This document shows, one piece after another, positions 1-64,000 of a stretch of DNA of 64,000 bases; the stretch's first letter is position 1, and the number at the start of each line of letters is the position of its first letter. The notes beneath the pieces were generated by a model. That model made no database searches. It saw only the letters and a program-made list of their open reading frames with translations, and was not told where the DNA came from. Made by a program: the position numbers and the translations under genes. Origin of the DNA: Acidobacteriota bacterium (GTDB taxonomy: Bacteria > Acidobacteriota > Blastocatellia > UBA7656); the NCBI GenBank assembly GCA_016201275.1, contig JACQDB010000107.1:1-64000 (forward strand), in the 5' to 3' direction.

Positions 1-710
1 ATCGTTTTGCCTATACAGTGAATGATCCAGTAAATACAACTGATCCACTGGGATTGGATCCATCAATAATTGATCTAGGGAATGGTACATATGCCTATCG
101 AACCTGTTTCCGCATAGGGGAGAATAGTTGGTGTGAGTGGAGAGTCTATACTGAATATGAACCCAGAGGTCCGAACAGGTCAGGTGGACAACGATATAAT
201 TGTCCTCCAGAATTGAAGAAAGGTGCGCTTGATGCTTTCGAAGGTCACCTAAACAGCCTCGTCAGTGCGGTTTCAAATATAGACGCTGCATTCTCAAATA
301 TATTAAATATCTTGCATGGAATCGCTGGTCTTGAAGATATAGAAAGAAAAGGTGATGAATTGTTGAACAACTTGACTGAGCTATTAGAGAGTGCCCGTGG
401 CTTACGTCCAAGTGGCAATATTGATCCTAGCCAACTAGGTAGCGCTTTGGGTAGATGGTTAAACCGTCTTCCTATTATTCCCGATACCTTTCCAAACTTG
501 GAAAGTTTACATGGTAATCTGGAGGGTACTTTTCTAAACAAATCAGAGATGGAGGCTTTTGCCCTGAATATTCCCAAGTGCAGCAATCTAAACGATGATG
601 AGAAAAAACGTTTCAATGAACTGAACGCGAGACGAGAACGCCTTAACCGAACTTTAATCCCCTTCTTGAGCAATCTTAATGCAAGAATAAGCCCGATTGC
701 AGGAGGCTAA
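1..710 (+). CDS. RHS repeat-associated core protein, C-terminal end (5' partial)
   Basis: The reading frame is open from the window edge and first reads RFAYTVNDPVNTTDPLGL, the conserved end of the RHS core. The core encapsulates variable C-terminal domains in RHS/YD-repeat proteins, so only the end of the shell and the variable tip are present. The tip (about 215 residues after DPLGL) is mostly predicted helical, with Leu/Asn/Glu-rich stretches and three Cys, and matches no toxin fold I recognise. A GTG at 18 lies inside the core motif and is unlikely to be a start. AT-rich composition is common for RHS tips. The ribosome-binding site of the next gene (AGGAGG, 701-706) overlaps the last codons, so the two are probably translated together. 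Function of the tip is unknown. Confidence 0.8.
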   Translation, partial: RFAYTVNDPVNTTDPLGLDPSIIDLGNGTYAYRTCFRIGENSWCEWRVYTEYEPRGPNRSGGQRYNCPPELKKGALDAFEGHLNSLVSAVSNIDAAFSNILNILHGIAGLEDIERKGDELLNNLTELLESARGLRPSGNIDPSQLGSALGRWLNRLPIIPDTFPNLESLHGNLEGTFLNKSEMEAFALNIPKCSNLNDDEKKRFNELNARRERLNRTLIPFLSNLNARISPIAGG

Positions 711-719
711 GATAATTGC

Positions 720-1868
720 ATGAATAGAATGATACGTATATTTCTTATTTACATTGTTGTTTTTGCCCTGACGGCTCTGACAAACATCTCTTCAATAGCC
801 TGGAGTCAGGTGCAGACAAATAATAAGGAACATGGGATTGCCGGACATTCAATTCTTGCTACATACCTTGTTTCAACATACATGAAGCAAGGAATTTATT
901 TAGATGAAGTACGGACTATTTTGGAGGATCGTAGAGGGTTAATATGGATGGGCAGTATTATCGGACTTTATTGCTACGATCCTTTCCGAGAGGAATGGCG
1001 CGTTTACAATGACGCTCTAGGGCCTAGGAGCCTCAGATGGATTAAGAATATCACTGAAGATGCACAAGGACGAATTTGGGCACAAGATGGATTACGAGGA
1101 TGGGCTTACTTTGATGGCACAGCATGGCATAAAGCAAAAGAGCTGTTCCCGCCTTCGATCAAAAAAGAGCCGCTTTTCTGCTTCTCCGCGAGTAATGATA
1201 TTTTGTGGTTCGGATCATCAGACGGATTGATTAAATATGATGGAGTGAAATGGACAAAGCCGTTTCTACCTCCTTCAGAGATTGAGCGTGACAATCCTCA
1301 TAACAAAGAGAAAGATCGCCATTCAACAGCATATCCAAATAAGTTCGACTCGGAGGATGAGAAAAATCCGCTAAACGAAGGATGGTGCGGACATCAAGAC
1401 CGTGATGGATTAATCTGGATAGGAACGAAAAAATCTCTCCTAACTTTTCATCCATACACGAAAAAATGGGAAGTCATCTCCTTACCCGGAAACTTGGAGG
1501 GAGTTTGGCATATCTATGAAGACCGTCAAGCAAGATTATGGTTTGCGGATTCTCGCGGCAATATGACGGTTTATGACAAGAGAGTAAAACGGTGGTCATC
1601 CTACAATCTAACGACATATTTTCCCAAGCTTGATCTGGCTATTGAAGGAATCTATCAAGACAAAACTGGCAGAATGATGATTGCTACCAGTGAGGGGTTA
1701 GTGCTTTTTGATGCGGCACAAGGTTCTTGGGAACTTTTGACTGCTTACAATACAAATCGGCTATTAGGTTATAATGTGAATTGTGTAACAGAGGATAAAC
1801 GAGGGAGAATCTGGGTTGTGGGTGAAGAGGCGGTGATCGTATTATCGAATGAACTGAGAATAAGGTGA
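720..1868 (+). CDS. Secreted seven-repeat beta-propeller (two-component-regulator propeller type)
   Basis: 382 residues. An N-terminal hydrophobic stretch (about residues 5-28, followed by AWSQ) looks like a signal peptide. About seven repeats follow, each of the form (D/E)D-x-x-G-x-(I/L)W-x-G-x-x-x-G-L-x-x-(Y/F)D: EDRRGLIWMGS, EDAQGRIWAQDG, SNDILWFGSSDG, DRDGLIWIGT, DRQARLWFADSRG, DKTGRMMIATSEG and EDKRGRIWVVGEE. This is the Reg_prop repeat found as the sensor half of hybrid histidine kinases, but here the protein ends after one propeller with no membrane anchor or kinase. It starts nine bases after the RHS stop with an SD in the RHS gene. Its place directly after an RHS tip is where an immunity gene often sits, but a secreted propeller is not a typical immunity protein. 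Confidence 0.75.
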   Translation: MNRMIRIFLIYIVVFALTALTNISSIAWSQVQTNNKEHGIAGHSILATYLVSTYMKQGIYLDEVRTILEDRRGLIWMGSIIGLYCYDPFREEWRVYNDALGPRSLRWIKNITEDAQGRIWAQDGLRGWAYFDGTAWHKAKELFPPSIKKEPLFCFSASNDILWFGSSDGLIKYDGVKWTKPFLPPSEIERDNPHNKEKDRHSTAYPNKFDSEDEKNPLNEGWCGHQDRDGLIWIGTKKSLLTFHPYTKKWEVISLPGNLEGVWHIYEDRQARLWFADSRGNMTVYDKRVKRWSSYNLTTYFPKLDLAIEGIYQDKTGRMMIATSEGLVLFDAAQGSWELLTAYNTNRLLGYNVNCVTEDKRGRIWVVGEEAVIVLSNELRIR

Positions 1869-2023
1869 TTGATTTTACGCAGCCACAAAACCATTCTTGA
1901 AATTGAGTTGTGTTCCATCGCTTTGGTAAAGTTGCGAACCAATTGTAAACTCCTCAGCCGGTCAAATCAGAAAGAATCCAACCTGTAGCCATTCATCGAA
2001 TTTTCTCTGTCGCTTTTACTCAG

Positions 2024-2135
2024 CTCGACTTTGTACATTTTTCAGGGGCAAATAAGGCTTATTGAAAAGCTCTTTGCTTTCAACCCCTGGAATTATTGAA
2101 CATCAACCTTTTGACGTAATGTTCAATAATTCGAT
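2024..2135 (-). repeat. Deleted copy of hairpin-array repeat X (X3)
   Basis: 2024-2045 matches the reverse complement of the right end of the full copy at 41459-42076. It is followed by a hairpin at 2090-2134 equivalent to the left hairpin of the full copies. The C-rich hairpin array between them is missing. This is the only structure I see in the gene gap 1869-2253; the rest has no recognisable feature except the leader of the acyl-CoA ligase. Confidence 0.6.
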
Positions 2136-2253
2136 CTGCTAACAGCAAAGTAAGCGCGATGACCTGCCCATCATTATTCCAATTTACATATTTCTTTTGC
2201 CGCATTACAATAGCCGCGCTTTTGAGTTCATCGCTGGCAAGGCAGATATCGCA

Positions 2254-4068
2254 ATGGAAAATTCCCCGCCCAAAACCCTCGTCGAGTTGCTCAAACAAGC
2301 AACCGCCGCGCAACCGCAAAAAGAGGTGCTGCGCTTCAAACAGGATAAACAATGGACCGGCATCACCGGCCAGGAACTCTTTGAGCGGGTGCGCCGCGTC
2401 ACCCTTGGCCTCTACGATTTCGGCATACGCAAATGGGATCGCGTCGCGGTGCTTGCCGAAAGCGGGCCGCAGTGGTCTATCACCGATTACGCCATTCTTT
2501 CCACCGGCGCGATCAACGTGCCGATCTATCCGACGCAACCCGTTGAACAGGTCGAATACATACTGCGCGAATCGCAACCCAAGCTGCTCTTTGTCTCCAA
2601 CGCCAAACAGTTGAAGCGCGTTGCCGATGCCTTACAAAAATTTCCCGACCTCCACATCATTCCTTTTCAAGATATATCGAATGGCGAAAATCTCACTTCC
2701 TACGCAAGCCTGGAAGCGCGTGGCGCGCAACTTTTACTGGACAAGCCGGGCTTGTTTGAAGCCATCTCTACCGATGTGAAGCCTGCGGATTTGGCTTCGA
2801 TTATTTACACTTCGGGGACGACGGGCGAACCAAAAGGCGCGTTGCTGTCGCACGCCAATATCGTCTCGAACGCGATGGCGGCGGGCGCGGTTTTTGAACT
2901 GGAGCCGGACAATCAGATATTGTCGTTTCTGCCGCTATCGCACATCTTCGAGCGCATGGTGTTGTACCTGTGTCTCTATTTCGGCGTGCAGATTAATTAT
3001 TCGGGCGGCATCGAAACCGTCGCCAACGATTTGAAAGAGGTGCATCCGACGTTGATGACCACCGTGCCGCGTCTGCTCGAAAAAGTTTTTGCGCGTATGC
3101 AGAAAACGGCTGCCGATAAAGGCGGCTTGAGTAAAAAGATGTTTGATTGGTCGCTTGAGGTAGCGCGGCAATCGTCCGATTATCTAGCCGAACGAAAATC
3201 TCTGCCCTTGACCTTGAGCGTCAAACGCAAGGTCGCCGATAAACTGGTGTTCGGCAAATTGCGCGAAGCCCTGGGCGGCAAAATGATGCGCGTGGTGTCG
3301 GGCGGCGCGGCCTTGCCTGTAGATATTGCCAGAGTCTTTATCGGCGCAGGCATTCCCGTCTTGCAAGGCTACGGGTTGACCGAAACTTCGCCGGTCATCG
3401 CGGTCAATTCGATCAAGCAAAATCGCATAGGCGCGGTGGGGCGTCCGCTGCCCGGCGTCGAGGTGAAACTGGCCGAAGACGGCGAAATACTGGCGCGTGG
3501 CGCAGCGATTTTTCAAGGCTATTTCAACAAAGTCGCAGAGACTGCCAGCGTCTTTACCGAAGAGGCGGAAGGCGAACGCTGGTTCAAGACCGGCGATATT
3601 GGCAAGCTCGATAAAAACGGCTTTTTATACATCACCGACCGCAAGAAAGATTTGATTAAAACTTCGGCGGGCAAGTATGTCGCGCCGCAAATGTTGGAAG
3701 GCATGATTTCGCAAAGCCCGTTTGTCGAGCAGGTGATTATCATCGGCGACAAACGCAAATATGTGGCGGCGTTGATCGTGCCGGAGTTCGAGCAGTTGCG
3801 CTCGTGGGCCAAAGATCAGGGCCTTGACGCCAGCGACAAAAGCCAGTTGATTGCCGACAAGCGCGTTGTAGATTTGCTCAAACAGGAAGTCAATCGTTTG
3901 ACCAAAGGGTTGGCCGATTATGAAAAGGTCAAACGCATCGCCTTGTTGCCGAAAGAATTCACCATTGATGGCGGCGAATTGACCGCGACGTTGAAAGTGC
4001 GCCGCCGCGTTGTCGAAGAAAAGTATCAAGCGTTGATCGAATCGCTCTATCCGACCGGCGCGGAATGA
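2254..4068 (+). CDS. Long-chain fatty-acid--CoA ligase (AMP-forming)
   Basis: 604 residues, the usual length of the FadD15-like group. It activates fatty acids with ATP via an acyl-adenylate and transfers the acyl group to CoA; a cytoplasmic or peripheral membrane enzyme. Seen: adenylate P-loop YTSGTTGEPKG beginning at about residue 185, GYGLTETSP at about 372, and the C-terminal WFKTGDIGKLD...YITDRKKDLIKTSAGKYVAP hinge/catalytic segment. The ATG at 2254 is chosen because the upstream in-frame extension (from 2197) carries residues unlike the family and family homology begins at MENSPPKTLVELL. It stands alone between non-related genes. Chain-length preference cannot be read from the sequence. 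Confidence 0.93.
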   Translation: MENSPPKTLVELLKQATAAQPQKEVLRFKQDKQWTGITGQELFERVRRVTLGLYDFGIRKWDRVAVLAESGPQWSITDYAILSTGAINVPIYPTQPVEQVEYILRESQPKLLFVSNAKQLKRVADALQKFPDLHIIPFQDISNGENLTSYASLEARGAQLLLDKPGLFEAISTDVKPADLASIIYTSGTTGEPKGALLSHANIVSNAMAAGAVFELEPDNQILSFLPLSHIFERMVLYLCLYFGVQINYSGGIETVANDLKEVHPTLMTTVPRLLEKVFARMQKTAADKGGLSKKMFDWSLEVARQSSDYLAERKSLPLTLSVKRKVADKLVFGKLREALGGKMMRVVSGGAALPVDIARVFIGAGIPVLQGYGLTETSPVIAVNSIKQNRIGAVGRPLPGVEVKLAEDGEILARGAAIFQGYFNKVAETASVFTEEAEGERWFKTGDIGKLDKNGFLYITDRKKDLIKTSAGKYVAPQMLEGMISQSPFVEQVIIIGDKRKYVAALIVPEFEQLRSWAKDQGLDASDKSQLIADKRVVDLLKQEVNRLTKGLADYEKVKRIALLPKEFTIDGGELTATLKVRRRVVEEKYQALIESLYPTGAE

Positions 4069-4100
4069 GGCGATTGGGTGAGCATCGGCGGAATAAGTTC

Positions 4101-4178
4101 TGCCACCAAGACACGAAGAACACCAAGGTGCACCAAGACCTCTGGGTGCACCCTGGTGTTCTTTGAGCCTTGGTGGCA
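4101..4178. repeat. CACCAAGG-type inverted repeat in a 570-base gap
   Basis: Left arm 4101-4134 (TGCCACCAAGACACGAAGAA and on) and right arm 4144-4178 are near-perfect reverse complements and contain CACCAAG/CACGAAG short direct repeats. It lies 32 bases after the acyl-CoA ligase stop and could act as a terminator without a T-run. Further on, 4320-4332 and 4341-4351 form a small hairpin (CCAATTCTTC/GAAGAATTGG) in the leader of the TonB receptor. I see no gene in 4069-4640. Confidence 0.65.
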
Positions 4179-4640
4179 GACAGGCATTCGCTGATTAACG
4201 CCTTGATTCACTCACGGCGATTTGTTGGAATTTTGTAAACCGATGTAAAAAATTATTTCCTGCCATCGGGGTGTCGAACCCGCAAAAATCTCTGATCTGA
4301 AATCGGTCGAAACAGATTTCCAATTCTTCGTAAAAATGTATGAAGAATTGGACGCCTCGCCGTTTCGGCTTTTCGTAAACCGCTCTTGATTGGCGCTTTC
4401 AGCAGCCGCAAAAACTGGCATAGCGATTGCAACTTTTCTTCGCATCGTTATCCAGCCAGCCCGTTTGTGCAAACCCATTTCACGTTCATGTAAAAAATTT
4501 GTGTAGAACGCGAAGCGAGTTGCCAGACCATTATCGAGGGCTAAGAAATTATTTGCGGAAGACGCAGTGGACTGGCTACCCGTGTGTTTGCTGATGGCCA
4601 AAATTCATCCACTGCGTCTGGCAAAAACAGGAGTGAAAGA

Positions 4641-7600
4641 ATGAAGATCAAATCATTATTACTGATAATTCTGTTGCTGAGTTTGACCATTCCGGTCGGC
4701 GCGCAAACCAGTCGCGGCACGGTCAATGGCATAGTCAGCGATCCAACCGGCGCAGTCATCGCTGGCGCTATCGTCACGCTAACCCATAACCAGACGGGCG
4801 TGACGCGCTCCACGACCAGCAATGAAGAGGGCGCGTATCGCTTCGATGCCGTTGATCTGGGCACCTATTCCGTGAAGGTCGCCGCGCCGAGTTTTGGTGC
4901 GGTCACCAAAACCAACGTCGCGGTGAGCGCCAATCAAACGGCGACCGTTGATGTGCAGTTAAGCCCTACGGGCGGCGATGTAGTGGTTGATGTAAGCGCC
5001 GGTTCGGGCGAACTGCTGCAAAGCCAGGCTCCCGTGCGTGGCGGCAACATCGAACAGAAAAAGATTGTGGAATTGCCCTTTGCAACACGCAATCCGGTGT
5101 CGCTGGCTTTAACCTTGCCAGGCGTTTCTTCAAACCGCTTCGGCTTTGGCGTCGCTACTTTTTCGGTCAATGGTTCTCGCGGACGCTCGAATAATTTTTT
5201 GATAGACGGCACCGAGAACAATGATATATCAGTTGCCGGACAAGCCTTTCAAATCACCAACCCCGATGCGGTTGCCGAAGTATCGGTGCAGACTTCGAAT
5301 TATGATGCCGAGTTTGGGCGTGCGGGCGGCGCGGTCGTCAACACCATCACCCGAAGCGGCACCAATAATTATCATGGCACGTTGTCGTATCTGGTCGAAT
5401 CCACGCGCTTCAATGCGATCACCAGCACCATCGCTTTGAATCCCGAAGTGCAGCGTCGCAGACGACCATTGCCCGGTACCGATCAATTTTTTTCCGGCAC
5501 GTTCGGTGGCCCGATCAAACGCGAACGCACTTTTTTCTTCGGCGCGTTTCAAGAGCAACGCACCAATGCTTCCGGCACGGTTAACCTCGTCACCATTTCG
5601 GCGGCGGGACGAGCCAGATTGCGCGGCCTGTTTCCGGAAGGGCGCAATCGCAACGTAGATACTTTTTTGACAGCGACTGCGGGAGCCGATGCGACGAGTC
5701 AGTTTTTTACCCAAGACCTAGGCAATGGTCGCGGGCCGATTGAATTCGGTACGGCTATCGCTTCGTTCCCGAATCAGTTTCGTGATCGTCAATGGCAGGC
5801 GCGCATAGACCATAAGCTCGGCGAAAATGATCAGCTTTCCGGGCGCTATCTGTATGACGATCAGGATGCGCCTACAGGTGGCGGCGGCGGCTTTCCCAGT
5901 TTCATCACCAGCAACAAAAATCGCTTTCAGAATTTTCTCATTGCCGAAACGCACGTCTTCTCTTCGCATCTGACCAACGAATTGCGACTGGCTTATAATC
6001 GCATCACTCTGGCCTTTCCCAACGATGCCAAAAATCCGTTAGGGCAAACCTTACCGGCGATTGACCCGGGCTTGCCGTTCAGCATCGTCGGCGTTGCCAC
6101 CAACATTCCGCAAGGGCGCATTGCCAACAATTATTTGTTACAGGACACCGCGTCTTACATCATCGGCAATCACACCTTTCGTTTCGGCACGGAGTTGATG
6201 CAACAGCGTTCGCGGCAGTTTGCGCCGATTGTCGAACGCGGCTTGTTGACTTATCGCTCGTCGCCTGGCAGATCGGATTTCGCCAATTTTGTTGATGATT
6301 TCGGCGGTTCCGGTGGCGGCGCAAGACGCGATTTCGGCAGCGCCGCGTATTATCCCGAATTATTCCGCCAAGCCTATTTCGGCCAAGATCGCTGGCGCGT
6401 CAGCGACGCGTTGACTCTGACGCTCGGCTTGCGCTACGAATATTTCGGCCTGCCGATTAATGCGGTTCGCACCGCCGCGTTCACCGGTTTATTCAATGTT
6501 GATCCGGCCACGTTGACCGGCCCCTTCAGCCAGCCGAATCAAGTCGAGCCGGATAAAAATAACTTTTCGCCAACCCTAGGCATTGCCTACACGCCTGCCT
6601 TCAAGTCGGGTTGGCTGAGTCGTGTGTTCGGTGATAAACGCTCGGTGATTCGCGGCGGTTATCAAATCGGTTACGACTCCTTCTTCAACAACATCGCCTC
6701 GAACGCGCAGACCTCTGCGCCGAATGTGGTGGCGACCAATCTGGCTTCGACGGTTTCGACGGCCAATCCGCGAGGCTTGGCGAATGTTTCGGGAGCGCTG
6801 CCGCTCGCGCCGCGTCCGCTGTCGCCATTCGACAGTCAAGTGCTGGTTGTCAAAAATCTGGTGAACCCGTATTACCAGCGTTGGTCACTCGGTGTGCAGC
6901 GAGAGTTGCCGGGCAGTTTCCTGCTTGATGTTTCCTATGTTGGCTCGAAGGGGACGAAGCTTTTTATCAATGAAGACCTGAATCCGCTAGTGCCTGCGGC
7001 CTTGCGCGTCACGCCTGCCGGATACACGGGGGCGACTTCGGGTCGCCTGGATAATTTGCAAGGCTCGCGTTTGATTCGCACCAACGGCGGTTCGTCTTCC
7101 TATCATTCCGGGCAACTGTTTGTCCAACGTCGTTTCGCCAATGGCTTCACGATGTCTGCGGCTTATACCTATTCCAAGTTGATTGACAACGCCAGCGAAG
7201 TCTTTGGCGTCGCCAATAACAACCAGCCGCAGCAGGCCGCCGTGCCTTCCATACTCGGCGGACAGGCGCGTGAACGCGGCGTGTCCTTGTTTGACCGTAC
7301 CCATAGAGCCTCGTTCACCTACGTCTATGAACTGCCGTGGATGCGCGATCAGAAAGGCGTATTGGGCAGAGTGGTTGGCGGTTGGCAGATCGCCGGGATC
7401 ACGACCTTCGAAAGCGGCGCGCCGTTGACGGTGAGCAACGGGCAGGACGCCGACAGCATAGGCGGCAATCTGGATCGCCCGGACTTCAATCCGAACGGAC
7501 GCTTCGGCGTGCGCGCCGTGCCGAGCGCCAGCAGTCCTACAGGGTACGTCAACCCCGATAACAACAACGCGCCGATCAATCGCAGCGACGCCATGTTCAT

Positions 7601-7925
7601 AGGCATTGCGGCAAACTCCGGGCGCACCGGCAATCTTGGACGCAACACCTTGCGTACTCCGGGCATCAACAACACCAATTTGACGTTGACCAAACGGGTG
7701 GCGATTACGGAAGGCAGCCGTATCGAATTCCGCACGGAGTTCTTCAATGTGTTCAATCATCCGCAATTCACCAACATCAGCGCCAGCGCCTTTGCGCCGA
7801 CTTCGGGAGCCTCGACAACGATTTCGGCAAGCGTGTTTGGCTCGCCAGCCGGACGTTTTCTGATGCCGGAGTTCGCCGATGGCGGCGGTCGCGTGGTGCG
7901 CTTCCAGTTGAAGTATCTGTTTTAG
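4641..7925 (+). CDS. TonB-dependent receptor, Oar-like, with carboxypeptidase-regulatory N-terminus
   Basis: 1094 residues from the ATG at 4641, which has GGAG ten bases upstream and opens a clear signal peptide (MKIKSLLLIILLLSLTIPVGA|Q). Residues about 25-110 form a CarboxypepD_reg-like beta-sandwich (GTVNGIVSDPTGAVIAGAIV). A plug-like region follows (FSVNGSRGRSNNFLIDGTEN), then a long beta-barrel ending in Phe (RFQLKYLF), the classical outer-membrane C-terminus. These proteins are expanded in Acidobacteria and are thought to import polymers or siderophores through energy from TonB; the substrate is not evident. A TonB-like protein is encoded far away at 43360-44649. An earlier in-frame start at 4584 would spoil the signal peptide. 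Confidence 0.9.
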   Translation: MKIKSLLLIILLLSLTIPVGAQTSRGTVNGIVSDPTGAVIAGAIVTLTHNQTGVTRSTTSNEEGAYRFDAVDLGTYSVKVAAPSFGAVTKTNVAVSANQTATVDVQLSPTGGDVVVDVSAGSGELLQSQAPVRGGNIEQKKIVELPFATRNPVSLALTLPGVSSNRFGFGVATFSVNGSRGRSNNFLIDGTENNDISVAGQAFQITNPDAVAEVSVQTSNYDAEFGRAGGAVVNTITRSGTNNYHGTLSYLVESTRFNAITSTIALNPEVQRRRRPLPGTDQFFSGTFGGPIKRERTFFFGAFQEQRTNASGTVNLVTISAAGRARLRGLFPEGRNRNVDTFLTATAGADATSQFFTQDLGNGRGPIEFGTAIASFPNQFRDRQWQARIDHKLGENDQLSGRYLYDDQDAPTGGGGGFPSFITSNKNRFQNFLIAETHVFSSHLTNELRLAYNRITLAFPNDAKNPLGQTLPAIDPGLPFSIVGVATNIPQGRIANNYLLQDTASYIIGNHTFRFGTELMQQRSRQFAPIVERGLLTYRSSPGRSDFANFVDDFGGSGGGARRDFGSAAYYPELFRQAYFGQDRWRVSDALTLTLGLRYEYFGLPINAVRTAAFTGLFNVDPATLTGPFSQPNQVEPDKNNFSPTLGIAYTPAFKSGWLSRVFGDKRSVIRGGYQIGYDSFFNNIASNAQTSAPNVVATNLASTVSTANPRGLANVSGALPLAPRPLSPFDSQVLVVKNLVNPYYQRWSLGVQRELPGSFLLDVSYVGSKGTKLFINEDLNPLVPAALRVTPAGYTGATSGRLDNLQGSRLIRTNGGSSSYHSGQLFVQRRFANGFTMSAAYTYSKLIDNASEVFGVANNNQPQQAAVPSILGGQARERGVSLFDRTHRASFTYVYELPWMRDQKGVLGRVVGGWQIAGITTFESGAPLTVSNGQDADSIGGNLDRPDFNPNGRFGVRAVPSASSPTGYVNPDNNNAPINRSDAMFIGIAANSGRTGNLGRNTLRTPGINNTNLTLTKRVAITEGSRIEFRTEFFNVFNHPQFTNISASAFAPTSGASTTISASVFGSPAGRFLMPEFADGGGRVVRFQLKYLF

Positions 7926-7989
7926 ACGGTGAACCGCAGCGCATCCGTCATCAGGCGTAGAGGATGGGCAAAAATCATCTACGCCTGAT

Positions 7990-8379
7990 CTCGGCTTGGT
8001 ACAAGTTGAGATCGGGCAACCCCAATCAAGAACTGACGTTGCGGTTCGCGCCGGGAATGATTGCACCTCAACAAACTGAGGTGCAATCATTCCAAGGGTT
8101 GAAAAAGCCAATGAAATCAGGCTGCTTTGCTGCTGAAAAAACTACCAACGGAAAGCCGAGGCGGTTAGGGAATTCGCTTGAATCCCCCCAACGGCAGTTG
8201 GAGGATTCGTTTCTCGTTGGCAGCGTTGCGTAGGTTGAATTTTAACTATCCCCCGATTTCCATCGGGGGGATTGGTAGAGGTTGCGCGGCGTTGCGTAGG
8301 TTGGACTTTAAGCATCCCCCAACGGTAGTTGGGGGGATTGACCAGGCTGCTTCGCCTCTGAAAAATGTACCCAGTCGAG
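7990..8379 (+). repeat. Hairpin-array repeat X, copy X1
   Basis: About 390 bp. Left end resembles that of the copy at 41459. A 5' hairpin (8053-8092) is followed by a conserved spacer (GTTGAAAAAGCC ... CTGCTGAAAAA). Two CCCCC-NNN/NNN-GGGGG hairpins come next (about 8249-8271 with GAT/ATC stem tips, and 8315-8337 with AAC/GTT tips) plus a weaker one near 8185. The right end carries GAAAAATGTAC...GTCGAG. It fills the gap between the TonB receptor and the convergent glycosyltransferase. Short open frames inside it are composed of repeat and are not genes. Confidence 0.75.
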
Positions 8380-8449
8380 TTGATGACTTGAGCTTGCGCT
8401 CTTCGGAAAATTCGGTCGCGCTTTTTTAGCAACGACGCGGCGCTTGATT

Positions 8450-10663
8450 TTATTTCACTTGGTAGAGAATGAAGCCCATTTGATCAGTGTAAACGATCTC
8501 CAGAAAATTTCTGCTGAAGATGTCAAAGGTCGTCCAGTTCTGTAGCTGGGTTTGATAATCCAAGGCGGCAAGCGGCTTGGTCCCCGACACATTTGGATAA
8601 TTATCGCGCCCCATCAAGGCCACCCATTTGAACAGGCTGTCGCTGTAAAGTATATGCGTGATGCCTTGTCGTTTGAGGTCGTCGCGGACTTCTGTGAACG
8701 AACGATTACGCGCCAGCAAGCGCCGCCATTCGGTCGAATCCCAATTCACTTCGGCTAGGTAATCGCGTCGCAAACCATAAGACATCTGCGCCCCCATCAT
8801 CATCACTCGCGCCGCCGAGGGCAGTTGATGATTGATGAAATCGAGCGGCGGATAATAAAACTGCTGCATCATGAATTGTCGCCGGGAAAGCTTGCCGGAA
8901 ACAAAGGCCAACGCCTGTTCCTTGATGGCTTGTCGCAAACTTTGATAAGCGTTGTAAGCGACTGCCGCGCTCACTGCGGCGATGACCAGCGCAGCGATGA
9001 GCGGAGCCAGGCGTTTGCGCGTTGCCGCTTTTTCACTCCACTCCATGAGATCGCTCAAAAAAGCGGCGCTGATAATCGTCAACGCCGGATAGACCGGCAA
9101 CAGTATGCGCCCGACCCAAGACGTTGAGGTGACCACTAGAAAAAATATCGCGCTCATCAACGCCAACCATGAAAGCCAACGACGTTTGAGCAGCAGCAGC
9201 GCCAGCGGCACAAGCAGAAATAGATAATTCGGATAGTGATAAGGTTCCGCCATGTTGTAGTCGTCGGGGCGGGTGAAATATTCCCAGACTTTCAAGGGCT
9301 GGCGTTCGACTCTGTGACCTGCGGCCTGCGCCATTTCCTGTTTGCGAAATTCTGCCAGCCCAGGGTCTTCGCCATACGCGGCCTCATAAAATTGCGCCAG
9401 TCGCAATTCATCTTCGGCGTTGAAATAGCGCACTTGTTGAGCCTCTACTTCGGCGACTTCGCCGGTGACGAATGGATAAACCGGATTGTGAAACCACCAG
9501 GCGTTTTTGAGGAACCACGGCGCGGCCAAGGTCGCCGCAATCATCGCAAAGATCAAGCCGCGTTTGATGATGCTCAAAAAACCAATGGCTTTTCTGCGAA
9601 CGCTTTCTACCAAATAAAGCAACGCCAACAGCGCGATCCATATGCCTGCGGTGTATTTGATGCCCAGGCTGAAACCTGCAAGCATCGCCGACGCATAAAG
9701 CCAGCCCGATTGTCCCGATTCAAAATAGACCATCAAAGCATAGGTGGCGAGAAACAACATAGCGGCGAGCGCTATGTCCACGCGGGCGGTGACCGCTACC
9801 TCGTCCACCATCCCTGCGCCAAAGTAGGCGAACATCGCAAGCACACCGGCGCGTGGCGAGAGCAGACGTTGGCCGAAGCCATACAGCGCCAGCGCCCCGA
9901 GCGCCGCCAGCAGCAGACTGAACAGCTTCGCCGCGATGTCGGCTTTGGCCAGCAGACACACCGCATAAATCATCTGTATCAGAAAAGGGCTGTTGCCTGC
10001 CCAATTGTCCAGCACCGCATAGACGCGACCCTGCGTGACGAATTTTTGCGCCACCGACAGATGATAAATCGCTTCGTCAAATGAGTGAACCGGGGTGGCG
10101 GCGCGCACCAGCAAAGTGACCATCAAGAAGAAAAACAGCAAGGCCAGCATGATCTGCCAGCGGCCTTGTGTGGCGGCGCGAAACCCGCCTTTGATAATCG
10201 CAACGAGCGCGGGGATTTCTTGATACGCTGCGCCCAACAAGAGCAGCAGCAGCAGACTGACCGGCAACGGACGCAGCCCACCGGCTAGGCCAAGCAGCAA
10301 GACGCCTAGACCGATAGCGCCGCTTCCCGACAGCGCCGAAAACGACAACTCTTCCGCCGCATTGTGAAACTCAAGCTTCAACCGGCGGCACACGGCGCGT
10401 CCTACGCAAAAGGCCACGCCGATCAGAACCAGCGCCAACGACAAATCAAAGAGGCGGTCAAGCGCCAGGCGGATGCCAGTGTCGTCTTCCTTCGCGTTGA
10501 GGGCTTGATGATGAATGAACAGCAGGGCAGGCAAGAGCAGCAGCAACAGTACCCAAGCCGCAGAGCGCCGAGTTAGGCGGAGTTCGGTTTTTCGGTCAGC
10601 GGCGATGCGCGCATCTTCTTTCATCTGTTTTTGTGGGCTAGACCGACGCAGAGGCTCTGCCAA
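8450..10663 (-). CDS. Integral membrane glycosyltransferase, GT-C / ArnT-PMT type
   Basis: About 737 residues with a dozen or so hydrophobic segments (for instance VLLLLLLPALLFIH near residue 40, LALVLIGVAFCVGRAV near 75). It has the acidic loop typical of GT-C enzymes (HSFDEAIYHLSVAQKF, about residues 192-207), where an Asp/Glu next to the first large loop is catalytic. Such enzymes transfer a sugar from a polyprenyl-phosphate donor on the outer face of the cytoplasmic membrane. Acceptor and donor are unknown. A second Met at codon 14 (10624) is an equally possible start. The neighbours give no pathway. Convergent with the TonB receptor. Confidence 0.8.
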   Translation of the reverse strand: MAEPLRRSSPQKQMKEDARIAADRKTELRLTRRSAAWVLLLLLLPALLFIHHQALNAKEDDTGIRLALDRLFDLSLALVLIGVAFCVGRAVCRRLKLEFHNAAEELSFSALSGSGAIGLGVLLLGLAGGLRPLPVSLLLLLLLGAAYQEIPALVAIIKGGFRAATQGRWQIMLALLFFFLMVTLLVRAATPVHSFDEAIYHLSVAQKFVTQGRVYAVLDNWAGNSPFLIQMIYAVCLLAKADIAAKLFSLLLAALGALALYGFGQRLLSPRAGVLAMFAYFGAGMVDEVAVTARVDIALAAMLFLATYALMVYFESGQSGWLYASAMLAGFSLGIKYTAGIWIALLALLYLVESVRRKAIGFLSIIKRGLIFAMIAATLAAPWFLKNAWWFHNPVYPFVTGEVAEVEAQQVRYFNAEDELRLAQFYEAAYGEDPGLAEFRKQEMAQAAGHRVERQPLKVWEYFTRPDDYNMAEPYHYPNYLFLLVPLALLLLKRRWLSWLALMSAIFFLVVTSTSWVGRILLPVYPALTIISAAFLSDLMEWSEKAATRKRLAPLIAALVIAAVSAAVAYNAYQSLRQAIKEQALAFVSGKLSRRQFMMQQFYYPPLDFINHQLPSAARVMMMGAQMSYGLRRDYLAEVNWDSTEWRRLLARNRSFTEVRDDLKRQGITHILYSDSLFKWVALMGRDNYPNVSGTKPLAALDYQTQLQNWTTFDIFSRNFLEIVYTDQMGFILYQVK

Positions 10664-10694
10664 ACCGTGATAAAAAAAGATGCCGGAGAGGTGC

Positions 10695-10860
10695 GTCTCT
10701 CAGAGCGTGTTTGGCGATTCATCAACGCGCATAGCGCCATCATCCGGGCGGCTGTACGGAGCGCCAGAGGCACTCTGTGTGCAGGCAAGCTGCCTTTACG
10801 ACTATCAGCGGGAGGCTGGCGCGACAGCTTTTTTTGATGGCCAAACACGCTTTGAGAGAC
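10695..10860. mobile_element. Candidate MITE bounded by 21-bp inverted repeats
   Basis: Left end 10695-10715 and right end 10840-10860 are inverted copies with one mismatch (core CTCTCARAGCGTGTTTGGC). The roughly 125 bp interior has no plausible gene. The flanks show no clear target duplication. It occupies the upstream region of the glycosyltransferase. The rest of the 10664-11023 gap shows only a small stem (GCAGCCGACA...GCGGCTGTCGG, near 10880-10915). Confidence 0.5.
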
Positions 10861-11023
10861 GGTCACCAACCGACGATTGAATGCAGCCGACAAGGGCGCA
10901 GCGGCTGTCGGCCAATGGCATGAAATGCAGACTGAAAGCGCGGACATCCTTGTACGCATGATTGCGAAGACCTCTTTGCCCACGCTCCCAGTAAAGATTT
11001 CTCCTCACCCTATAGGCTGCGGG

Positions 11024-11806
11024 TTATGGGCAAGTGCAAGTGTTATCCGTGTAGTTGCGGTCGGAAATCACATACTCTTTGGCCGGCGTGACGATTTGCA
11101 GAGACGCCGTTCCGCGACGCGTTGAGCGATCCAGTTTTAACACCATGCGGCGCGTCGAGGTCGCTTCTTGAATGGTGATGACAGAGCCTTTGACCGAGAC
11201 CGTTCCGGTGCTGGCGACGGTGACGCCGTTGGCGCAGGTGGTAAATTCATAAGCGCCGGTTGAGGCATTGAAGCGCACGATATAGCCACGGTTGCTGTCG
11301 TCCTGCAAACATTCGTTATAGACCGGCGTCGGGAAATTGGCGCGCACCGTGATGGCTCCCATCCAGTTGAGCAGCGCGCCAGTGTTGCAGCCGCCGGTTT
11401 GTCCTATGCCCTGAACCGAGATGTTATGCACGCCAGCCGTGACCGTGCCAAAATTCAGAAAGACCGAACTCACGCCGGGACCCAGTACAGCGGTCTGCTG
11501 GGCGGTGCCATTATCTACATTGATGCTGGCCGACATACTGGAGCAATGTTGACTGCTGGGCGTGAATTGCACTTCGAAGGTTCCGGCCAGAACATTCACC
11601 GAAGTCGTGAAAGGCGGCGAACAGGTCTGTCCACTTGACGAACAGGTGACGCTTGGAATGTTGATGTTTAGATTACTGGTTTGCACATACGGGGTAGGGT
11701 TGGCTTTCGCCGCAACGAGCGTCGAGGTCGTTGGTAAAGACATGAGTGCAAGCGCCAGCAGGGCGAGGCTGACAACAAGAGTCGGAAGAGATTTTTTGAT
11801 TCTCAT
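11024..11806 (-). CDS. Secreted protein of unknown function
   Basis: 260 residues. MRIKKSLPTLVVSLALLALALMS... is a signal peptide followed by AAKANPTP. The mature part is beta-rich and Ser/Thr/Asn-rich with about ten Cys, including TCSSSGQTC, SSQHCSS and a C-terminal TDNTCTCP, which suggests disulfides in the cell envelope or medium. An inferred split is an N-terminal Ig-like half (residues 45-150) and a second half from about 160 (NECLQDDSNRGYIVRF). It is divergent from the DUF1800 gene. I do not recognise the family. Confidence 0.7.
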   Translation of the reverse strand: MRIKKSLPTLVVSLALLALALMSLPTTSTLVAAKANPTPYVQTSNLNINIPSVTCSSSGQTCSPPFTTSVNVLAGTFEVQFTPSSQHCSSMSASINVDNGTAQQTAVLGPGVSSVFLNFGTVTAGVHNISVQGIGQTGGCNTGALLNWMGAITVRANFPTPVYNECLQDDSNRGYIVRFNASTGAYEFTTCANGVTVASTGTVSVKGSVITIQEATSTRRMVLKLDRSTRRGTASLQIVTPAKEYVISDRNYTDNTCTCP

Positions 11807-12254
11807 GGGAGGCTCCTTTTCCTAAAGTTACTGAAATATTTTTCTGAACAGTTGAAAACTGTCGCGTGAGAGACAGGCATAGTTAAGCGCATTTTGCCTC
11901 TGCTTTTCAACCTGAAATTTCATCTGAGTGGAGAAAAAAAATCGAACTGCAAATTTGCTACGGCTAACGAAGGGGATTTGTACTTGGCGTTTCCCCCTCG
12001 CTGCCGTCATCGTGACAGTGGCAAAAATAATCTATTGACACGGCGGACATTTTCGGTGAATCTCTCACTACGCAATAGCACCGCTAGTTCCTATCTCACC
12101 ATCTGCATTGCTACCGCGTCACGTCGCAAGTCCGCGTACCGTTTCGACAACAGGATTTTTCCAACGCGGCAAATTCACACAATGCGCGATGCCTCACCGT
12201 CGTCCGCAGAGGTGCCGAGCGTTTATAGAGGCGTTCGGATGAGGAGGATTCGTT
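11807..12254. other. Divergent intergenic region, no gene seen
   Basis: 448 bases between the secreted protein (reverse) and the DUF1800 gene (forward); it must hold both promoters. A TTGACA at 12036-12041 has no convincing -10 box at normal spacing. GAGGAGGA at 12240-12247 is the ribosome-binding site that supports the GTG start at 12255. No repeat of the families found elsewhere was seen here. Confidence 0.5.
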
Positions 12255-14573
12255 GTGCGCGTAAAACTATTGCTTCGCTTCGTTCTAGTTCTGGCGCTGA
12301 TTACGCCGAGTGTGGTTGCGCCTGCGCTTGCCCTTGGGCAAATGGGCGTAACCGTAACCATCAGCCCGACCACAGTGGCTGTGCCTGTCAACAGCACCCG
12401 ACAATTCACCGCGCAAGTGACCGGCACGGCCAACACCGCCGTCAACTGGTCGGTCAATAACATCACTGGCGGCAACGCTACGGTTGGCACGATCAGCAAT
12501 GCAGGGCTTTATCGTGCGCCTGTTGTGCCGCCCATTGGTTGGACTGTCACAGTGAAAGCCACCAGTGTTGCCAGCCCAACGGCTTTGGCTTCAAGCGTAG
12601 TCACCGTCCGCAATCAGATTCCTTATGTTACCTCGGTGACGCCCAATCAATTGCCGCCCGGCGCGTTCACCTTGACGGTCAACGGCAGCCGCTTCGTCAA
12701 CGGCGCGCAGGTCTATTGGAACAGCACACCGCTTACGACCACTTTCGTTTCGCCAACTCAATTGACCGCCGCTGGCAATGCCGCGCAACTCGGCTTGATT
12801 AATATCACCGTTGCCAATCCGGGGCCGGGCGCGGTTTCTACCGTCATCACGGTCAACGTCGCATCAAGTTTGATCGTCAACGTCACGCCTGTTGCGGTGA
12901 ATTTGCCGACCGGCGCGACGCAGCAATTTCAAGCGACGGTCAGCGGCAGCGCCAATCAAGCCGTAGTCTGGAAAGTCAACGGCATAGTGGGCGGCAATGC
13001 CGTTAACGGCACGATTGCCAACAACGGTTTGTACACCGCGCCGAACCTCATACCGGCTTCCGGCCAGGCGACGGTTACGGCAACCAGTCAGGCCGATAAC
13101 TTGACGCAGGGCGCGGCGGCAGTCTTTTTGCAAGACCCTTTGTTGATTACCTACGGGCGCTTTCTCGATCAATGTACCTTTGGCACTACGCCGCAACTTT
13201 TAGCGCACGTCAAGCAGGTCGGTATGCAGGCGTTTTTAGATGAGCAGTTCGCGCTGCCGGAAGCGGCGTGGCCGCCGCTGGCGACGGCGCAGCGTTCCGA
13301 TGCGGTGGACGCTTTCTTTCTCAACGCCGCTACAGGGCAAGACCAATTGCGCCAGCGGGTGATTTTTGCGCTCAGCGAAATCATCGTCATCTCTATGAAC
13401 AAGAACACCAACGGCAACGAGATTGTGCCGTGGTTGCAGTTGCTTAGTCGCAATGCCTTTGGCAACTATCGCACCTTGCTGCGCGAAATCACCTTGGACG
13501 CGACGATGGGCAAATTCCTAGACCTGGCCAACAGCGTCAAACCTACTGCCAACGGCGGCGCGAATGAAAACTACGCACGCGAAGTCATGCAGTTATTCAG
13601 CATAGGTTTGTTGCAACTCAACCTCGACGGCTCTGTGAAACTCGATGGTCAGGGGCAACCGATTCCGACTTATACGCAAACCGATGTGCGCCAACTGGCC
13701 TTGGCCTTGACCGGTTGGACCTATGGCAATGCGGCGGGAGTGCCGCCCACGTCGGGCAATTACAATTATTATCCGGGGCCTATGCTGCCAATAGCTGCGC
13801 GGCACGACACCTCTGCGAAGACCGTACTCGGCCAAGCTTTGCCCGCCAATCAAACTGCCGCGCAAGATTACAGCGCCGCCATTGACACGATTTTCAATCA
13901 TCCGAATGTCGCGCCGTTTGTGACGACGCGCTTGATTCGTGCCTTGGTGACCAGCAATCCCAGTCCTGCCTATATCGCCCGCGTAGCCGCCGTGTTCAAC
14001 AACAACGGGCAAGGCGTGCGCGGCGATCTGCAAGCCGTGGTGCGCGCCATCCTCATGGACAGCGAAGCGCGCAATGATACGCCGCCGCCGAACTTCGGCA
14101 GATTGCGAACGCCCGTGCAACACACCATAGCCATGATGCGGGCTTTGAATATCGCAACCGGACAGCCTGCACAATTCGCTTATATCTTTTATGGCTTGGG
14201 CGAAGGGATGCTTGATGCGCCGTCGGTCTTCGGCCATTATTCGCCGTCCTTCCGGGTTCCCAAAACGACTTTGTTCGGGCCGGAATTTCAAATCTACTCG
14301 CCCACCGAAGCCGTTAATCGCGCCAATTTTTTGTATGCGTTTTTCGGCAATCCGTGGCCGATTAATCCGGCGTTGCAACCCTACGTCAATGTCGCGGGCA
14401 ATGCGGCAGCGTTGGTCAACGCCGTGGACAACGCCTTGCTCTACGGCAGAATGTCGCCGCAGATGCGAAGCACTTTGCTGACCGCTATAGCGGCGATGTA
14501 CGATAACCATCAGCGGGTGATGACGGCGCTGTACTTAACCATCATGTCAGGCGATTACCTGGTGCAACATTAA
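12255..14573 (+). CDS. DUF1800 protein with N-terminal Ig-like/TIG domains
   Basis: 772 residues from a GTG start preceded by GAGGAGGA; signal peptide MRVKLLLRFVLVLALITPSVVAPALA. Domain order: Ig-like (about 35-125, VTVTISPTTVAVPVNSTRQF), IPT/TIG (about 125-205, VTSVTPNQLPPGAFTLTVNG), a second Ig-like domain (about 205-290, which repeats the first), then DUF1800 (about 300-772, starting at YGRFLDQCTFGTTPQLL, with NENYAREVMQLFSIG). DUF1800 proteins are secreted, of unknown function, and nearly always beside a DUF1501 gene, as here. The Ig-like modules suggest surface binding or spacing (inference). Confidence 0.88.
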   Translation: MRVKLLLRFVLVLALITPSVVAPALALGQMGVTVTISPTTVAVPVNSTRQFTAQVTGTANTAVNWSVNNITGGNATVGTISNAGLYRAPVVPPIGWTVTVKATSVASPTALASSVVTVRNQIPYVTSVTPNQLPPGAFTLTVNGSRFVNGAQVYWNSTPLTTTFVSPTQLTAAGNAAQLGLINITVANPGPGAVSTVITVNVASSLIVNVTPVAVNLPTGATQQFQATVSGSANQAVVWKVNGIVGGNAVNGTIANNGLYTAPNLIPASGQATVTATSQADNLTQGAAAVFLQDPLLITYGRFLDQCTFGTTPQLLAHVKQVGMQAFLDEQFALPEAAWPPLATAQRSDAVDAFFLNAATGQDQLRQRVIFALSEIIVISMNKNTNGNEIVPWLQLLSRNAFGNYRTLLREITLDATMGKFLDLANSVKPTANGGANENYAREVMQLFSIGLLQLNLDGSVKLDGQGQPIPTYTQTDVRQLALALTGWTYGNAAGVPPTSGNYNYYPGPMLPIAARHDTSAKTVLGQALPANQTAAQDYSAAIDTIFNHPNVAPFVTTRLIRALVTSNPSPAYIARVAAVFNNNGQGVRGDLQAVVRAILMDSEARNDTPPPNFGRLRTPVQHTIAMMRALNIATGQPAQFAYIFYGLGEGMLDAPSVFGHYSPSFRVPKTTLFGPEFQIYSPTEAVNRANFLYAFFGNPWPINPALQPYVNVAGNAAALVNAVDNALLYGRMSPQMRSTLLTAIAAMYDNHQRVMTALYLTIMSGDYLVQH

Positions 14574-14579
14574 TCAAAA

Positions 14580-14713
14580 GGCCGTAGTCGGCAGTCCGTT
14601 GTCCGTAGGCGGTTGCTGGTTAAGGTTTCCCCGCGCCCTAAAAAAGGACGATTTGAGGAGAACCGACCACTCAATAACTGGCAGCTACGGACAGCGGACT
14701 ACCGACTACGGCC
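14580..14713. repeat. 29-bp inverted repeat between the DUF1800 and DUF1501 genes
   Basis: 14580-14608 and 14685-14713 are inverted copies (GGCCGTAGTCGGCAGTCC and on) with two mismatches, built from near-direct repeats GTAGTCGGCAGTCCGTTGTCCGTAG. In RNA they would enclose about 76 bases and lie 22 bases before the next start, so the structure could set relative expression of the two genes. Confidence 0.65.
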
Positions 14714-14734
14714 AACCGGAAAATGAGGAACATT

Positions 14735-16108
14735 ATGAAGACGAAACAAACGATTTCTCGTCGCCATTTTTTGCAGATGAGCGCCAGTTGCGGTGTCAGC
14801 CTGGGGATGCTCGCGGCGCTTGGACAACTTCGCACGGCGCAGGCGCAGACCGCGCAAAATTATAAAGCGCTGGTCTGCCTGTTTCTGCTCGGTGGCAACG
14901 ACGGCCACAACCTGGTAGTGCCGACCAGCGCCGCGCAATACAACGCCTATACCACAGCGCGTGGTGGTCTGGCCTTGCCGCCTGCCCAGATATTGGGCAT
15001 CAGCGATCCCGTGCAAGGCGCTTTCGGTTTGCATTATGCTATGCCGGAAATGCAGACGCTGTATCAACAGGGACATCTGGCGATTGTCGCCAACGTCGGC
15101 GTGCTGGCGCGCCCGACTACTTACCACGATTATCAAACGGCGAATCAATTGCCAACCAATTTGCGTTCGCACTCCGATCAGGTGGTGCAGATGCAGACCG
15201 GTTTTCCGAATGCTTCGGGGGCTACGGGCTGGGGCGGACGTGCGGTTGATGTGCTGCAATCGTTGAACACCGGAACCGCGTTTCCGGTTTCCATTTCGAT
15301 GAATGGCAACGCGCAGTTTTGTGCAGGAGCTTTGGTGCAGGGCGCGAACCTGCAACCCGGAAATTATCTCAGCCAGAACGCTATGAGCTTGTGGCCGGCC
15401 TCGGCGGGACAGGCGCGGGCTACGGCGCAACAGCAAATTGTTACGCTGTCCGGTAGCAATCAAATGGTCAATGCTGCCAATAAAACGATGGCGGACGCTT
15501 TGCAGTTGGGACCGCTGCTGCAAGCGGCGGCAGGCAATCCGGCCTTTACGACCATGTTTCCGAATACGGCAATCGGCAATCAATTGAAAGAGATTGCTCG
15601 CTTCATCAGCCTGCGTTCACAAACCGGCGCGGGGCGACAAGTCTTCTTCTGCGGACTGGGCGGCTTCGATACGCATAGCGGGCAATCGTATCAACAATGG
15701 TTTTTGCTGCAACAAGTCAGTCAGGCGCTTGCGGCCTTTTACAACGCGACAGCAGAGATGGGCGTAGCCAATCAAGTGACGGCCTTCACCTTGTCGGATT
15801 TCGGGCGGACCTTGCAGCCCAGCGGTTCGGGTTCCGATCACGGTTGGGGCAATCATCATCTGTTGGTGGGCGGCGCGGTCAACGGCGGCAGGATGTACGG
15901 GACGTTTCCGTTGATGACCAACTATGCGAACTTCAACGCTACGCATGAAGATTACGCTGATAATCGCGGCACCATGCTGCCAGGCGTGTCGCTGGCGCAA
16001 TACGGCGCGACGCTGGCGAAATGGTTCGGCGCAAGCGATGCACAATTGGACGGCCTGTTTCCGATCCTGCCCGGTTTCGCCGTGCGCGACGTAGGCTTTC
16101 TGGCGTAA
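14735..16108 (+). CDS. DUF1501 protein, Tat-exported
   Basis: 457 residues. The ATG at 14735 (GAGGA 7-11 bases before) gives a Tat signal with SRRHFLQM and a hydrophobic core ending TAQAQ; an earlier in-frame ATG at 14723 only adds MRNI. The body has LVCLFLLGGNDGHNLVVP and FCGLGGFDTHSGQ, typical of DUF1501, a family related to the alkaline-phosphatase/sulfatase fold, and a C-terminal DHGWGNHHLLVGG. Known: DUF1501 and DUF1800 genes pair widely in Planctomycetes, Acidobacteria and Proteobacteria. Inferred: the folded, possibly metal-containing DUF1501 protein works outside the cytoplasm with the Sec-exported DUF1800 protein. Confidence 0.9.
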   Translation: MKTKQTISRRHFLQMSASCGVSLGMLAALGQLRTAQAQTAQNYKALVCLFLLGGNDGHNLVVPTSAAQYNAYTTARGGLALPPAQILGISDPVQGAFGLHYAMPEMQTLYQQGHLAIVANVGVLARPTTYHDYQTANQLPTNLRSHSDQVVQMQTGFPNASGATGWGGRAVDVLQSLNTGTAFPVSISMNGNAQFCAGALVQGANLQPGNYLSQNAMSLWPASAGQARATAQQQIVTLSGSNQMVNAANKTMADALQLGPLLQAAAGNPAFTTMFPNTAIGNQLKEIARFISLRSQTGAGRQVFFCGLGGFDTHSGQSYQQWFLLQQVSQALAAFYNATAEMGVANQVTAFTLSDFGRTLQPSGSGSDHGWGNHHLLVGGAVNGGRMYGTFPLMTNYANFNATHEDYADNRGTMLPGVSLAQYGATLAKWFGASDAQLDGLFPILPGFAVRDVGFLA

Positions 16109-16137
16109 GCGTTCGTGCAGCGTTTACAATATTTCAT

Positions 16138-16183
16138 GAAACCAGTAAGCCCGAAGCGTAACAACTTCGGGTTTACTGGTTTC
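16138..16183. terminator. Strong bidirectional hairpin
   Basis: Arms 16138-16156 (GAAACCAGTAAGCCCGAAG) and 16165-16183 pair over 19 bases with one G-T, loop of 8. It is 30 bases after the DUF1501 stop and 119 before the kinase gene. It lacks a long T-run but is a likely end for the DUF1800-DUF1501 transcript. Confidence 0.65.
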
Positions 16184-16301
16184 GTGAGTTCCCACCGTCG
16201 CTTTCCAAATCCGTTCATCTCTTGCTAAGTTGTCAGTAACTTTTTCGTCGGCGCGTCGTTGGCGGCGACCTTCGATTCAAGCTGTTTGGGGAGCGCTTCG
16301 G

Positions 16302-18503
16302 ATGAAATTATCGAGTCTGATTGGTCAGACGCTGGACGAAAAATATTGTATAGACAAGCAACTCGGCAAAGGCGGGATGGGCGCGGTGTTTCTGGCTACG
16401 CATCTAGGCACAGGGCGTCCCGTGGCGGTCAAAGTCATCGCGCCGCAATTCATGACCAATGATGAATTCGTCGAGCGCTTTCGCCGCGAAGCCAAAGCCG
16501 CAGGCCGCTTGCGCCATCCGAATGTAGTGAACGTCACCGATTTCGGATTTGCGAATTTCAACGCCCATCGTCTGGCTTATTTGGTCATGGAATATCTCGA
16601 TGGTTGTTCGCTCGGCGACATCCTTGCCGAAGAGACACGCCTGCCACTCGAATGGGTGGTGGATATTTTAGAGCAGGTTTGTTCGGCAGTTGATGAAGCT
16701 CACAAACAGGGCATCGTTCACAGAGATTTGAAACCCGACAACATTTGGCTGGAACCGAACCGGCGCGGCGGTTATACGGTCAAGGTTTTGGATTTCGGTT
16801 TGGCGAAACTCGGCGACCCGACAACGCCCGAACTCGAAGAAGGCTTTGCAACTTCTGCGAGTCAAATATCTGCGCCAGCTACAGAGGTCGCAGAGGCGAC
16901 AGCGCAATCGGATACGCAAATTATCCCGACCGCCGGGGCTACGCAGCTTATCGAAACCGCGACGCCTACGCAGTTGGCGGCGGTTGCGAGCGAGGAGGTG
17001 CAAACTCGCATTCTCCCTGCAAGCGAAGAAGCGCCTACGCATATCATCCATCAGGCGGCAGAGGCGCGCACGCATCATCAAGCCGCCGCCGATGGCAGCA
17101 CGCAAGTGCAACGCCTCGAAGAAGCGCCAGCGCGCCAACCGATGATCGAAGAAGAGGCGACGCGCATCATGCCAAATCCTGTAGCACAGGAAGACGAAAC
17201 CCGCATCCTTACGCAACCGGCTACCTCGGAAGAAGCGCCGCACCTGCTTGTCGAACAGAGTTATGAAGCGCCGCAATCCTACAGCTTTGATTCGGCGGAC
17301 GGTTTGACGCGGGTGGGTTCCGTGTTGGGAACGCCGCTGTATATGTCGCCGGAACAATGCAGTAGTCAACCGCTTGATGCGCGCGCCGATATTTACAGTC
17401 TGGGCGTGATTGCTTATCAAATGCTTACCGGCGTGACGCCGTTTTCCGGCGATATGGCGACGGTGATGAAGCATCACGTCAGTACGCCGCCGCCGTCATT
17501 CAAAGAAGTACAAATTGATCGCCAACCGCGCAAACGCAAATACAAAATTCCGCCGCGCACACAGGAGGTGATTCTTTCGGCGTTGGCGAAAAATCCCAAC
17601 GATAGACCGGCAAGCGCCGCGTCGTTTGCCAACTCGTTGCAAGCTTCCTCGGAAGGCGTCGGCGCTTTGCTGCGGCGAGCCTTTGCCTTGTACAGCGAAT
17701 ACTTTCCCAAGTTCTTCATGGCCTCGGTGATTGTCAACATACCGGGAATCATGTTGTTCGTTTTGCGATTGCTGAATACGATATTGCTCAAGACCAACGT
17801 GATCGGCAAATTTTCCGCTGTCATCACCGACGTCATCTTCTTTTTGCTGAGATTTGTTCTGAGCTTTCTGGCGGCCTCGGTGCTTTCGGGAGTGACGGTC
17901 TGGATGGTCACGCATTTGATGCTTACGCCGCTGCGTCCGGTGCGGGTGCGAAAAGCTTTTGCCGCTGTCAAACGCAAATTGCGCCCGGTCATCACCACCA
18001 CCCTCCTGTTCATCGTGATGATTATGTTAGGTTTCATCCTGCTGTTTTTTCCCATGCTGATCGTGATGATTACTTACGCGCTGACCATGCCGGTGGTGAT
18101 GATGGAAAATCTTTCAGGGTGGAAAGCCATGAAGCGCGCTAAGGCGTTGGCCAAGCGCTCGAAGCGCACGGTCATTTATATCGTTCTGATTCAGGTGGGC
18201 ATTCACTCGCTGTGGGCTGTGATTATCAGCGGGTTGATCGCATTATATGGCAAGGCTTATCCACAGGTGATTGACAATAATATCGCAAAACTCATCGCTG
18301 ATTTTTTGCGAATTCCGATAGACCTGCTGGTGGTGCCGTTGATTTCGATTATGACCGGCTTGTTGTATTTGAAGATGCGGCTTGCCGGAGGCGAAGACCT
18401 CAACGCCACCTTGTCGCAATTTGAAGACGCCGATGCGCCGCAAACCAACTGGCAGAAACGTATGCGTGAGCGTTTGTCGCTGCTGACTCATACGAGCAAG
18501 TAA
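16302..18503 (+). CDS. Membrane Ser/Thr protein kinase with long activation-segment insert
   Basis: 733 residues from the ATG at 16302, where kinase homology begins (LDEKYCIDKQLGKGGMGAVF, P-loop). Catalytic HRDLKPDN (H140-D142), DFG at 164-166, then GTPLYMSPEQC at 343. DFG to GTP is normally under about 25 residues; here it is about 177. The insert is Ala/Glu/Gln/Thr-rich and carries T205QII, T214QLI, T235RIL, T246HII, T287RIM and T300RIL. The frame is continuous and domain parts on both sides are intact, so it is not a frameshift. From about residue 455, five or six membrane segments form a C-terminal domain resembling membrane domains of the GPDPase_memb/DUF975 kind. Substrates unknown. Confidence 0.9.
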   Translation: MKLSSLIGQTLDEKYCIDKQLGKGGMGAVFLATHLGTGRPVAVKVIAPQFMTNDEFVERFRREAKAAGRLRHPNVVNVTDFGFANFNAHRLAYLVMEYLDGCSLGDILAEETRLPLEWVVDILEQVCSAVDEAHKQGIVHRDLKPDNIWLEPNRRGGYTVKVLDFGLAKLGDPTTPELEEGFATSASQISAPATEVAEATAQSDTQIIPTAGATQLIETATPTQLAAVASEEVQTRILPASEEAPTHIIHQAAEARTHHQAAADGSTQVQRLEEAPARQPMIEEEATRIMPNPVAQEDETRILTQPATSEEAPHLLVEQSYEAPQSYSFDSADGLTRVGSVLGTPLYMSPEQCSSQPLDARADIYSLGVIAYQMLTGVTPFSGDMATVMKHHVSTPPPSFKEVQIDRQPRKRKYKIPPRTQEVILSALAKNPNDRPASAASFANSLQASSEGVGALLRRAFALYSEYFPKFFMASVIVNIPGIMLFVLRLLNTILLKTNVIGKFSAVITDVIFFLLRFVLSFLAASVLSGVTVWMVTHLMLTPLRPVRVRKAFAAVKRKLRPVITTTLLFIVMIMLGFILLFFPMLIVMITYALTMPVVMMENLSGWKAMKRAKALAKRSKRTVIYIVLIQVGIHSLWAVIISGLIALYGKAYPQVIDNNIAKLIADFLRIPIDLLVVPLISIMTGLLYLKMRLAGGEDLNATLSQFEDADAPQTNWQKRMRERLSLLTHTSK

Positions 18504-18616
18504 TCGCGAATTGGTCAACCAAATCAGAAGCGCACCGTTTAGCGGCAGTCTTTGACCACAAACGCTGGCGGTCTTTGACCGCCGCTAAACACAACTTATT
18601 TTGGTAGTGCTACAGT

Positions 18617-19013
18617 AACTACCCAGCTCTCTTTGCCCCGCAAGGGCGTAGGAGATTAGCCAGTGCTGTAGGCACTGGAATCATGTTGGGCAGAGGCGGC
18701 GCGCCCTGAAAGGGTGCAGGAGAGGCGACGCTGCAAGCCTCCGGCGCTCTTCCAGAGCGCGACCGTCAAGCCGCTTTCGCCTTCCCGTGGCTTCACCACG
18801 GGCTAATTTCCTCTGCGCCTCTGGCGCAAAAACGAATTCCCGTGGCGCTACCACGGGCTACTCTCCTGTGCGCCGACGGCGCAAAACTAAGGGAGTTGGA
18901 AGAAAATATAATTCCATCATTCCCGTTGAGCAGCGGTCTCTGACCGCTGGCTTGGCTGTGCGCCGATGGCGCAAAACCAAGCGACCGGCAATTTTCAAAC
19001 TGGCTGGGTCGTG
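18617..19013 (+). repeat. Composite hairpin repeat, copy A
   Basis: About 397 bp, same order of parts as the copies at 25443 and 38556. It has short palindromes in series: GCCAGTGC-TGTAG-GCACTGG, CGCCCTGAAAGGG, GCGCTCTTCCAGAGCGC, CCCGTGGCTTCACCACGGG (twice), TGCGCCTCTGGCGCA variants (three) and TTGAGCAGCGGTCTCTGACCG. Ends are inverted (CTACCCAGC at left, GGCTGGGTCG at right). The 900-base gap 18504-19403 holds this repeat, two further inverted-repeat elements and no gene. A partial stem at 18536-18595 (GTTTAGCGGC...GCCGCTAAAC) may end the kinase transcript. Confidence 0.75.
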
Positions 19014-19128
19014 ACGTTGGACTAAATAAAGTGCAACCCTGTACGGGCGACCCTGCGGTGGTCGCCCCTCCTCGAAATCCCTGTGCTTGCAAGGAGGGGC
19101 GACCAAGGTCGTTTCAGAAGAACTGGTT

Positions 19129-19220
19129 CTCTGATATTTGGCGTGAAGACGCCCAGCATATAGAGGTCTCCACAGCAACCGCATACAATATCTTGGGCGT
19201 CTTCACGCCAAATACCAGAG
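19129..19220. repeat. 27-bp inverted repeat around GGCGTGAAGACGCCC
   Basis: Arms 19129-19155 and 19194-19220 are near-perfect reverse complements (ATTTGGCGTGAAGACGCCCA). The left arm itself contains a palindrome GGCGTGAAGACGCC. No second copy was noticed in the window. Confidence 0.55.
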
Positions 19221-19263
19221 AGTCGAAGAACTCCTTTTTCTTAAAGCCCATATTTGTCGGGTA

Positions 19264-19390
19264 AGGATGGTGGATGAAATAAAGTGCAAGTTCAGAGTTA
19301 CGCCTTTCGGCGCGAAGCGTCTGCGTCAACTCACGCCTAAAGGCGTAACTCTGAACCTCAAAAACTGCGTCTTATTTCATCCACCATCCT
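19264..19390. mobile_element. MITE-like element, AGGATGGTGG family, copy N1
   Basis: 127 bp. The left terminus AGGATGGTGGATGAAATAA and the right terminus are inverted. The next parts (GTTCAGAGTTACGCCTTTCG) are inverted too, so almost the whole element is a hairpin. It has the same termini as the element at 37250-37361 but a different core. It ends 14 bases beyond the stop of the M23-type gene (transcribed leftward), so it forms that gene's 3' end. Confidence 0.65.
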
Positions 19391-19403
19391 AACTGCATAG
19401 TGG

Positions 19404-20594
19404 TTACGGGTTGGTAATCACATCAAAATCAATCGGCGACGTACCGTTTAATAAATAGGTTTGTGGTCCACGTATGACTTTGGCATTCCAAAACAAGGCT
19501 GGCACTCCCTGGCTGGTGAAGAGGCTCAACACCGGCGACAACCCATCCCAATTGTCCATGAAATGAATGTGCAAGTGAGGTTCGCTGCTGCTGCCCGAAT
19601 TGCCGACGCGACCAAGTAGTTGTCCTGCGGAAACCGACTCGCCAACTTCCACCTGTGCCGAATCGCGCTGCATATGGGCATAAAAGCTATAGAGATGCGG
19701 GGCGTGTTGGATGACGATATAATTGCCGCCGGGATTTTCTGCATCAGCGGCACCGATTTCCTGATCGGGTTGGTCTTTGACAACGGCTACCACAGTGCCT
19801 TCTCCTGTACTCATGATCGCTTCGCCAAAGGCAAAATAATCCTCTTTTCTGGGGCTGTTGGGTGGGTTTGAGGTTCGGTTTCGCGCATCTATTTGCACCG
19901 TGTCTATGGCAAAGCGTTGGCTGATAAAAAATTCGTCGTCAACTGGGAAGATGGCTTTGCGATGTTCGCCGAAGCCCGATGCGGTATTCAAAGCCAACCA
20001 ATTGCCGCCGCTAAATTGCAATGGCCACTGCATTCTTTGACCGGCGTCAAAAGTCGTAAGCTCAACTTCATTGCTGAGTGAAGAGCCATCTTTGAAGCGC
20101 ACCTGTACCTTGGCCTCTGCCGGTGTATGGGTTTTTTCAGCGGCGCTGGCCAACAACAAAAATGCCGTATCGCCAGGCTCTAAACTGCTGGTTCCGGCAG
20201 GTCTGAGGGCAACCTCTCCGCTTGTTTTTTGATAGACGACCATCAACATTTCGGCAAACTGTTTCCGCTTTTTGTAAAGCGCTTCGGCAATGACGGAATC
20301 GTTTGAACTCACCACACTCAACCGCGCCAGTTTGATACTGACGGTTGAGGCGCTGGTATTTTTGATTACCATTTCGCCGATAATGCCCCAATAACCCGAA
20401 GCCTCTTGAGCGACCGTCCAACGTGAACGAATCGGCGACATGGTTACGCCAATGGGTGCCAGCGCGGCGGTTTTCACCTCTTGGTTGTAGCCTTGGGCTT
20501 GAGGGGGTGCCACAACAAACAGGGCGGTGCTGAACAAAATCAGCACGGCAACATACCTAATCCTTGCCTTACGGTTAAGAGTTTCTCTCTTCAT
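19404..20594 (-). CDS. M23-type (LytM-like) peptidase-family protein, secreted
   Basis: 396 residues from the ATG at 20594, preceded by AAGGAAAGG; signal peptide with core VAVLILFSTALFVVAPP. An N-terminal beta domain (about 45-215) precedes an M23 domain: ISQRFAIDT, YIVIQHAPHLYSFYAHM, then SSSEPHLHIHF. The HxH zinc motif is present. The first ligand pair, normally H-x-x-x-D, reads QRFAID, keeping Asp but without a His at the usual place. Members normally cut peptidoglycan cross-links in the periplasm; whether this one is active is uncertain. The possible extension to 20657 has no family support. Confidence 0.82.
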   Translation of the reverse strand: MKRETLNRKARIRYVAVLILFSTALFVVAPPQAQGYNQEVKTAALAPIGVTMSPIRSRWTVAQEASGYWGIIGEMVIKNTSASTVSIKLARLSVVSSNDSVIAEALYKKRKQFAEMLMVVYQKTSGEVALRPAGTSSLEPGDTAFLLLASAAEKTHTPAEAKVQVRFKDGSSLSNEVELTTFDAGQRMQWPLQFSGGNWLALNTASGFGEHRKAIFPVDDEFFISQRFAIDTVQIDARNRTSNPPNSPRKEDYFAFGEAIMSTGEGTVVAVVKDQPDQEIGAADAENPGGNYIVIQHAPHLYSFYAHMQRDSAQVEVGESVSAGQLLGRVGNSGSSSEPHLHIHFMDNWDGLSPVLSLFTSQGVPALFWNAKVIRGPQTYLLNGTSPIDFDVITNP

Positions 20595-20828
20595 CGTTAT
20601 CCTTTCCTTGCTTCTTGGTTGTGATTTTTTTGCGGCAGTCCGATAGCCATCATTCAAGCTTCACCGACTGGAACGATGCCGCTGGCGGCTTCGTGCGCTG
20701 GAAAAATTGGCTGAAGACGACAACCAATTGGCTGTCGGCGACAACGACGAAAGGCCGGCAAAAGCGAAGAAAAACGCGCCTGCCTTTTCTGCTCTCTCGC
20801 TATCATGTAAACTCTTGGCGATTGCTTT

Positions 20829-21851
20829 ATGGCGAACATACGAACCACGCGCACCCGGACGATTGAGCGAATTGTAGAGGCGGCAAGCGCCAGAGGCCTT
20901 GACCCGAAAACGCTCTACCACGCCGTTGAACTCAACACCGATTTTCTCCAAGACCCTGACCAACGGGTGGCATACGTCAAGCTCATATCCCTGTTTGAGC
21001 GCGTCGCCGGTTTGATAGAGGACGATTGTTTAGGGCTTCACTTGGCGGAGACCTCGCCACCTGGGGTGTTCGATATTCTCGGTTACGCCGCTTCGCATAG
21101 CCCTACGATTGGCGAAGCCTTCAAGCGCATCATACGCTACTACACGCTGTGGTCGGATGGCGCGGGGTTTCATTTGGAGTTGGATAACCAACAAGCGCGT
21201 TTGATCTATTCCATCACCGATCCGCAAGTCGGCTTCTATCGTCAGGATTGCGAATTTACTCTTGCCGTCATTCTCTTAAACCTGAGATTGCTGACAGGGA
21301 TTGAGGCGCGTCCTGTGGAAGTTCGCTTTCAACACGCCAAGCCAAAAAATATTTCTGAACACCAGAGAATCTTTAAATCACCTGTACGCTTTGCGCGTCA
21401 AACCAACGAGTTGATCTTTGACCAAGCGGTGTTGACCTTGCCGATTATGAACGCCGATGCAGGGCTTTGCGCGGTGTTGGAACGCTACGCCGAAGAGATG
21501 CTTGCCAAGCATCCTCAACCGCAAGGCTTGCTCGAAGAGGTGCGCCAATTGCTCAGTCAAGAGTTGCGCGGCGGCAATCCTTCGTTAGCCACCATCGCCG
21601 GACAATTGCGAATGAGTCCGCGCACTTTGCAAAGAAGATTGAAGGACGAAGGCCTATCGCACAAAGAGTTGTTGGAGGAGATGCGAAAAGAATTGTCGGC
21701 GCATTACCTGCGAGAGTCGAATATTTCTACGGGAGAGGTGGCATATCTTTTAGGGTTTTCAGAACCCAGCGCTTTTCATCGCGCCTTTCGCCGTTGGCAT
21801 AGCATGACTCCAAAAAAATTCAAGCAGGCAAAAACCCTGCGCCTGGAATAA
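20829..21851 (+). CDS. AraC-family transcriptional regulator (arabinose-binding-like N-terminus)
   Basis: 340 residues. The N-terminal about 190 residues are of the Arabinose_bd/OruR-ArgR type (CLGLHLAETSPPGVFDILGYA; then a linker ending YAEEML). The C-terminal two-helix-turn-helix domain includes PSLATIAGQLRMSPRTLQRR and EVAYLLGFSEPSAFHRAFRR, which is complete. It binds DNA as a dimer and is usually controlled by a small ligand. It is divergent from the M23-type gene and 238 bases upstream of the hexosaminidase on the same strand, either of which could be its target (inference). Confidence 0.9.
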   Translation: MANIRTTRTRTIERIVEAASARGLDPKTLYHAVELNTDFLQDPDQRVAYVKLISLFERVAGLIEDDCLGLHLAETSPPGVFDILGYAASHSPTIGEAFKRIIRYYTLWSDGAGFHLELDNQQARLIYSITDPQVGFYRQDCEFTLAVILLNLRLLTGIEARPVEVRFQHAKPKNISEHQRIFKSPVRFARQTNELIFDQAVLTLPIMNADAGLCAVLERYAEEMLAKHPQPQGLLEEVRQLLSQELRGGNPSLATIAGQLRMSPRTLQRRLKDEGLSHKELLEEMRKELSAHYLRESNISTGEVAYLLGFSEPSAFHRAFRRWHSMTPKKFKQAKTLRLE

Positions 21852-22089
21852 ACCGGAAAGGTTGATCACCGTTGGCGTGAAGAAAAAATCATGGTGTGTC
21901 TGGCGCATATGGGGCGAGCCTCCGACTGAGACCAAACGCCTGAAGACCTCGCCCCTTGCGGTGCGGGAAAGCCTGTAGCACAATCGCATCCTGAATGCGG
22001 TGGTGTTGGTGTGCCAGCCTTTCACTGGGCAACCTACGCAATTCGACAGCGAAAAATTCCGTGATATTTTTCAAGCGCTCCGAGACGAT

Positions 22090-24225
22090 ATGAAAATCAA
22101 AATGGCTCTACTTCTCATGTTTGCGTTGTGGCCTTCGCCAACAGCTCAGGCGCAAGACGCGCACACGACGGCTGCAAAACCTTATGCCCATCATTTGATG
22201 CCAGTGCCGATGGCGGTTGAATTTCAAGCGGGTCGCTTGCGGCTGTCGTCTTCTTTCACTTATGCCATCACCGGCTACCGTGAAGCGCGCCTGCAAAACT
22301 ACCTTGAGCGCGTGCTGCGAAGACTGGAAGGGCGCACCGGCCTCACCTTCAAACGCGGCGCTGCCAGCGAGGTTGCAGCGGCGACGCTGACCATTGACTG
22401 CGCTGGCGCGGGGCTAGAGATTCCGGCGCTGGATGAAAACGAATCCTATGCGCTTAATGTTGATGACCAGCACCTCGCCTTGCGCGCCGCGACCACGGTT
22501 GGCGCGATGCGCGGCCTGGAAACTTTTTTGCAATTGCTGGATGCCGACCGCGACGGGTACTTTTTTCCTGCCGTGAAAATTACCGATCAACCGCGCTTCC
22601 CGTGGCGCGGTTTGTTGATAGATGTCTGTCGTCACTGGCAACCCGTCGAAGTTATCAAGCGCAATATTGACGGGCTGGCGGCGATGAAGATGAATGTCTT
22701 GCACTGGCACTTGAGCGAAGATCAAGGCTTTCGCGTTGAAGTGAAAAAATATCCCAAGCTGCAGCAGATGGGTTCCGATGGCCTCTACTACACGCAGGAG
22801 CAGATACGCGAGGTCGTCGCCTATGCGTGCGAACGCGGCATTCGCGTAGTGGCGGAATTCGATATGCCGGGACACGCGACCAGTTGGCTAGTCGGCTATC
22901 CTGAACTGGCCAGCGCTCCCGGCCCTTACACTATCGAACGGCGCTTTGGCATCTTTGATGGCACCTTAGACCCCACACGCGATGCGACCTATAAATTCCT
23001 CGACAACTTTTTCAAAGAGATGACGGCGCTTTTTCCTGATGCGTATCTGCACATCGGCGGCGATGAAAACAACGGCGTGCAGTGGAGCAAAAACGCAAAG
23101 ATTGTCGCCTTTCGGAAAGCCAAAAAGCTTGCCGATAACGAAGCCTTACAGGCTTATTTCAATCAGCGCGTCTTGAAAATTTTGACGAAGTACAAAAAGA
23201 AAATGGTCGGTTGGGACGAGATCCTGCATCCCGATTTGCCGACCGATATTGTCGTGCAATCGTGGCGCGGCAAAAAGTCTTTGGCCGAGGGCGCGAAGAA
23301 AGGTTATCGAGGCATTTTGTCGAACGGCTATTACCTCGACCACATACGTTCGGCGGAGTATCACTACGCCAACGATCCGATTGATGAAGCGAGCGGCTTG
23401 AGCGTCGCCGAAGCGCAGCGCGTGTTGGGCGGCGAGGCGTGTATGTGGGGCGAACACGTCAGCCCGGAAACCATTGATTCAAGAATCTGGCCTAGACTAG
23501 GCGCGGTGGCCGAGCGTTTGTGGTCGCCGCGTGAAGTCAAAGACGCGAGCGATATGTATCGGCGGCTGGCAATTATCAGCACTCAGTTGGAAGAGTTGGG
23601 TTTGCTGCACCAGAAGAATGCCGGGTTTATGATGCGGCGACTGGCGGCGGGAAAACACCTTGAGCCGCTGAAAACTTTGCTTGAGGTAATCGAGCCGGTA
23701 GATTTCAGCACCCGCTCGAACACCCCGCCGCCAACCACGCAGGAGACGCCGCTGACTCGTCTGGTGGACCTTGCCCGACCTGATAATCACAACCGACGAG
23801 AGATTGCGGCGCTGATAGATGAGTTGCTTGCCGATGCGCCGCGCTTTGCGGCTGGCAGAGAAAAAGCGCTGCGGTTATTCACCGGCTGGCGCGATGGCTA
23901 TCCGGCGTTTCTGGCTCTGAGCAACGAATCGCCAATAGTGCAGGAGGCCGAACCGCTGGCCAAACAATTGGCGCAAATCGGCGCGGCGGGATTGGAAGCG
24001 CTGGCCTATTTGCACGCGAGGGTTGCTGCGCCTGCCGCATGGCGGGATGCGAAACTCGCTTTGCTGGAACCGGAAGCGAAGCCGAAAAGCAAAGTGCGAA
24101 TAGTGATTTTTTTGGCGATGAAAGAACTGATCATCGCGGCGGCGGAGTTATCGCAATTGCCAACTATGACGAAGGCCGATTGGCACAAACAGGTGAAGGC
24201 GCTGGCTGCCGAAAAGAAGAAATAG
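22090..24225 (+). CDS. Beta-N-acetylhexosaminidase, GH20, secreted
   Basis: 711 residues from the ATG at 22090, which starts a signal peptide (MKIKMALLLMFALWPSPTAQAQ). An N-terminal GH20b-like domain is followed by the catalytic barrel: FPWRGLLIDVCRHW, MNVLHWHLSEDQGFR, then the catalytic pair HIGGDEN (Asp325-Glu326), and EACMWGEHV...AVAERLWSP. It removes terminal GlcNAc/GalNAc from chitin oligomers, muropeptides or glycans with substrate-assisted catalysis. The C-terminal helical part from about 560 is not clearly assigned. An AraC regulator lies just upstream. Confidence 0.93.
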   Translation: MKIKMALLLMFALWPSPTAQAQDAHTTAAKPYAHHLMPVPMAVEFQAGRLRLSSSFTYAITGYREARLQNYLERVLRRLEGRTGLTFKRGAASEVAAATLTIDCAGAGLEIPALDENESYALNVDDQHLALRAATTVGAMRGLETFLQLLDADRDGYFFPAVKITDQPRFPWRGLLIDVCRHWQPVEVIKRNIDGLAAMKMNVLHWHLSEDQGFRVEVKKYPKLQQMGSDGLYYTQEQIREVVAYACERGIRVVAEFDMPGHATSWLVGYPELASAPGPYTIERRFGIFDGTLDPTRDATYKFLDNFFKEMTALFPDAYLHIGGDENNGVQWSKNAKIVAFRKAKKLADNEALQAYFNQRVLKILTKYKKKMVGWDEILHPDLPTDIVVQSWRGKKSLAEGAKKGYRGILSNGYYLDHIRSAEYHYANDPIDEASGLSVAEAQRVLGGEACMWGEHVSPETIDSRIWPRLGAVAERLWSPREVKDASDMYRRLAIISTQLEELGLLHQKNAGFMMRRLAAGKHLEPLKTLLEVIEPVDFSTRSNTPPPTTQETPLTRLVDLARPDNHNRREIAALIDELLADAPRFAAGREKALRLFTGWRDGYPAFLALSNESPIVQEAEPLAKQLAQIGAAGLEALAYLHARVAAPAAWRDAKLALLEPEAKPKSKVRIVIFLAMKELIIAAAELSQLPTMTKADWHKQVKALAAEKKK

Positions 24226-24251
24226 CCACGAACAGCGAAACCAAAGAGCCA

Positions 24252-24326
24252 GTGCGAAAAAAGTAAGGCTGAAGTGGGAACGCTTGAACCTCTGAGTAAC
24301 TCCGTAGGCGCGACCTGTCTATAGAG
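24252..24326 (+). repeat. Dispersed repeat GTGCGAAAAAAGTAAGGCTG, copy 1
   Basis: Starts 26 bases after the hexosaminidase stop and shares order and spacing with 54331-54404: GTGCGAAAAAAGTAAGGCTG, TTGAACC, TGAGTA, CCGTAGG.GCGACCTGT.TATAG. The gap 24226-24751 also has CGTAGGAGCGAC at 24354-24365 and an AT-rich hairpin near 24398-24427 (GAAAAATAA / TTATTTTTC). No gene seen in the gap. Confidence 0.55.
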
Positions 24327-24751
24327 ATGGAGTACAAGAAATTCTCTAGCTGCGTAGGAGCGACACTTGCCAAGTAGGTAGGCAAAAGTTTTTTGAAAAA
24401 TAATCACAGAAAACCCTTATTTTTCAGGCTTTTTAATAAGTTTTTTTCAAAAGATATACGCAAACCTACTTAGTGTTGCAAGCAGGGGTCGTGCCTATGC
24501 AGCTATTGCTGAATCAGCGAAGTTGAAGAAGTTGGAAAACGTGTAGCTGGGGAGAGCGGAGCGGGGTGATGCTGATCGTGGCGGCTGATTGCAGCATCTA
24601 TGATTACCTATAAACCCTGAAGTGAGGCGCAAAGATCTGTTGGCAAAGGTGTCAGGCAACCAATGATTTGTTGCTGCTATGCTGGCTCTGCAAGTGAACG
24701 CCAGAGCCACGCTCACAGCTTGATGACAAGCTGGTTTCCTTGAGTGAAGAG

Positions 24752-25414
24752 ATGAAATATTATCCGATCTATCTTGATCTGCAAGGCCGTCTGGCGGTGG
24801 TCATCGGCGGCGGCAAAATCGCGCAGGGCAAAGTCGAACAACTGCTGCAAGCCGGAGCCGTGGTGCGCCTGGTTAGTCCCGAATTGACTGCGCCTCTGCG
24901 TGAACTGGCAACGGCAGGAAAGTTCGAATATCGTCGCGCCAATTTTTCGCCGGAGGCTTTGGAAGGTGCGTTGCTGGTCATCAGCGCTACCGATTCGCAG
25001 ACCGTCAATGAAGCCGTAGCGCACGCCGCAGCCGAACGCCGTGTGCTGTGCAATGTCGTAGATCAACCGGCGCTGTGCAATTTTATCACGCCTGCCGTAG
25101 TGGCTCGCGGGGCTTTGCAAATCAGTATTTCAACGGGTGGCGACAGCCCTTCGCTGGCGCAACGAGTGAAGCGCGAAGTCGCCGACTTGATAGGCGAAGA
25201 GTACGGCGAGTTGCTTGAAATCGCCGCCGATTTGCGTCGCCAGGTGCATCGCTCGATGCACGAGTATGAGCGTCGCCGTGAACTGTTGCGCGCCTTTATT
25301 GAATCCGAAGCGCTCGACCTGTTGCGCCAGGGGCGACGCGAGCAAGCCGAAGACCTCGCCCATCAACTGCTGGCTGAAGCGCTCGCGCAAGCCGACGATT
25401 CGCCCAATTTCTGA
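24752..25414 (+). CDS. Precorrin-2 dehydrogenase / sirohydrochlorin ferrochelatase (CysG N-terminal / Met8 type)
   Basis: 220 residues. ATG at 24752 with GAGTGAAGAG just upstream; MKYYPIYLDLQGRLAVVIGGGKIAQGK is the family start with its NAD-binding GGGxIAxxK loop. Then VNEAVAHAAAERRVLCNVVDQPALCNFITPA and ISISTGGDSPSLAQRVKREV, typical of this family. It oxidises precorrin-2 to sirohydrochlorin with NAD and may insert iron, making siroheme for sulfite or nitrite reductases. No SUMT/uroporphyrinogen methylase domain is fused, and no other siroheme gene is near. A TTG at 24740 is a less likely start. Confidence 0.9.
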   Translation: MKYYPIYLDLQGRLAVVIGGGKIAQGKVEQLLQAGAVVRLVSPELTAPLRELATAGKFEYRRANFSPEALEGALLVISATDSQTVNEAVAHAAAERRVLCNVVDQPALCNFITPAVVARGALQISISTGGDSPSLAQRVKREVADLIGEEYGELLEIAADLRRQVHRSMHEYERRRELLRAFIESEALDLLRQGRREQAEDLAHQLLAEALAQADDSPNF

Positions 25415-25442
25415 AGCGCACAAAATTGTCTGTTGGACGGGA

Positions 25443-25903
25443 ACTACCCAGCCCTCTTTGCCCCGCAAGGGCGTAGGAGATTAGCCAGTGCTGTAGGCAC
25501 TGGAATCATGTTGGGCAAACGCGGCGCGCCCTGAAAGGGTGCAGGAGAGGCGACGCTGCAAACTTCCTGCGCTCTTCCAGAGCGCGACCGTCAAGCCGCT
25601 TTCGCCTTCCCGTGGCTTCACCACGGGCTAATTTCCTCTGCGCCTCTGGCGCAAAAACTAATTCCCGTGGCGTTACCACGGGCTACTCTCCTGTGCGCCT
25701 ACGGCGCAAAAATGGCAATGCAGCGGCGCGCATCCTCTCAGCGGTAATCTCCTGTGCGCCGATGGCGCAAAAACTAAGGGAGTCGGAAGAAAATAGAATC
25801 CCCTGATTCCCATTGAGCAGCGCTCTCTGACCGCTGACTTGGCTGTGCGCCGATGGCGCAACAACGAAGCGACTGGCAATTTTCAAACCGGCTGGATCGT
25901 GAC
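25443..25903 (+). repeat. Composite hairpin repeat, copy B
   Basis: About 461 bp, the longest copy, with an extra CCCGTGGCGTTACCACGGG/TGCGCCTACGGCGCA pair. It is followed by GTGACATTGGACTAAATAAAG and a hairpin of CCTGTAC..GTACAGG type (25924-25962), which also follows copy A at 19034 and sits inside the element at 37250. It fills the 25415-26094 gap before the aminotransferase; short open frames within are repeat sequence. Confidence 0.75.
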
Positions 25904-26094
25904 ATTGGACTAAATAAAGTGCAACCCTGTACAGGCGACCACCGCAGGGTCGTCCGTACAGGTCATTGAACAACCACTCAAGGGTAGTTCAGCCGCAATT
26001 TTTAGCTTCGTAGGCGATGGCGAAGCGGCGTTTGATTGCGCCAATTCAAACCGCTACACTTAGCCGATAATTTTTTATAGAAAAGAGAATACTC

Positions 26095-27171
26095 ATGAAG
26101 AAAGCTTCGCCGTACATGAACTGGGCTAAGACGCAGCAGCAGGCAACCTATAATCTGGCGTTGAGCGGGGTCATCGGCTACCCGCTTGCTGAATTGCCCG
26201 TCACTATTGAAGAACTCGAAATCAATGGCGCGAATGCTGATGGTTACGCGCCGTTGTTGCAGGCGCTGGCTACAAAATTCAAGGTCGCGCCGGAATGCGT
26301 AGTCCACTCGGCAGGCACTTCGATGGCCAATCACTTGGCGATGGCGACGATGCTGGAACCCGGCGATGAAGTGTTGGTGGAATACCCGGCCTACGACCCT
26401 TTGCTTGCCGTGCCGCGTTATTTGGGAGCGCAGATCAAACGCTTTGCGCGGCGCTTTGAAGATGGCTTTCGCTTGGACGTACAGGAAATCGCACGCCAAT
26501 TGACGCCGCAGACGCGCCTGATTGTCTTGACCAACTTTCATAATCCGAGCGGCGTGTTGACCGACAACGACACGCTCAAGCACATCGGCGAACTGGCGCA
26601 CGAGGTCGGCGCTCGCGTGTTGGTTGATGAAGTCTATCTGGAAGTGATGTTTGAAAAAGCGCCGCCTTCATCCATACATCTGGGCAAAGAGTTTGTCGTC
26701 ACGAGCAGTTTGACCAAGGCTTACGGCTTGAGCGGCTTGCGTTGCGGCTGGGTTCTTGCTGATGCGGAACTGGCCACCAGGATGCGGCGCTTGAACGATC
26801 TATACGGCGCGGTGTCGCCCTTTGCGGCGGACTATTTGAGCCTTGTGGCATTGCAGAATCTGGAAAAAATTTCGGCGCGGGCGAAAAGCATATTGGAACC
26901 GAACCGCGTTTTGTTGAACGAGTTTTTAGACGGGCGCAAGGATCTGCAAGCTGTGCGAACAGAGTTTGGCACGACTTCGTTTCCGCGTTTGTTGAATGGT
27001 TCGGTCGAAGCGTTGTGTACTGTATTGCGCGATAAGTACGAGACCTCGGTGGTGCCGGGAAAATTTTTCGAGATGCCCCAACACTTTCGCATAGGCATTT
27101 GCTGCGCGACCGCTATCATCAAAGAAGGGCTGGCGCGTTTGGGCGCAGCGCTGGATGATTTGCTGACATAA
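26095..27171 (+). CDS. PLP-dependent aminotransferase, class I/II
   Basis: 358 residues, complete. Seen: AGTSMANHLAMATMLEPGDEVLVEYPAYDPLL (cofactor/phosphate region), VLTNFHNPSGVL with the conserved Asn-Pro, VLVDEVYLEV with the PLP-pyridine Asp, and SSLTKAYGLSGLRCGW with the Schiff-base Lys. Cytoplasmic fold-type I enzyme; the amino donor cannot be told from sequence alone. GAGAATACTC precedes the ATG; the SD is weak. It stands alone between repeat copy B and the SBBP gene. Confidence 0.9.
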   Translation: MKKASPYMNWAKTQQQATYNLALSGVIGYPLAELPVTIEELEINGANADGYAPLLQALATKFKVAPECVVHSAGTSMANHLAMATMLEPGDEVLVEYPAYDPLLAVPRYLGAQIKRFARRFEDGFRLDVQEIARQLTPQTRLIVLTNFHNPSGVLTDNDTLKHIGELAHEVGARVLVDEVYLEVMFEKAPPSSIHLGKEFVVTSSLTKAYGLSGLRCGWVLADAELATRMRRLNDLYGAVSPFAADYLSLVALQNLEKISARAKSILEPNRVLLNEFLDGRKDLQAVRTEFGTTSFPRLLNGSVEALCTVLRDKYETSVVPGKFFEMPQHFRIGICCATAIIKEGLARLGAALDDLLT

Positions 27172-27381
27172 CTGCGGGGCATCTTTGGGGGTTATTTGTG
27201 ATGTGGCGTAAAACAGAACGCAATCCTCATAGACGCTTTTCGACAACATCAACATCATCTTTGCACTACCACCTATCCACCCGTTGCGTGATTCGCCATC
27301 GTTGATTACTATTAACTTAATTCAACGCATCATTGCCAACCCACAATGAATTTTTCCGTAGCCTGAATTGAGTGAAAAATC

Positions 27382-30300
27382 ATGCGATACTTGAAACCTC
27401 CGAGCCTTTCGGCGTCCCTGCTGGTCGTGATGTGCCTCTGCCATTCTGCATCGTGGGCGGCTTTGACCAACCCTCATCTACCAACAGAGAAAAGCGACCT
27501 TTCGAGGTGCGCGCTTGCCGCACCTTCAACCTTGCACCAGAAACCCACAGCCGAACGTAGCCCAGCAGGATTCAATTTGCCTGTGAGCTTCGAAGCCAAT
27601 ATCGGGCAGGCCGATGCCGCAGTGAAGTTCATCGCTCGCGCAGCGGGCTATGATCTGTTGCTGACGCCATCCCAAGCCAGCTTTCAGTTATACACCCTTG
27701 CCCGTGAAGGCAGCAGGCAAACTCAACTGCCTGGCTCAAGCGACAAGCCAACGCCAAAAAAATCTACTATCAAGATGAAATGGCTGGGAGCAAACCGGCG
27801 GGCGAAAGTATCGGGCGTTGAGCCACTGCCCACCAAGACCAATTACTTCATTGGGCAAGATGCGCGGAAGTGGCGAACCGAAGTGAATAACTTCGCCAGT
27901 GTGAAGTACGAGCAAATCTATAGCGGGGTTGATCTGTTATTTTATAGCACTACAGGACAACTGGAATATGACTTCAAACTGGCTCCAGGAGCCGATTTCA
28001 GGGCATTACGTCTGCGTTTTGAGGGCGCGCAAAAACTGCTGAAAGATGAACAAGGGGATTTGCTCATCAAAACGGCAGACGGCGAAATCCGCCAGCACAA
28101 GCCGAAGCTTTATCAGGAAAGCGCAGGGCATAAAACAGCGCTTACCGGAGACTTTCGCATCATCAACGACAGCGACGTAGGGTTTGAAGTTGGCGCGTAT
28201 GATAAAAGCAAGCCGCTGATGATAGACCCGGTGCTGAGTTATTCAACTTATCTGGGTGGCTCCGGTTATGACGCGGCGAATGATATAGCCGTTGATGCGG
28301 TGGGCAATCTTTACGTTATCGGCACCACACAGTCAATAAATTTTCCGGTGATCAACGCGCCTCAATCGCACAGCCGCAATGACAATAGTGCAGATGTCTT
28401 CGTCGCCAAACTCAACCCTTCCGGCACGGCGGTGTTTTATGCGACGCTGATTGGCGGAAGTTTCTTAGACTATGGCAACAGCATTGCCGTAGATGCGTCG
28501 GGCAATGTGTATGTGACCGGCAGCACTTCTTCCAGTGATTTTCCGGTCAGCGCCAACGCCTTTCAGCGCCAGAACCAACACGGATATGGCGGGGATGATG
28601 CGTTCGTGTTGAAGTTAAATCCGAACGGCGATGGCCTAGTTTATGCGACATTTTTGGGTGGCTCGTTGTCCACACGCTACCCTTATCCTGATTCGGGGCA
28701 AGACATCGGATACGGCATTGCCGTTGATGCTTTGGGCAATGCGTATGTCACGGGGGAGACGGCCTCTTTGGATTTCCCGATAAAAAAACCTCTACAGACC
28801 GCGCTCAATCAAGGATACAACCCGGATGAAATATACCACGGAGGCCCCATCGGTTCCACGCGAGTTATCCGCAGCGATGCCTTTGTAACGAAACTGAATG
28901 CCGATGGCACTGGCCTCGTTTACTCGACCTTTCTGGGCGGCAGAAGTGATGATTATGGTCGCGGTATTGTTGTAGATCAATCAGGGAGCGCCTGCATCAC
29001 CGGCTACACTTTGGGGGCGGGTTTTCCGACAGCGCAGGCGCTACAATCGCAAGCGAGCGGCAGGGCAGACGCCTTTCTGACGAAACTCAATTCATCAGGA
29101 GAGCAGCTTGAATTCTCAACCTTCATCGGGGGGGAAAGCAACGATTTCGCTTATGACCTAGCGCTGGATGCGGCGGGGAATTACTACGTCGTAGGGGAAA
29201 CCTTCTCGGAAAGTTTCCCGACCACGCCGCGTAGTTATCAAACCGCACTGGGCGATGCGAATGTCTATAAGAGCATGAATAGCGGCGAGACCTGGGGGCT
29301 AACTCATAGAGGTTTGCCCAATGATCCGGTTTCTTTTTTGCTGGTTGATCCGCAAACGCCCACTTATGTTTATGCCATCGTGGGTGACGAGAATCCTTAT
29401 TTGTTCAATCGCCTTTTTCGCAGCGATGACGGCGGCCATAACTGGCATGAACTGAAAAATATAAACTCTATAGATAAAGTGAAAATTGATCCGCTCAACC
29501 CTTCGACCTTGTATGCCAATCCCAGGGATTATTATCAAAGAGTGTTTTACAAAAGCACCGACAGAGGAGAGAGTTGGCGTTCGATACGTCCCAGCGTCAT
29601 CACCAATCAGGAGATTTGCTCTTTGCTGGCCATTGACCCCAATGACTCGAATATTTTTTATATTACGGTAGCTCCTACACCGGAACTGCCGCCTGTAGGC
29701 AAAGAGGCGGGCCCTTCTCAAAATGAGATTAGGCGATACGCTACGGCTATCAATTCGGCACAGCGTTTGGTTCCGCAGCCAGCCAAGCAATTTTCGGAAC
29801 CGCTGATGGTCCCCTCTTTTCATGTGAAAATTTTCAAGACCACAGATGGCGGAATCACCTGGCGGGAAACGGGTTGGGACAGGCGAGGATTTTCGGCCAT
29901 CCAGATTGACCCAAAGCGTTCGACCGATATTTATATCTACTCGTCGGAAATCTTTAAAAGCACAGACGGCGGCGACACCTGGAATATACTAGGCACCGCA
30001 GACTTTCGCCCACAAACCTTTACGTTTGACCCGACCAATATCGCTGTCCTTTATGCCATACGATACGCTTGGCCGAAGAGTACCGTGGTGAAATCTACTG
30101 ACAATGGGTTGACCTGGCGTGATACCGGTTTGACGGAAGATGGGATTGCCATACTGGCTATTGACCCGCAACATCCCGCTACGCTTTATGCGGGAACCCG
30201 GACTTATGGTTACAGCGCAGAAAAATATTTCGGTCGTCTGTTCAAAAGCACGGATGGCGGCGACAACTGGAAAGAAACCGGGTTGAGCGGAGCGGCGATT

Positions 30301-31038
30301 CGCGCTTTTGCGATTGACCCTTTGTCACCGGCAACCGTTTACACCGGCACAGAGCCTTATTCAGATGGCTTCGTCGTAAAAATTAATGCCAACGGTTCAG
30401 CCCTACTATTCTCAAGCTATCTAGGTGGTCAAAATATTGACAGCATTCATGGCGTAACCGTCGGTGCGGCGGGCAAAGTCTATGTGACGGGACAGACGTT
30501 TTCTTCTACCTTCCCGATGAAAGACGCTGTGCAAGGCAAGAAGGCCAGCGACTATACTAACGGCTCGACATTCGTAGCCGTACTCAATTCATCGGGCGCG
30601 GTGCTGAACTTTTCCTCTTACCTGAGCGGCAGTTCGCACGACACCGGTTCCGCCATCGCTGTAGATCAATTCGGGAAAATATATATTACCGGCAAGACTA
30701 CCTCCGCAGACTTTCCTATAGCCACTTCACTACAGCGGGATTATCAGGGAGAGGCGGATGCCTTTATCGCCAAGATCAGCTTACCGCCGCGCATCACTAG
30801 CGCTGTCGTACAAGGCAAGAAATTGTTAGTGACGGGCGATAACTTCGATGAAGGAGCCAGCATCTTGCTGAACGGTTCGCCATACATCGCGCAACACAAC
30901 AGCGTTTCCCCCACAACCTTACTGGTGAATAAAACAGCGGGAAAGAAAATTGCGCCCAACCAAGCGGTTACCCTGCAAGTTCAAAATTCGGACGGAGCGT
31001 TGAGTAACGAATTTGTTTTCGCACGCCCTGCAAACTAA
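27382..31038 (+). CDS. Secreted SBBP / sortilin-type beta-propeller with C-terminal TIG domain
   Basis: 1218 residues; signal peptide MRYLKPPSLSASLLVVMCLCHSASWA. Order: an N-terminal domain typical of SBBP proteins (about 55-290, VSFEANIGQADAAVKFIARA ... YDFKLAPGADFRALRLRFEG); SBBP repeats (about 290-620, YSTYLGGSGYDAANDIAVDA, G-x-x-Y-V-T-G); a BNR/sortilin-like block with FKSTDGGDTW and FKTTDGGITW repeats (about 625-990); SBBP repeats again (about 1000-1130); then an IPT/TIG module (ITSAVVQGKKLLVTGDNFDE). Extracellular, probably binding or structural; no enzyme motif seen. It is flanked by a 210-base gap upstream and converges on the next gene. Confidence 0.88.
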   Translation: MRYLKPPSLSASLLVVMCLCHSASWAALTNPHLPTEKSDLSRCALAAPSTLHQKPTAERSPAGFNLPVSFEANIGQADAAVKFIARAAGYDLLLTPSQASFQLYTLAREGSRQTQLPGSSDKPTPKKSTIKMKWLGANRRAKVSGVEPLPTKTNYFIGQDARKWRTEVNNFASVKYEQIYSGVDLLFYSTTGQLEYDFKLAPGADFRALRLRFEGAQKLLKDEQGDLLIKTADGEIRQHKPKLYQESAGHKTALTGDFRIINDSDVGFEVGAYDKSKPLMIDPVLSYSTYLGGSGYDAANDIAVDAVGNLYVIGTTQSINFPVINAPQSHSRNDNSADVFVAKLNPSGTAVFYATLIGGSFLDYGNSIAVDASGNVYVTGSTSSSDFPVSANAFQRQNQHGYGGDDAFVLKLNPNGDGLVYATFLGGSLSTRYPYPDSGQDIGYGIAVDALGNAYVTGETASLDFPIKKPLQTALNQGYNPDEIYHGGPIGSTRVIRSDAFVTKLNADGTGLVYSTFLGGRSDDYGRGIVVDQSGSACITGYTLGAGFPTAQALQSQASGRADAFLTKLNSSGEQLEFSTFIGGESNDFAYDLALDAAGNYYVVGETFSESFPTTPRSYQTALGDANVYKSMNSGETWGLTHRGLPNDPVSFLLVDPQTPTYVYAIVGDENPYLFNRLFRSDDGGHNWHELKNINSIDKVKIDPLNPSTLYANPRDYYQRVFYKSTDRGESWRSIRPSVITNQEICSLLAIDPNDSNIFYITVAPTPELPPVGKEAGPSQNEIRRYATAINSAQRLVPQPAKQFSEPLMVPSFHVKIFKTTDGGITWRETGWDRRGFSAIQIDPKRSTDIYIYSSEIFKSTDGGDTWNILGTADFRPQTFTFDPTNIAVLYAIRYAWPKSTVVKSTDNGLTWRDTGLTEDGIAILAIDPQHPATLYAGTRTYGYSAEKYFGRLFKSTDGGDNWKETGLSGAAIRAFAIDPLSPATVYTGTEPYSDGFVVKINANGSALLFSSYLGGQNIDSIHGVTVGAAGKVYVTGQTFSSTFPMKDAVQGKKASDYTNGSTFVAVLNSSGAVLNFSSYLSGSSHDTGSAIAVDQFGKIYITGKTTSADFPIATSLQRDYQGEADAFIAKISLPPRITSAVVQGKKLLVTGDNFDEGASILLNGSPYIAQHNSVSPTTLLVNKTAGKKIAPNQAVTLQVQNSDGALSNEFVFARPAN

Positions 31039-31170
31039 CGACGCGGAAATTTTCGGTATGTCGGCTGCTGACGCTGCCGCCTGGTTATCGTGCTGTCTGA
31101 CTTGTACAGCGAACTGCTCTCAAGCCAACGGTGCGGCGGGCTGCCGCAAAATCATTGGCGCGGCCTGAGA

Positions 31171-31208
31171 CGTGCTGGCCTGCAAGCTGATGTTTGCAAG
31201 CCAGCACG
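31171..31208. terminator. Hairpin between convergent genes
   Basis: CGTGCTGGCCTGCAAG at 31171-31186 pairs with 31193-31208 apart from one mismatch. It lies between the ends of the SBBP gene (forward) and the 785-residue gene (reverse), where a bidirectional terminator is expected. The arm sequence GCAAGCCAGCACGCGCTT recurs at about 46119-46136. Confidence 0.6.
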
Positions 31209-31225
31209 CGCTTACGCTTGCTGCG

Positions 31226-33583
31226 TTATTTTGCAGGCGGCAGCGTGTTGATGATGTTGGAAACCACGAACATGATTTTCGAAGGTGACGAGTTCGCAAA
31301 ATCTATGCCCGCCGAAGGGCTGTACTGTCCGCTGAAGTATTGAATTTCCCGCGCCCACATATTGCTGGGCTTGCACACATACATGGTCACCGTGTAGCCC
31401 AGCGCGCCCTGCACATTGGTCGGTGCGGATATATCGAAATAGATGCCCCAGGTAGAGCCTATGGTGATGCCGCCGGAGACCGAAAAGTTATACTCGAAGC
31501 CAACCATCAGCGAGGTGTCAAAGCCTTCGCCAAAGCCGAAAATCGAAAGCTCTTCGCCGCCGCTGACCCCAGCGTACAAACTGCCCTGCACCGTCCACCC
31601 CAGCGTCGCCACCACCTGATTGATTTGCTCTATGGTTTCGCTGGAATAGCCGCTGCCGTCAATGGTGAATTGCAGAAAATTATCCTCGCCAAACAGCTTG
31701 CTGGCGCTGGGGATGATGACTTTGCCTATGTAGTCGGTGGCGTAGTCCGGGGTGAAATATTTTTTCTGCTGCGAGGTCAGGTTGTTGTATTTCTGCGCTA
31801 TCGCCTGATTGATATTGGCCTGCTGATAGGAATAAATATCACCCGGCGTATAGCAATAGGTGTTGTACTGCCCGGAGACCGGCGCGGTGGTGCTGTTCTT
31901 GACGGTGCGTAACGAACTGAACAGAGGCGCTTGCGAACCGCTGATGATCGCGCCGCTGGGGTCCTGAAAAATCGCTATGTCTTCGACGATATTGGCGAGC
32001 GTGGTGCCATGATATTCGCCGTGCGCTTCGACTTTGAAAGGCGTGGCGAAGCCTTCTGGGGCGACTATCGGCGTGGTGTAAACCGAGTAGTTCGAAAACG
32101 AAGTGGTCTGCGTGGAGGCCGACAGACTGGCTTGCGGACCCGTCTTAAATTCCGACTCCTCAGCCGGTCCGACTCCCTTGGTGGTCGAAAGCGAACTCTT
32201 CACACCGAAGAGCAAATCGCAGGACAAGGTGGCGCTCAACTGCGAGGTGCTGGACGCGCCATAGACATATTCGATCAGCGGTTGATTGGGCGCGACGTTC
32301 GAGCCGAGGTTTTCGTTGGGCAGAGGGAACGAATCCATAATGAGGCTCATAATCCGGTTGCTGGTGTTTTGCGGCAACGGCGCAAGCGTCGAATAACTAG
32401 GCACCATCACCGAGGTGCCATAATTGGCCGCCTGCACCTGCACATCATAGGCACCATTATTGGCATTTTTATCGGCGTAAAAGATCACGCTGTATTGCGG
32501 GACATTGGTGCAAGTGAAAGTTTGCTTTTGGTTTTGCGCGTTGGTCAATTGAATCGTGCCGCTTGCTGCATTGCCGCTGACAAAGGCCGCGACGGGGCCT
32601 TTCTGGCTGTCTTTGGTGCTGCCATTGAGCAGGGCTTTGCTGCTCCAACTGAGCGTCGGGGTGTGACCGGATTCATCCTGCTGCACGGTTTGAAAAGTGT
32701 TGAAGGTGCGATAGTAGAGATCGGTATCGTCATCGTTCTGGCAATAGATGCCATAGACGCGCCCCGCCGGATCGCGTGACAAATTGAAACCGCGTTTGCA
32801 ATCCAAATCACCGATGGGAAACACATACGAAGTAGAGGTGTGCGCCGGTGTGCCATCGTCCTTGATGGGGTAGAGCAGGAAATAGACATGATAATTATCT
32901 GTGGAGTAGAACGAGGTGATAGAGAAATTGCCCAGATCGCCTTGCGTAAACCACACCGAACTGATGCGGTAATAGCTGCTGTCAATGGCACTCAGCCCGT
33001 AGTTGGCAGGCGTCAGGCTATTGCCTTCGCTGCCCACCCATTGCTTGTGATTATCATCAATGTCGGCGGGGTCGAGAACCAGCGTATGCAGTTTGGTTGA
33101 TTGGGTGCTGAAGCGATTCAAAGTGATGACCGTGCCGTTGGGGGCGACGTTGGCGGCCAGGTTCGAGGACGCCGCGAAGGCGCTGTTGGGATTTCCCTGA
33201 AGCAGAATTTTATAGGCGCAGGAAGAGTAATTGCCCAGTTGATCCACATAGGCCATGTACACTTGTTGATTGCTGTCATCAGCCCAGAACAGATAGAGGC
33301 GGTTGTTGAGCAGGGCGCAGGCGGTGGCGAAACTGGTGGTAAACTTTGCGCCGTTGGCGCTGGAAATCTGGTCTGCCAAATCCAGCTTGCTCCAATTGCT
33401 GTTGCTGGTAAAACCGCTGAGGTCGCCGCTCTGCAAATTGCTGAGATTGCAGGTGACCAGCTTGGTATCGTTGTTTGATCCAGAGGTGAAATAATAGAGC
33501 TTGCTGCCCCAGACAGCAGCGCTGCCGACATTCATTTCACTTCCCATATTGCTTGCATGAAATTCACCGGTTGTACTTGACAT
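31226..33583 (-). CDS. 785-residue protein of unknown function, no signal peptide
   Basis: The ATG at 33583 is chosen because AAAAGGAG lies about ten bases upstream; an extension to 33652 has no support. The protein is rich in Ser, Thr, Asn, Gly and aromatic residues and poor in charge, like surface or toxin proteins, yet opens with MSSTTGEFHASNMGSEMNVG, not a signal peptide. Residues about 20-340 show recurrent beta strands (AVWGSKLYYFTSGSNN, LLNNRLYLFWADDSNQQVYM, GRVYGIYCQNDDDTDLYYRT), suggesting a lectin-like or sugar-binding propeller. From about 540 to 785 it is a different domain with Gly-rich strands (LYAGVSGGEELSIFGFGEGF, YNFSVSGGITIGSTWGIYFD). I do not recognise it; a pore-forming or secreted-effector role is speculation. 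Divergent from a regulator gene. Confidence 0.75.
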   Translation of the reverse strand: MSSTTGEFHASNMGSEMNVGSAAVWGSKLYYFTSGSNNDTKLVTCNLSNLQSGDLSGFTSNSNWSKLDLADQISSANGAKFTTSFATACALLNNRLYLFWADDSNQQVYMAYVDQLGNYSSCAYKILLQGNPNSAFAASSNLAANVAPNGTVITLNRFSTQSTKLHTLVLDPADIDDNHKQWVGSEGNSLTPANYGLSAIDSSYYRISSVWFTQGDLGNFSITSFYSTDNYHVYFLLYPIKDDGTPAHTSTSYVFPIGDLDCKRGFNLSRDPAGRVYGIYCQNDDDTDLYYRTFNTFQTVQQDESGHTPTLSWSSKALLNGSTKDSQKGPVAAFVSGNAASGTIQLTNAQNQKQTFTCTNVPQYSVIFYADKNANNGAYDVQVQAANYGTSVMVPSYSTLAPLPQNTSNRIMSLIMDSFPLPNENLGSNVAPNQPLIEYVYGASSTSQLSATLSCDLLFGVKSSLSTTKGVGPAEESEFKTGPQASLSASTQTTSFSNYSVYTTPIVAPEGFATPFKVEAHGEYHGTTLANIVEDIAIFQDPSGAIISGSQAPLFSSLRTVKNSTTAPVSGQYNTYCYTPGDIYSYQQANINQAIAQKYNNLTSQQKKYFTPDYATDYIGKVIIPSASKLFGEDNFLQFTIDGSGYSSETIEQINQVVATLGWTVQGSLYAGVSGGEELSIFGFGEGFDTSLMVGFEYNFSVSGGITIGSTWGIYFDISAPTNVQGALGYTVTMYVCKPSNMWAREIQYFSGQYSPSAGIDFANSSPSKIMFVVSNIINTLPPAK

Positions 33584-33660
33584 ATATAGACACTCCTTTT
33601 GGGTTGCGTGATGGTGTTGAAAAATTTTTGCCTGCGCGCCGAGCGTACTCAACAGCGGAC

Positions 33661-33921
33661 TCAGGCCAATGGTTGCGGCTCACAAATGACTGACCGATGC
33701 GCTTCCGGTTTGCTTGCCGAGACCATAACCGGGTCGCGGTCAATGGTCTGCGGCGAAGCGAGGTTGCGAACCCCGTATGAGGGCGCAACACCTCGCACAG
33801 GTGGAACGAATGTGATCATCATTGCTCCGCTTGGGTTCATGACTTTGCGGTTATCGCTATCGCGTTCTCGCTTGTTGTACATCCGCGAGAGTTTTTTGTA
33901 GAATCCTTTCACTTTCATCAC
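33661..33921 (-). CDS. Possible small basic protein upstream of the 785-residue gene
   Basis: 86 codons, beginning MMKVKGFYKKLSRMYNKRER, 77 bases before the next start on the same strand, with AGGTG immediately before the ATG (too close for a good SD). Composition is Arg/Lys-rich at the start and Pro-rich later. No family recognised and an overlapping open frame exists on the other strand, so it may not be real. Otherwise the 33584-34012 divergent region holds only the two promoters, which I cannot place. Confidence 0.25.
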   Translation of the reverse strand: MMKVKGFYKKLSRMYNKRERDSDNRKVMNPSGAMMITFVPPVRGVAPSYGVRNLASPQTIDRDPVMVSASKPEAHRSVICEPQPLA

Positions 33922-34012
33922 CTAGATTACTCTGACAGAGATTTTTTGTATTGATGCGTTTATGATTTTTCGGCGCTTGATTGTGATGAATTTGTGATAA
34001 AGGAAAAAACAT

Positions 34013-35779
34013 TTGATCTGCCGATTCGATGACATTGTGGTCAATTTTCAAGCTTGTACGCTGACCAAATCCGGCAACGCTCTGGCGTTGGAGCGCAAGA
34101 GTTTTGCCGTGCTGCGCCTGTTGATTGAGCATCGTGGGCGCTTGTTGGACAAGGATGAAATTTTGGATAGCGTCTGGAAGGATGTGTTTGTCACCCAGAA
34201 TGCGTTGACGCGGGTGATTGCTCAACTGCGAAAAACTCTGGGCGATGAGGCTCGCCAATCTCGTTACATCAAGACGGTGCAGACCCGTGGTTATCGCTTC
34301 GTCGCCGAAGTGGAGATCATGGAGATGCCCGAACCCAAGGGGCCGCCGACCCACTTGCCGAAAGCCGCCAAGCCGATTGAATCGCTGGCGGTATTGCCGC
34401 TGGAAAATTATTCCGGCGACCCTTCGCAAGACTATTTCGCGGATGCCATGACCGACGAGTTGATTACCGAACTGGTCAAAATCGGCACCCTCAAAGTGAC
34501 TTCGCGGACTTCGATTATGCAGTACAAAAAGACGCGCAAATCGTTGCCGGAAATTGCGGATGAATTGCACGTGGATGCCATCGTCGAAGGCGCGGCCTTG
34601 AAAGCCGGTGAGCGTGTACGCATCACCGCGCAATTGATTTACGCCGCTACCGACAGTCACTTGTGGGCGGAAAGTTACAATTGCGATTTGCGCGACATCT
34701 TGACTTTGCAAAGAGAGGTGGCGCGCACCATCGCGCAGGAAATCAAAATCAAATTGACGCCGCAGGAGAAGACCGGTTTTGCGCGCTCCGAAGTCATTCA
34801 CCCCGAAGCCTGCGAAGCCTATTTGAAAGGCATATATTATTTTCATCAGGGGCGCGACAAACTGCCTGCCACCCTCGCACTATTGAAACAGAGCTTTGCT
34901 TATTTTGAAACGGCCTTGAAGATCGAACCGACCTACGCGCTGGCGCAATCGGCGCTGGCGAGCGCCTATCGCTGGCTTGCCGGATACGGCGTTCCGGCGC
35001 TCTATCCGAAAGCCAAAGCGGCGGCGTTGCGGGCGCTGGAGCTGGATGAGCGCAGCGCCGAAGCGCACGCCACGCTGGGCTATATCCTGTTCAAACATGA
35101 ATGGAAATGGAGCGCCGCCGAAGCGCAGTATCAAAGGGCCTTGGCACTAAGCCCGTATTCGCTGTTCCATCACGGCTACGCGCTGCTCTTATCGGCTTTG
35201 GGGCGGCACGACGAAGCGCTCCGCGAGATTGAATTGACCGAGCAACTAGACCCGCTGAATTTTACCGTCAAAGCCAACCTCGGCATCATCCATGTTTGTG
35301 CGCGGCAATATGAGCAAGCCATTGAAACCATAACGCGAACCTTAGAGATAGACGCCAATCTGAGCGTGCCGCGTTGGGTGTTGGCGTGGGCGTATGCCGA
35401 GCAGGGCAAGTTTGTTCGCGCCGTAGAGGAGATTCACAAAGCGCGGTCGTTGTCGCGTCGTGATTTATTCGGGCTGGCGAATCTGGGCTATATTTACGCT
35501 CGCGCCGGCCAACGCCACGACGCGCAAAAGGTGATTGAAAAATTGCTCGCTATGAGCAAACAGCAATATGTGTCGGGCTATTCGATAGCGACTATTTATG
35601 CGCTGCTGGACGATGGCGAGCGCGCCTTTCAATGGCTGGAAACGGCGTATGAAAAGCGCGATGATTTTATGACCTTTCTGCAAGTGGACCCGCGCTTGGA
35701 CAAATTGCGCGCCGACCGCCGGTTTCTTTCATTGATGAAGCGCGTCGGCTTTACGCCGAATGCCAAAGCCGTGGGCTGA
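34013..35779 (+). CDS. Winged-helix regulator with TolB-N-like and TPR domains
   Basis: 588 residues from a TTG start with AAAGGAAA upstream. Residues 1-105 form an OmpR/CadC-type winged helix (FDDIVVNFQACTLTKSGNAL, KDVFVTQNALTRVIAQLRKT, YIKTVQTRGYRFVAEV). About 125-270 is a TolB-N-like domain (SLAVLPLENYSGDPSQDYFA, DEIVEGAAL-type region), and 270-588 has TPR repeats (ALKIEPTYALAQSALASAY, ALSPYSLFHHGYALLLSALG). No membrane segment is seen, unlike CadC. Such one-component regulators are abundant in Acidobacteria; the ligand is unknown. Divergent from the 785-residue protein, its most likely target (inference). Confidence 0.88.
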   Translation: MICRFDDIVVNFQACTLTKSGNALALERKSFAVLRLLIEHRGRLLDKDEILDSVWKDVFVTQNALTRVIAQLRKTLGDEARQSRYIKTVQTRGYRFVAEVEIMEMPEPKGPPTHLPKAAKPIESLAVLPLENYSGDPSQDYFADAMTDELITELVKIGTLKVTSRTSIMQYKKTRKSLPEIADELHVDAIVEGAALKAGERVRITAQLIYAATDSHLWAESYNCDLRDILTLQREVARTIAQEIKIKLTPQEKTGFARSEVIHPEACEAYLKGIYYFHQGRDKLPATLALLKQSFAYFETALKIEPTYALAQSALASAYRWLAGYGVPALYPKAKAAALRALELDERSAEAHATLGYILFKHEWKWSAAEAQYQRALALSPYSLFHHGYALLLSALGRHDEALREIELTEQLDPLNFTVKANLGIIHVCARQYEQAIETITRTLEIDANLSVPRWVLAWAYAEQGKFVRAVEEIHKARSLSRRDLFGLANLGYIYARAGQRHDAQKVIEKLLAMSKQQYVSGYSIATIYALLDDGERAFQWLETAYEKRDDFMTFLQVDPRLDKLRADRRFLSLMKRVGFTPNAKAVG

Positions 35780-35852
35780 TGCAGGCAAAAGTAAAAAGTA
35801 AAAAAGCAGAAGAACAGTAACTCTCCAGCCTAGTTGTGAGAGTTAAATTCTG

Positions 35853-36053
35853 TGCGGCGGTGCCGCTTTGAGGTGCGGAGAGTCTATGATTCTCCGGTAG
35901 GTTTGCACTCTCTTTTTGCGGCTCTGCCGCACCGGAGGCTGCGCCTCAGGAAAACTTGGCGGCAGCAGCCCACGGGCGGCGTAGCCGCAAGAGTTGGGAG
36001 CATAGCTTACGGCAAGGCGCAGCCTTTCCGCACCTCAAAGCGGCACCGCCGCA
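35853..36053. mobile_element. 201-bp element with perfect 27-bp inverted ends
   Basis: 35853-35879 and 36027-36053 are perfect inverted copies (TGCGGCGGTGCCGCTTTGAG and seven more bases). The interior has smaller palindromes and no gene. No target duplication is evident and no second full copy was seen in the window. It lies 73 bases after the regulator stop and 17 bases before the TA-flanked element M1. Confidence 0.6.
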
Positions 36054-36070
36054 AGCACTGGCTGAGTAAT

Positions 36071-36173
36071 TAGAGCGTGTCGCATAAATAAAGGTTTTGC
36101 CCAGATATTCTGGGTGATGATTTAACCATCTACAACATATAGGCGGTTGCTGGAATTCCAGCGACACGCCCTA
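36071..36173 (-). mobile_element. TA-flanked MITE, copy M1
   Basis: 103 bp including the flanking TA dinucleotides. Termini GAGCGTGTCGCATAAAT and the inverted GCGTGTCGCTGG; the core has GTTAAATCATC in reverse orientation to the other three copies. A TA target points to an IS630/Tc1-mariner-type mobiliser (inference). Its right edge supplies the stop codon of the proline-rich protein: the gene's TAG lies at 36171-36173, where TA is the target and G the first element base. Confidence 0.75.
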
Positions 36174-37043
36174 TTTATTGGTTTGCGACACCACATAGAC
36201 TTTGGTCTGGCCACCATCGGTTGAAGCGTTGACGACGATGTTGTGTTTGTTGTTGGCGTCATTGGCGACCACCGAACCGGCATCCTGGCCGTTGGTCTGC
36301 GAGGTGCTTTTGGTAATCTTGAAGCCGTCGCTTTTCAAGCGGCTCTCGAAAAAGCTCAATACTTGTTGCAACGAATCGCTGGTCGAGAAGTTATAGCCGA
36401 CGCCGCTGCTTTCGTTGTTTTCGGTCGAGTAATTGCCTTCGATTTTGACGCCTGGATATTGCGGCAACCACTCCGGCAGGTTGTCAACCGAGTTGCTGCC
36501 GATTTTGGTTTTGCCTTCCGGTGTCTCGATGTCAATGGAGCCGCCATCTTTGCCATCACCTTTAATCGTCATCGAGGATTCTTTGCCATCGGCGGTCTTT
36601 TCTTTGAACTTGATGTTGCCGTTCTTGTCTTGCTCGAAAGTGAGGGTGACGACCTTGCCGCTCTTCTTGTCTTTGACGGTCAGGGTGTTGGTTTTCTCAT
36701 CAATCGAAATCAATTCTTTCGTGCCGTCGAGGCCGATGGCCAACTTGGCGGCAGCTAAAGCTGGATTGCGTTTCATCAATTCCGGGTCATAGCCTAACTG
36801 CTTTGCTTTATAATAACCGAACCAGCCGATGGCCACGACAGCGATGATGCCGACGATGATAAAACCGCCGCAACCAATCAGCACCCACTTCAAGGCTCCG
36901 CCTTTTTTCGGCGGCTGGGCTTGTGGAAACGGCGCTTGTCCTGGTGGCGGATAAGGCGGCTGCCCTGGTGGCGGATAAGGCGGTTGTCCGCCAGTTGGGG
37001 GTGGATAAGGCGGTTGTCCGGGCGGCGGTGGATAATTTGACAT
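36171..37043 (-). CDS. Proline-rich single-pass membrane protein
   Basis: 290 residues; AAAGGAGA precedes the ATG. Residues 1-45 are Pro/Gly/Tyr-rich with PYPPPG repeats, followed by KKGG and one membrane segment (about 51-74, WVLIGCGGFIIVGIIAVVAIGWFGYY). The outer part has a beta domain (TKELISIDEKTNTLTVKDKK, FEQDKNGNIKFKEKTADGK) and a C-terminal LPEWLPQYPGVKIEGNYS...LQQVLSFFESRLKSDGFKI domain, a pattern I associate with acidobacterial membrane proteins of unknown role. The C-terminus ends inside the edge of MITE M1, so the last residues may have been altered by its insertion. Confidence 0.8.
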   Translation of the reverse strand: MSNYPPPPGQPPYPPPTGGQPPYPPPGQPPYPPPGQAPFPQAQPPKKGGALKWVLIGCGGFIIVGIIAVVAIGWFGYYKAKQLGYDPELMKRNPALAAAKLAIGLDGTKELISIDEKTNTLTVKDKKSGKVVTLTFEQDKNGNIKFKEKTADGKESSMTIKGDGKDGGSIDIETPEGKTKIGSNSVDNLPEWLPQYPGVKIEGNYSTENNESSGVGYNFSTSDSLQQVLSFFESRLKSDGFKITKSTSQTNGQDAGSVVANDANNKHNIVVNASTDGGQTKVYVVSQTNK

Positions 37044-37249
37044 AGGTTTTTCTCCTTTACGTTGCGAAACGAATTAGCGAATTTCAATCGCGCCGTGGCA
37101 CGTTTGATCGGGAATCGAGGGCTGTCTTGCGCGGCGCTGATTTCATGGCCTTGAGAGTTTTTGCCAGCGCTCAATCTGAAAGAGTCTGAGTTTCAACCGC
37201 CTACTCTTTTGCTTTTTTACCTTTTACTTTTACCTTTTACTTTTGCTTT

Positions 37250-37361
37250 AGGATGGTGGCTGAAATAACCTGCAAAACTTGAGTGATTTTCCAATGCCCT
37301 GTACGGGCGACCACCGCAGGGTCGCTCGTACAGGGTTGTACTTGATTTCATCCACCACCCT
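37250..37361. mobile_element. MITE-like element, AGGATGGTGG family, copy N2
   Basis: 112 bp. Termini AGGATGGTGGCTGAAAT (left) and the inverted ATTTCATCCACCACCCT (right) match N1 at 19264. The interior is a CCCTGTACGGGCGACC hairpin also present beside composite repeats A and B. The right end touches the stop codon of gpsA. Immediately left lies a run of TTTTAC/CTTTTAC units (37206-37249). The rest of 37044-37249 is the leader of the proline-rich gene. Confidence 0.65.
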
Positions 37362-38374
37362 TATTCACGTTTGAGCGGGCGTCCCATCAAATCTTGCGCT
37401 GCTTCTTGTGCGGGCTTATCTTCATAAAGCAACGCATGGATGCTGGCAGTAATCGGCATATCCACATTCAGGCGCTGACTTAATTGATAAATCGCCCGCG
37501 TCGTTTTGACGCCCTCGGCGACCTCGCGCATCTCGGCAAGAATATCAGCGAGTTTTCTACCGCGTCCCAATTCGACGCCAACGTGACGGTTGCGCGACAA
37601 CGCGCCCGTACAAGTCAACACCAAATCACCAAGCCCTGCAAGTCCCGCCAAGGTCTCTGATTTGGCACCCATAGCCAAGCCCAGGCGCGTCACTTCGGCC
37701 AGTCCTCGCGTGATGATAGCGGCTACGGTATTGGTGCCAAGCCCTAGACCGCGCACCACGCCTGCGCCTATGGCGACGACGTTTTTTACCGCGCCGCCGA
37801 TTTCCACGCCCACTACATCATCGTTGGTGTAGATGCGGAAAACATTCAAACTCAATTCGCGCTGCACCTCTTCCACGCAACGCGCATCAAGGCTGGCGAC
37901 CGCCACCGCCGTGGGATCGCCAAGCGCGACTTCGCGGGCAAAACTCGGCCCCGATAGCACTGCGAGGCGCGGCGCGAAGTGGTCGCGCATGACATCCGTG
38001 ATGACTTCCGACATACGCATCAACGAATCGTTTTCCACACCTTTGGCGGCGCTCACCAAAATGGTCTCGGCGCTTAGAAAATCGCGCATCATGGTAACCA
38101 CTTCTCGGCAAGCGTGCGACGGCACCACGATGATGACAATGTGCGTGCCGTCGAGCGCGTCTTGAAGAGCGGTCGTAGCGCGGAGGTTTTCGGGCAATGT
38201 CACGTCGGCAAGATAAAACGGATTGCGGTGCTGGCGTTGAATTGCAGCGGCGACTTCCGGTTCACGCGCCCACAATCGCACGTCGTGTTGATTGCGCGCC
38301 GCGACTAGAGCGAGCGCCGTTCCCCAACTGCCCGCGCCGATCACCGCGATCCGTTTTTTTTTCGATGTCGTCAT
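37361..38374 (-). CDS. gpsA: Glycerol-3-phosphate dehydrogenase [NAD(P)+]
   Basis: 337 residues, normal length. N-terminal Rossmann motif IAVIGAGSWGTALALVAA; VVPSHACREV; SAAKGVENDSLMRMSEVI; VLSGPSFAREVALGDPTAV; EIGGAVKNVVAIGAGVVRGLG with the catalytic Lys; and GLAGLGDLVLTCTGALSRNR. It reduces dihydroxyacetone phosphate to sn-glycerol 3-phosphate in the cytoplasm for phospholipid synthesis, the substrate of PlsY. The plsY gene is upstream on the same strand but separated by about 600 bases of repeats. Confidence 0.96.
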   Translation of the reverse strand: MTTSKKKRIAVIGAGSWGTALALVAARNQHDVRLWAREPEVAAAIQRQHRNPFYLADVTLPENLRATTALQDALDGTHIVIIVVPSHACREVVTMMRDFLSAETILVSAAKGVENDSLMRMSEVITDVMRDHFAPRLAVLSGPSFAREVALGDPTAVAVASLDARCVEEVQRELSLNVFRIYTNDDVVGVEIGGAVKNVVAIGAGVVRGLGLGTNTVAAIITRGLAEVTRLGLAMGAKSETLAGLAGLGDLVLTCTGALSRNRHVGVELGRGRKLADILAEMREVAEGVKTTRAIYQLSQRLNVDMPITASIHALLYEDKPAQEAAQDLMGRPLKRE

Positions 38375-38452
38375 AAAGCAATGCTCGAACTAATGATTTC
38401 GCCAGACAAAAAGAGGGGGCGGAGTTCAACCTTTTTATTTTTTACTTGTAAC

Positions 38453-38554
38453 TAGAGGGTGTCGCGGAATTCCAGAAACCGCCTAGATATTGTAGGTGGT
38501 TAAACCATCTCACACAATATCTGGACAGAACATCCATTGCTGCGACACCCTCTA
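38453..38554 (+). mobile_element. TA-flanked MITE, copy M2
   Basis: 102 bp with flanking TA. Left terminus GAGGGTGTCGCGGAATTCC, core GGTTAAACCATC, right terminus TGCGACACCCTC. Its right TA abuts the left end (ACGACCCAGCC) of composite repeat C. It sits in the plsY-gpsA gap, 79 bases upstream of gpsA. Confidence 0.75.
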
Positions 38555-38555
38555 A

Positions 38556-38963
38556 CGACCCAGCCCTCTTTGCCCCGCAGAGGCGTAGGAGAGTAGCCAG
38601 TGCGGTAGGCACTGGCTTCAAGTTGAGCAAATTCTTCGCGCCCTGAAAGGGTGCAGGAGATGGATGGTCGCAAGCCTCCGGCGCTCTTCCAGAGCGCGAC
38701 CTTCAAGCTGCTTTCGCCTTCCCGTGGCTTCACCACGGGCTAATCTCCTGTGCGCCTCTGGCGCAAAAACTAAGGGAGTCGGAAGAAAATAGAATCCCCT
38801 GATTCCCGTTGAGCAGCGGTCTGTGACCGCTGGCTAAGGGAGTCGGAAGAAAATAGAATCCCCTGATTCCCGTTGAGCAGCGGTCTGTGACCGCTGGCTT
38901 GGCTGTGCGCCGACGGCGCAACAACGAAGCGACCGGCAATTTTCACACCGGCTGGGTAGTCAC
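38556..38963 (+). repeat. Composite hairpin repeat, copy C
   Basis: About 406 bp, starting CGACCCAGCCCTCTTTGCC and ending CCGGCTGGGTAGTCAC. It contains a tandem duplication of a 58-60 base unit (CTAAGGGAGTCGGAAGAAAA ... GACCGCTGGCT, at about 38770-38834 and 38835-38898) that copies A and B have once. Followed by CTTTTAC-type heptamers (38963-38982) before the plsY stop. No gene inside. Confidence 0.75.
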
Positions 38964-38978
38964 TTTTACTTTTGCCTT

Positions 38979-39626
38979 TTACTGCGCGGTCTGATTCCTG
39001 CCGCTGATGCGCTGACCGATTTTGTTCTCCGTGCCGTGCATTAAGCGAACGATGTTTTCGCGGTGTTTGGCGACAATCAAAGCGCAACCCACAACCCCGA
39101 CCGTGACCAGCGCCAATAGATGCGGGTGCGGTGTCAACCAGCCGTAATAGAGCAGCGTCCACAGCGGCACGGCGGCGGTTGCCAGTATCGAACCCAGCGA
39201 TACGTAACGCGAAAAATAAACAATCAATCCCCATAACACCAAAGTCGAAAGCACCGACAGCGGCGCGATAGCCAGATAGACGCCAACGCCAACGGCGACG
39301 CCTTTGCCGCCGCGAAATTTCAGGAACACCGGGAAAATATGACCGATGATGGCCGCGACTGCCGCTGCGCCGATCCATAGATAATCATCGTTGGCGACCA
39401 CACGCATTACCAGTACTGCCGCTACGCCTTTGGCCACGTCAAAAATATAAGTCAGAATGCCAGCCCGCTTTCCGGCGCGGCGCGTCACATTGGTAGCACC
39501 GATGCCGCCCGAACCGACTTCGCGGATGTCTTCGCCTTCGGTGAAGACGAATTTGACCAGCAGATAACCGAAGGGAATCGCGCCCAACAGATAGGCTATG
39601 AGAACGAAGATGAATTTAATCGCCAT
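38979..39626 (-). CDS. plsY: Glycerol-3-phosphate acyltransferase (acyl-phosphate dependent)
   Basis: 215 residues, five or so membrane segments. Family motifs seen: VGSGGIGATNVTRRAGK, GHIFPVFLKFRGGKGVAVG and AKHRENIVRLMHGTENKIG. It acylates glycerol 3-phosphate from acyl-phosphate in the cytoplasmic membrane, the first step of phospholipid synthesis. It starts at the ATG at 39626. gpsA makes its substrate and follows it on the same strand after an insertion of repeats. Confidence 0.96.
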   Translation of the reverse strand: MAIKFIFVLIAYLLGAIPFGYLLVKFVFTEGEDIREVGSGGIGATNVTRRAGKRAGILTYIFDVAKGVAAVLVMRVVANDDYLWIGAAAVAAIIGHIFPVFLKFRGGKGVAVGVGVYLAIAPLSVLSTLVLWGLIVYFSRYVSLGSILATAAVPLWTLLYYGWLTPHPHLLALVTVGVVGCALIVAKHRENIVRLMHGTENKIGQRISGRNQTAQ

Positions 39627-39882
39627 GCGCGGAAAGCCTCGCTGTCGTAAAACCGAATTGATGTTGGTGCAACCATAGGCGTCTTACGGCGGGGACAATA
39701 TAGCAGAGCAACGGGCGGTTGTCAGCAGCCGACAGGCAGGAGGCGGTGATCCCTCGGCGCGTGACCATAGGCAAACCGATGATGGCACCAAACTGGCTAC
39801 AGTAGCCAGTTTCAGGGAATCGCCCTTGCCCGATGCAGGAAAAGTTAAAGCGTTTGAGCGGTCGCCGACCACTGATAGCGGC

Positions 39883-40308
39883 TTACTGCGCCGCCGGGTC
39901 GGAAGCCGTAGCCGGCAGTCCGCCTTTATCGGCGGCGCGCAAGGTGCGCGATTCATCCACGAAAAAGGAGCGCTTGCCGGTGATGCCAAAGCGTTCTGGC
40001 ACGGCTGTCGCTTCAAAGCCGCCCGGCTTGACCTTGACGGCGAAGCGATAGCCTGTGAGTTTGCCTTGCGACGGATCGCTCATCGCGCCTTTTTGCACCA
40101 GTTCTTCAAGCGTCGCATATTGGCCGTCGCCCTCGAATTGATAAGACATTTCGGCAGTCACGATTGACCGCAAGCGCGCCTGTGCTGCCGCTTCGTTGGC
40201 GGCAAGCACCTGCGGTACCTGCTCCGGGCGAGCGGCGCTGTTGGAATTGTTCGTACTGCATCCGGCAAACAGGATGGTAAGAGCAAACATCACTAGCAGG
40301 TTTTTCAT
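39883..40308 (-). CDS. Small lipoprotein with pilin-like region
   Basis: 141 residues from the ATG at 40308, ten bases after GAGGAG. MKNLLVMFALTILFAGC is a lipoprotein signal with Cys17 (F at -3 is unusual but tolerated). ANEAAAQARLRSIVTAEMSYQFEG and GQYATLEELV resemble the globular part of type IV pilin-like proteins found in this phylum, and GYRFAVKVKPGGFEATAVPERFGI continues it. It lacks the prepilin cleavage site, so it is not a pilin itself. It could be the first gene of the plsY transcript (256-base gap). Confidence 0.75.
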   Translation of the reverse strand: MKNLLVMFALTILFAGCSTNNSNSAARPEQVPQVLAANEAAAQARLRSIVTAEMSYQFEGDGQYATLEELVQKGAMSDPSQGKLTGYRFAVKVKPGGFEATAVPERFGITGKRSFFVDESRTLRAADKGGLPATASDPAAQ

Positions 40309-40981
40309 TGCATGAACTCCTCGCATAGGAAAAAATCTGAATAGTGCTTCAAGGAGGAGAGAGGTTTCGTCGTGCCGCTTGCAGACGGAAGAATTCGCTT
40401 TCACCCTCTTCCGCCGGAAGGCGGGACTACAAAACTTTGTCTCTGCTCATCAGGTTGAACCACTAGCAATATCTATAGCGTTCCAGAAAAAAATTCCGCC
40501 ATAAAAACGCAGAGAAGTTTGGCGTACCGCCTACAGGCCGAAGCTTTCGCGTGATCACGATTGCGCTTGAAAGCGGCACCTCAAATTCCTTGTTCCTAAA
40601 CTCTACAGCGGCGGCATTCGCGCTTACAGCCTTCTCATACTATTTTGAAAAACGGTCTGCGGCAATACTTATCTCAGGCGAAGCGCACGGTGAAGCGCCT
40701 GTATCGTCCGCCCCCTCGCGCCATTTGTAAGCGGCAATCGTTGAGGCGGTTTCTAACCAACTGTCCGACTTTCATATTGCGTGAAATTCAGACACTCAAG
40801 AATCCAATTCATACACCGCCAGCGCGTTCTGGGCTGCGACACTTGCGAAAAAAGCCCGATTTTAATCGGGAATTTCAGTTTTTCTGTAGTCATCATCGAA
40901 CGCGAATCAACGGCACGGAGTTTGCCATTTCCAACCTTGTTGGAAGATGAAGATTTTAGTTTGGCAAAGGAGAAAACGGTT
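40309..40981. other. Intergenic region without recognisable gene
   Basis: About 670 bases between divergent genes. I see no family of the mobile repeats here; the sequence is unique with weak open frames. AAAGGAGAAAA at 40967-40977 is the SD of the small membrane protein gene. Confidence 0.5.
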
Positions 40982-41131
40982 ATGTTGTGGACTATTTTAG
41001 CAGTAATTCTGATTTTATGGCTGCTCGGCTTCATCGGCCATATCGGCGGCGGCCTGATTCACCTTTTGTTGGTTGTGGCGTTGGTTATCTTTGTAATTCA
41101 ATTGATAACCGGTCGGCGCACCGCTCTGTAA
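40982..41131 (+). CDS. Small membrane protein, lmo0937 family
   Basis: 49 residues, two hydrophobic segments (MLWTILAVILILWLLGFI and LIHLLLVVALVIFVIQLI) joined by GHIGGG, ending TGRRTAL. This matches the lmo0937/DUF5670 small membrane proteins, often stress-induced, of unknown role. A good SD (AAAGGAG) precedes the ATG at 40982; upstream in-frame ATGs at 40781 would add unrelated sequence. A rho-independent terminator follows at 41202. Confidence 0.85.
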   Translation: MLWTILAVILILWLLGFIGHIGGGLIHLLLVVALVIFVIQLITGRRTAL

Positions 41132-41201
41132 AATTTGGTTAGTGCGTAGTTGTTGTCTTGGGAAAGTTTTTTCAAGAATCGCATAGTAAGCTCCTACTTT
41201 A

Positions 41202-41247
41202 AACTTGAATCGTCAGTAAAGGATATTGACGGCTCAAGTTTTTTTTT
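41202..41247 (+). terminator. Rho-independent terminator
   Basis: Arms 41202-41218 (AACTTGAATCGTCAGTA) and 41224-41240 pair with two mismatches, five-base loop, followed by a T-run at 41241-41247. It ends the transcript of the small membrane protein gene. Confidence 0.8.
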
Positions 41248-41259
41248 ATAACTATAGAG

Positions 41260-41349
41260 GCGGCACACCAAGATTCGATATGAGCGCCGCGACGAGAGGA
41301 ACATTCATGCGGTGCGCCAAGTTTCATCTCCCGAATCTTGGTGTGTCGC
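41260..41349. mobile_element. 90-bp inverted-repeat element
   Basis: 41260-41277 (GCGGCACACCAAGATTCG) and 41332-41349 are inverted copies with one mismatch. No gene inside. It is directly followed by MITE M3 and may be a relic of another small element. Confidence 0.45.
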
Positions 41350-41354
41350 GCATA

Positions 41355-41456
41355 TAAAGCGTGTCGCAGAATTCCAGCGATAGCCTATATATTGTGGATG
41401 GTTACACCGTCACATACGATATATGGATAGAAACCTCATTTATGCGACACCCTCTA
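41355..41456 (+). mobile_element. TA-flanked MITE, copy M3
   Basis: 102 bp including TA ends; AAGCGTGTCGCAGAATTCC at left and GCGACACCCTC at right, core GGTTACACCGTC. Same length and orientation as M2 and M4. It lies three bases from the left end of repeat X2. Confidence 0.7.
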
Positions 41457-41458
41457 AC

Positions 41459-42076
41459 CTCGACTTTGTACATTTTGAGATTGGACAACACCAATCAAGA
41501 GCTGACGTTGCGGTTCGCGCTTGGAATTATTGAACCTCACCTCAACAAGCAGAGGTTCGATAATTCCAAGGGTTGAAAAAGCCGATGAAATCAGACTGCT
41601 TCGCCGCTGAAAAATCTAGCAATGGAGGGCCGAGGCAGTTAGGCAATTCGTCTGAATCCCCCAACGGGAGCCGAGGCAGTGAGGCCATTCGTCTGAATTC
41701 CCCAACGGAAAGTCGAAGCGGTTTGGCCATTCATCGGAATCCCCCCAACTGCCGTTGGGGGATGCTTAAAGTCCAGCCTACACACCCAGCAAGCAAAGTT
41801 TTTTTGCAATCCCCCCAACTGCCGTTGGGGGAAGGTTAAAGTCCAGCCTTGAGCCTCGGGCAAGGTTGGACTTTAACTATCCCCCGCTTGCCATCGGGGG
41901 GATTTGTTTCTCGTTGGCAGCGTTTCGTAGGTTGGACTTTAACTATCCCCCAACTACCGTTGGGGGGATTGGTTGAGGTTGCACGGTGTTTCGTAGGTTG
42001 GATTTTAACCATCCCCCGACTGCCGTCGGGGGGATTGGCAAGCTCGGCTCGCCTCTGAAAAATGTACAAAATCGAG
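41459..42076 (+). repeat. Hairpin-array repeat X, copy X2
   Basis: 618 bp. Termini CTCGACTTTGTACATTTT and the inverted AAAATGTACAAAATCGAG. A 5' hairpin (41522-41568) is followed by a spacer shared with X1 and five CCCCC..GGGGG hairpins near 41740, 41810, 41880, 41946 and 42012, spaced 70, 70, 66 and 66 bases. Stem tips differ between units but mostly pair (AAC/GTT, GAC/GTC). The first two units are inverted relative to the last three. 42077-42112 is a fragment of the right end of the composite repeat. The whole 41132-42281 gap is made of such elements. Confidence 0.8.
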
Positions 42077-42281
42077 CTAAGCGACCGGCAATATTCAACC
42101 AGGTTGGGCAGATATTTTTTTATCTGCTGGCCTCGGTCTCCTGAAGAGCGCGGCGATTTTTTCGCGCTATCTTGATGCAGCGGTTTTCAATCACTAGACC
42201 TCTGATGTAGGGTTGAGCGGTGGGCTGCAAGGTTTTGATAAAGCCTTCGCGCCGCCAGAGTTTCCGGCAAAGGAGAAGAGG

Positions 42282-43184
42282 ATGAAAATATTGATGACCG
42301 GGGCGACCGGCTTGATCGGCAGTGCCTTGTGCCAGCGCTTGAAGTTGGCAGACCACACCATCATCGGTTTGTCGCGCTCTCCGCAACGCGCCGGAAAACT
42401 GGCGGTGGATGAACTGCTCAAGTGGGATGGGCAATCCTTGCTTGCGCCGGAGATGCTTGCAGGCGTTGATGCAGTCGTGCATCTGGCGGGCGAGCCGGTA
42501 GCCGCAGGGCGTTGGACAGCGGCGCGTCAACAGCGCATACGCGATTCGCGCATTCTCGGCACCCGTAGTTTGGTTGAGGCGATGCGTACAGCCGCTAAAC
42601 AGCCCACCGTGTTGGTGTGCGGCTCTGCCGTAGGAATTTACGGCGACCGTGGTGATGAAGAGCTTGATGAACAATCAGCCCCCGGTACAGATTTTCTCGC
42701 CCAAGTTTGCCAGGAGTGGGAAGCCGAAGCTCGCCGCGCCCACGTCGCGGGGATTCGCACCGTCGAGGTACGAACCGGCGTCGTGTTGGCCAGCGATGGC
42801 GGCGCGTTGAAGAAGATGTTGCCGCCCTTCAAGCTGGGGATTGGCGGACGACTCGGCAACGGACGACAATGGTTTCCGTGGATACATTTGGACGACATTG
42901 TTGGTCTGTTCGCGTTTGCGCTCCAGCATACGACGTTGAATCATCCGATAAACGGCACTGCGCCCGGCCTCGTCACCAACGCCGAATTCACCGCGCAACT
43001 GGGACAAGTGTTGCATCGCCCGACCCTGTTTCCGGTTCCCCGCTTCGGCTTGAAATTGTTATTAGGTGACATGGCGGCGGTGTTGTTGGCCAGTCAAAAG
43101 GCGTTGCCGAAAGCCGCGCTTGAAGCGGGCTATAAATTCTCTTACCCGAATTTGACTGCGGCGTTGGAACATTTGCTTGGCTGA
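42282..43184 (+). CDS. TIGR01777-type NAD(P)-dependent epimerase family protein
   Basis: 300 residues. ATG at 42282 after AAAGGAGAAGAGG. Rossmann start MKILMTGATGLIGSALCQRL; LAGVDAVVHLAGEPVAAGRW; SAVGIYGDRGDEELDE with the Tyr of the SDR motif shifted as usual in this group; FPWIHLDDIVGLFAFAL; and a DUF1731-like C-terminal PNLTAALEHLLG. It is the YfcH family, with nucleotide-binding fold and unknown substrate. It stands alone among repeats. Confidence 0.9.
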   Translation: MKILMTGATGLIGSALCQRLKLADHTIIGLSRSPQRAGKLAVDELLKWDGQSLLAPEMLAGVDAVVHLAGEPVAAGRWTAARQQRIRDSRILGTRSLVEAMRTAAKQPTVLVCGSAVGIYGDRGDEELDEQSAPGTDFLAQVCQEWEAEARRAHVAGIRTVEVRTGVVLASDGGALKKMLPPFKLGIGGRLGNGRQWFPWIHLDDIVGLFAFALQHTTLNHPINGTAPGLVTNAEFTAQLGQVLHRPTLFPVPRFGLKLLLGDMAAVLLASQKALPKAALEAGYKFSYPNLTAALEHLLG

Positions 43185-43359
43185 AAAAAGTCTCTTCTGA
43201 AGAGGCGCGAATGCTGTACAGCGGTTTGCGAAGTCAGCGTCTGCCGGTTTGCTGGACGCCTTGGTGGTGTTGCGAAAAAGATGATGAGTATCGAAAAGCA
43301 CCGGTTTTTATTGGGTATTTTCTTATCGCATCCGCATTTTTGCGACAGCACCGAAGCCT

Positions 43360-44649
43360 TTACTGCGTCCCGCTTTTGCCGAATTTACTCTTCATCATTT
43401 CACCGGCGCGGTCGCTCGATATAGTCAAGTCGGCATCCACGCGCTTGCCGGTGCTGGTCACTTTCATGTGCGACAACAATTCGGCCACGTCCGGACTGCT
43501 GTTCTTGCGAAACGCTCGCATCAAGGTAAACAGGCCGTTCAAATCTCGCGCCAATCGGACTGCATCATCCGGGGTTGGCGCAAAACCGGTGATGGAAAGT
43601 CGCGCCATCTTTTCGGTCAAGTCCAGCTTGATGGTGTTGGAAGTTAAAACCGATAAAGGGCCGAGGGCGTGCGATTCGCCGAGATTCCACAAGATCGCTT
43701 TGGCCTGGGTGTCAATGTAGTTGTTGCCCGATGATCGCATCGTCTTGATGTTCGAGATCGTGCCATCTTTCTCGACGTTGAAACTCAACATTAACGAGAG
43801 ATTGGTGACATCCACTTTGGCAAAACCAATCTGGTACATATTATAGACTTTGCCAAGAATATCTTTGATCGGCGCTTCGTTGATTTCGCCAAACTTGGCC
43901 GGGGCCTCGTTGGTTTTCTGCGCTTCGGCTTTGGCTTGCGCGGCCTTGTCTTTGGCTTCCTGTTCGGCCTTGGCCTGAGCGATTTTTTCTTCTTCGCTCT
44001 TGCGGCGTTCTTCTTCCAGACGTTTGCGTTCTTCTTCGCGTTTGCGGCGCTCTTCTTCGGCGCGGCGCAGGCATTCCCGCGCCTGTATCTCTTCAAGCGA
44101 CAGCGTGTTTTCCAGCGACTGCCCCGCCAACTTCAACGCCGGAGGCACAACCGCAATCAGCTTGTCATCATATTGCCGATAGGGTTTGTTGACGACACGC
44201 AAATTTGCGTAAGGCGCGATGATGGCAAGGTAGAGCATATAAGTGATGAACACCGCGTGAAAAGTGGCCGAAACACTGAGCAACGAAATTAATAAAGGGC
44301 TGCGTTTGGTGTGACGTTTCTGCGCCGAATAGACATATGAAGTGAATTCCACGACGGCAGTGTAAGCCGGTTGATAGAGGTAGCCGATGGAAATCGCATC
44401 GGGCGACAACAGCGATTTCATGAATTGAATCGGATGCCGGGAGAGGCTGACCACCTCTTCAATGAAATTGTTGGCCAAACTCAAAGGCAACCAAGCGGTG
44501 ATCGCATCGGGCAGCAAAGCGGCGCGCAGATAAGCCATTGGACTGGCGCTCATTTCCGTCGGCAAGTCGCGCAACTCGCGCACCAGCCGGGCGATAAAAA
44601 GCTCGTGTCGCATCAGCGTGAAAATTTCTTTGTGGCGTTCTTCTGGCAT
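43360..44649 (-). CDS. TonB-like energy transducer with long charged linker
   Basis: 429 residues. An N-terminal soluble part (1-125) precedes one membrane segment (about 142-167, LLSVSATFHAVFITYMLYLAIIAPYA). A highly charged coiled-coil linker follows (about 196-255, EERRKREEERKRLEEERRKS, then Ala/Lys/Gln-rich). The C-terminal domain (about 260-429) resembles TonB_C in its core (FNVEKDGTISNIKTMRSSGN, DTQAKAILWNLGES). Such proteins couple the proton gradient to outer-membrane transporters or act as TolA-like tethers. The extra N-terminal domain before the membrane segment is not usual for TonB. No ExbB/ExbD is nearby. The 175-base region between this gene and the convergent epimerase-family gene has no clear terminator. 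Confidence 0.7.
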   Translation of the reverse strand: MPEERHKEIFTLMRHELFIARLVRELRDLPTEMSASPMAYLRAALLPDAITAWLPLSLANNFIEEVVSLSRHPIQFMKSLLSPDAISIGYLYQPAYTAVVEFTSYVYSAQKRHTKRSPLLISLLSVSATFHAVFITYMLYLAIIAPYANLRVVNKPYRQYDDKLIAVVPPALKLAGQSLENTLSLEEIQARECLRRAEEERRKREEERKRLEEERRKSEEEKIAQAKAEQEAKDKAAQAKAEAQKTNEAPAKFGEINEAPIKDILGKVYNMYQIGFAKVDVTNLSLMLSFNVEKDGTISNIKTMRSSGNNYIDTQAKAILWNLGESHALGPLSVLTSNTIKLDLTEKMARLSITGFAPTPDDAVRLARDLNGLFTLMRAFRKNSSPDVAELLSHMKVTSTGKRVDADLTISSDRAGEMMKSKFGKSGTQ

Positions 44650-44697
44650 ACTTTTTCAAACGCTTTTTTCAAGCAGGTGTTCATCTTTTCGCGTGCG

Positions 44698-44850
44698 GGT
44701 TATTGGTTATTGGTTACTGGTTATTGGTTACTGGTTACTGGTTACTGGTTTTTCGGCGACCTTGCTGATGTACAGCGAATACCAATAACCAGTAATCAAT
44801 AACCAATAACCAGTAACCAGTAACCAATAACCAGTAACCAGTAACCAAAT
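44698..44850. repeat. Heptamer tandem repeat arranged as a large palindrome
   Basis: Seven GGTTATT/GGTTACT units (44698-44746) face nine or ten AACCAATA/CCAGTA-type heptamers (44781-44850) across a loop of about 30 bases. Heptameric short tandem repeats (STRR) are known from cyanobacteria; here two arrays are inverted so the transcript could fold into one long hairpin. The right edge overlaps the stop codon of the aldo/keto reductase gene. Confidence 0.75.
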
Positions 44851-45959
44851 TATTGCGAAAACAGCTTCATAAATTCATCAACCGAAGCGGGCGGCGTTTG
44901 CGCCACTTGTAAATTTTCTTCTACGTGCGAGCGATTGCTCATGCCGACCAGCGCCGTGGTTACGCACGGCGTCGAGCGCACGAATTGAATGGCGCGTTGC
45001 GCGTCGGTTTTGAATTGTGAAAAGGTTTCTGCGACAAATGGGGGCAGCCCCTGTGACAGTTGCGATTGTAAAATGGAAGCACTGCACATAACTGTTACTC
45101 CCAGTTTTTCGGCGGCCATCAGCGGCGAAGCCAACTCGCCCTTGACCGTTTGATTCTCCAGCGTCAAGGCTTCCGGCATCGCCAAATTATGCGGCAGTTG
45201 AATGACTCGAAAGTGATGTTCCGTTCCCGCCACATCTTCCGCCACTTCCAACAATTCCGCAAGCGCCAGGTAGCCTTTGGCGGTAGGCGGTTGGCGAAAG
45301 CCGTTCCACGTCGCCACGCCGTAAAGTTGAATCTTGCCGTCCTGAACGGCGCTTTCCAGATAGCCGAAAGCGGCGCGCAGGCGATGCAGAAATTCGCTGC
45401 GCGTTACTTTGTCGAGTTGCGTTTCGGGATTGTGTATATAGTAAATGTCTATGGTGTCGAGGCGCAGATTTTTCAAGCTCTGATGAAGTTGATTCTCCAG
45501 ATAGCTCGGCGACATACAATGGCTGCCGCCTACGATGTCTTCGACGGACGCCGCGCCGGTGTTGATGAGGTTGTCCATAATCCAGGCGCGAGCGTCAGCC
45601 GGTGGTTGATGGTCAAAAGGGAAGTACCCGCCTTTGCTGGCGACGACGATTTCATCGCGGTGGGCTTTGCCGGAATCGAACAGTTGCGCGAGCGCCGCCC
45701 CGATAGCGCGTTCGCTGCGTTGAAAGCGATAATTGATGGCCGAATCGAAGACGTTGCAGCCAAGTTCGACGGCGCGTTTGATGGCTTCTTGATAGAGTTT
45801 GTCAGTAGCGTCGTCCCAATGTCCCAGATACGTGCCAAGCCCTATCGAAGAGATACGGAGTTCCTGTTGCTGGCGAAAATGTTCGGGCGCGGTCATGGCG
45901 CTCAAGCGTTCGGCATAGCGGCGCGTCCCTGCTGGCGTGGCTCCTAAAGCTGTGGTCAT
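44850..45959 (-). CDS. Aldo/keto reductase
   Basis: 369 residues from the ATG at 45959 (GGGAG upstream); an extension to 46058 lacks support. AKR barrel with tetrad elements: FDSAINYRFQRSE (Asp, Tyr), VVASKGGYFPFD (Lys), and DIYYIHNPETQ (His). It continues QFVRSTPCVTTALVGMSNRSHVEEN, the NADP-binding C-terminal segment. Probably cytoplasmic NADPH-dependent reduction of an aldehyde or ketone; substrate unknown. The next gene on the strand is the TonB-like protein, after the heptamer array. Confidence 0.9.
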   Translation of the reverse strand: MTTALGATPAGTRRYAERLSAMTAPEHFRQQQELRISSIGLGTYLGHWDDATDKLYQEAIKRAVELGCNVFDSAINYRFQRSERAIGAALAQLFDSGKAHRDEIVVASKGGYFPFDHQPPADARAWIMDNLINTGAASVEDIVGGSHCMSPSYLENQLHQSLKNLRLDTIDIYYIHNPETQLDKVTRSEFLHRLRAAFGYLESAVQDGKIQLYGVATWNGFRQPPTAKGYLALAELLEVAEDVAGTEHHFRVIQLPHNLAMPEALTLENQTVKGELASPLMAAEKLGVTVMCSASILQSQLSQGLPPFVAETFSQFKTDAQRAIQFVRSTPCVTTALVGMSNRSHVEENLQVAQTPPASVDEFMKLFSQ

Positions 45960-46188
45960 GCGTGTCTCCCTGTGCCTGAAATGAAAGGGCAATTGTAGCA
46001 GAGGCGCAGAGATAAGTTGAACGAAATCGGAGGCCGACGTAGGAGCGCGCCGTGTCATCCCTCAACAGAAACGCGGGTGCGGCGGATGCAGAGTGCAGGG
46101 CTACAGATATTTTTTCAGGCAAGCCAGCACGCGCTTTTCCTATGCGTCCGGTCTGGCCTTGTACCGATCAAGGTGTCCCGCGCTTTTA

Positions 46189-46677
46189 TCAGCCGAGATA
46201 TTTTTGAATCTGGCGGCGGAATCCGGCGTAATAAGCCGCTCCCCATAAAGGTGTTTGATCGAAGTAATAGAGTTGATGGCGCGGCGCATCGTAAGCGACG
46301 CGCAGCTCTCCGGCAGACCAGTGACTCGGCGGGGTTTCGGTTTTGATGGCGTGCATGGTCGCGTCATCTACATTGCGGGCGATGGAGACGGCGAAACTCC
46401 AGACGCTTTCAAATAGACCGCAGGGCAGGGAACTCGTCCGCGTCTGCATGGCGTAGTTGAAAGCGTCGGTGGAGAAGCGCCGCATCATGGTGACATCCAG
46501 GTAATCGAAATCGGCAAAAATGAAATAGGTTTCGACATTGCCAAACTTGGTGATTTCAAATTGCGAGCGATGCGCCACGATCTTGAAACCATGCTGGTTG
46601 CGAAGGGCAAATCCCTCTGCGGTCAGGCGCTGTAGCGCTGTCTGTAACCAATAATCTATTCTTGCCGAATGCTCCAT
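46189..46677 (-). CDS. Conserved protein of unknown function
   Basis: 162 residues; ATG at 46677 after ACAGGAGA. MEHSARIDYWLQTALQRLTAEGFAL opens a single soluble domain with two Cys and many aromatic residues (FADFDYLDVTMMRRFSTDAF, YYFDQTPLWGAAYYAGFRRQ). No family recognised. It begins 30 bases after the stop of the gene at 46708-47286 on the same strand, so the two are probably an operon. Confidence 0.7.
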   Translation of the reverse strand: MEHSARIDYWLQTALQRLTAEGFALRNQHGFKIVAHRSQFEITKFGNVETYFIFADFDYLDVTMMRRFSTDAFNYAMQTRTSSLPCGLFESVWSFAVSIARNVDDATMHAIKTETPPSHWSAGELRVAYDAPRHQLYYFDQTPLWGAAYYAGFRRQIQKYLG

Positions 46678-46707
46678 TCTTCTCCTGTCCGCCAAAGTCG
46701 TCACCGC

Positions 46708-47286
46708 TTATTGAACTTTTTTAATGCTCATCACCAATTCTTTATAGCCTGCGGCGTGGGTCTCGGCTTTTTCGATAGACACAAAGGTCAGCACGATGAT
46801 GGGCTTTTTGCCTTGTAATAAATCTACGCTCCAATGCACGGAAACGCCTTCTACTTCGCCGGTTCCGCCCTTCGCAAAATGCTCCATGCCGTTGTGCTGA
46901 TCCTGCTGCGACGGATCGGTGATTTTCATGTTCTTGATGGTTTTGGCAAGTTCCTGATCGAGGGCTTTGACTGCTTCTGCAAAGGTATTTTCGGCGGGAA
47001 CCCAGAAGACCACAGCGAAACTGTTATCCGGCGCAGTGACGGTTATCTGTTCGCCATCCGGTTCGGCTTTCCAACCTTTAGGCAAGTGAAACTGTATGCC
47101 TGCATCCTTGTGCGTAAACGTATCATCGCCTTGTTCCAGTGCTGTAACCGGTTGTCGCACGGTTGCCACATCGGTAGCCGCAAGCGTGGCGTGGGCTGGT
47201 ATTAATGAGTGCATGGCATTTGCCTTGCCGCTGCCGATTAGCAACAGCGCAACGAAAAGCCCTGCAAAAATATGGGAAATTTTCAA
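46708..47286 (-). CDS. Secreted protein of unknown function (DUF1795-like)
   Basis: 192 residues. The TTG at 47286, with GGAGG eight bases upstream, is preferred over an in-frame TTG at 47301 that overlaps the SD. Signal peptide KISHIFAGLFVALLLIGSGKANA. Mature domain: FTHKDAGIQFHLPKGWKAEP, then TVTAPDNSFAVVFWVPAEN and a C-terminal KPIIVLTFVSIEKAETHAAG, the pattern of small beta domains that bind or bury hydrophobic ligands (inference). First gene of a likely two-gene operon. Confidence 0.7.
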   Translation of the reverse strand: MKISHIFAGLFVALLLIGSGKANAMHSLIPAHATLAATDVATVRQPVTALEQGDDTFTHKDAGIQFHLPKGWKAEPDGEQITVTAPDNSFAVVFWVPAENTFAEAVKALDQELAKTIKNMKITDPSQQDQHNGMEHFAKGGTGEVEGVSVHWSVDLLQGKKPIIVLTFVSIEKAETHAAGYKELVMSIKKVQ

Positions 47287-47362
47287 TTCAGTATCCTCCA
47301 AAATCAGGGTGTACGAAGCGCCTGCATTGTAACCAAGATGCGAACGGAATACTAGAGTCTAA

Positions 47363-47602
47363 AACGCGCAACAAGTTCTGCTCAAAGCGGGCGCGAAGGT
47401 TGATGCAGGATTAGATGATGGGCGAACCCCTTTAATGCTGGCAGTAACTATTGGAGTACCCGGCATTGTAAAATTGTTGATTGACGCAGGCGCAAATCTG
47501 AATCTACGAGATCAGCATGGAAAAACTGCGTTGCAATGGGCGATGGAGAGTGACAACAACAACATGATTGAACTGCTTAAAAAGGCTGGAGCCAAAGAGT
47601 AA
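47363..47602 (+). pseudogene. Ankyrin-repeat protein, C-terminal remnant
   Basis: The frame after the stop at 47360 reads NAQQVLLKAGAKVDAG LDDGRTPLMLAVTIG ... KLLIDAGANLNLRDQHGKTA LQWAMESDNN ... LLKKAGAKE and stops at 47600-47602. This is two and a half ankyrin repeats with no start codon, so the gene's front is lost. It is followed within about ten bases by RHS coding sequence, so a deletion or recombination has joined two unrelated genes. Confidence 0.65.
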
Positions 47603-47612
47603 GCTTATCACC

Positions 47613-49330
47613 AACTCTGCTTATGATGCGTTGAAACGCTTGCCGGGAATTACGTACAACAGCACGCGGTGAGCAATGTGGCCTCGACCGGCGAGGTGAC
47701 GATGACCTACGACACGAGTCAAACGAGCGCCACCAACGGCTTGCTGTTGTCCACCAGTGTCGGCGCGAATTATGTGGAGAGCTACAGCTACAACGGCAAT
47801 AATCAAGTGGCAGCGGTGGCGCGGACGATAGACGCGAAGAGTTACACGACGAGCTACGAGTACAATCAAGCCCCGAATTGGCAGAACGGCAACACTGGAT
47901 ACTTGACCAACGTGACCTACAACACGGTGGGACAAGTGACGGGGTTGACGCTGGGCAACGGCGTAGTCGAGAGCTACGGCTACGATTCCCAGCGATTGCA
48001 ACTGACTTCGCAGACCGCGACCAAGGGCGCGACCAGCTTGATGAACTTGAGCTACAGCTATCAAGCCACGGCGGGACAAAACGGCGCGACTTCGACGGCA
48101 GGCAACAGCGGTCAGTTGATGAACATAGCGGGAACGATCAACTCTCAGACGGAGAGCGCGGCTTACACTTACGACAATCTCGGCAGACTGGCGACCTCAA
48201 ATCAGACGACTAATGGAGTGTCGGTACAACGGCGATTCGTCTATGACCGTTGGGGCAATCGCACCAGCGAGTATGACGCGACCAGCGGTGGCACACAGAT
48301 TCAGAGTGTTGCCTTGCAACAAAGCGGCGGCGCGCCGACCAATCGCCTGAGCAGCGTCACCACTGGCAGCACGACGCTGAATTACAGTTATGACGCAGCA
48401 GGAAACGTCACCAACGATGGCGTACACACTTACACCTACGACGCCGAGAATCGCGTAGTGAATGTGGATGGCGGCGCGACCGCGAGTTATGGATACGACC
48501 AGCAGAACCGGCGAGTGAAGAAAGTCATTAGTTCAACGACAACGCATTGTGTGTGGGATGGTGGACAAGTTTTAGCGGAACACAACGGCAGCACAGGTGC
48601 GGTGATAACCAACTACACCTATGCGGGAAGCCGGATGATAAACAAGATGACAGGCGGCACGACGAGTTATTTCTTGAGCGATAGATTGAGCGCGAGGCTG
48701 ACTCTTGACTCAAGCGGCAATGTGATCGGCAGACAAGCGCATTTGCCATTTGGCGAAGACTTGAATGCCAGCGGCACGACCGACAAGCACAAAATGACCA
48801 GTTATGAGCGCGAGACGGAAACCGGCACGGATTACGCGGTCAATAGAAGCTACTCGGCAGGTATAGGCAGATTTCAATCAGCAGATCCATATCGTATGCG
48901 CGGCGGTATAAATGACCCACAAAGTTTGAATAGATTTAGTTACACACGCAATGATCCGATAGACAGAATCGATCCGTTGGGATTGAGTGATATAATAATT
49001 ACTTTCCCTTGTGAAGGCTCTGAATGCAGTCTGCCAATAGTTGATTTTCCTGTCAATGGACGTCCCCGCCCCCATATTTATACAGACGGTGAGCCGAGGC
49101 CCGGCGACAAGGGTTTATCACCAATAAATTACGATGCGATCATCGCAGAGGCGATTGCTCTTACAATACTTGTCTTGTCCGAGGATAATAGTTGTAGCCG
49201 TTTTTTTGGCGGCTCAGGCAAGGCGCTTGAAGTTTTAGATCAATTTGGGCCACGAATAATGGCTGGTTTCATAGATAATCAGGATACGTCAACTGGGATC
49301 AGGATGCGCGTTAGGGCGAGCGCATCTTAA
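47613..49330 (+). pseudogene. RHS/YD-repeat protein, 5'-truncated, frameshifted and interrupted by an insertion sequence
   Basis: The RHS homology starts abruptly at about 47613 in a frame reading AYDALKRLPGITYNSTR and ending in a stop at 47670-47672. It then continues in another frame (from 47669, SNVASTGEVTMTYDTSQTSA), so a frameshift lies near 47660-47680. YD-type repeats run to the RHS core (GRFQSADPYRMRGGINDPQS, then NDPIDRIDPLGL, ending about 48985). The variable tip (SDIIITFPCEGSECSLPIVD onward) is cut by the IS at 49312; the TAA stop at 49328-49330 lies in the IS terminal repeat. The gene cannot make a normal RHS product. Confidence 0.75.
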
Positions 49331-50527
49331 TTTCTAAGAACTTTAAGTAGATAGGTTTCATCCCAGCCGGCTTTGAGTCGCTTTGATTTGATGCCGGCCT
49401 TCAAGCTTTTCTCCTGTTTGAGCAAATTCAATGCAAGATGTCTTAATGTCGCCATATTCTCGGCTCCATTGCCTTTCCTAATGCGACTCTCGTCTTCTCG
49501 AAACGCAATGTCCAATACCCAAAGCAAAGAGTTCTCGATTGACCAAGGCCCGCGGATTGTCCGTCCGATCTCTTTGGCATCGGCGGCCAGACTGCTGATG
49601 TAATAGCGCCGCTCTACCGTGGTTTCTTTGCCGCTCATCGTTCTTTCGCTTTCGACCATGGCGATACTTTGCAAGCCGCGCCAGCCCTCTTTATTTCTCA
49701 ACCACGCGATGTCATCACTGGCATAGTAGCGCCGCACTTCGATTCGCCCGTGCTCTCCATCCACCGTTTGATGCTTGGTAAAGCTGGTTTCCTTGAACCG
49801 ATCTTTCAATGCCCAATCGAAGTATTGCTCGAGATCTTCATACAAATAGGGCTGATTCTTTTTCACCGCCAACACATAGTCAGTCTCTTTTTCGATGATC
49901 TGTTCGGCGATCTGCGTCTGACATCCCATCGCGTCTAGGGTGACAATACAGCCGGCAATTTCCAACATCGCCAGCAACTCCGGGATCGCCGTAATTTCAT
50001 TGCTCTTGTCATCGACTTTCACTTGCCCCAGCACTAGGCGATTTTCTTGCGCCCAGGCGCTCACCATATGGATAGCACCTTTCCCGGCGGGGCGGTCGTG
50101 CGAACGTCGCAGTTGTTTGCCGTCAATGGCAATCACCTCTGCTTTGGTCAGCTGCGCGACGCTTCCCACCCACTGGAGAAAAGCCTGTTGAAACTGCCGC
50201 GTATCCAGACGGGCAAAGACGCGACGAAACGTATCATGGGAAGGGATGCCGTTTTCGAGTTCAAGAAACGAGTGGAACCACTCCCTTTTGGCATTGCCAA
50301 AGAGTTCCAAATCTTCCCAAGAGTCGGCACCGCAGATAGTGGCGCAAATGGCGATGACTAAAATATCAATGAGCTGATGGCGCTTGGTGCGTTCAATGCG
50401 CGGGTCCGTGACGGTCGCAAAACAGTCTAGTAACGGTTGTGGGGCTTTTGCTTGCATTGTCGTCCTCCGATAATCAAGAATTTCCCGAAAGACCACATTT
50501 TATATAATTTAAGATGCGTTTGCCCTA
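49312..50527 (-). mobile_element. ISAs1-family insertion sequence, 1216 bp
   Basis: Terminal inverted repeats at 49312-49330 and 50509-50527 (TAGGGCRARCGCATCTTAA), and one transposase gene between. Flanks: ATGCGCGT to the left and GATACGGA to the right, so no 8-bp target duplication is visible. It is inserted in the RHS tip. The 60-codon frame to its right (50547-50729) could be displaced RHS tip but I cannot show this. Confidence 0.85.
49327..50457 (-). CDS. ISAs1-family transposase
   Basis: 376 residues from the ATG at 50457, with CGGAGGA upstream. N-terminal DDE_Tnp_1-associated domain (LLDCFATVTDPRIERTKRHQ, HDTFRRVFARLD), then the DDE catalytic domain with VIAIDGKQLRRS, VTLDAMGCQTQIAEQIIEKE and WSIENSLLWVLDIAFREDES. 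Length is normal and no frameshift is seen, so it is probably functional. Its stop overlaps the left terminal repeat. Confidence 0.93.
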   Translation of the reverse strand: MQAKAPQPLLDCFATVTDPRIERTKRHQLIDILVIAICATICGADSWEDLELFGNAKREWFHSFLELENGIPSHDTFRRVFARLDTRQFQQAFLQWVGSVAQLTKAEVIAIDGKQLRRSHDRPAGKGAIHMVSAWAQENRLVLGQVKVDDKSNEITAIPELLAMLEIAGCIVTLDAMGCQTQIAEQIIEKETDYVLAVKKNQPYLYEDLEQYFDWALKDRFKETSFTKHQTVDGEHGRIEVRRYYASDDIAWLRNKEGWRGLQSIAMVESERTMSGKETTVERRYYISSLAADAKEIGRTIRGPWSIENSLLWVLDIAFREDESRIRKGNGAENMATLRHLALNLLKQEKSLKAGIKSKRLKAGWDETYLLKVLRN

Positions 50528-50710
50528 GATACGGAGCAAGCTACTAATGACAGAGGCGCTGAGGTACACTAACAGTGAATTCGTATCCGGCGATGTCAGG
50601 TGTAGTTTTTTCATCTCCCTAGCATCGCCGATTCGAGTTCACAGAACAATCAAATTGGTAAAACACGAGAATCAGAGCGGCTGGCAAAACCCTGTACGGT
50701 GTATCCTATC

Positions 50711-50761
50711 GTTGAGCAGCAGTCTTTGACCGCGTATGCCGGTCAGAGACCGCTGCTCAAC
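50711..50761. terminator. 22-bp inverted repeat downstream of the IS
   Basis: GTTGAGCAGCAGTCTTTGACC at 50711 pairs with 50740-50761, apart from mismatches in the middle. The unit TTGAGCAGCGGTCTCTGACCG is also a component of composite repeats A, B and C. It lies 52 bases beyond the end of the hydrolase gene (transcribed leftward) and could end its transcript. No other feature in 50528-50812. Confidence 0.5.
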
Positions 50762-50812
50762 GGGTTTGATTTTTCCCTACTCGCAAATGAAAACCGCTCT
50801 ACGGTTGAAATT

Positions 50813-51835
50813 TCATTTGATGAACTCGTGGATGTATTGATTGATGAGCGCCGGTTGTTCGTGAATCACCCAGTGCGAGCCGTCGGCGATGCGCTTGATG
50901 GTCAGTTGCGGAACGTACTTGTCCAGCCCTTCGAGATTGCCGGTCAATAACGCCGTATCTTTTTCACCCCAAATGACCAGCGTCGGCACTTTGACGAGCA
51001 ACGAACTGTTGCCGACGCCGAACGTGCCTTGCGCCATTTCGCCGCTCGGCGTGGGCGGGCCAACTTTGGCGGCGCGATAATAATTCAAGCCGCCGGTCAA
51101 AGCGCCGGGTTGCGACCACGCCGCGAGGTAGGCTTCTTTGTCGGCTTCCGTGAAAAAACCTTTCTTCAAGCCTTCGCCCAAAACCGCCTGCACCAGCGCT
51201 CCATAGTTGTTGGCCGATAGTATCTGTTCGGCCTGCGCGCTGCGAAACATCAACATATATTGACTGGCTTTTTGTTGCGCCGGGTTGTGCGCCAACTCGC
51301 GTTGAAAGACGCCGGGATGCGGCGCGTTGATGATGACGAGCTTTTCCAGATTTTCTGGATGCGCGATGGCAAAGGCCCAAGCGATAGCGCCGCCCCAATC
51401 GTGCGCCACGAGGATAAATTTTTTGTGGCCTAATTTTTCGGCAAGCTGGCGCAGGTCTTCGATCATGTATTTGACTTCATACTTTTCCAGCTCGGCAGGC
51501 TTGGACGATAAATTATAGCCGCGCATATCGGGCGCGACCGCTGTATAAGTTTTGCCGAACTCTTCGAGTTGATTTTTGTACTCGTACCAGAATTCCGGAA
51601 ACCCATGCACAAAGAGGATTAATTTTTTGCCGTTGCCAGCCTTCGCATAATGCAGTTTGACGCCGTTTACCTCGGCGTATTCGTGGGTCAGCATAATTTT
51701 TTTAGCTCCCTTCATAGTGGTGGACTTTGCGCTTGCCGGTTTGTCCTGCGCTCCAACCCAGGCTCCCAGCCAGGCGATGGCCAGAACACTTGCCAACAGA
51801 CGCAGCAAGGCGTGCAGCTTTGGTGTCTTGATCAT
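50813..51835 (-). CDS. Exported alpha/beta hydrolase (epoxide-hydrolase-like)
   Basis: 340 residues; signal peptide with LLRLLASVLAIAWLGAWVGA. ILFVHGFPEFWYEYKNQLEE is the oxyanion-hole HGxP motif; the nucleophile elbow VAHDWGGAIAWAFA has Asp, as in epoxide hydrolases and dehalogenases; the acid is in LVIWGEKDTALL; the base is His in GSHWVIHEQP. It probably opens epoxides or cleaves esters or halides outside the cytoplasm. The substrate is unknown. No operon partner is apparent. Confidence 0.88.
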   Translation of the reverse strand: MIKTPKLHALLRLLASVLAIAWLGAWVGAQDKPASAKSTTMKGAKKIMLTHEYAEVNGVKLHYAKAGNGKKLILFVHGFPEFWYEYKNQLEEFGKTYTAVAPDMRGYNLSSKPAELEKYEVKYMIEDLRQLAEKLGHKKFILVAHDWGGAIAWAFAIAHPENLEKLVIINAPHPGVFQRELAHNPAQQKASQYMLMFRSAQAEQILSANNYGALVQAVLGEGLKKGFFTEADKEAYLAAWSQPGALTGGLNYYRAAKVGPPTPSGEMAQGTFGVGNSSLLVKVPTLVIWGEKDTALLTGNLEGLDKYVPQLTIKRIADGSHWVIHEQPALINQYIHEFIK

Positions 51836-51914
51836 TTCTTCACGTCTCCGTTGAGAAAAATTTTTTTGACGAACTTTTTATGATGCCGGAAGCGAATCCG
51901 TATATGGCGGCAGC

Positions 51915-52205
51915 TTACTTCTTGCCGGGTTTCTTTTGCGGATTGAGGTGCAACATCGGCGGCCCTTCGTAAATCGCCAAGCACCGCATACATCTGTGCA
52001 GGGTATTGCCGGGCGCAGCTTTGGCAACAAGATCAGGAGTCGCTGTACTCCATTGCTTGACGTGGCCTGTGCAATTTTCGCCCTTCTCGTTTTTGACTGT
52101 GCAGACGGTTTGACCGGTCAACAAAGGCAAATACGCGCCGGTCTTTTCCGTCGCTTGTTGAATGAATCTCGATTTGATGTCGGGAATGCCAACTGAACTC
52201 ATCAT
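51915..52205 (-). CDS. Small protein with Cys pairs, unknown function
   Basis: 96 residues; GGGGACAG precedes ATGATG (52205 or 52202). It carries Cys at VCTV and NCTG and a CxxC (LHRCMRCLAIYEG), which may bind one zinc; the C-terminus is Lys-rich. No signal peptide. I do not recognise the family. 52206-52522 to its left in transcription order holds no other gene. Confidence 0.55.
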   Translation of the reverse strand: MMSSVGIPDIKSRFIQQATEKTGAYLPLLTGQTVCTVKNEKGENCTGHVKQWSTATPDLVAKAAPGNTLHRCMRCLAIYEGPPMLHLNPQKKPGKK

Positions 52206-52522
52206 CTGTCCCCCGAAAAAAATTTGAACAAAGAATTTCGTGGCTATGTTATGGCACGCCTGCCGGATTGGTCAAACCACAGAAGTCCGGCGTCGAAAGT
52301 CTGGCGTCCGGCGGACGCCGTCTGCCGCTCATCATTTTCATACTTCTTCACAGGTCATCAAGCGCACATATTGGGGGCTGAAACGGGCTTCTGAAAAACT
52401 CCCCCACGCTCGCAACACAGGCAACCAACGACACCGAACGCCAGTTTTTCGGATGGCTGTCGGACTTCGAGCGCCGGAGGTTTTGAGCAACCTGGAACGG
52501 CGGACTTTTGGTGAAATAAGTG

Positions 52523-52551
52523 TTGTGCGCGGCAAAGGATGAACGTACAAT
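52523..52551 (+). promoter_or_regulatory. Candidate sigma-70 promoter
   Basis: TTGTGC at 52523-52528 and TACAAT at 52546-52551, 17 bases apart, four and five of six consensus bases. The predicted start is near 52558. It faces the terminator at 52594-52631 and no gene. Confidence 0.5.
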
Positions 52552-52557
52552 GCCAAT

Positions 52558-52631
52558 AGCCAACAGGATCGAGTTGGTTCTTTCGTTAATCTTAGGCCGT
52601 ATGGGGTCGCGCTCATACGGCCTGTTTTTTT
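52558..52631 (+). ncRNA. Candidate small RNA of about 75 nt
   Basis: A promoter-like pair upstream and a strong intrinsic terminator at the end frame about 75 bases with no open frame of note. A small 5' stem (CCAAC/GTTGG, 52559-52576) is followed by a single-stranded TTCTTTCGTTAATCTT, then the terminator hairpin. The function is unknown; the layout suits a trans-acting small RNA. It lies between the small Cys protein gene and the end of the HEAT-repeat gene. Confidence 0.45.
52594..52631 (+). terminator. Rho-independent terminator of the small RNA candidate
   Basis: AGGCCGTATG (52594-52603) pairs perfectly with CATACGGCCT (52614-52623), loop of ten, T-run 52625-52631. The T-run is only on the forward strand, so it does not serve the HEAT gene, which comes from the other side. 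Confidence 0.8.
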
Positions 52632-52688
52632 GGTGAGTGCGCCGGTCGAACTATTTTCAACTGGCGCTTGCTGTTCGGACAAACTCAT

Positions 52689-54116
52689 TCAGGGATTAGC
52701 GGCGCGCCGTGGGCGCGTCTGCTTGCGTAACACTTCATCGCTGGCGCGCGGTCTTCCGGCGATGCGCCATTCGATGCGCTTGATGGCTACGGTTGCCATA
52801 TCGGCAGTCTCGGCGCTCGACGAGGTAGCGACCGGCTGCAATTCGGCGATGGTGGATTTGTCACCGATTTTGCCCAATATCTCGATGACTTTTCTTCGCA
52901 CCTCAAGATTACTCGAACGCGCATAAGGGTAAAGGTCAGTGACCGAATTGATCTCCATCAAATAACCGTAAGCCTGTTCATCTTGTCCCGAATAAAGTTT
53001 CGGCACGATGAAACGAATCTGCTCGCGCTGTCCCAGTTTATAGAGCGCCCACTGTTCGGCGAGTTTCGCATCATTATTTTTTTCCGTAAGCAGCAGCCGC
53101 GAAATTTGATCGGCATATTTTTGATCGCCGATGCGCGCCAGACCTTCGACAGCGTATTGCCGACGTTCGGCATTTTTGTCGGTGAGATTTTCCAGAAAGA
53201 CCTGCTCGGCGCGGTCATCGCCAATCATCGCCAGCGCCGCCAGCGCCGCTCGGTCACGCGGGGTAATCGGCGAAAAAACATTCTTGACGTTTTGCATAGC
53301 GCCTCGGGTTTCGGGGCCGCGACCATAGACCGAGAGCAAGGGCTGCACCGCGCCACGATATTTCAAATAGCCGGTGGCAAACATCGCTTGATTGCGAATC
53401 TTTTCATCCGAATCGCGAAAGAAAGGCACCAGAAAACGGCCTGATTCGGGGTCGCCGATTTTGATAAACGTGCGAATCGCATCTATGCGAACATTCTGGT
53501 CGGCGTTGAGCGCATCGGCAAGACTGGGAATCGCGGCGCGTCCACGCAGTACGCCCAGCGCACGAATCGCCGAGATGCGAACCTCACGGTCTAAATCGCT
53601 GCGCGCCGTGTCGCCCAGAGCGCTGACGATAGAAGGCTCGACGTTGATATACGGCTCGATGATTTCATGATCGTCGGTGTCTATAAACGGATTCAGGCGA
53701 TTCCAGCCTTTGCGTTGGTTGGTGATGAAATCAATATCGTGTTCGGTGTAAAGCGCCACCAGCGAACGCACAGTGATGCCGCGCACCTCTTTTTGCCCGT
53801 CTTTCAAACCATCCAGCATATCCGGCAACGCGGAAATGTCTTTGATTAAACCTAAAGACTTCATGGCTTCGGCGCGTACTTCACCGGCTTCGTCGCGACG
53901 TGCGGCCACCGCCAGCGCATCCACCGCCAGGGGGTCACGGACGCGGCGTTCGCCAAGTTTTTTTGCCGCCTCGCGGCGCGTCGTGGCAGTCGGGCTTTTC
54001 AAATACGCCAACAGGGTTTCAAGCGATTGGGTTTCCGCCCTCGTCGGCGGAATCAAAACGCCGAGCAACAGGGCTGCAAGCAAACAGCGCAAGGGTGTTT
54101 TCTGATTTGAAGGCAT
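52689..54116 (-). CDS. HEAT-repeat protein, exported
   Basis: 475 residues from the ATG at 54116, with CAGGAG upstream; signal peptide PLRCLLAALLLGVLIPPTRA. It is mostly helical HEAT/PBS-lyase-type repeats of 30-35 residues (REAAKKLGERRVRDPLAVDA, VRISAIRALGVLRGRAAIPS, NAERRQYAVEGLARIGDQKY). Such solenoids bind proteins, but the partner is not evident. It stands alone; an extension to 54191 has no support. Confidence 0.85.
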   Translation of the reverse strand: MPSNQKTPLRCLLAALLLGVLIPPTRAETQSLETLLAYLKSPTATTRREAAKKLGERRVRDPLAVDALAVAARRDEAGEVRAEAMKSLGLIKDISALPDMLDGLKDGQKEVRGITVRSLVALYTEHDIDFITNQRKGWNRLNPFIDTDDHEIIEPYINVEPSIVSALGDTARSDLDREVRISAIRALGVLRGRAAIPSLADALNADQNVRIDAIRTFIKIGDPESGRFLVPFFRDSDEKIRNQAMFATGYLKYRGAVQPLLSVYGRGPETRGAMQNVKNVFSPITPRDRAALAALAMIGDDRAEQVFLENLTDKNAERRQYAVEGLARIGDQKYADQISRLLLTEKNNDAKLAEQWALYKLGQREQIRFIVPKLYSGQDEQAYGYLMEINSVTDLYPYARSSNLEVRRKVIEILGKIGDKSTIAELQPVATSSSAETADMATVAIKRIEWRIAGRPRASDEVLRKQTRPRRAANP

Positions 54117-54330
54117 AGCAAACTCCTGAGAAGACTGTCCTGAAAACAGTGTTAGAGGGGGTAACAAGCGGGTACTTGTCTTGGAACGCAAACATTTTTC
54201 ACCGTCCGGGTAATTAAGTCAAGTGGTTCTCTAACCTGTCAGGATTGGTGAACGCCGAGCAAACATTCGCAAGGTGGATGACGACCGGCGAACCGGAGTT
54301 GTCTTGCGGCGCGAGAAAGAAAAGGGGGGT

Positions 54331-54404
54331 GCGAAAAAAGTAAGGCTGAAGGGGAAATAATTGAACCGATGAGTAGCGCCGTAGGAGCGACCTGTTTATA
54401 GCGA
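54331..54404 (+). repeat. Dispersed repeat GTGCGAAAAAAGTAAGGCTG, copy 2
   Basis: Matches 24252-24326 over about 74 bases. The same gap (54192-54654) also holds, from about 54452 to 54550, a fragment of the composite repeat's right part (a CCTTGACGCTACCACAAG remnant and the end GACCGGCAATTTTCAAACCG) and then MITE M4. No gene seen. Confidence 0.55.
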
Positions 54405-54550
54405 ATTTCATTTGCCCACGACCCATCGCACCCCTCAGCAAGCCGCTATAAGCCAACTGCGCCTTCCCTTGACGCTACCACAAGCGACTCTCCTATGCGC
54501 CTCCGACGCAAACACTAAGCGACCGGCAATTTTCAAACCGGCTGGATCGT

Positions 54551-54653
54551 TAGAGGGTATCGCAGAATTTCAGCAACCGTCCATATGTTGTAGATGGTTA
54601 AACCATCGCCTACAATATCTGGACAAAAGATCTATTTCTGCGACCCCCCTCTA
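54551..54653 (+). mobile_element. TA-flanked MITE, copy M4
   Basis: 103 bp including TA; GAGGGTATCGCAGAATTTC at left, inverted at right as TTTCTGCGACCCCCCTC, core GGTTAAACCATC. Its left TA abuts the right end of a composite-repeat fragment (GGCTGGATCG). Its right TA is two bases from the stop codon of the TolC-type gene at 54655. Confidence 0.75.
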
Positions 54654-54654
54654 G

Positions 54655-56049
54655 TTATGGAACCAAGGTTTTTCCGATTGCCAGTTCCAATTGAAAAAGG
54701 CTCATACGATAATCAAAATGCGCCTGATTATAAGCGACTCGCGTTTGATTGTAGGTGCGTTGAGCATCTCGCAGTTCAAGCAAACTCGTCGCTCCTTCCT
54801 TGTACGAATACCCGGCTATGCGAAAGGCTTCTTCGGCTTTTGACAGCGTTTCCAGAGTGTAGATTTGCAGCATTTTTTGGCTCATTTCATAAGCGCGATA
54901 AGCTTTATCAACATCTGTCATCATCTGTAGTTGAACTTGCGCGAGTTGTGTTTTCGCCTGTTGCAGCTGCGCCAAGGCTTGGTTGATTTCGCCCTGATGA
55001 TGGTTGTGCAAAAAGAGCGGTACGCTGACCACCACGCCAAAGGTGTTTTCGCCGCCGTTGCGTTGATACTCTCCGGCTATGTCCAGGTCACGATGCCGTA
55101 AGGCTTGCGCTAAATCGCAAGCCCGTTGTGCCGCCTCCAGATTGCGCTGGGCGGCCATAACATCGGGGCGATTCGCCATCGCCTCTTGCTGTAGTTCTGC
55201 AAGCGTCAGCGTCAACGGCTCGGCTTTCAATTCGCCGACGATGTTGACCGCCACATTCAGGGTTTGATCCGTAGAACCGCTTGTCGTTCCGAGCGCGGCG
55301 TTGGTGGGAAATTGTATCGCTATGGGTTGCGGCGCAGGTTGCGCGCCGAGCAAGTTCACGACATCCCGCGTCGCTTGTTGATAGGCGAGTTGCGCCGCTA
55401 AGTAATCGCGTTGGTATTGCACCGTGTTCACTTGAAACTTAATCAAATCGCCTGCGGCAGTATCTCCCGCCTCAATATGCAATTTGATGAGTTGTTCGAG
55501 GTTCTTGGTCAGATACAAATTCTCGTCGGCGACCTTCAGATTTTCTCGCGCCAACACCGCCGTATAAAAACTCTGCTTGAGTTGAAACAGTTGTTGCCTG
55601 GTGGCATCCGCCAACTGTGCGGCAGCGGACTGCGCTTGCAACTCCGCGACCTGGGTTCTGAGTTGGCGTTTCGCGCCGCGCTCGATGATCTGCTCGTAGC
55701 GATAGGTGTAAACGCGATTCGCCGCCGAATTGGAATCGGTTGCAATCAGCTTGCGAAAAGGATGGCCGAAATCGAATTGCTCGGCCCCAAAGCTGATGAT
55801 CGGATTGGGTTTGAAAGAGGCGATAAGTTTTTGCGCCTGCATAGCCTCCAGACCATAGCGTGCTGCCGTGATGGTCAAATTGTTCTGCAATAAAATTTCT
55901 TGCGCCTGAGGCAGAGTTAAGGCTTTCGGCATCTCCACCTTCGGCAACTCCGGCGCGGCTTTCGGCAACGGCGTCGGCAACAGGCTCTGCGCTCGCGCCG
56001 ACGCCATGACCAGTACCAACAACATAAAAATTCCCTTGGTATAACGCAT
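54655..56049 (-). CDS. TolC-family outer-membrane channel (CzcC-like)
   Basis: 464 residues; signal peptide MRYTKGIFMLLVLVMASARA. Two outer-membrane-efflux-protein repeats: ALTLPQAQEILLQNNLTITA at residue 42 on, and LTLTLAELQQEAMANRPDVM near 270, each followed by long coiled helices (LRTQVAELQAQSAAAQ, INQALAQLQQAKTQLAQVQL). It forms the trimeric outer-membrane exit duct for the RND pump encoded upstream on the same strand. A 265-base gap separates it from the pump gene; I see no terminator there, so it may be co-transcribed. MITE M4 lies right behind its stop. Confidence 0.9.
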   Translation of the reverse strand: MRYTKGIFMLLVLVMASARAQSLLPTPLPKAAPELPKVEMPKALTLPQAQEILLQNNLTITAARYGLEAMQAQKLIASFKPNPIISFGAEQFDFGHPFRKLIATDSNSAANRVYTYRYEQIIERGAKRQLRTQVAELQAQSAAAQLADATRQQLFQLKQSFYTAVLARENLKVADENLYLTKNLEQLIKLHIEAGDTAAGDLIKFQVNTVQYQRDYLAAQLAYQQATRDVVNLLGAQPAPQPIAIQFPTNAALGTTSGSTDQTLNVAVNIVGELKAEPLTLTLAELQQEAMANRPDVMAAQRNLEAAQRACDLAQALRHRDLDIAGEYQRNGGENTFGVVVSVPLFLHNHHQGEINQALAQLQQAKTQLAQVQLQMMTDVDKAYRAYEMSQKMLQIYTLETLSKAEEAFRIAGYSYKEGATSLLELRDAQRTYNQTRVAYNQAHFDYRMSLFQLELAIGKTLVP

Positions 56050-56314
56050 ATAAATCCAGGTCTCCTTGAACTAAAACCCCGCCAGGACTGGCTAACCGTG
56101 ACCTTCATCCGAAGCGCTCAATGATTGCCCCGGCGCTCCCGTTGCCGGCCAAAGCGACAAACGAGACCCCGACAAAAAGCCCTGTAAAAATACTCTCTCC
56201 CTAAAAGTATCTTTGAAGCCGGTATCTATCGTGGGTCTCATTTGTCGCTTCGCCCCTCGGTGCGTATCCGTAATCCAATGGTCAATCAGGTCGCCAGTCC
56301 TTTAGCGGTTTCTG

Positions 56315-59300
56315 TTAATCTCCACCAACGCCTAGCAACAACTCGTCTTCGGCTTCCGGCTCGATGCTCTCAATATCGGCAAGCTTCTTGCGCTCCGGCA
56401 GGAAGCTAATCAGTACCGGAACAATCAACAAAATCAACACCGGCGCAAGCAGCATCCCGCCGACAATCACGGTCGCCAGCGGGCGTTGCGTTTCCGACCC
56501 GATGCCGGTTGAAATCGCCGCTGGCAATAAGCCTATGCAGGCCGATATGCACATCATCAACACCGGGCGCATACGCACTTCGGCAGCCTGTAACAACGCC
56601 GCATCGCGCGCATAGCCGTGATGGCGCAGTTGATTGTAGTAAGAAAGCAAGATGATGCCGGCCATCACGGCGACGCCGAATAATGAGATGAAGCCGACCG
56701 CCGCCGATACGCTGAAGTTGATTTTCATCAATAGCAACGCCAGCACCCCGCCGAGCAACGCAAAGGGCAGGCTCGCCAGAATCAACAAACTGTCGCGCAG
56801 CGAATTGAAGGTGCTGTACAGCAGAATGATGATGAAGAGAATGCTGATGGGAACGATGTAGGCAAGCCGCGACACCGCTTCGTTCAGTTCGCCGAATTCG
56901 CCGCTCCACTCGGTGTGATAACCGCCCGGCAGCTTGACCGCACGTTCGACGCTGGCTTGCGCTTCGGCAACGGCGCTGCCTAAATCTCTGCCGCGCACAC
57001 TGAACTTGATCGGGATATAGCGTTGATTGCCTTCGCGATAAATATACGACGCGCCAGACTTCATGGTCATGGCGCACAAATCCCCCAGCGGCACGGACGC
57101 GCCGTTCGGCAGCGGCACCTTGATCGTTTTTATCGCCTCAAGATTTTGCCGGTATTCCGGAGCCAGCCTGACCACTATGGGAAAGTGCCGTTCGCCCTCA
57201 AAGACTTCGGTCTCTTGTTGTCCGCCGATGGCGGCTTGCACAATCGCGTTGACATCGCCGGTCATCAACCCGTACCGCGCACATTTGTCGCGGTCAACCT
57301 GAATCAACAGATTGGGCTGACCCAATTCCGTGAACACGCCAACATCTTCAATGCCTTTCACCGTCGCCAGTTGGTTTTTAATTTCGTTGGCCTTGTCTTC
57401 GAGGGTTTGTAAATCGTTGCCGAACAGCTTGACCGAGTTTTCGCCTTTGACGCCGGAAACCGCTTCTTCGACATTGTCTTCGATGGTCTGCGAGAAATTA
57501 AAATCCACTCCGATGAACTGTTTTTCCAGTGCGCTTTTCATCTGCTCGATGAGTTTTTCTTTGCTCATGCCTTGCGGCCAACGATCAAAAGGCTTGAGCG
57601 GCACGAAGAATTCGACATTGAAAAATCCGGTCGGGTCGGTGCCATCATCCGGTCGCCCGTGTTGCGAAATCACCGTCGTCACTTCAGGAAACTGCCGCAT
57701 GACCTCGCGCATACGGCTCACATACGGCTCGCCTGCCGCCAGCGAAATCGTCGGCGGCAAGGTGGCGCGAACCCACAAATTGCCTTCTTCCAGTTTGGGT
57801 AAAAACTCGGTCCCCAGTTGCGGCACCACTATCGCGGTGAAAGCTAACAACGCCAGCGCCAGACCGGCGGTCACCAAACGATAGCGCAAGGCTTTTCGCA
57901 ACACGAACAGATAGGCGGGCTTGATGACGCGCAGTAAAAAAGGCTCTTTTTCATTGACCTTTTCCGGCAACAGGAACGAAGAAAGCACCGGCGCGACCGT
58001 GAATGTCGCCAGCAAAGCGCCGAGCATCGCATAGCCATAGGTCTTTGCCATCGGCGCGAAAATCTGTCCTTCAACGCCTTGCATGGTGAAGAGCGGTATG
58101 AAGGCTGCAATGATGATCGCGGTCGAAAAGAACACCGACTTTGCAACTTCGCTTGCGCCCGCCAGAATCTTTTGCTCCTTGGAAGCGCCTGCACTGTTCA
58201 GCAAGCCGCCGTGCTGCTCCTGTCCACTCAGATGGCGAAAGATGCTTTCGACCATAATCACCGAGGAATCAACAATGATGCCGAAATCAATTGCGCCTAC
58301 CGATAAAAGATTCGCCGAGTCGCCGCGCAAGTACATAATCAAGATCGCCAGAAACAGCGCCACTGGAATCGCTGCGGAAACGATAATCGCGCTTCGCAGA
58401 TTGCCCAGAAAAACATACTGAATGATGAACAACAGCACGATGCCGAAAATCAGATTGTGCAAAACGGTGTGCGTCGTTACCTCAATCAATTCGCGGCGAT
58501 CATAATACGGTTTGACCTGCACGCCTTCGGGCAGCACGCCGCTCTTATTAATCACCTCGACTTCAGCCGCAATCCGTTGAATCACCTCTAGCGTTTTTTC
58601 GCCGCGCCGCATCAAGACGATGGCCTCGACAACATCGTTGTTGTCATCGCGTCCGGCAACTCCCAGGCGTTGAGCGCGGCCAATTTCGGCAGTCGCCACA
58701 TCGCGCAAATAAACCGGCGTGCCGCCTGATTGCGTCAACACGATATTGCTCAGGTCGGCAACCGAGGTGATGATGCCGAGGCCGCGCACATTGGCAGATT
58801 GTTGCCCGATGTCCAAGGTGCGCGCCCCGACGTTGTTATTGCTGTTGGCAATCGCCGTGAGAACTTGCGGCAAGGAGAGGTGATAGGCCGTCAGTTTATG
58901 CAAATCAACATCAACGTGATACTCCTTGGTAAAACCGCCCCAATCTACTACGTCTATGACGCCCGGTATGGTGCGGAAGCGTCGTTCCAACACCCAGTTC
59001 TGTAGCGTCTTCAATTCGGCAAGGCTGTAATTTTCTGGCCCCACGAGTTGATAGCGATAGACTTCGCCGACAGCGCTTTCCGGTGAAATCGCGGGTTGCG
59101 CGTTGTTGGGCAGCGGCAAAGCGTTCAAACGATTCAAGACCTGCTGCTGGGCAAAGTAATAATCGGTATCGTAAGAGAACTGCACCTTGACGCTCGAAAG
59201 CCCGTAAAGAGAGATCGAGCGAACGTGTTCCAGACCGGGCATTCCGGCCATCGCGATTTCAATCGGCACGGTGATGTAGCGCTCGATCTCTTCGGCAGAT

Positions 59301-59464
59301 TGCCCCTGACTTTGCGTGATGATTTCCATCATCGGCGGCGACGGGTCGGGATAGGCTTCGATATTCAAACGACGAAAGGCCACATAACCAGCCCCTACCA
59401 ACAGCACCACCATAACCAGCGCCATCATGCGGCGCTTGAGCGCGAACTCAATAATTTTTTTCAT
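56315..59464 (-). CDS. Heavy-metal-type RND efflux pump (CzcA/CusA family)
   Basis: 1049 residues, full length. MKKIIEFALKRRMMALVMVV leads the first membrane segment; YPDPSPPMMEIITQSQGQSA; and the fourth membrane segment carries DFGIIVDSSVIMVE with the acidic residues used for proton relay in metal pumps. Twelve membrane segments with two large periplasmic loops (about 35-335 and 560-860) are implied. It exports metal ions (Co/Zn/Cd or Cu/Ag; not resolved) from periplasm or cytoplasm through the TolC-type channel by proton exchange. It starts 12 bases after the adaptor stop, so these two are in an operon. Confidence 0.94.
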   Translation of the reverse strand: MKKIIEFALKRRMMALVMVVLLVGAGYVAFRRLNIEAYPDPSPPMMEIITQSQGQSAEEIERYITVPIEIAMAGMPGLEHVRSISLYGLSSVKVQFSYDTDYYFAQQQVLNRLNALPLPNNAQPAISPESAVGEVYRYQLVGPENYSLAELKTLQNWVLERRFRTIPGVIDVVDWGGFTKEYHVDVDLHKLTAYHLSLPQVLTAIANSNNNVGARTLDIGQQSANVRGLGIITSVADLSNIVLTQSGGTPVYLRDVATAEIGRAQRLGVAGRDDNNDVVEAIVLMRRGEKTLEVIQRIAAEVEVINKSGVLPEGVQVKPYYDRRELIEVTTHTVLHNLIFGIVLLFIIQYVFLGNLRSAIIVSAAIPVALFLAILIMYLRGDSANLLSVGAIDFGIIVDSSVIMVESIFRHLSGQEQHGGLLNSAGASKEQKILAGASEVAKSVFFSTAIIIAAFIPLFTMQGVEGQIFAPMAKTYGYAMLGALLATFTVAPVLSSFLLPEKVNEKEPFLLRVIKPAYLFVLRKALRYRLVTAGLALALLAFTAIVVPQLGTEFLPKLEEGNLWVRATLPPTISLAAGEPYVSRMREVMRQFPEVTTVISQHGRPDDGTDPTGFFNVEFFVPLKPFDRWPQGMSKEKLIEQMKSALEKQFIGVDFNFSQTIEDNVEEAVSGVKGENSVKLFGNDLQTLEDKANEIKNQLATVKGIEDVGVFTELGQPNLLIQVDRDKCARYGLMTGDVNAIVQAAIGGQQETEVFEGERHFPIVVRLAPEYRQNLEAIKTIKVPLPNGASVPLGDLCAMTMKSGASYIYREGNQRYIPIKFSVRGRDLGSAVAEAQASVERAVKLPGGYHTEWSGEFGELNEAVSRLAYIVPISILFIIILLYSTFNSLRDSLLILASLPFALLGGVLALLLMKINFSVSAAVGFISLFGVAVMAGIILLSYYNQLRHHGYARDAALLQAAEVRMRPVLMMCISACIGLLPAAISTGIGSETQRPLATVIVGGMLLAPVLILLIVPVLISFLPERKKLADIESIEPEAEDELLLGVGGD

Positions 59465-59476
59465 GGCGGCCTCCCG

Positions 59477-60967
59477 TTACTGCGCGCTGGCGATATTGCT
59501 GAGGAAGAGGCTGCCGTTGGCAACGATCTTTTCGCCTTCCTGCAAGCCCGACAGCACCTGCGCGTAGTTGCCTTGCTGCAGCCCAACGGTGATGTCATGA
59601 CGGGTGAAGCGATGATCGCTTTGCGCCACCCATACACTGGTCTTTTCGCCATCGTGAAAAATGGCGTTCACCGGAACGGCTAACGCTTCCACGGTCGCGC
59701 CGGTCAGCACATGAAAATTGGCAAACATTTCGGGCTTGAGTTTGAGGCCGCGATTTTCGACAAGGCTGCGAACCGCTATGCGGCGCGTCGTCGGGTCAAC
59801 GCTAGAGCTGATGTAGGAGATGCGCGCCGTAAAAATTTCATTTGGATAAGCGGCAACGCGAACCTCTACGGGTTGCCCGACTTTAATGAACGGAATATCG
59901 GCTTCGTACACATCGGCGAGCATCCATACCGTTGATAAATTGGCGATGGTAAACAGCGGTTCGGGGTTATCCGGTTTGACCAGTTGTCCGGGGCCGACTT
60001 TGCGTGCGGTGATGGTGCCATAGATAGGCGAAGCGATTTTGGTTATGCGATCAATCTCGCGGTTGGTTTCGATCTTGGCAATCTCTTCAGCGCTCTTGCC
60101 ATAGGTATGCAAGCGCGAGCGCGATGCGGCGAGCAGGCTTTCCTGAGTATGAACTTCGCGCTCGGCGTTTTTCAAATCGGCTTCGGCTTGTTCCCAATCT
60201 TTCATGGCGACCGCTTTGTTGGCGTAGAGCCGATGTTGACGGTCTTCGGCGCGGCGCGCCATCTCCAGCGCTCCTGTCGCTTTGGCCAGCGCGAGGTTTG
60301 CGGCAATCAAATCCGACTCGGCCTGTACCAACTCTGGCGTATCAATTTCAAAAAGCGGCGTTCCCGCTTTCACTACGTCGCCGGGTTTGGCCAGCAGACG
60401 AACAAGGCGTCCGGCATAAGGCGAATAGACCGGCGTCATCAATTCTTCATTGAAACTGATTTTTCCCGTCGCGATTTTTTCAGCGCGAAAGGCTTGCCGG
60501 GTCGCCGCTTCAAGTTGGAGGCTCTGCGCCTGTTGTGGATCGAGGGTTATGGTATTGGCATCGCTGCGGCTGGCGGTCGCGGTCTGAAGCGCCGAGGCCT
60601 TTGCAGAGGCAAGGTCTGCGGCAATGGCTTGCGACGTGCGCCATCGAACCACTAGCGCCAACGCCAACCCCGAAACCGTAAGCGCCACCAGCGTGGCAAC
60701 GATCAGGCGCGGCGATAGCTTTCGCGGCGATAGCTTTTTCTGACTGGAGGGCGCGGTGGTTTCCGGCTCCGTTGGCGCGGGCGGTTGCGACACGGCTGCA
60801 TTCGGCAAAGGAGTTTGCTGAATGGTTGCCGCTTTGTCAGAAGTTTTTGCTTCGACAATTTGCGTGGGTTTTTGTTGTTGCGAATTGGTGGTCGGCGATT
60901 CTTGTGTAGTCACAACTGGCATTTTCTCTACTCCCTCTTTGAGTTCTGGATCACTCTTGCAATTCAT
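59477..60967 (-). CDS. RND efflux periplasmic adaptor (CzcB/HlyD family)
   Basis: 496 residues from 60967; an ATG at 60919, with AGGGAG before it, is an equally likely start and would save 16 residues. A Pro/Thr/Gln-rich tail (about 1-85) lies before one membrane segment (LIVATLVALTVSGLALALVV, about 87-106). Then come a lipoyl-like half (VYSPYAGRLVRLLAKPGDVV), a helical hairpin with about 95 residues (AESDLIAANLALAKATGALE ...), and the second lipoyl and beta-barrel domains (TVWMLADVYEADIPFIKVGQ). It joins the pump to the TolC channel. The long cytoplasmic tail is unusual; most CzcB proteins start with a short signal anchor. Confidence 0.92.
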   Translation of the reverse strand: MNCKSDPELKEGVEKMPVVTTQESPTTNSQQQKPTQIVEAKTSDKAATIQQTPLPNAAVSQPPAPTEPETTAPSSQKKLSPRKLSPRLIVATLVALTVSGLALALVVRWRTSQAIAADLASAKASALQTATASRSDANTITLDPQQAQSLQLEAATRQAFRAEKIATGKISFNEELMTPVYSPYAGRLVRLLAKPGDVVKAGTPLFEIDTPELVQAESDLIAANLALAKATGALEMARRAEDRQHRLYANKAVAMKDWEQAEADLKNAEREVHTQESLLAASRSRLHTYGKSAEEIAKIETNREIDRITKIASPIYGTITARKVGPGQLVKPDNPEPLFTIANLSTVWMLADVYEADIPFIKVGQPVEVRVAAYPNEIFTARISYISSSVDPTTRRIAVRSLVENRGLKLKPEMFANFHVLTGATVEALAVPVNAIFHDGEKTSVWVAQSDHRFTRHDITVGLQQGNYAQVLSGLQEGEKIVANGSLFLSNIASAQ

Positions 60968-61155
60968 TGTTGCCGTTTCCCTTTCGCATGACGGAAAGAC
61001 TTTGATTCACACAAAGGCGCAGCCATCGCGCCTGGCTTGAACCTTCAAGTCCGCATTGGCGAAATAGAAAAAGAAACTTTTTATCGCCGTGATGGAAGGT
61101 GAACAATCACACTGATCTTCACCTTCGGGTGGCGATGAGTTAGCGATAAGCTGGA

Positions 61156-61800
61156 TTAAGAGAGGCGCAGAGGTGGGCCACGGTCGGTTGGTTGTCGGCT
61201 TTCCCCTGACGCCAGCAGGCCGTCAAACGGCGCTTGAGGGAAAATATTTTTAGTGATTGCTGCGACCCCGTTTTCAGGCTTTTCCTGATCGTTTACCGGG
61301 TCGCGTTCAAGGGTTGAAGCGAGCGTGGATTCTTGCTCATCCGCAACCTTGAGTTTATCGCTGCCCAGAATAAACGCTTGAGCAAAAGGCGCTGAACCAG
61401 TGCGCTCGAATTGTCCTAGCCCGTCGCCAAGCCAGACAATGACATCATCCGGGTGTAAGCGATCAGACCAGATTAAATCGGCATCGCCGTCATTATCTAT
61501 ATCTCTGGTAATCAGCGATCCCGCTTCACTGCTGACAGTTTTGAAGTGCAGGAACAAGGGGTTCCGCGTATGACTCAGGTCTATTTCTATGCTCTTGGAT
61601 TGCCCTGTGCCGTTGAGTTTCGCTTGATCCAAGCGATGATCCTGATCAAAGTCAGAAACGGCGAATGACAGATTGAAACTTAATGAAAGGTGGCGCGGCT
61701 CAATCACCGCCGCAGGGTGTTGAGGCGTCGCGCTGCTGATGAAGGTTGACAACCAGATCAGCAGAACAAGCGTGCTGGTAAGGCGAAACCGCGTTTTCAT
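61156..61800 (-). CDS. Secreted protein with an FG-GAP-like calcium motif
   Basis: 214 residues; signal peptide LVLLIWLSTFISSATP. Two aspartate motifs like those of FG-GAP/VCBS repeats: VSDFDQDHRLDQAKL and DIDNDGDADLIWSDR. The latter is a clear Ca-binding loop. The tail after about 160 is polar and disordered. It lies 189 bases upstream of the efflux adaptor gene on the same strand, where promoter, leader or both may lie, so it may be the first gene of the efflux operon. A structural hairpin GAAGGTGAA.../...TTCACCTTC (about 61096-61126) is in that gap. Confidence 0.65.
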   Translation of the reverse strand: MKTRFRLTSTLVLLIWLSTFISSATPQHPAAVIEPRHLSLSFNLSFAVSDFDQDHRLDQAKLNGTGQSKSIEIDLSHTRNPLFLHFKTVSSEAGSLITRDIDNDGDADLIWSDRLHPDDVIVWLGDGLGQFERTGSAPFAQAFILGSDKLKVADEQESTLASTLERDPVNDQEKPENGVAAITKNIFPQAPFDGLLASGESRQPTDRGPPLRLS

Positions 61801-61848
61801 TCCCGCTTACTATAACAAATACTCACCCATTACAAAATGATTTTCGCA

Positions 61849-62886
61849 TCACTTTTTCGCCGCGTAGTATCCGCGTCGAGCGCGTGCCGTGAGTTTCGCG
61901 TCCGCCATCGTCACCGTGATTTTGCGATAGCGCCCGTCGTGCTTGTCGTTGCTGGTGTAATAGGTCAAGGTGTATTGGTTGTGCAGTTCATCAATGATAT
62001 TGCTAAAGGCTTCCTGTAGATCGTCGCCTTTGGGCGAGTGCACATATCGTCCGCCGCTTTGACTGGCAAACTCTTTCATCTCGCCGCGTCCGCGTTGCAG
62101 CAACAGGGTGTCGCTGGAACTGCCGGTCAACTCGCCGTTGTCAATCAAATCAACGGTGTAGATCGTCACGCCAGCGGTGAGCGCTTTTTTCATCACCGCC
62201 TCGAACGAGGCTTTTTGACTGGCGGTATCACAGCCATCGGAAATTAATAAAATGGCGCGGCGTTTTTCGGGTCTGGCGGCCAGCGCTTCAAGCGCTTCCT
62301 TGAGGCAATCGTACATTCTGGTGGTCTCTTTGGCTTCGGCGTCCCATATATAATCAGTGATGTCGCGGACATTGGAAAAATCTTGAAACTGTTTGACCTT
62401 GTTGTTGAAGCCCCAGACCGCCACTTGATCGTTGTCGCGGATTTGTTCAACGAAGGTCGCGGCGGCGGCGCGCACCAGACTGAATTTATAATTCATGCTG
62501 CCGCTCATATCGAATAGAATCGCCGCCGCAAAGGGCGCTTCTTCTGCGGCAAACGAATTGATGGTTTGGGCGATGCCGTCTTCGGTGACGGCAAAAGATT
62601 TCGCCTGTAAGCCGTGGGCGTATTTGCCTGCGGCATCGGTGACCGTGACGTTTACCACCACCAGGTCGGTGTTCAAACGGATAGCGTCGTCCTGTTCACG
62701 GCTCGGTTTATCCGTTTCGGTTTTGGGTTTTTCCTGACTCGGCGCAGCGGAAGATTTTTTGTGCTGAAGGTTGGCACTACTTGGCGGCGAAGCCCCCCCC
62801 AGGCCGAGCAGCACGAGCAGCACACTGATGGCAAACGGTACGCAAAGCGTAGCAGTTGACGGACAATTGCTCATGAGAGATTTCAT
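61849..62886 (-). CDS. VWFA-related protein (acidobacterial type)
   Basis: 345 residues. An N-terminal hydrophobic segment (about 12-30, LCVPFAISVLLVLLGLGGAS) may be a signal peptide. Then RLNTDLVVVNVTVTDAAGKY, which opens this family, and a VWA domain with MIDAS DMSGSM; EAALEALAARPEKRRAILLI and SDGCDTAS follow. The C-terminus has LHNQYTLTYYTSNDKHDG and ARRGYY, the family's end. It likely binds proteins via a metal at the MIDAS site outside the cytoplasm. ATG overlaps the upstream gene's stop by four bases (ATGA), so it is translationally coupled. Confidence 0.9.
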   Translation of the reverse strand: MKSLMSNCPSTATLCVPFAISVLLVLLGLGGASPPSSANLQHKKSSAAPSQEKPKTETDKPSREQDDAIRLNTDLVVVNVTVTDAAGKYAHGLQAKSFAVTEDGIAQTINSFAAEEAPFAAAILFDMSGSMNYKFSLVRAAAATFVEQIRDNDQVAVWGFNNKVKQFQDFSNVRDITDYIWDAEAKETTRMYDCLKEALEALAARPEKRRAILLISDGCDTASQKASFEAVMKKALTAGVTIYTVDLIDNGELTGSSSDTLLLQRGRGEMKEFASQSGGRYVHSPKGDDLQEAFSNIIDELHNQYTLTYYTSNDKHDGRYRKITVTMADAKLTARARRGYYAAKK

Positions 62887-63416
62887 TTGTGAAAATGGCG
62901 AATGACCTGCGCCAGATTGATCGCTTGGTTGGCATCAGCAATTAATTTCGCCGAGATGACGTGGCGCGATTCTACCTCAAGAAACTTCCTGACGTTTTCG
63001 GCGGATTTGTCCAACTGCGAGATGGCTTCACCTAAAGACAGCGCTTTCGCCGCTTCCATCTTTTCTTCGCTGCCGCCGGCAAAACTCAAAATGCGCTTGG
63101 CAAGTTTTTCAATCGTGCCGACATTTTTTACATCATCCGAAGAGAGTTGATTTTTTTCGTGGTAATGTTTGGCCAGGTCTGCAGACAAATCATTCAGCTT
63201 GCGAGCGTCTTCGATGATTTTGCGATATTCGCTCTTGGCGCGTTCAATGGCCAGACGGCTACGCATCTCTGGAGGCAGATTGGCATCTTGACTCCACTCA
63301 TCCGAGGATTTTTCCTCGTGGACCAGCGGACGGTTTTTGGCCGTGCTGCCGGAACTTTGCGCCATACCTCCGGAGGCCAGCATCAAGAAAAAAATTATGG
63401 ATAGAAAAAACTTCAT
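62883..63416 (-). CDS. Secreted helical protein coupled to the VWFA gene
   Basis: 177 residues from the ATG at 63416 (AAGG shortly upstream), with signal peptide MKFFLSIIFFLMLASGGMAQ. The mature part is nearly all helix with many charged residues (MRSRLAIERAKSEYRKIIED, DKSAENVRKFLEVESRHVIS). It is of unknown family. The stop overlaps the VWFA start by four bases, so the two proteins probably act together. An extension upstream to 63608 has no signal-peptide support. Confidence 0.7.
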   Translation of the reverse strand: MKFFLSIIFFLMLASGGMAQSSGSTAKNRPLVHEEKSSDEWSQDANLPPEMRSRLAIERAKSEYRKIIEDARKLNDLSADLAKHYHEKNQLSSDDVKNVGTIEKLAKRILSFAGGSEEKMEAAKALSLGEAISQLDKSAENVRKFLEVESRHVISAKLIADANQAINLAQVIRHFHK

Positions 63417-63712
63417 GAACCTTATCTCCGCAGCACGGGTAACTGCTATAGAAAGACTATCGCATACAGAGGAATTCAAGTTCAAATCCATTGCGCGATT
63501 TCTCGACAGGCCGCGAGTTGCCGCAAGCCGGAAGCCCGACCTGGCAGGCTTCGGAGAGCGCCGCCGCGACAAGTCTAGGAGTTGCAGTGCCGCCATCGCT
63601 GCGGTCATTTTTAATCAATAGATTTCGGGCTGGTAAAAAAGTTCGGGCGTGAGAACGTAAAAGAAGGGTCGCGGATTTTGCCAATGGCCTCAACCTGAAA
63701 CAGTGGTGAACT

Positions 63713-64000
63713 TCAGCCGGTCACCACTCTTTTCATGTTGATGGACAACACGTCGAAGCTGGCGCGGCTGGCGATGCAATCCATATGCGCGGCCTGCAAC
63801 AACTCTTCAAAGCTGTCGCCTTCCTGCGGACTGCTGGCCGAACCGACGGTGACGACCAGATTCAAATCTTTGGCTTGCTCAATTTTTTTCCTGATACGAT
63901 TGCCGATTTGGTTAGCGCTCTTCGAATCGCAATTCGGCAACAGCGCTATGAAGGCATTATCCCAGTAGCGCGCCAGCAAGTCCTTCTGCGCCAGGTTCTC
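63713..64000 (-). CDS. GGDEF domain, C-terminal part, degenerate active site (5' partial)
   Basis: The frame is open to the window edge and reads ENLAQKDLLARYWDNAFIAL LPNCDS... The position of the signature GG(D/E)EF is WDNAF, so metal and GTP binding residues are lost. The rest keeps the fold: NQIGNRIRKKIEQAKDLNLV, TVGSASSPQEGDSFEELLQA. It is most likely a c-di-GMP signalling protein without cyclase activity, or a domain used for binding. The N-terminal part is outside the window. 63417-63712 has no other feature. Confidence 0.75.
   Translation of the reverse strand, partial: ENLAQKDLLARYWDNAFIALLPNCDSKSANQIGNRIRKKIEQAKDLNLVVTVGSASSPQEGDSFEELLQAAHMDCIASRASFDVLSINMKRVVTG

Follow-up and report, generated by a model that had tools for sequence, protein, structure and literature searches.

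A non-coding, MITE-like composite element of 618 bp that carries an array of REP units occupies positions 41459-42076, on the forward strand, of the 64,000-nucleotide stretch of Acidobacteriota DNA analyzed here (the window; genome G000). Its ends are terminal inverted repeats, with CTCGACTTTGTACATTTT on the left (41459-41476, forward strand) and a right copy on the reverse strand (42059-42076) that reads AAAATGTACAAAATCGAG on the forward strand. Directly outside them lie target-site copies, CTAAC at 41454-41458 and CTAAG at 42077-42081, that differ at one position. The interior includes a left-arm palindrome (CTTGGAATTATTGAACCTC and onward, 41520-41570) that is found in most copies of the element, and three forward-strand 41-bp repeats (beginning GCCGAGGCAGTTAGGC and ending CCCCCAACGG, 41629-41750), of which other elements have one to three. 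A second, shorter composite element of 390 bp lies on the forward strand at 7990-8379, with the flanks CTGAT and TTGAT.

Five REP units form the main array. Units 1 (41738-41781, foot GTAG) and 2 (41808-41851, foot CAAG) are on the reverse strand, and units 3 (41861-41904, foot CAAG), 4 (41927-41970, foot GTAG) and 5 (41993-42036, foot GTAG, stem tip GAC/GTC) are on the forward strand, such that units 2 and 3 form the center. Two more forward-strand units reside in the second element at 8230-8273 (tip GAT/ATC) and 8296-8339. A search pattern composed of the linker and stem base begins matching at 41777(-), 41847(-), 41865(+), 41931(+) and 41997(+) in the main array, and at 8234(+) and 8300(+) in the pair. 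These seven matches compare with none in 100 dinucleotide shuffles of the window. The first-pass annotation had described five hairpins here and two in the distant segment as tandem units spaced by 66-70 bp, two of the five being inverted, with tip variants AAC/GTT, GAC/GTC and GAT/ATC. Indeed, all seven hairpins were matched, the measured spacing is 70 and 66 bp with an 18-bp turn-round in mid-array, units 1 and 2 are the inverted ones, and the tip variants are real. The arrays reverse direction at a center of 18-20 nt. What required correction was the extent of the unit: the hairpins stand, but each belongs to a longer conserved unit, and the array is the interior of the larger element at 41459-42076. 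Two things had been missed: that the units are the REPs of a specific transposase, and that the element around them has terminal inverted repeats and is flanked by target duplications.

Each unit consists of a GTAG foot, a conserved 13-nt linker (GTTGGACTTTAAC) and an 8-bp hairpin. Across 194 aligned copies from the genome, conservation sets in at (GT)AG, continues through the linker and hairpin, and drops past GATT. We place the unit at about 44 nt because the same boundaries appear in these copies, in genomes G004 and G005, and in a mixed set drawn from further genomes. The foot is (G)TAG in most copies and (C)AAG in the two turn-round units of each array. In single-stranded DNA folding, all hairpins of the main array except that of unit 3 give z-scores from -2.9 to -3.6 and outperform almost all shuffles. 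Unit 3, whose weaker pairing at the tip had already been noted near 41880, carries the mismatched tip GCT/ATC and does not stand out from its shuffles in this way (z = -1.05). The entire array folds with z = -10.3 relative to shuffles, as expected given that inverted copies are present. About 10 of the 194 copies have an inverted loop (GGCA-type in place of the usual TGCC), and three of these are in the window: at 41738-41781, at 41808-41851, and at 8296-8339, where the second element has GGTA. Such copies suggest that the tip of the palindrome flips in place.

Genome-wide, 388 copies were found on both strands at two or fewer mismatches, and a reversed control pattern yielded none. The sample of copies came from 40 stretches, none longer than 20 kb, that were picked around copies, and it is therefore enriched for them. 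The 194 copies used to assess covariation were taken without selection on pairing, because extraction that selected for pairing had pulled in thousands of spurious hairpins. In this set, 1421 of 1552 stem cells are Watson-Crick pairs, compared to a mean of 1272 and a maximum of 1304 among 2000 column shuffles. Similarly, 31 distinct stems from 11 other genomes of the class have 218 of 248 Watson-Crick cells (shuffle mean 185, maximum 200). Perfect stems came in ten different sequences, among them CCCCCAAC, CCCCCGAT, CCACCAAC, CCACCCAC and CCCCACAC, and in every case the opposite arm was the exact complement. The column shuffles ignore relatedness among copies, and tip changes within G000 belong mostly to two dominant haplotypes. 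The correlation between stem arms that the first-pass annotation had seen in seven units thus extends to the larger set, beyond all shuffles. The earlier reading, that the pattern reflects selection on a structure formed by RNA or by single-stranded DNA, is likewise supported, and the association with an HUH-type Y1 transposase described below favors single-stranded DNA.

The array-bearing elements of this genome share the ends CTCGACTTTGTACA(A/T)TT and range in size from 0.36 to 0.7 kb (360-709 bp, n = 36). Exact 5-bp target duplications flank 20 of the 36 (shuffle mean 2.7, maximum 8) with the consensus CTNAG, and among duplication lengths from 3 to 8 bp, 5 alone gives any. For most sampled units (185 of 206), a terminal inverted repeat is no more than 700 bp away, and 134 are inside elements with both ends. 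In related genomes, this terminal inverted repeat occurs at background level. No autonomous element longer than 1 kb with the same ends was found in 20 further places; several contigs end inside such repeats, where the assembly breaks. An 18-position segment of the window, 2024-2041, holds a solitary terminal repeat (ATGTACAAAGTCGAG) with no partner or REP units nearby, which is probably a decayed element. The interiors of elements at three loci (L027, L037, L047) contain CAGGTGCTGAAAAAGCC, which is close to the terminal repeat of a G004 element and is perhaps a relict of an older carrier.

Several other repeats were observed in the window. A small second MITE-like repeat with the ends GTGTCGCAGAATTCC and GTGTCGCATAAATG abuts the composite element at approximately 41362-41455, and a similar one is nested inside an element at locus L048. 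Also beside the composite element, at 41253-41356, is an inverted repeat (25 nt, 84%) around GGCACACCAAGATTCG. A different, 55-bp palindromic repeat (CCCGTGG..CCACGGG, TGCGCC..GGCGCA) occurs at 18760-18900 and 25590-25730 and also elsewhere in the genome, and was not found beside the Y1 genes checked. A 64-bp unit is duplicated with 100% identity at 38770-38899 and has related copies elsewhere in the genome, and seven-base tandem arrays (GGTTACT / ACCAATA-type) lie between two genes at 44698-44848.

REP arrays are also present in three other, unrelated inverted-repeat systems in two related genomes. In G005, GGTAGTGTCTTAA ends frame three arrays, with duplications of 7-8 bp (L195, 711-1063; L197, 589-1290; L199, 452-875). 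In G004, arrays are found between GGGTGCGCGTCAG ends, with a 9-bp duplication in one case, and between CAGGSTGCTGAAAAAG ends with a 4-bp duplication, CTAG (L187, 528-811; L188, 583-858; L105, 2145-3954). The latter ends also surround a G004 transposase gene, which is enclosed by the L105 element. These carrier cases are few and were chosen by inspection of clusters, and many clusters in the two genomes are without recognized ends. The pairing of REPs with MITEs may reflect capture when the MITE formed, preferential insertion, or simple hitch-hiking. At three G005 loci (L170, L194, L198), a sequence starting AGAGACTGTGTGAAAAC appears to break up REP hairpins, and is possibly an element that inserts into them.

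The genome yields eight Y1_Tnp matches, two of which are the halves of one 277-amino-acid protein. Its gene (contig C80, 24020-24850) is bounded directly by inverted REP units: the start codon comes just past one inverted unit, and the stop codon shares bases with the GTAG of the following unit. The flanks of the other six Y1 matches (about 1.5 kb, less at contig ends) contain no REP units, making the two-domain gene the only Y1 locus with adjoining units among the flanks examined in this genome. Two-domain homologues are encoded in G142, G005 (three plus a fragment), G004 (two, one apparently frameshifted), G133, G022, G132 and G145. These genes adjoin hairpin units, on both sides in most cases with enough sequence, and each gene group has its own unit sequence. 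Specifically, two of the G005 genes are associated with two different unit families. As a point against the association, the flanking hairpins in G022 are of a different type. The nearest named relatives that have the associated gene are Blastocatellia and Pyrinomonadaceae (Acidobacteriota). Among 396 genomes drawn evenly from the phylum, only three, all of this class, encode the two-domain protein at E = 1e-25 or better; a separate search within the class gave more homologues than did this sample. REP-foot counts are 222 in G000, 203 in G005 and 39 in G004; of 162 genomes of the class, 150 have none. These counts track the genes only in part, as similar units occur where no two-domain gene was detected (11 in G006, 6 in G141, 5 in G144, and also in G027), perhaps as a result of incomplete assemblies.

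Each two-domain protein is matched twice by the Pfam Y1 model and twice by the NCBIfam IS200 model. Taken alone, the halves score 71 and 77.8 bits and both pass the curated IS200 cut-off of 55 (NF033573). Scores against the REP transposase model (NF047646, cut-off 80) are 44 to 68 bits, and neither half alone passes it. In alignments with solved structures, the Tyr122 and Gln126 residues in domain 1 fall on the YIENQ helix of IS608 (Y127, Q131), and the HUH position of this domain reads DHLR (HUH to HLR). In domain 2, the HUH motif is intact (DHTH) and the tyrosine position is F. Every aligned homologue has the Tyr and Gln of domain 1, and none has the second histidine of that domain. The domain 2 HUH is kept in complete sequences. 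The domain 2 tyrosine position is F or W in most homologues; its loss is not universal, since G022 and one of the G132 copies retain Y there.

An AlphaFold2 model (pLDDT 84, pTM 0.83) gives both halves the IS200 TnpA fold, with low confidence for the Tyr helix (113-135). In comparisons by Foldseek and VIA-align, the model is much nearer to IS200/IS605 TnpA (Z = 13-16) than to the E. coli RAYT structure 4er8 (Z = 8.2). A tree of 50 rows gathers each domain type into a branch of its own (100/99), which is consistent with a single fusion event. Domain 1 is placed beside single-domain proteins, most of them with the Y---Q--HH motif, and the placement of domain 2 has support of only 72/70. The fusion, with its complementary motif losses, predicts a single-chain pseudo-dimer that would have one composite active site, formed by the domain 2 HUH motif and the domain 1 Tyr122/Gln126 helix. 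The openly accessible literature searched held no description of such a protein and nothing relevant on tandem or fused Y1 transposases.

The hairpins are probably REP repeats that serve as single-stranded DNA recognition sites for this REP-associated, two-domain Y1 (HUH) transposase, with the copies in G000 being carried by the MITE-like element. Other explanations must be weighed against this one. If the hairpins were only the passive interior of a MITE, the terminal-inverted-repeat element alone would account for the copies and the Y1 enzyme would play no part. The closeness of most units to a terminal inverted repeat, the many units inside two-ended elements, and the convincing target duplications of the element are all in keeping with this possibility. 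However, similar units in G005 and G004 reside in other, unrelated elements or lack recognized ends, and the G000 terminal inverted repeat is at background level in relatives. Moreover, the units bound Y1 genes of several genera and their stems covary across species, and we consider a purely passive role unlikely. Even less probable is that the hairpins act as RNA, as terminators, mRNA 3′ stabilizers or small RNAs. They are stable, G+C-rich and located in intergenic DNA, and REPs have such secondary roles (PMC3733652), but an Rfam scan of the window returned no match and no T-run follows the hairpins. Furthermore, their pairs are mostly Watson-Crick, the copies face either way and also make up composite arrays, and conservation reaches beyond the stem to the linker and foot.

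Alternatively, the covariation might have arisen through arm-to-arm conversion or through template switching within palindromes rather than through selection for binding, given that conversion between arms can produce paired changes without selection. The copies with an inverted loop, which look as if the hairpin tip flips, and the concentration of most G000 tip changes in two haplotypes both lend some weight to this idea. Regardless, conversion leaves unexplained the conservation of the unpaired foot and linker and the flanking of Y1 genes in several genera, and as a full account it seems doubtful, although it could operate together with the REP-transposase explanation.

Sequence comparisons provide strong evidence for the repeats, for their association with the gene and for the domain architecture of the protein, and from these we infer catalysis and mobility. 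We hypothesize that the two IS200-type Y1 domains fold as a single-chain pseudo-dimer with one active site, which would bind the extruded REP hairpin and cut near the GTAG foot or the linker while the DNA is single-stranded, for example during replication. In this manner the enzyme would spread the REP repeats. Most G000 copies would now travel as cargo of the non-autonomous element with terminal inverted repeats and 5-bp duplications, which is presumably moved in trans by a DDE-type transposase.

This arrangement resembles the REP/RAYT (TnpA-REP) systems termed REPtrons, in which a Y1 gene lies between palindromic repeats that are inverted relative to each other and have a GTAG foot (Nunvar 2010, PMC2817692; Di Nocera 2013, PMC3733652; Quentin 2018, PMC6006769). 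Hundreds of dispersed copies, repeat families specific to each enzyme, arrays in both orientations, and stem changes that stay paired are further common features. Unlike those systems, the enzyme has two Y1 domains, an IS200-like Y---Q--HH motif rather than Y---NP, and scores below the NCBIfam REP transposase cut-off. The GTAG-type foot also differs from that of classical REPs by being separated from the hairpin by the conserved 13-nt linker, and the GTAG hosts listed by Di Nocera include no Acidobacteria (PMC3733652). Thus, the system works like a RAYT system, but by motif and model score its enzyme is outside the classical RAYT class.

The IS200/IS605 TnpA proteins (IS608, ISDra2) offer a second comparison. 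Both halves of the fused protein share their fold and sequence, and the predicted site would join the HUH motif of one half with the Tyr and Gln of the other, as in the IS608 homodimer. Whereas those enzymes are single domains of about 150 amino acids, each with its own HUH and Tyr, that form homodimers with two catalytic sets, here two fused domains with complementary losses would make up a single chain with one set, and it is tied to REP arrays rather than to an IS. Domain 1 also has the Y---Q--HH motif of TnpA-Y1 subclass 1.2, whose members are single-domain proteins of about 148 amino acids with no REPs listed and generally no IS-type secondary structures (PMC6006769). Single-domain Y---Q--HH proteins are common in the class and form the tree group next to domain 1. 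The fused protein departs from this subclass in having two domains and in the REPs that adjoin its genes. The fused type was not noted by Quentin 2018, possibly since unexpectedly long proteins were discarded in that study (PMC6006769).

The carrier is like a MITE in being short and non-coding, with terminal inverted repeats, a target duplication of fixed length, and many copies. Unlike a typical MITE, its interior is a REP array that belongs to an unrelated transposase. No autonomous partner over 1 kb turned up in the 20 further places of this assembly, which breaks at repeats. The inverted REP pairs, with their paired hairpin changes, recall REPINs, in which such pairs are the apparent mobile unit (Bertels & Rainey 2011, PMC3116915), except that here the larger element, and not only the REP pair, carries the target duplication.

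How RAYTs act on REPs is unsettled, as is the reason that the RAYT of E. coli appears monomeric but IS200 TnpA needs a two-site dimer. A broader proposal is about as likely as not: this would be a natural single-chain Y1 transposase, dedicated to REPs, in which exactly one composite site has been preserved out of the two in a dimeric IS200 ancestor. Its REPs would have become cargo of unrelated MITEs repeatedly, with four kinds of terminal repeat and target duplication across three genomes, and so have gained a second means of spread. A fused enzyme from which evolution has removed one site would be a direct test of the number and arrangement of sites needed for REP processing. The case also documents REP arrays that travel inside MITEs, and it suggests a second origin of the association with REPs, in which the starting point was IS200-like enzymes and not the classical RAYTs.
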